Source: an uncultured Clostridia bacterium (GTDB taxonomy: Bacteria; Bacillota_A; Clostridia; Oscillospirales; Oscillospiraceae). Taken from it: a DNA stretch of 11,252 nucleotides. The notes beneath the pieces are model-generated. The model saw nothing but the letters and a program-made list of their open reading frames with translations. It was not told the DNA's origin and ran no database searches. Positions within the stretch are counted from its first letter, which is position 1. Each line of letters begins with the position of its first letter. Below are positions 1-11,252 of this stretch, piece by piece. Where the stretch lies: assembly GCA_947167435.1 (NCBI GenBank), contig CAMVIC010000036.1, positions 1-11,252 on the forward strand. Reading direction: 5' to 3'. The position numbers were made by a program, and so were the translations under genes.

Positions 1-597
1 GTGATGTCGGTTGCGGACCGCATGCACATCGAACCCGATGAGGTCACCCCCATGGACGATTCCATCCTGGCAGGCGTGGGCAACGCGGTCTCCTTCGTCT
101 TCAAGCCTCTGGGCTTTGGTTCCTGGCGGCCTACGGTGGCCACGGTCACGGGCCTGGTGGCCAAGGAGGAAGTGGTCAGCACCTTCGGCGTCCTGTACAA
201 CTATGACGACGCAGACGGCGAAGAAGAACTGGAGGAGAACGGCGATCAGATCTGGGACAACGTCGCCGCGGACTTCGGCGCTTTTTCCGGCGGTCATGGA
301 ATGCTGGCGGCCTTCGCCTTCATGCTCTTCAATCTCCTGTGCGCCCCCTGCTTCGCGGCCATGGGTGCCATCAAGCGGGAAATGAACAACCCCAAGTGGA
401 CGCTGTTCGCCATCGGCTATATGTGTGTCTTTGCCTACGTCGTTTCTCTGATCGTCTATCAGGTCGGTAAGATTTTCGTCGGCGGCGTGAATGTCTTTGG
501 GCTGATCGTGGCGCTGATCCTGCTGGCCCTGCTGTGCTGGCAGCTCTTCAAGCCCTACAAGGAATCCACCAAGCTGACCCAGAAGGTGCGCGTGTAA
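1..597 (+). CDS. feoB: Ferrous iron transport protein B (FeoB), C-terminal fragment
   Basis: This is the C-terminal 198 residues of FeoB, the GTP-binding membrane permease that imports Fe2+. The 5' part, including the G domain, lies outside the window, so the GTG at base 1 is not a real start. The visible part holds conserved FeoB stretches: a GVGNAVSFVFKPLGFGSW segment, the gate-type motif TVTGLVAKEEVVSTFGVLY (about residues 48-66 of the fragment), a soluble acidic insert (DDADGEEELEEN), and the membrane stretch with FNLLCAPCFAAMGAIKREM. The last helices (about residues 135-183) end in a basic tail. The CAPC cysteines match the conserved CxPC of FeoB membrane domains. The next gene encodes the small Cys-rich protein that accompanies FeoB in Firmicutes, which supports the call. 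A 7-bp hairpin follows the stop at once. Confidence 0.97.
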   Translation: MMSVADRMHIEPDEVTPMDDSILAGVGNAVSFVFKPLGFGSWRPTVATVTGLVAKEEVVSTFGVLYNYDDADGEEELEENGDQIWDNVAADFGAFSGGHGMLAAFAFMLFNLLCAPCFAAMGAIKREMNNPKWTLFAIGYMCVFAYVVSLIVYQVGKIFVGGVNVFGLIVALILLALLCWQLFKPYKESTKLTQKVRV

Positions 598-614
598 GGA
601 CAGCGCAGCTGTCC
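598..614 (+). other. Hairpin directly after feoB stop
   Basis: GGACAGC (598-604) and GCTGTCC (608-614) form a perfect 7-bp stem with a 3-base GCA loop, starting on the base after the feoB stop codon. No T-run follows, so it is not a normal intrinsic terminator. In this position it could protect the feoB transcript 3' end or lower read-through into the small downstream gene. That role is inference. Confidence 0.5.
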
Positions 615-650
615 CCGCCGCCCTCAAAACCGGAAAGGAGCTGATGCGTT

Positions 651-842
651 ATGTTAACCTGGCTGCAATCAAATCTGGCGTCCCTGATCGTCGGATTCGT
701 CCTTCTGCTCATCGTTTGCCTGATCGTCCGACGATTGATCCTGGACAGAAAAGCCGGCAAACATATCTGCGGCGGCTCCTGCGGCTCCTGCGGGGGCGGC
801 TGCGGCGGCTGCCCCATGCAGGGGAAATGTCACAGCAAATAA
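651..842 (+). CDS. FeoB-associated Cys-rich membrane protein
   Basis: This 63-residue protein has one hydrophobic span (about residues 9-26), then a basic stretch (RRLILDRKAGK) and a short tail packed with Gly and Cys. Cys are at 23, 40, 44, 47, 51, 54 and 60, in the pattern CGGSCGSCGGGCGGCPMQGKC. This matches the FeoB-associated Cys-rich membrane protein family of Firmicutes, which sits next to feoB. The tail is presumed cytoplasmic and may bind iron or tune FeoB, but no biochemical role is established that I know of. The start at 651 is set by a GGAAAGGAG ribosome site at 632-640, 10 bases upstream. An ATG at 644 is in another frame and gives a product with no family features. The gene lies 53 bases after feoB and is probably co-transcribed with it. 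Confidence 0.9.
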   Translation: MLTWLQSNLASLIVGFVLLLIVCLIVRRLILDRKAGKHICGGSCGSCGGGCGGCPMQGKCHSK

Positions 843-846
843 TCCG

Positions 847-880
847 AAACGGATCCACGGGAGCGCCTGTGGATCCGTTT
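847..880 (+). terminator. Hairpin, possible weak intrinsic terminator of feo operon
   Basis: AAACGGATCCAC (847-858) pairs perfectly with GTGGATCCGTTT (869-880). The stem can extend inward by GGG/CCT with one G-U pair, leaving an AGCG loop. The arm ends in TTT, and bases 885-887 add another TTT after GCGC, so the U-tract is broken. It sits right after the Cys-rich gene and ends 25 bases before the ABC ATPase start, a normal terminator position. Since no clear promoter fits between it and the ATPase, partial read-through is likely. Confidence 0.55.
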
Positions 881-905
881 GCGCTTTCAAAGAAAGGAAC
901 GAAGT

Positions 906-1610
906 ATGTCTGAAATTCTGAATTTCAACGATGTTTCCCGTGTCTACACCGCGGGCGACCATGAGCTGCGGGCACTGGATCACATCGATCTGTCCCTTCC
1001 CTCCGGAAAATTCATTGTGGTGCTGGGCCCCTCCGGTGCGGGCAAGAGCACCCTGCTGAATCTGATCGGCGGGCTGGACAGCCCCACCGAGGGCCGCATC
1101 ACCGTGGACGGCCGGGACATCTCCAAGCTGAGCAACGACCAGCTGGCGGAGTACCGGGCCCAGACTGTGGGCTTTGTCTTCCAGAATTACAATCTGATCC
1201 CCACCCTGACGGTCTACGAGAACGTGGCCCTGGTGCGGGAGATCGTGAAAAATGCCCTGCCTGCGGAGGAGATGCTGGCTGCGGTGGGTCTGGCGGATCA
1301 TCTGAAAAACTTCCCGGCGGAGCTCTCCGGCGGCGAGCAGCAGCGGGTGTCCATCGCCCGGGCTCTGGCCAAGAACCCCAAGATCCTCCTGTGCGACGAG
1401 CCCACCGGCGCCCTGGACAGCGAGACCGGCGTGGTGGTGCTGAAGCTGCTGCTGAAAATGGCCCGGGAGCGGGGCAAGACCATCGTGATCGTCACCCACA
1501 ACCAGAACATCGCCAAGATGGCGGACGTGATCGTCCGGGTCAAGAGCGGCCATATCCGCAGCATGGAGACTCAGGAGCATCCGCTGTCCGCGGAAGAAGT
1601 GGAGTGGTAG
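906..1610 (+). CDS. ABC transporter ATP-binding protein, LolD/MacB type
   Basis: This 234-residue protein is the nucleotide-binding subunit of a type VII (MacB/LolCDE-like) ABC transporter and works at the cytoplasmic membrane face. Motifs in order: Walker [10 protein letters not shown] (41-49), Q-loop Q93 in [10 protein letters not shown], signature LSGGEQQ (140-146), Walker B ILLCDE (160-165) with catalytic E165, D-loop GALD (168-171), and H-loop H198 in IVTHN. Length and motif spacing are normal. The start at 906 follows an AAAGGA ribosome site (893-898) at 7 bases; an in-frame TTG at 879 would begin inside the upstream hairpin and adds residues unlike the family. The permease gene starts one base after its stop, so the two form one transporter. 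Its substrate cannot be read from sequence. Position between feo and metal genes hints at shared regulation but does not prove a metal role. Confidence 0.93.
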
Positions 1611-1611
1611 T

Positions 1612-3894
1612 ATGCTCAGAAGAAAGCTGTTTCGCACCATGGGGCGCTACAAGGCCCAATTCATCTCCATGGTGATCATGGTGGCCCTGGGCATGGGCGT
1701 CTTCCTGGGCTTCCAGATGGAGTGGTACACCCTGGACCGGACCTCCGCCCAGACCTACGAGGCCACAGGCTTTGCCGACTTCCGCGTCCTCTCCGACGCC
1801 CTGTTCACCCGGGAGGAGCTGGAGGCCGTGGCGGCCATCCCCGACGTCACCGACGCCGCCCGCTTTTTGAAGGTCAACGTGGCGGTGAAGGGGGACACGG
1901 ATCTGCTGGGCCTCAGCGTCACCTCCAACCCCAAGGTCTCCGGCATCTACGTTAGCTCCGGCGAGGCCTATGACCCCGAGGCGAAGGGCTTCTGGCTCTC
2001 CGATCAGTACGCCGCCAAGAACGGCGTCCGCCTGGGGGACGAGCTGAGCCTGATCTACGCCGCCCCCTTCGGCACGGTGGAGCTCACGGCTCCGGTGCTG
2101 GGCCTTGCCAAGGCCTCGGAGTATATGATCTGCATCCAGGACGGCACCCAGCTCATGCCGGACTACAACAGCTACGGCTTCGTCTACACCTCTCCGGCCA
2201 TGCTGGAGGAGGCCATGGGCATGGAGCTCTACACCCAGCTCAATCTGATCTCCGAGCTGTCCAAGGAGGAGATCGTCCCGCTGATCGACCGGGCCCTGGG
2301 CCGTACCAGTCTGGTGCTGTCCAAGGACGAGGTGGTCTCCTGGTCGGAGACCCAGGGGGAGATCAACGAGGGCGTCACCATGGGCTCCATTTTGCCGGTG
2401 CTCTTCCTGGCCATCGCCATTTTGACCATGGTCACCACCATGCACCGCATCACCGCCTCCGAGAAGACCCAGATCGGCCTGCTGAAATCCCTGGGCTTCA
2501 CGGATTGCCGCATCCTCCGGCACTATTCCGCCTACGGCCTTGCCATCGGCATCGCGGGCTCCGTCCTGGGGGTGGGCATCGGCTATCTGCTGGCCTGGTA
2601 CATCATGAACCCCGACGGGGCCATGGGGACCTACGTGGACCTGATCGACTGGACGCTGTACGTGCCCGGCTTCTGCTGGATCGTGCTGGCGGCAGTGATC
2701 GCGTTCCTGACGCTGATCAGCTTCCTGTCGGTGAAATCCATGCTCCGGGGCAGCGCCGCCGACGCCCTGCGGCCCTATTCCCCCAAGCGGATCCGGGCCT
2801 CGGCCCTGGAAAAGACGGGCTTCTGGAAGCGGATGCGCTTCAGCGGCCGCTGGAACCTGCGGGACAGCCTGCGGCATAAGTCCAGGACCGGCATGACCCT
2901 CTTCGGCATCGTGGGCTGCATGATCCTGCTGGTGGGAGCGCTGGGCATGAACGACACCGCCCGCAGCTTCGTCACCGTGTTCTACGACGAGGCCACGGCC
3001 TATGAGAGCAAGCTGAACCTGTCTGCCGACGAGAACGGCAACGAGGCCGCCCTGGCCCTGGCGGAGGAGCGGGAGGGCGACTGGGCCGCCGTGTCCAGCG
3101 TCCAGGTGGGGGACGCCCCGGTGGGGCTGGAGATCTACCACGTGCCCCACGGCCTGATCCACTTTATCGCAAAGGATATGTCCGAGGTGACCCTGGCTCC
3201 GGAGGGGGTCTATATCTGCGACCGCATCGCCCGGGATAACGGCCTGGCCCCCGGGGACAAGATTCGCTTCTCCCCCTACGGCTCCAGCGAGACCTACGAG
3301 GCCACCGTGCAGGGGATCCTGCGCTCCCTGTCCGAGTCCGTGATCCTCTCCGACGAGGCCGCCGACCGGATCGGCATTCCCTATACCGTCAACACCGTCT
3401 ACACCCGGCAGACCGGCATCGAGGCCGGCGGGATCATCTCCAGCGTCCAGAGCAAGCAGAGCATTCTGGACTCCTTCGACAAGTTCATGGAGCTGATGAA
3501 CGCCATGATCTTCCTGCTGGCGGTGGCCGCCGTGGTGCTGGGGCTGGTGGTGCTCTACAACCTGGGCGTTATGAGCTACACCGAGCGCTACCGGGAGATG
3601 GCGACCCTCAAGGTGGTGGGCTTCCGGGATCGGCAGATCGGCCGCATTCTCATCGGACAGAACCTGTGGCTGACGGTGCTGGGCGTGCTCATCGGCCTGC
3701 CCGCCGGGGTGGGGGTGCTGAAATACCTGCTGACCGCCCTGGCCTCGGAGTATGAAATGAAGCTCACCCTGGGGCCCCTCACCTATGGGATCTCCATCGG
3801 CCTCACCTTCGGCGTCAGCCTGCTGGTGGGCTGGATGATCGCCCGCAAGACCCGGCGCATCGACATGGTGGAGGCGCTCAAGGGCGTAGATTAA
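1612..3894 (+). CDS. FtsX/MacB-type ABC permease with two tandem modules
   Basis: This 760-residue membrane protein partners the ATPase encoded one base upstream. By eye it has eight membrane spans: about 17-36, 257-278, 305-330, 350-375, 428-447, 630-652, 680-705 and 724-742. A large extracytoplasmic domain (about 40-250) follows span 1, and another (about 450-625) follows span 5. Each half is thus one span, a large domain, then three spans, the layout of one MacB/LolC module. Each half carries the FtsX-type cytoplasmic stretch: TASEKTQIGLLKSLGFTDCRI (near 281-301) and YREMATLKVVGFRDRQI (near 660-676). A single chain may therefore do the work of a permease dimer. Substrates of this class include lipoproteins, peptides and antibiotics; I cannot choose. 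The start is set by GGAG at 1601-1604 inside the upstream gene. There is no signal peptide beyond span 1. Confidence 0.92.
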   Translation: MLRRKLFRTMGRYKAQFISMVIMVALGMGVFLGFQMEWYTLDRTSAQTYEATGFADFRVLSDALFTREELEAVAAIPDVTDAARFLKVNVAVKGDTDLLGLSVTSNPKVSGIYVSSGEAYDPEAKGFWLSDQYAAKNGVRLGDELSLIYAAPFGTVELTAPVLGLAKASEYMICIQDGTQLMPDYNSYGFVYTSPAMLEEAMGMELYTQLNLISELSKEEIVPLIDRALGRTSLVLSKDEVVSWSETQGEINEGVTMGSILPVLFLAIAILTMVTTMHRITASEKTQIGLLKSLGFTDCRILRHYSAYGLAIGIAGSVLGVGIGYLLAWYIMNPDGAMGTYVDLIDWTLYVPGFCWIVLAAVIAFLTLISFLSVKSMLRGSAADALRPYSPKRIRASALEKTGFWKRMRFSGRWNLRDSLRHKSRTGMTLFGIVGCMILLVGALGMNDTARSFVTVFYDEATAYESKLNLSADENGNEAALALAEEREGDWAAVSSVQVGDAPVGLEIYHVPHGLIHFIAKDMSEVTLAPEGVYICDRIARDNGLAPGDKIRFSPYGSSETYEATVQGILRSLSESVILSDEAADRIGIPYTVNTVYTRQTGIEAGGIISSVQSKQSILDSFDKFMELMNAMIFLLAVAAVVLGLVVLYNLGVMSYTERYREMATLKVVGFRDRQIGRILIGQNLWLTVLGVLIGLPAGVGVLKYLLTALASEYEMKLTLGPLTYGISIGLTFGVSLLVGWMIARKTRRIDMVEALKGVD

Positions 3895-3958
3895 AAAACC
3901 AAGCGCATTCCCGGGAAAACAAGGAAAGTCTGACAGAAAGAAAAATGGAGGTAGTATT

Positions 3959-4231
3959 ATGTTAACCGGAAAACTTGCAATGTTCGCTTTTGGCACCCTC
4001 TTTGGCTCCGCCGGCTTCAAGATCCTGGCAAGCCGGGACGCCCGGAAGGTCTACACCCACGCCACCGCGGCGGCCCTGCGCTGCAAGAAGGAAGTCATGC
4101 GGAACGTGGATGAGATTCAGGCGGCCTGCGCCGACATCCTGGCCGACGCCAAGGAGATCAACGCCCAGCGGGAGGCCGCCGAGGCTCCCGTCTACATCGA
4201 GGACGGCACTGAGGAAGCGACCGAGGTATGA
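3959..4231 (+). CDS. DUF6110-like small protein, hydrophobic glycine-rich N-terminus
   Basis: This 90-residue protein has a short hydrophobic, glycine-spaced segment (residues 6-23, LAMFAFGTLFGSAGFKIL), then SRDARKVYTHATAAALRCKKEVM, then a charged helical stretch (about 45-75) and an acidic tail. From memory it matches the DUF6110 family, small proteins commonly encoded beside metal-transporting P-type ATPases in Clostridia; I could not run a profile search. The start follows a strong GGAGG at 3947-3951, 7 bases upstream. The stop overlaps the ATPase start by 4 bases (ATGA), so the two are translationally coupled, which implies joint function. The hydrophobic segment may be one membrane span or a membrane-surface anchor. 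By analogy with small hydrophobic proteins beside ferrosome ATPases it could act in the same compartment as the pump, but this is inference. The only Cys are C42 and C57, so it is not an obvious metal binder. Confidence 0.78.
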   Translation: MLTGKLAMFAFGTLFGSAGFKILASRDARKVYTHATAAALRCKKEVMRNVDEIQAACADILADAKEINAQREAAEAPVYIEDGTEEATEV

Positions 4232-6336
4232 GATTTCAGATTCTGCACCGTTCCCCCGGCAGACTCCGCCTGCGGGCCTGCGTAAGCCCCATGGAGCCGG
4301 AGCAGGCGGATCTGCTGGAGGCCTGGCTGCTGACCCAGCCGGAGGTGGATCGGGTCAGCGTGCAGGAGGGCATCTGCTCCGTGACCGTGATCTACCACGG
4401 CCCCGTGGAGCCTGTCACCGCCCGGCTGGCTGCCTTTACCTATGAGCGGGCTGCCGCCGAGCTGCCGCCCCTGCACCACAGCAGCCGGGCCATGAACCGG
4501 GAATACAAGGAGAAGCTGGTGGACATGGTGCTGCGCCACTATCTGAAAAAGTGGTTCCTGCCCGCCCAGCTTCGGATCGCCCTGGGGATCTGCCAGTCCG
4601 CGCCCCGGATCCTCCGGGCGCTGCGGATCCTGCTGTCCGGGCGGCTGACCGTGGACGTGCTGGACGGCGTCGCCATCGGCGTGTCCCAGCTCACGGGGGA
4701 CTTCGGCACTGCCGCCTCCGTGTCGTTCCTGCTCCGCCTGGGGGAGACCCTGGAGGAGTGGACCCACAAGCGTTCGGTGGACGATCTGGCCCGCAGCATG
4801 GCCCTGCAGGTGGACACCGTCTGGAAGCTGGACGCCGATGGCCGCCAGACCCTGGTTCCCCTGGAGAAGGTCGCCCCCGGCGACTGCCTGATGGTGCACA
4901 CGGGCCACGTCCTGCCCCTGGACGGCATCCTGGAGAGCGGCGACGTGATGCTCAACCAGGCCTCCCTCACCGGCGAATCCGTCCCCGTGGCCAAGCGGCC
5001 CGGCGCTGCGGTCTACGCGGGCTCCGTGGTGGAGGAGGGCAACTGCGTCCTCCGGGTCGCCGGCTCCGTGGGCGAGAACCGCTACGACCGCATCGTGAAA
5101 ATGATCGAGGACTCCGAACGGCTGAAATCCGGGGTGGAGCGGCAGGCCGCCAATCTGGCGGATCGGCTGGTGCCCTGGTGCCTGGGAGGCAGTCTGGTGA
5201 CCTGGCTGCTGACCCGGAACGTGGCCCGGGCGGTGTCGGTGCTGATGGTGGACTTCTCCTGCGCCCTCAAGCTGTCCATGCCCCTGAGCGTGCTCTCCGC
5301 CATGGGGGAGGCCGGAAACCGGAAGATCACCGTCAAGGGCGGCAAGTTCCTGGAGCGGATCAGCGAGGCGGACACCGTCATCTTCGACAAGACCGGCACC
5401 CTCACCAAGGCCTGCCCCACGGTTTTGCGTGTGGTGCCGTTCCACGGGCAGGACGCCGCGGAGATGCTGCGGCTGGCCGCCTGCCTGGAGGAGCACTTCC
5501 CCCATTCCGTGGCCAACGCCGTGGTGCGGGCCGCCCACGAGCGGGGCCTGGATCACGAGGAAATGCACTCTGACGTGGAATACGTGGTGGCCCACGGCAT
5601 TGCCACCCGGGTCGACGGCAAGCGCACCGTGATCGGCAGCCGCCACTTCGTCTTCGAGGACGAGGGCGTTACCATTCTGCCCGCGGATCAGCCGGCCTTT
5701 GACGCCCTGGATCAAGCCAACTCCTGGCTCTTCCTGGCGGTGGACGGGATACTCTCCGCAGCCATCGGCATTCTCGACCCGCTGCGGCCCGAGGCAGGGG
5801 AGACCCTGGCTGCTCTCCACGCCGCCGGGATCGGAAAGACGGTAATGCTCACCGGCGACAATCAGAACACTGCCGCAGCCATCGCAGAGCTGCTGGGCGT
5901 GGACGCCTTCCGGGCGGAGGTTTTGCCCGAGGACAAGGCGGGCTTCATCCGGAGCGAGCAGGCTGCAGGCAGGACCGTGGTGATGATCGGCGACGGCATC
6001 AACGACACCCCGGCCCTGTCCCTGGCGGACGTGGGCATTGCCGTGGGCAGCGGAGCTACCATCGCCCGGGAGGTGGCCGACGTGGTGATCGCCGCAGAGG
6101 ATCTGCGGGAGCTGGTCTACCTCAAGCGTCTCTCCGACGCCCTGATGCGCCGCATCCGGCAAAACTACCACTTTGTAATGGGCTTCAACGGCGGGCTGAT
6201 CCTGCTGGGGGCTCTGGGGGTCCTGCCCCCGGCTGTGAGCGCCCTGCTGCATAACAGCTCCACCCTGCTGCTGAGCCTGCGAAGTCTGACGAATCTGTTG
6301 GGGGAGAACCATGATCAAAACAACGGTAAAAATTGA
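4228..6336 (+). CDS. P1B-type metal ATPase with SCA motif (P1B-6/FezB-like candidate)
   Basis: This 702-residue P-type ATPase has the P1B layout. Residues 1-75 look like an HMA-fold domain with no Cys pair but an Arg-rich HRSPGRLRLR start. Actuator loop TGES is at 248-251, phosphorylated Asp D387 in DKTGT, TGDN at 542-545, hinge GDGIND at 588-593, and C-terminal spans at about 645-690. The membrane motif that selects metal, normally CPC, reads F-S-C-A-L-K (S344-C345-A346), so a Cu or Zn/Cd pump is unlikely. The N-domain dipeptide, usually HP, reads H426-S427 within EHFPHS. P1B-6 ATPases include FezB, which loads iron into ferrosome organelles of some anaerobes; this gene's motif, its small hydrophobic partner and the nearby feoB fit that group, but Mn or another divalent metal is possible. 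It overlaps the DUF6110-like gene by 4 bases and the HMA gene by 26. Confidence 0.95.
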   Translation: MRFQILHRSPGRLRLRACVSPMEPEQADLLEAWLLTQPEVDRVSVQEGICSVTVIYHGPVEPVTARLAAFTYERAAAELPPLHHSSRAMNREYKEKLVDMVLRHYLKKWFLPAQLRIALGICQSAPRILRALRILLSGRLTVDVLDGVAIGVSQLTGDFGTAASVSFLLRLGETLEEWTHKRSVDDLARSMALQVDTVWKLDADGRQTLVPLEKVAPGDCLMVHTGHVLPLDGILESGDVMLNQASLTGESVPVAKRPGAAVYAGSVVEEGNCVLRVAGSVGENRYDRIVKMIEDSERLKSGVERQAANLADRLVPWCLGGSLVTWLLTRNVARAVSVLMVDFSCALKLSMPLSVLSAMGEAGNRKITVKGGKFLERISEADTVIFDKTGTLTKACPTVLRVVPFHGQDAAEMLRLAACLEEHFPHSVANAVVRAAHERGLDHEEMHSDVEYVVAHGIATRVDGKRTVIGSRHFVFEDEGVTILPADQPAFDALDQANSWLFLAVDGILSAAIGILDPLRPEAGETLAALHAAGIGKTVMLTGDNQNTAAAIAELLGVDAFRAEVLPEDKAGFIRSEQAAGRTVVMIGDGINDTPALSLADVGIAVGSGATIAREVADVVIAAEDLRELVYLKRLSDALMRRIRQNYHFVMGFNGGLILLGALGVLPPAVSALLHNSSTLLLSLRSLTNLLGENHDQNNGKN

Positions 6337-6565
6337 CGGCATGATGTGCGCCATGTGCGAGGCCCATATCTGCGAGACCATACGAAAAGCCGTCCCCGAC
6401 GCCAAAAAGGTCTCCGCCTCCAAGGGAAAAAAGGAGGCCGGCTTTCTGACGGAAGCCCCGGTGGATCCCGAGGCTCTGAAGGCCGCCATCGACGCCACGG
6501 GCTATACCTGCCTGGGCGTGGAATCCGCGCCCTATGAAAAGAAAGGCTGGTTCGGAAAGCCATGA
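6311..6565 (+). CDS. Free-standing HMA metal-binding protein (chaperone-like)
   Basis: This 84-residue soluble protein has the heavy-metal-associated ferredoxin-like fold pattern: strand TTVKIDGM, then the metal site MMCAMC (C13, C16), a helix (EAHICETIRKAV), a strand (KKVSASKGKKEAGFLTE), a second helix (DPEALKAAIDATGY) and a last strand (TCLGVESAP). The site is GMMCxxC rather than the usual GMTCxxC of copper chaperones. An extra Cys is at 70, and the tail is basic and aromatic (EKKGWFGKP). Such proteins bind a thiophilic metal and may pass it to a pump. The gene starts inside the ATPase gene (26-base overlap) behind GGGGAG at 6300-6305, and its stop overlaps the ZIP start by 4 bases. It probably supplies the Cys pair missing from the ATPase N-terminus. 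The metal is not known. Confidence 0.9.
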   Translation: MIKTTVKIDGMMCAMCEAHICETIRKAVPDAKKVSASKGKKEAGFLTEAPVDPEALKAAIDATGYTCLGVESAPYEKKGWFGKP

Positions 6566-7341
6566 AAACGGCGCTGATCGGCCTGCTGATCCCCTTTTTG
6601 GGGACTGCCCTGGGCTCTGCCTGCGTGTTCTGTATGCGAAAGGCGCTCAGCCAGACGGTGCAGAAGGCCCTCAGCGGCTTCGCGGCGGGGGTCATGGTGG
6701 CGGCCTCCGTCTGGAGTCTGCTGATCCCGGCCATGGAGCAGGCCTCGTCCATGGAACGCTGGGCCTTTCTGCCCGCCTTCCTGGGCTTCTGGCTGGGCAC
6801 CGTCTTCCTGCTGGCGCTGGATCATGTGATTCCCCACCTGCACCGGAACGCCAAGGCCGCCGAGGGCCCCAGAAGCAAGCTGGCCCGCACTACCATGATG
6901 GTGCTGGCAGTGACCCTCCACAATATCCCCGAGGGGATGGCGGTGGGCGTGGTCTACGCCGGGCTGGTGTCCGGCTCCGGGGAGATCACGGCGGGGGCCG
7001 CCCTGGCCCTGGCTCTGGGCATCGCCATCCAGAACTTCCCCGAGGGGGCCATCATCTCCATGCCCCTCCACGCGGAGGGGGCGGGGAAGGGCAGAGCCTT
7101 CCTGTACGGCGTCTTCTCCGGCGTGGTGGAGCCGATCTTCGGCATCGTGACCGTGCTGGCGGCGGGCCTGATCGTGCCTGCCATGCCCTATCTGCTGAGC
7201 TTCGCCGCCGGCGCTATGCTGTACGTGGTGGTGGAGGAGCTGATCCCGGATATGGCAGCAGGGGAGCACTCCCACGTGGGCGTCCTCCTCTTCGTCCTGG
7301 GCTTCAGTCTGATGATGGCCCTGGACGTGGCGCTGGGATAG
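6562..7341 (+). CDS. ZIP family divalent metal transporter
   Basis: This 259-residue membrane protein belongs to the ZIP (ZupT/GufA-like) family, which moves Zn2+, Fe2+, Mn2+ and similar ions into the cytoplasm. The binuclear metal site is clear: HNIPEG (120-125) in one helix and QNFPEG (157-162) in the next. Other family features are LALDHVIPH (84-92), VEPIFG (189-194), VEELIPD (224-230) and EHSH (235-238). About eight spans are visible and the length is normal. The first site has the H-N---E pattern seen in ZupT-like proteins that accept several metals. The gene overlaps the HMA gene by 4 bases (ATGA) and is the last of the coupled set of four. Its final eight codons are present a second time at 7691-7714, beyond a non-coding element. 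Confidence 0.95.
   Translation: MKTALIGLLIPFLGTALGSACVFCMRKALSQTVQKALSGFAAGVMVAASVWSLLIPAMEQASSMERWAFLPAFLGFWLGTVFLLALDHVIPHLHRNAKAAEGPRSKLARTTMMVLAVTLHNIPEGMAVGVVYAGLVSGSGEITAGAALALALGIAIQNFPEGAIISMPLHAEGAGKGRAFLYGVFSGVVEPIFGIVTVLAAGLIVPAMPYLLSFAAGAMLYVVVEELIPDMAAGEHSHVGVLLFVLGFSLMMALDVALG
7318..7341 (+). repeat. 24-bp direct repeat, copy 1 (end of ZIP gene)
   Basis: The last 24 bases of the ZIP coding region (ALDVALG and the stop, GCCCTGGACG...GGGATAG) recur exactly at 7691-7714. Both copies also have TGATG just upstream, but copy 2 lacks one G at the join. This copy is in frame and functional. Confidence 0.95.
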
Positions 7342-7343
7342 GG

Positions 7344-7392
7344 AATGCAAAATGCATAATGCATAATTCAGGGAACAGGGAACAGGGAACGG
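7344..7392 (+). repeat. Array of seven 7-base units (AATGCAW then GGAACAG)
   Basis: Read in steps of seven, this stretch is AATGCAA, AATGCAT, AATGCAT, AATTCAG, GGAACAG, GGAACAG, GGAACGG. Two different heptamers are each repeated three times and joined by a hybrid unit (AATTCAG), keeping one phase over 49 bases. It begins two bases after the ZIP stop and ends one base before the 28-bp inverted repeat. This is a slippage-prone simple repeat; no coding role is seen. Confidence 0.9.
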
Positions 7393-7393
7393 G

Positions 7394-7421
7394 GTGCGTA
7401 GGGACGGCACTCTGCCGTCCG
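7394..7421 (+). repeat. 28-bp inverted repeat, left arm
   Basis: It begins GTGCGTAG and contains the hairpin GGACGGCA (7402-7409), loop CTC, TGCCGTCC (7413-7420). It matches 7652-7679 in reverse complement without a mismatch. Confidence 0.95.
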
Positions 7422-7452
7422 TGTTCCCCGCACGAAAGCACTCATCTGTAGC

Positions 7453-7469
7453 GCGGGCTATTAGCCCGC
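7453..7469 (+). repeat. Short hairpin GCGGGCT-ATT-AGCCCGC
   Basis: A perfect 7-bp stem with a 3-base loop, followed by CTTTCCCC. It could act as a weak terminator for the ZIP operon because a few T follow, but the T-run is only three bases. It also resembles the short dispersed hairpin repeats of gut Clostridia, which I recall rather than can check here. Confidence 0.55.
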
Positions 7470-7539
7470 CTTTCCCCTGCACGAAGAATTTTTAATGAAT
7501 ACTGAAAACTTAATAACCGAATAATGAATAATGTCGGAT

Positions 7540-7563
7540 TTTTTCAAATCGCGATTTGAAAAA
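7540..7563. repeat. Perfect 24-bp palindrome centred on TCGCGA
   Basis: TTTTTCAAAT (7540-7549), CGCG (7550-7553) and ATTTGAAAAA (7554-7563) make an uninterrupted 24-bp palindrome. It has an A-run on one side and a T-run on the other, so a transcript from either strand would form an AT-rich hairpin. It sits in the middle of the foldback element. A protein-binding site or a bidirectional terminator are both possible. Confidence 0.85.
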
Positions 7564-7651
7564 CACAATCATTTTCGAGGTGTCGCGACCGACAATTATT
7601 CACTATTACCTCTTATGTATTCTCTATTATCTTTTTCCAACCTGGAGAAAG

Positions 7652-7679
7652 CGGACGGCAGAGTGCCGTCCCTACGCAC
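7652..7679 (-). repeat. 28-bp inverted repeat, right arm
   Basis: Exact reverse complement of 7394-7421, with the hairpin GGACGGCA (7653-7660), loop GAG, TGCCGTCC (7664-7671) and the tail CTACGCAC (7672-7679). Confidence 0.95.
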
Positions 7680-7690
7680 GCGGAACTGAT

Positions 7691-7714
7691 GCCCTGGACG
7701 TGGCGCTGGGATAG
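7691..7714 (+). repeat. 24-bp direct repeat, copy 2 (orphan copy of ZIP gene end)
   Basis: This is an exact copy of the last 24 bases of the ZIP gene, stop codon included, lying 373 bases further on with no gene in front of it. It marks where the original downstream flank of the ZIP gene resumes after the inserted element, or it is a by-product of the rearrangement that placed the element. Confidence 0.93.
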
Positions 7715-7723
7715 ACCATACAC

Positions 7724-7741
7724 CCCCGCAATTACGCGGGG
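7724..7741 (+). terminator. Hairpin CCCCGC-AATTAC-GCGGGG, possible original ZIP terminator
   Basis: A 6-bp all-GC stem with a 6-base loop lies 10 bases after the second copy of the ZIP stop. If the inserted element is taken out, it would sit right behind the ZIP gene where a terminator is expected. The bases after it are CTATC and an A-run, not a T-run, so termination is uncertain. Confidence 0.35.
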
Positions 7742-7759
7742 CTATCAAAAAACACACAG

Positions 7760-7775
7760 GTTAGTAAATGCTAAC
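7760..7775. promoter_or_regulatory. Operator-like inverted repeat GTTAG-N6-CTAAC
   Basis: GTTAG (7760-7764) and CTAAC (7771-7775) are perfect inverted half-sites around TAAATG, one base before the likely -10 box, so a bound protein would block RNA polymerase. The arms TTAG/CTAA resemble those of DtxR/IdeR-type iron regulators, but in the IdeR consensus as I recall it the spacing is shorter. Regulation by iron is therefore a guess. Confidence 0.4.
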
Positions 7776-7776
7776 T

Positions 7777-7782
7777 TATAAT
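7777..7782 (+). promoter_or_regulatory. Candidate -10 box of the lipoprotein operon
   Basis: TATAAT at 7777-7782 is a perfect -10 hexamer, 9 bases before the ribosome site and overlapping nothing coding. No TTGACA-like -35 lies at 16-18 bases upstream (sequence there is ACACAG), so the promoter would be weak or activator-dependent, and its leader very short. Confidence 0.4.
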
Positions 7783-7806
7783 AGCAATAGAAGGAGACAA
7801 GAACCC

Positions 7807-10029
7807 ATGAAAAAGAAAGCACTTTCCCTGATACTCGCATCCCTGCTTCTGTTTGGCGCGCTGAGCGGCTGCGGAAGCACGGAACCGAAAACCACCACCG
7901 GCAGCGTAGTCACGGAGGCAAAAACCGAAGCCACCGCAAAGCCTGCCGATACGACCCAGGCAAGCACCGAGGCAGATGTACGCTTCGCGGGCGGCGCGGG
8001 AACCGCGGAGGATCCGTGGCAGATCGCGACGGCGGAACAGCTTGACCGCGTCCGGGAGGATCTGACCGCGCATTACGTGCTGGCGGCGGACATCGACCTT
8101 TCCGGCTATGAGAACTGGAGCCCCATCGGCGCGTTCCAGTCGAAGTCCGACGCGCCGGAGGACGCGGAGGTTCCCCATCCCGATTACGCGTTTACCGGCA
8201 GCTTCGACGGCGCGGGGCATACGATCTCCAATCTGACGATTACCGGGGAAGCGCCCATGGGCATGGGGCTTTTCGGCTGTGCGGCCGGGACGGAGAACGG
8301 CGCAGCGTTTATCGGCCATTTTACGCTGAAAAATGTGACGGCCTCCGGTATGTACCTGGTCGGCGGCGCGGTGGGTCTGCAGTTTATGAACTGCCCCGTG
8401 TCCGACGTGCATCTCGTGGGCGAGAATCATCTGAGCGGTATGCAGGGCATCGGCGGCATCGTGGGAACCGGATTCGATTTGATTTCCGATTGCAGCGCCA
8501 CGGCGGACATTACCGTTCTGGGCGACGACGGTGCCTGCGCGGGCTTGATCGCCGGCGGAACGACCATGAGCTCCATCCGGAGCTGCACGGTGACAGGCGG
8601 AAGCATCACCGCCGAGGGCAATCAGACTTGGGGCTTCGGGGCCCTCTGCGGCGCTCCCTGGGGCGCGGCTGAGATCGAGGACTGCAAGGTCAGGGGCACC
8701 GTCATCACCGTGAGCGGCGAACACAACCGTCTGGTGGGCGGCTTGGTGGGCTTCGGCGGGACCTACGACCCGTCGGCCCCCGCCCAGATCACCGGCTGCA
8801 CGGTGGAGGACGTGACGATCAACTGCTCCGGAACCACGGATTGTGTGGGCGGCCTCATCGGCGCGGGCAAGGAAATGATGGAAGGCAGCGACGTGATGTC
8901 CTCCTTCGTTGTCAGCGGCTGTTCTGTCTCCGGAAGCATCTCGGGCGGCAGGAATTACGTGGACGCCATCGTCGGAGACCCGGCCTGTGCCGTATCCGTA
9001 GACTGCGAGGGCGGCATGACGGTTTCCGGCGCGACCGGACTGGGCGGCATTTTCCCCGCCGTTGCCGGGGAGAACGGCACCACCTACGTCAGCCTCTTTG
9101 ACCGGATCATCAGCGATGAATGGACGCCTGTCTGGGTGGACTACGTCGCCGCAGTCGTCGGCGAGGACGCCGCTGCCGAAACGACCGCTGGCCTGCAGGC
9201 TGCAATCACCTCCGATCTGTACGGCGAAGCCGCTGTGAGCGCGTTTGCCGACGGCAGCTACGCCTTTGACTGTGATTTTATCAACGGCGCGCAAAGCCTT
9301 AGCTTCAAGGACAATACCGTCACAGTCCTGAAAACGGACGGCAGCAGCGAGACCCATACCTACGAGTATCTTGGCCAGTACAACATCGGCGAGGGCGAGA
9401 CCATGATGTATCAGGGCATGGAAATCTCTATGGCCTTCCCAGTGGACGTGTACAAGAGCATCGACGAGGCAGGGGAGTTCAACTATTTCTTCCTGCGGGA
9501 AGACACCATGGAGGAGACCTATCACATTGAATTCCGCTACGGTAAAGATCTGGAGGAGCTGCAGGGCTATCTGGTGGGCCCCTACGCCTACTGGCTGGCG
9601 GCGGGCATCGATGAAAACGCCGACGACGATACCGTCCGCCGCGTGATCAGCCTGTTCTGCCTGGAAAACATGGACTATTCCGCCCACGCGGAAGCGGCCC
9701 TGCGCCAAATCAGCGAGCTCGGCTTCGTGGGGACCTGGAAAGCGGATATGTCCGCCTTTGGGGAAGCCTACGCATCCGTTGATCTGCAAATGACCATCGA
9801 CGAAAACGGCCACGGCGTCACCACCATGGACGGCACGCAGACCGCCGACTTTGAGGCCTACGCGGTGGACAACGGCGAAAAGGGCGACGGTGTCGGCCTC
9901 TACGTGGCCTACAGCAATCTGGAATACGAGGCGGAGGCCGCGCCCTATACCATGACGGTAAACGACGCGGGCCAGACGGTGCTGACGCTGACGGCGGACG
10001 ACGGGACCATCAGCTGGATCCGGCAGTAA
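7807..10029 (+). CDS. Lipoprotein with GLUG-repeat domain and ZinT-like C-terminal region
   Basis: This 740-residue exported lipoprotein starts at 7807 behind AAGGAG (7791-7796); the in-frame ATG at 7768 lies upstream of the -10 box and would hide the signal peptide. Residues 1-22 are a lipoprotein signal with lipobox LSGC (Cys22), then a Thr/Ala-rich linker to about 57. Residues 60-420 open with GTAEDPWQIATAEQL and DIDLSGY, then carry GLUG-type units such as GGIVGTG, GGLVGFGG and GGLIGAG, likely a beta-helix. Residues about 437-623 resemble the ZinT/YodA metal-binding domain (YEYLGQYNI, AGEFNYFFLREDTMEETYHIEF, GPYAYWLAAGIDENADD), but the HFH metal motif is absent. The last 115 residues look beta-rich (FVGTWKADM) and are unassigned. 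It may gather a ligand or metal for the ABC exporter-type protein that follows 36 bases later. The function is unknown. Confidence 0.82.
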   Translation: MKKKALSLILASLLLFGALSGCGSTEPKTTTGSVVTEAKTEATAKPADTTQASTEADVRFAGGAGTAEDPWQIATAEQLDRVREDLTAHYVLAADIDLSGYENWSPIGAFQSKSDAPEDAEVPHPDYAFTGSFDGAGHTISNLTITGEAPMGMGLFGCAAGTENGAAFIGHFTLKNVTASGMYLVGGAVGLQFMNCPVSDVHLVGENHLSGMQGIGGIVGTGFDLISDCSATADITVLGDDGACAGLIAGGTTMSSIRSCTVTGGSITAEGNQTWGFGALCGAPWGAAEIEDCKVRGTVITVSGEHNRLVGGLVGFGGTYDPSAPAQITGCTVEDVTINCSGTTDCVGGLIGAGKEMMEGSDVMSSFVVSGCSVSGSISGGRNYVDAIVGDPACAVSVDCEGGMTVSGATGLGGIFPAVAGENGTTYVSLFDRIISDEWTPVWVDYVAAVVGEDAAAETTAGLQAAITSDLYGEAAVSAFADGSYAFDCDFINGAQSLSFKDNTVTVLKTDGSSETHTYEYLGQYNIGEGETMMYQGMEISMAFPVDVYKSIDEAGEFNYFFLREDTMEETYHIEFRYGKDLEELQGYLVGPYAYWLAAGIDENADDDTVRRVISLFCLENMDYSAHAEAALRQISELGFVGTWKADMSAFGEAYASVDLQMTIDENGHGVTTMDGTQTADFEAYAVDNGEKGDGVGLYVAYSNLEYEAEAAPYTMTVNDAGQTVLTLTADDGTISWIRQ

Positions 10030-10065
10030 GCCGCAAAGCAAAACGCTGAGAAAGAAGGCTTGTCC

Positions 10066-11252
10066 ATGAAAGAAAAAAAGCAAAGCGAGTTGTCCGTTCT
10101 GCTGGGCTACGCGGGCAGCTACAAGGGCCTGACTTTTCTGGGGCTTGGGCTCTCCGCTGTGGCGATGATCCTGGGAATGGCCCCCTACGTCTGCATCTGG
10201 CTGGCGGCCCGGGATCTGATCGACGTTGCCCCGGAGTGGACGAAGGCGGCGGACGTTTCCAAATACGGCTGGCTGGCCTTTGGCTTTGCCGTGGCGGGGA
10301 TCGCGGTGTACTTCGCCGCTCTGATGTGTACCCATCTGGCGGCCTTCCGCACGGCCTCCAATATCCGCAAGCAGGGCATGGCCCATCTGATGAAAACGCC
10401 CCTGGGCTTTTTTGACGCCAACGCCTCCGGCCTGCTGCGGAACCGGCTGGACGGGGCGGCCTCCGAGACGGAGACCCTGCTGGCCCACAACCTGGCGGAC
10501 ATTGTGGGCTCCGCCGCCATGCTGATCGCCATGATCGTTCTGATGTTCGTCTTCGACTGGCGCATGGGAGCGGCCTGCCTGCTGGCGGCAGTGATCTCCA
10601 TTCTGGCCATGTTCTCCATGATGGGGGGCAAGAACGCCAAGCTGATGATGGAGTACCAGAGCGCCCAGGACGATATGAGCAAGGCCGGCACGGAGTACGT
10701 CCGGGGCATTCCCGTGGTGAAGGTGTTCCAGCAGACCGTGTACTCCTTCAAGGCATTCCGGCAGGCCATCGAGGACTACAGCGCCAAGGCGGAGCGCTAC
10801 ACCGACGGCGTCTGCCGCCTGCCGCAATCCATCAATCTGACCTTCACCGAGGGCGCGTTCATCTTCCTGATCCCGGCGGCCCTGCTGCTGGCGCCGGGGG
10901 CGCTGAAAAGCGGCAGCTTCGCCGACTTCGTGACGAACTTCGCCTTCTACGCGGTCTTCTCCGCCATCGTCTCCACGGCCCTGGCCCGGATCATGTTCGC
11001 CGCCAGCGGCACCATGCTGGCCAAGACCGCCCTGGCCCGGATCGACACGGTGATGAAGGCCCCCACCCTTTCCCTTCCCCTGTACCCCCAGACGCCCCGG
11101 GACAACAGCGTGGAGTTCAAAAACGTGAGCTTTACCTACCAGGGCGCGGCCCTGCCCGCCCTGGACCGGGTCTCCTTCCGGGTGGAGCCGGGGCAGACGG
11201 TGGCCCTGGTGGGCCCCTCCGGCGGCGGCAAGACCACGGCGGCCAGCTTGAT
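10066..11252 (+). CDS. ABC transporter half-molecule (membrane domain fused to ATPase), 3' truncated
   Basis: The reading frame is open from ATG at 10066 to the window end, giving 395 residues with no stop. An AGAAGG ribosome site (10053-10058) lies 7 bases upstream. The N-terminal part is a six-span exporter-fold membrane domain (spans near 23-47, 70-95, 145-165, 168-190, 263-283 and 290-312), with the coupling motif KTPLGFFDANASGLLRNRLD (110-129) typical of this fold. The ATPase domain begins near residue 349 (VEFKNVSFTYQG) and reaches Walker A GPSGGGKTT (383-391), where the window ends. Such half-transporters work as dimers, often with a second gene just downstream. Many export, but iron-siderophore importers of the IrtAB type share this fold, and the iron-rich setting makes import worth considering. 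It is probably co-transcribed with the lipoprotein gene. Confidence 0.95.
   Translation, partial: MKEKKQSELSVLLGYAGSYKGLTFLGLGLSAVAMILGMAPYVCIWLAARDLIDVAPEWTKAADVSKYGWLAFGFAVAGIAVYFAALMCTHLAAFRTASNIRKQGMAHLMKTPLGFFDANASGLLRNRLDGAASETETLLAHNLADIVGSAAMLIAMIVLMFVFDWRMGAACLLAAVISILAMFSMMGGKNAKLMMEYQSAQDDMSKAGTEYVRGIPVVKVFQQTVYSFKAFRQAIEDYSAKAERYTDGVCRLPQSINLTFTEGAFIFLIPAALLLAPGALKSGSFADFVTNFAFYAVFSAIVSTALARIMFAASGTMLAKTALARIDTVMKAPTLSLPLYPQTPRDNSVEFKNVSFTYQGAALPALDRVSFRVEPGQTVALVGPSGGGKTTAASL

Follow-up and report, generated by a model that had tools for sequence, protein, structure and literature searches.

A candidate feo-linked variant of the C. difficile ferrosome locus with HMA and ZIP genes in a Clostridia-like bacterium

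Ferrosomes are a recently described organelle, formed by bacteria such as Shewanella putrefaciens. Desulfovibrio magneticus makes them too (PMC12748827, accessible part). The fez cluster of the D. magneticus type holds further membrane proteins besides FezB and FezC. In the accessible part of PMC10979944, FezB and FezC are named for this type of cluster, and the FezC cytochrome is proposed to aid transport into and/or out of the ferrosome, which is the only iron-exit proposal we met in the literature, as far as the available parts of the papers go. In C. difficile, fezAB corresponds to CD630_05910-05920 (PMC11651100), listed as 'ATPase' and 'Hypothetical protein' in Table 1 of PMC6311696; expression of both genes goes up under iron limitation and upon loss of fur (PMC6311696), and a review describes FezA and FezB as Fur-repressed and required for ferrosomes (PMC12574912), all according to the accessible parts of these sources. 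A third comparison is offered by the mycobacterial PacL-Ctp platforms, whose small protein, encoded directly before a P1B ATPase, combines a single hydrophobic segment with a helical portion in the cytosol (PMC9374683, PMC13043812). In the portions available, DUF6110 is described as related to PacL (DUF1490) and typically encoded with P1B6 pumps (PMC9374683) and is termed PacL-like (PMC13043812); the DUF6110/P1B-6 pairing is therefore already in print as PacL-like. Our literature search, which did not cover Grant 2022 and Pi 2023, found no paper joining ferrosomes with DUF6110, effluxosomes or metal efflux platforms.

The window, i.e., the whole stretch of 11,252 nt analyzed here, contains the following features:

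1..597, + strand: C-terminal part of feoB, the gene running off the window (Pfam Gate, 39.7 bits)
651..842, + strand: FeoB-associated Cys-rich membrane protein, 63 aa (PF12669, 35.8 bits; cut-off, 27)
879..3894, + strand: ABC ATPase (879-1610) and FtsX permease (1612-3894) (ORFs, Pfam)
3959..4231, + strand: fezA homologue, DUF6110, 90 aa (PF19605, 95.6 bits; cut-off, 26; E-value, 2e-27)
4228..6336, + strand: fezB homologue, P1B-6 ATPase, 702 aa (E1-E2_ATPase, 121.4 bits; Hydrolase, 96.8 bits)
6311..6565, + strand: free HMA protein, 84 aa (PF00403, 30.2 bits; cut-off, 24.8; E-value, 6e-7)
6562..7341, + strand: ZIP transporter, 259 aa (PF02535, 76.1 bits; cut-off, 35.1; E-value, 3.7e-21)
7760..7775, no strand assigned: 16-bp palindrome GTTAG-N6-CTAAC (no second exact copy occurs in the window)
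7768..10029, + strand: GLUG-motif lipoprotein (PF07581, 50.9 bits)

The ORF calls confirmed four (+) strand genes in the order fezA-fezB-HMA-ZIP with overlaps of 4, 26 and 4 bases, as claimed in the original prediction, and its description of the products as a DUF6110-like small protein, a non-CPC P1B ATPase, an HMA protein and a ZIP transporter was borne out by Pfam and by motifs. The feoB gene that it placed upstream is present, although only the C-terminal part lies in the window and the ABC-FtsX pair separates the feo genes from the fez genes. As expected of a fragment, the NCBIfam FeoB models match this C-terminal part below their whole-protein cut-offs; feoB is complete in the nearest-kin locus (L024). 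The ABC-FtsX pair also lies near fez in L024, L032 and L149 and in a more diverged form in L120, and L025 has the ABC ATPase without FtsX, its contig stopping there. In L025, L026 and L028, feoB and the FeoB-associated gene are immediately followed by the DUF6110 and ATPase genes, which start ~110 bp beyond the FeoB-associated gene.

We put at roughly two in three the probability that the window comes from a Clostridia-like bacterium and holds a feo-fez locus under iron control, in which FeoB imports Fe(II), FezA and FezB fill a ferrosome, the HMA protein acts as a carrier and the ZIP transporter works towards the cytosol. In this proposal, Fe(II) would enter the cytosol through FeoB and be pumped by FezB from there into a membrane-bound store (the ferrosome). 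The hydrophobic glycine-rich segment and long helix of FezA would organize pump and membrane in the way that PacL serves its own pumps; the free HMA protein would deliver Fe(II) to FezB; and the ZIP transporter would carry metal in the direction of the cytosol, serving as an additional importer in the cell membrane or as the exit of the store. What the sequences show is homology of FezA and FezB to the C. difficile pair, a recurrent gene neighborhood and a common palindromic box; that the metal is iron, that a compartment forms and what the HMA and ZIP proteins do is what we infer.

The first line of evidence concerns the fez pair itself. The window DUF6110 protein has an N-terminal hydrophobic glycine-rich segment followed by a long predicted helix, and it shares 48.6% identity over 70 aa with the product of the C. 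difficile gene directly before the P1B-6 ATPase gene, which also belongs to PF19605 (84.7 bits); the small protein is thus related to a protein of a fez cluster, as predicted. This C. difficile gene is taken as fezA because of two papers (in their accessible parts) and because each C. difficile genome having a P1B-6 ATPase has a single one. A structure model of the window protein placed helices at residues 2-15, 17-23 and 26-74 with low confidence (mean pLDDT, 68), and the best match in a PDB search was to protein A (E-value, 0.0094), with no stretch passing alone.

FezB, the P1B-6 ATPase of C. difficile, shows 49% identity to the window pump (715.5 bits), compared with 31% for the next best C. 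difficile ATPase. The motifs FSCALKLS in TM4 and HN in TM6 of the window ATPase are both shared with C. difficile FezB. Specifically, TM4 carries SCA, which we take to be the P1B-6 motif, instead of CPC, and no CxxC was found in the N-terminal stretch. HN is given as a mark of P1B6 pumps in the available part of PMC9374683, and both features of P1B-6 membership (a non-CPC TM4 and HN in TM6) are present. In a tree of 27 of the 71 full-length ATPases plus references (seven partial or split ATPases being omitted from the motif and tree set, and CtpC, PfeT, known manganese exporters and D. magneticus being absent), the window protein and C. difficile FezB fell in one clade with support of 100/99, although some rows have long branches or an unlike residue composition, C. 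difficile FezB being among the latter. Cu, Cd and PacL-linked pumps fell outside this clade, a position that rules out Cu, Cd or PacL-type export as the group of the ATPase. This placement beside FezB, apart from the Cu, Cd and PacL-linked references, supports the predicted ferrosome link. Judged from sequence, fezA and fezB of the window are homologues of the C. difficile pair, and the locus represents the C. difficile ferrosome type in a form with linked HMA, ZIP and feo genes.

We found both similarities and differences between the window and the fez loci described so far. In C. difficile, too, the DUF6110 gene lies directly before the P1B-6 ATPase gene, whereas the fezAB region there (12.7-15 kb in three genomes) lacks matches to the feoB end, HMA and ZIP. 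Fur control is reported for C. difficile fezAB in the parts of the literature available to us, whereas a DtxR-type regulator gene and a box are present in the nearest kin of the window. The combination of a FezB-type pump with further membrane proteins resembles, in gene content, the D. magneticus-type cluster. Unlike that type, FezC/DUF4405 was found neither in the window (Pfam) nor in the 10 kb around any searched fezA place; a DUF4405 match occurred in 10 of 53 genomes, in none of them that close to fezA (compared by hand), which rules out a FezC-type cluster.

Next, we consider whether the neighborhood recurs. Among 80 loci, i.e., regions fetched around DUF6110 hits, 75 have a P1B-6 ATPase match of >100 bits within 250 bp after DUF6110 on the same strand; the five exceptions are L143 (contig end), L156 (small ATPase remnants only) and L037, L157 and L158 (none found). 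In 50 related genomes with 58 fezA places in all, the number of genes paired with fezA at a distance of up to 10 kb far exceeded expectation for HMA (19 vs 0.43), ZIP (12 vs 0.45), FeoB (11 vs 1.26) and the DtxR-type regulator (26 vs 1.11), where pairings are counted, so that one gene may count twice, the thresholds are E ≤ 1e-40 for ZIP and E ≤ 1e-11 for HMA, and the Poisson expectations assume 2.5-Mb genomes and an independence that related species do not have. These excesses rule out a chance neighborhood of the four genes. The suggestion that the locus is a variant adding HMA and ZIP gains a recurrent association, while the claim of a 'distinct' system is not supported, the evidence placing the locus with the C. 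difficile type.

The HMA motif of the window is GMMCAMCEAH, and GM-x-C-x-M-C-E-x-H is present in 37 of 37 alignment rows (30 distinct sequences; rows of ≤60 bits omitted). The closest solved relative of the ZIP protein is BbZIP (entries with E-values from 4e-33 to 3e-36), to which its HNIPEG and QNFPEG stretches align, and HNxPEG and QNxPEG are presumably the metal-site stretches of ZIP proteins. Only ~30 residues of the ZIP gene remain in the nearest kin, G001. Within the same family, ZIP was present in 38 of 50 DUF6110-positive and 7 of 11 DUF6110-negative genomes (P = 0.46), i.e., with no difference; 49 of the 50 positive genomes have completeness of ≥90% and contamination of ≤5%, the other being G001, and G547 was omitted for its weak DUF6110 match. 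A strong ferritin match (≥100 bits) occurred in 13 of 50 DUF6110-positive and 9 of 25 DUF6110-negative genomes, a difference short of significance (P = 0.43); of the 25 negative genomes, 11 belong to the same family and 14 to other families of the order. As an alternative store, ferritin thus shows no significant anti-correlation with DUF6110. C. difficile ferrosomes appear to do without the HMA protein because no HMA match was found in four of four C. difficile genomes. In favor of the main reading, a ZIP gene of C. difficile at another place in the genome is preceded by a perfect fit to the published Fur consensus, ~80 bp ahead of the stretch that matched, and zupT is tabulated as Fur-box positive and iron-responsive in the accessible part of PMC6311696. 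The lack of HMA in C. difficile, the ZIP remnant of G001, the non-significant ZIP and ferritin counts and the absence of FezC near fezA speak against the main reading.

A serious, if minority, possibility is that the fez pair functions as described while HMA and ZIP are general neighbors in an iron regulon, with no part in the compartment. HMA genes do lie near FeoB without fezA within 10 kb (G009, G475, G477, G596 and G650), HMA-ZIP pairs occur on contigs other than those of fezAB (G524 and G546), and C. difficile lacks such an HMA gene; against this, the overlaps in the window join fezA to fezB, fezB to HMA and HMA to ZIP, and HMA and ZIP genes both lie close to fezA more often than expected, across several arrangements of the genes. 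At the other end, the feo-fez reading could be extended to a complete iron-storage cycle, in which iron enters through FeoB, is handed to FezB by the C-x-M-C-E-x-H site of the HMA protein, is loaded into the ferrosome by FezA and FezB and is released by a ZIP in the ferrosome membrane, a version that we regard as doubtful. If ZIP and HMA did belong to the organelle, the locus would offer a candidate exit route and a candidate carrier. FezC, proposed in the available literature to aid transport in and/or out, was not found beside genes of the window type. If the full cycle were true, FezA and mycobacterial PacL would be branches of one membrane-organizer family, serving organelles and efflux platforms, respectively.

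The resemblance to PacL also underlies an alternative that we consider unlikely, namely, that DUF6110 clusters a cell-membrane P1B-6 pump expelling excess Fe(II), Mn or Zn, with no store. In addition to the published PacL-like label, a weak sequence link is seen: the DUF1490 model scored 18.2 bits against the window protein (E-value, 0.0027), under its cut-off of 28.4, and hhalign of DUF6110 with two DUF1490 sequences gave an E-value of 2e-4 with a probability of 45%. This distant similarity suggests a tie between the FezA family and PacL. PacL proteins, however, combine the DUF1490 domain with a C-terminal metal-binding motif that was not seen in the window protein, whose C terminus lacks a His/Cys cluster. 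Moreover, SCA replaces CPC/SPC, and the two DUF1490-linked ATPases in the tree, with SPC and CPC, lie outside the FezB clade across the 100/99 branch. The closest characterized pair is C. difficile FezAB, which rises in low iron and not in excess (accessible parts of the reports), and the window genes lie beside an Fe(II) importer; a pump encoded with an importer would fit the filling of an internal store better than efflux, in line with the feo-fez reading.

Regulatory evidence centers on the palindrome. GTTAG-N6-CTAAC has 144 exact copies in the 1.30 Mb of the 80 loci, a count that takes in near-copies from related genomes, compared with 0-3 exact copies for each of the other spacer lengths from 0 to 12. 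Copies in fezA loci mostly precede DtxR and feoA genes, and four of the six copies in the nearest genome compared are at its locus of this kind; in L024, one exact box each lies before feoB, before feoA and in the feoA-DtxR gap. The palindrome is likely a DtxR-type operator. An exact copy lies ≤350 bp upstream of only 6 of 74 DUF6110 matches (counted as BLAST hits of >50 bits, with some genes split over two hits). A consensus scan revealed no good Fur box in the window (the best site has 3 mismatches), and the same scan before C. difficile fezA yielded only 2-mismatch sites. The best NCBIfam matches of the DtxR-type regulators were MntR models in 5 of 5 scanned, all under the cut-offs. The lack of a good Fur box, the rarity of the palindrome upstream of DUF6110 and these MntR-nearest regulators are, again, observations against the main reading. 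A C-x-x-E-H site is present in 24 of 24 regulators read, and the N-terminal metal-site position holds Met in 14 (the nearest kin's included), Asp in 8 and Asn in 2. We take C-x-x-E-H with Met at the N-terminal site to be residues of iron-type DtxR proteins, not MntR. A manganese locus, with MntR as the regulator, Mn uptake by a FeoB relative and by ZIP, and Mn export or storage by the P1B-6 pump, is highly improbable: it can draw on the MntR matches and, in the accessible part of PMC11651100, on a Porphyromonas gingivalis Feo homologue that imports Mn and a C. difficile feo operon unresponsive to iron or Fur, but the regulator residues and the iron regulation of C. difficile FezAB (PMC6311696, accessible part) are against it.

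DUF6110 was found in 72 of 300 sampled genomes of one family, compared with 11 of 398 sampled across the phylum, a contrast suggesting that this family commonly carries ferrosome genes. Neither a tRNA nor an Rfam hit reaching the gathering score was found in the window. Finally, the palindrome overlaps the first ATG of the GLUG lipoprotein ORF as listed, and the gene follows directly after the box and may belong to the same regulon; its likelier start is a later Met opening MKKKALSL.

The four genes proposed as a ferrosome-like locus lie in the window where claimed (3959 to 7341, (+) strand), with overlaps of 4, 26 and 4 bases, and a domain search of the window returned the predicted kinds, i.e., Pfam DUF6110, P-type ATPase, HMA and Zip. 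The feoB gene, of which the window has only the end, stands on their 5′ side together with the gene of a FeoB-associated Cys-rich protein and an ABC-FtsX pair; on their 3′ side, a GLUG-motif lipoprotein gene is followed by that of an ABC exporter, of which the window has only the start. Among 120 listed relatives of the small DUF6110 protein, the best named one, at 72% identity, belongs to a MAG labeled 'Oscillospiraceae bacterium', with further named relatives (66–71%) in Clostridia, Eubacterium, Erysipelotrichaceae and Solobacterium MAGs; the window thus probably comes from a member of the Clostridia. The nearest genome to the window, among those compared, was G001; on its contig C69 (locus L024), ZIP is reduced to approximately its first 30 residues (8027–8119) and the GLUG gene to its two ends (7078–7422), while both are longer in the window, which reflects either gene loss or an assembly fault. 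The ABC ATPase-FtsX permease pair (window 879–3894) recurs by feo-fez genes, at differing positions, in loci L024, L032, L149 and L120.

The ferrosome pair of C. difficile, fezAB, is given as CD630_05910–05920 (PMC11651100). In Table 1 of PMC6311696, the entry for 05910 reads 'ATPase' and that for 05920 'Hypothetical protein'; according to that paper, low iron and a fur mutant both raise the two genes, and a Fur box is located at 05920. Three of the four C. difficile genomes searched contain DUF6110 (83.5–84.9 bits), directly followed by a P1B ATPase that is 48–49% identical to the window ATPase over nearly its full length (next best C. difficile ATPases: 31%), while neither gene was found in the fourth, the draft G457 (strain 173070). 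A single such P1B-6 ATPase is present per genome in these three, from which we infer that its DUF6110 neighbor is FezA. The original prediction of a kinship with FezB and with fez small proteins was supported: a profile search placed the window protein and this C. difficile neighbor in the same family, DUF6110, and in a tree of 40 proteins C. difficile FezB lay within a clade (100/99 support) made up of 26 DUF6110-linked pumps. A 100/99 branch also split the 32 rows labeled P1B-6 from the 8 others, with the more distant plasmid rows on long branches and of unsure placement. We class the locus as a variant form of the fez type known from C. difficile.

In the set of pump sequences, all 71 full-length members, among them the window ATPase and the three copies from C. 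difficile, carry D-[FY]-S-C-A in TM4, and 70 carry HN in TM6, the remaining one entering masked bases; FSCALKLS is common to C. difficile FezB and the window ATPase. Copper, cadmium and DUF1490-linked ATPases of the set have CPC or SPC. DUF6110 matched two records of the plasmid collection (E 0.01), both Deinococcus and both the two best ATPase matches there, with the two genes adjacent by position in each (gene table seen for one). Locus L156 (8164–8715) is a decayed fez pair: after its DUF6110 match come nothing more than small remnants of an ATPase, and the adjacent ZIP match is of intact length. Azospirillum brasilense plasmid p3 (L188, 659–4698) holds what looks like a proteobacterial fez-like cluster, encoding in a row an HMA2 protein, a cation transporter, two hypothetical proteins, a YtxH protein and a P1B ATPase with SCA and HN, with an iron ABC transporter near.

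That an importer and an ATP-driven pump share one operon suggests that the pump fills an internal store; together with the homology of the DUF6110-ATPase pair to FezAB, this makes the ferrosome the best reading of the locus, judged from sequence. The HMA protein may serve as a carrier, and ZIP could be either importer or exit. One of the two main counter-readings is an efflux platform like that of PacL. The DUF6110-P1B6 pairing is already in print in this sense, DUF6110 being described as related to PacL and typically encoded with P1B6 pumps (PMC9374683) and called PacL-like in PMC13043812. Our profile and alignment comparisons gave a weak link of DUF6110 to DUF1490. The small protein has invariant glycines in its hydrophobic N-terminal part (33 aligned relatives), after which a low-confidence model predicts a long helix. 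In a literature search not reaching the original ferrosome papers, none was found to mention the ferrosome alongside DUF6110, an effluxosome or a metal efflux platform. Added here are the match of DUF6110-P1B6 to FezA-FezB, the recurrent partners and the palindrome described below. A Mycobacterium intracellulare plasmid (L190, 1998–7440) carries two tandem DUF1490-ATPase modules, whose ATPases differ in type (SPC, CPC).

The other main counter-reading is that HMA and ZIP are mere regulon neighbors. In the co-occurrence survey (50 DUF6110-positive genomes, 58 DUF6110 places, pairing within 10 kb), the partners named in the prediction were enriched near fezA: HMA in 19 pairings (13 genera; 0.43 expected), ZIP in 12 (9 genera; 0.45) and FeoB in 11 (9 genera; 1.26), along with DtxR-type regulators in 26 (12 genera; 1.11), the expectations assuming independence among what are related species. 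HMA occurred in 36/50 positive versus 7/25 negative genomes (P = 0.0004), or versus 4/11 same-family negatives (P = 0.036); for ZIP, the values were 38/50 versus 11/25 (P = 0.01) and versus 7/11 (P = 0.46). HMA also lies near FeoB (16 pairings; 0.92 expected). Given these pairings, HMA and ZIP belong to the iron neighborhood, and their tie to fez is strong for place and not exclusive. Gene order varies, from feoB, FeoB-associated gene, fezA, fezB (L025, L026, L028) to DtxR, ZIP, fezA, fezB, HMA (L032, L149) and HMA-ZIP ~2 to 4 kb before fezA (L031, L118). HMA-ZIP pairs also occur on contigs other than that of fezAB, in G524 (C157, L195) and G546 (C7 195001–214000, L194), the latter with feoB, DtxR genes and 8 exact palindromes. 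AraC-family regulators directly precede fezA at L109 3281–4252, L120 3156–4046, L133 8497–9447 and L136 10128–11048.

All 37 aligned HMA rows (30 distinct) share the motif G-M-x-C-x-M-C-E-x-H, and CxxC was not seen in the N-terminal stretches of the seven ATPases inspected for it. No such HMA was found in the four C. difficile genomes. The alignment of ZIP to BbZIP spans almost the full protein and includes the HNIPEG and QNFPEG stretches. Of two C. difficile ZIP genes, the longer is 31–32% identical to the window ZIP; in both genomes inspected, a site ~80 bp before its matched stretch agrees perfectly with the published Fur consensus. For the shorter gene, the best sites have 2 or more mismatches. 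The longer is probably the zupT listed in PMC6311696.

The palindrome, or box, GTTAG-N6-CTAAC has 144 copies in the 1.30 Mb of 80 loci around DUF6110 matches (54 loci; other spacers, 0 to 3). Copies in the window and its nearest relative are as follows.

Window 7760–7775: box, the only exact one, before the GLUG lipoprotein
L024 7418: box
L024 16724: box
L024 17055: box
L024 17217: box

In whole genomes the box is rare. Four of the six in G001 fall within 10 kb matching the window and its upstream part, and a fifth precedes another DtxR-type gene; likewise, the fez-feo locus of G034 holds 4 of that genome's 5 copies and the feo-HMA-ZIP locus of G546 8 of 13, and in G708 10 of 15 are found within ~30 kb of fezA. 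None of eight in G567 is near fezA, G044 has none, and a C. difficile genome has one. The reversed control pattern occurred 2, 0, 0, 0, 1, 4 and 5 times in G001, G034, G546, G708, G567, G044 and C. difficile, respectively. An exact box lies ≤350 bp upstream of 17/24 DtxR-type, 10/16 feoA, 6/24 HMA, 6/74 DUF6110, 2/15 ZIP and 2/24 FeoB matches (~4% expected by density). By these frequencies, the box goes with the regulator and the feo operon; any tie to fez would run mainly via shared operons. Concentrated in feo-fez loci, it is a likely operator of a DtxR-type regulon. The regulators carry C-x-x-E-H (24/24) and Met at the N-terminal metal-site position (14/24), which we take to be the iron-type DtxR metal site; the NCBIfam models that match them best are those of MntR, with scores under cut-off, so that iron is the likely but not the certain metal. 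Other genes after exact boxes include those of an FMN_red flavoprotein, an LCM-type methyltransferase and S-layer-homology proteins.
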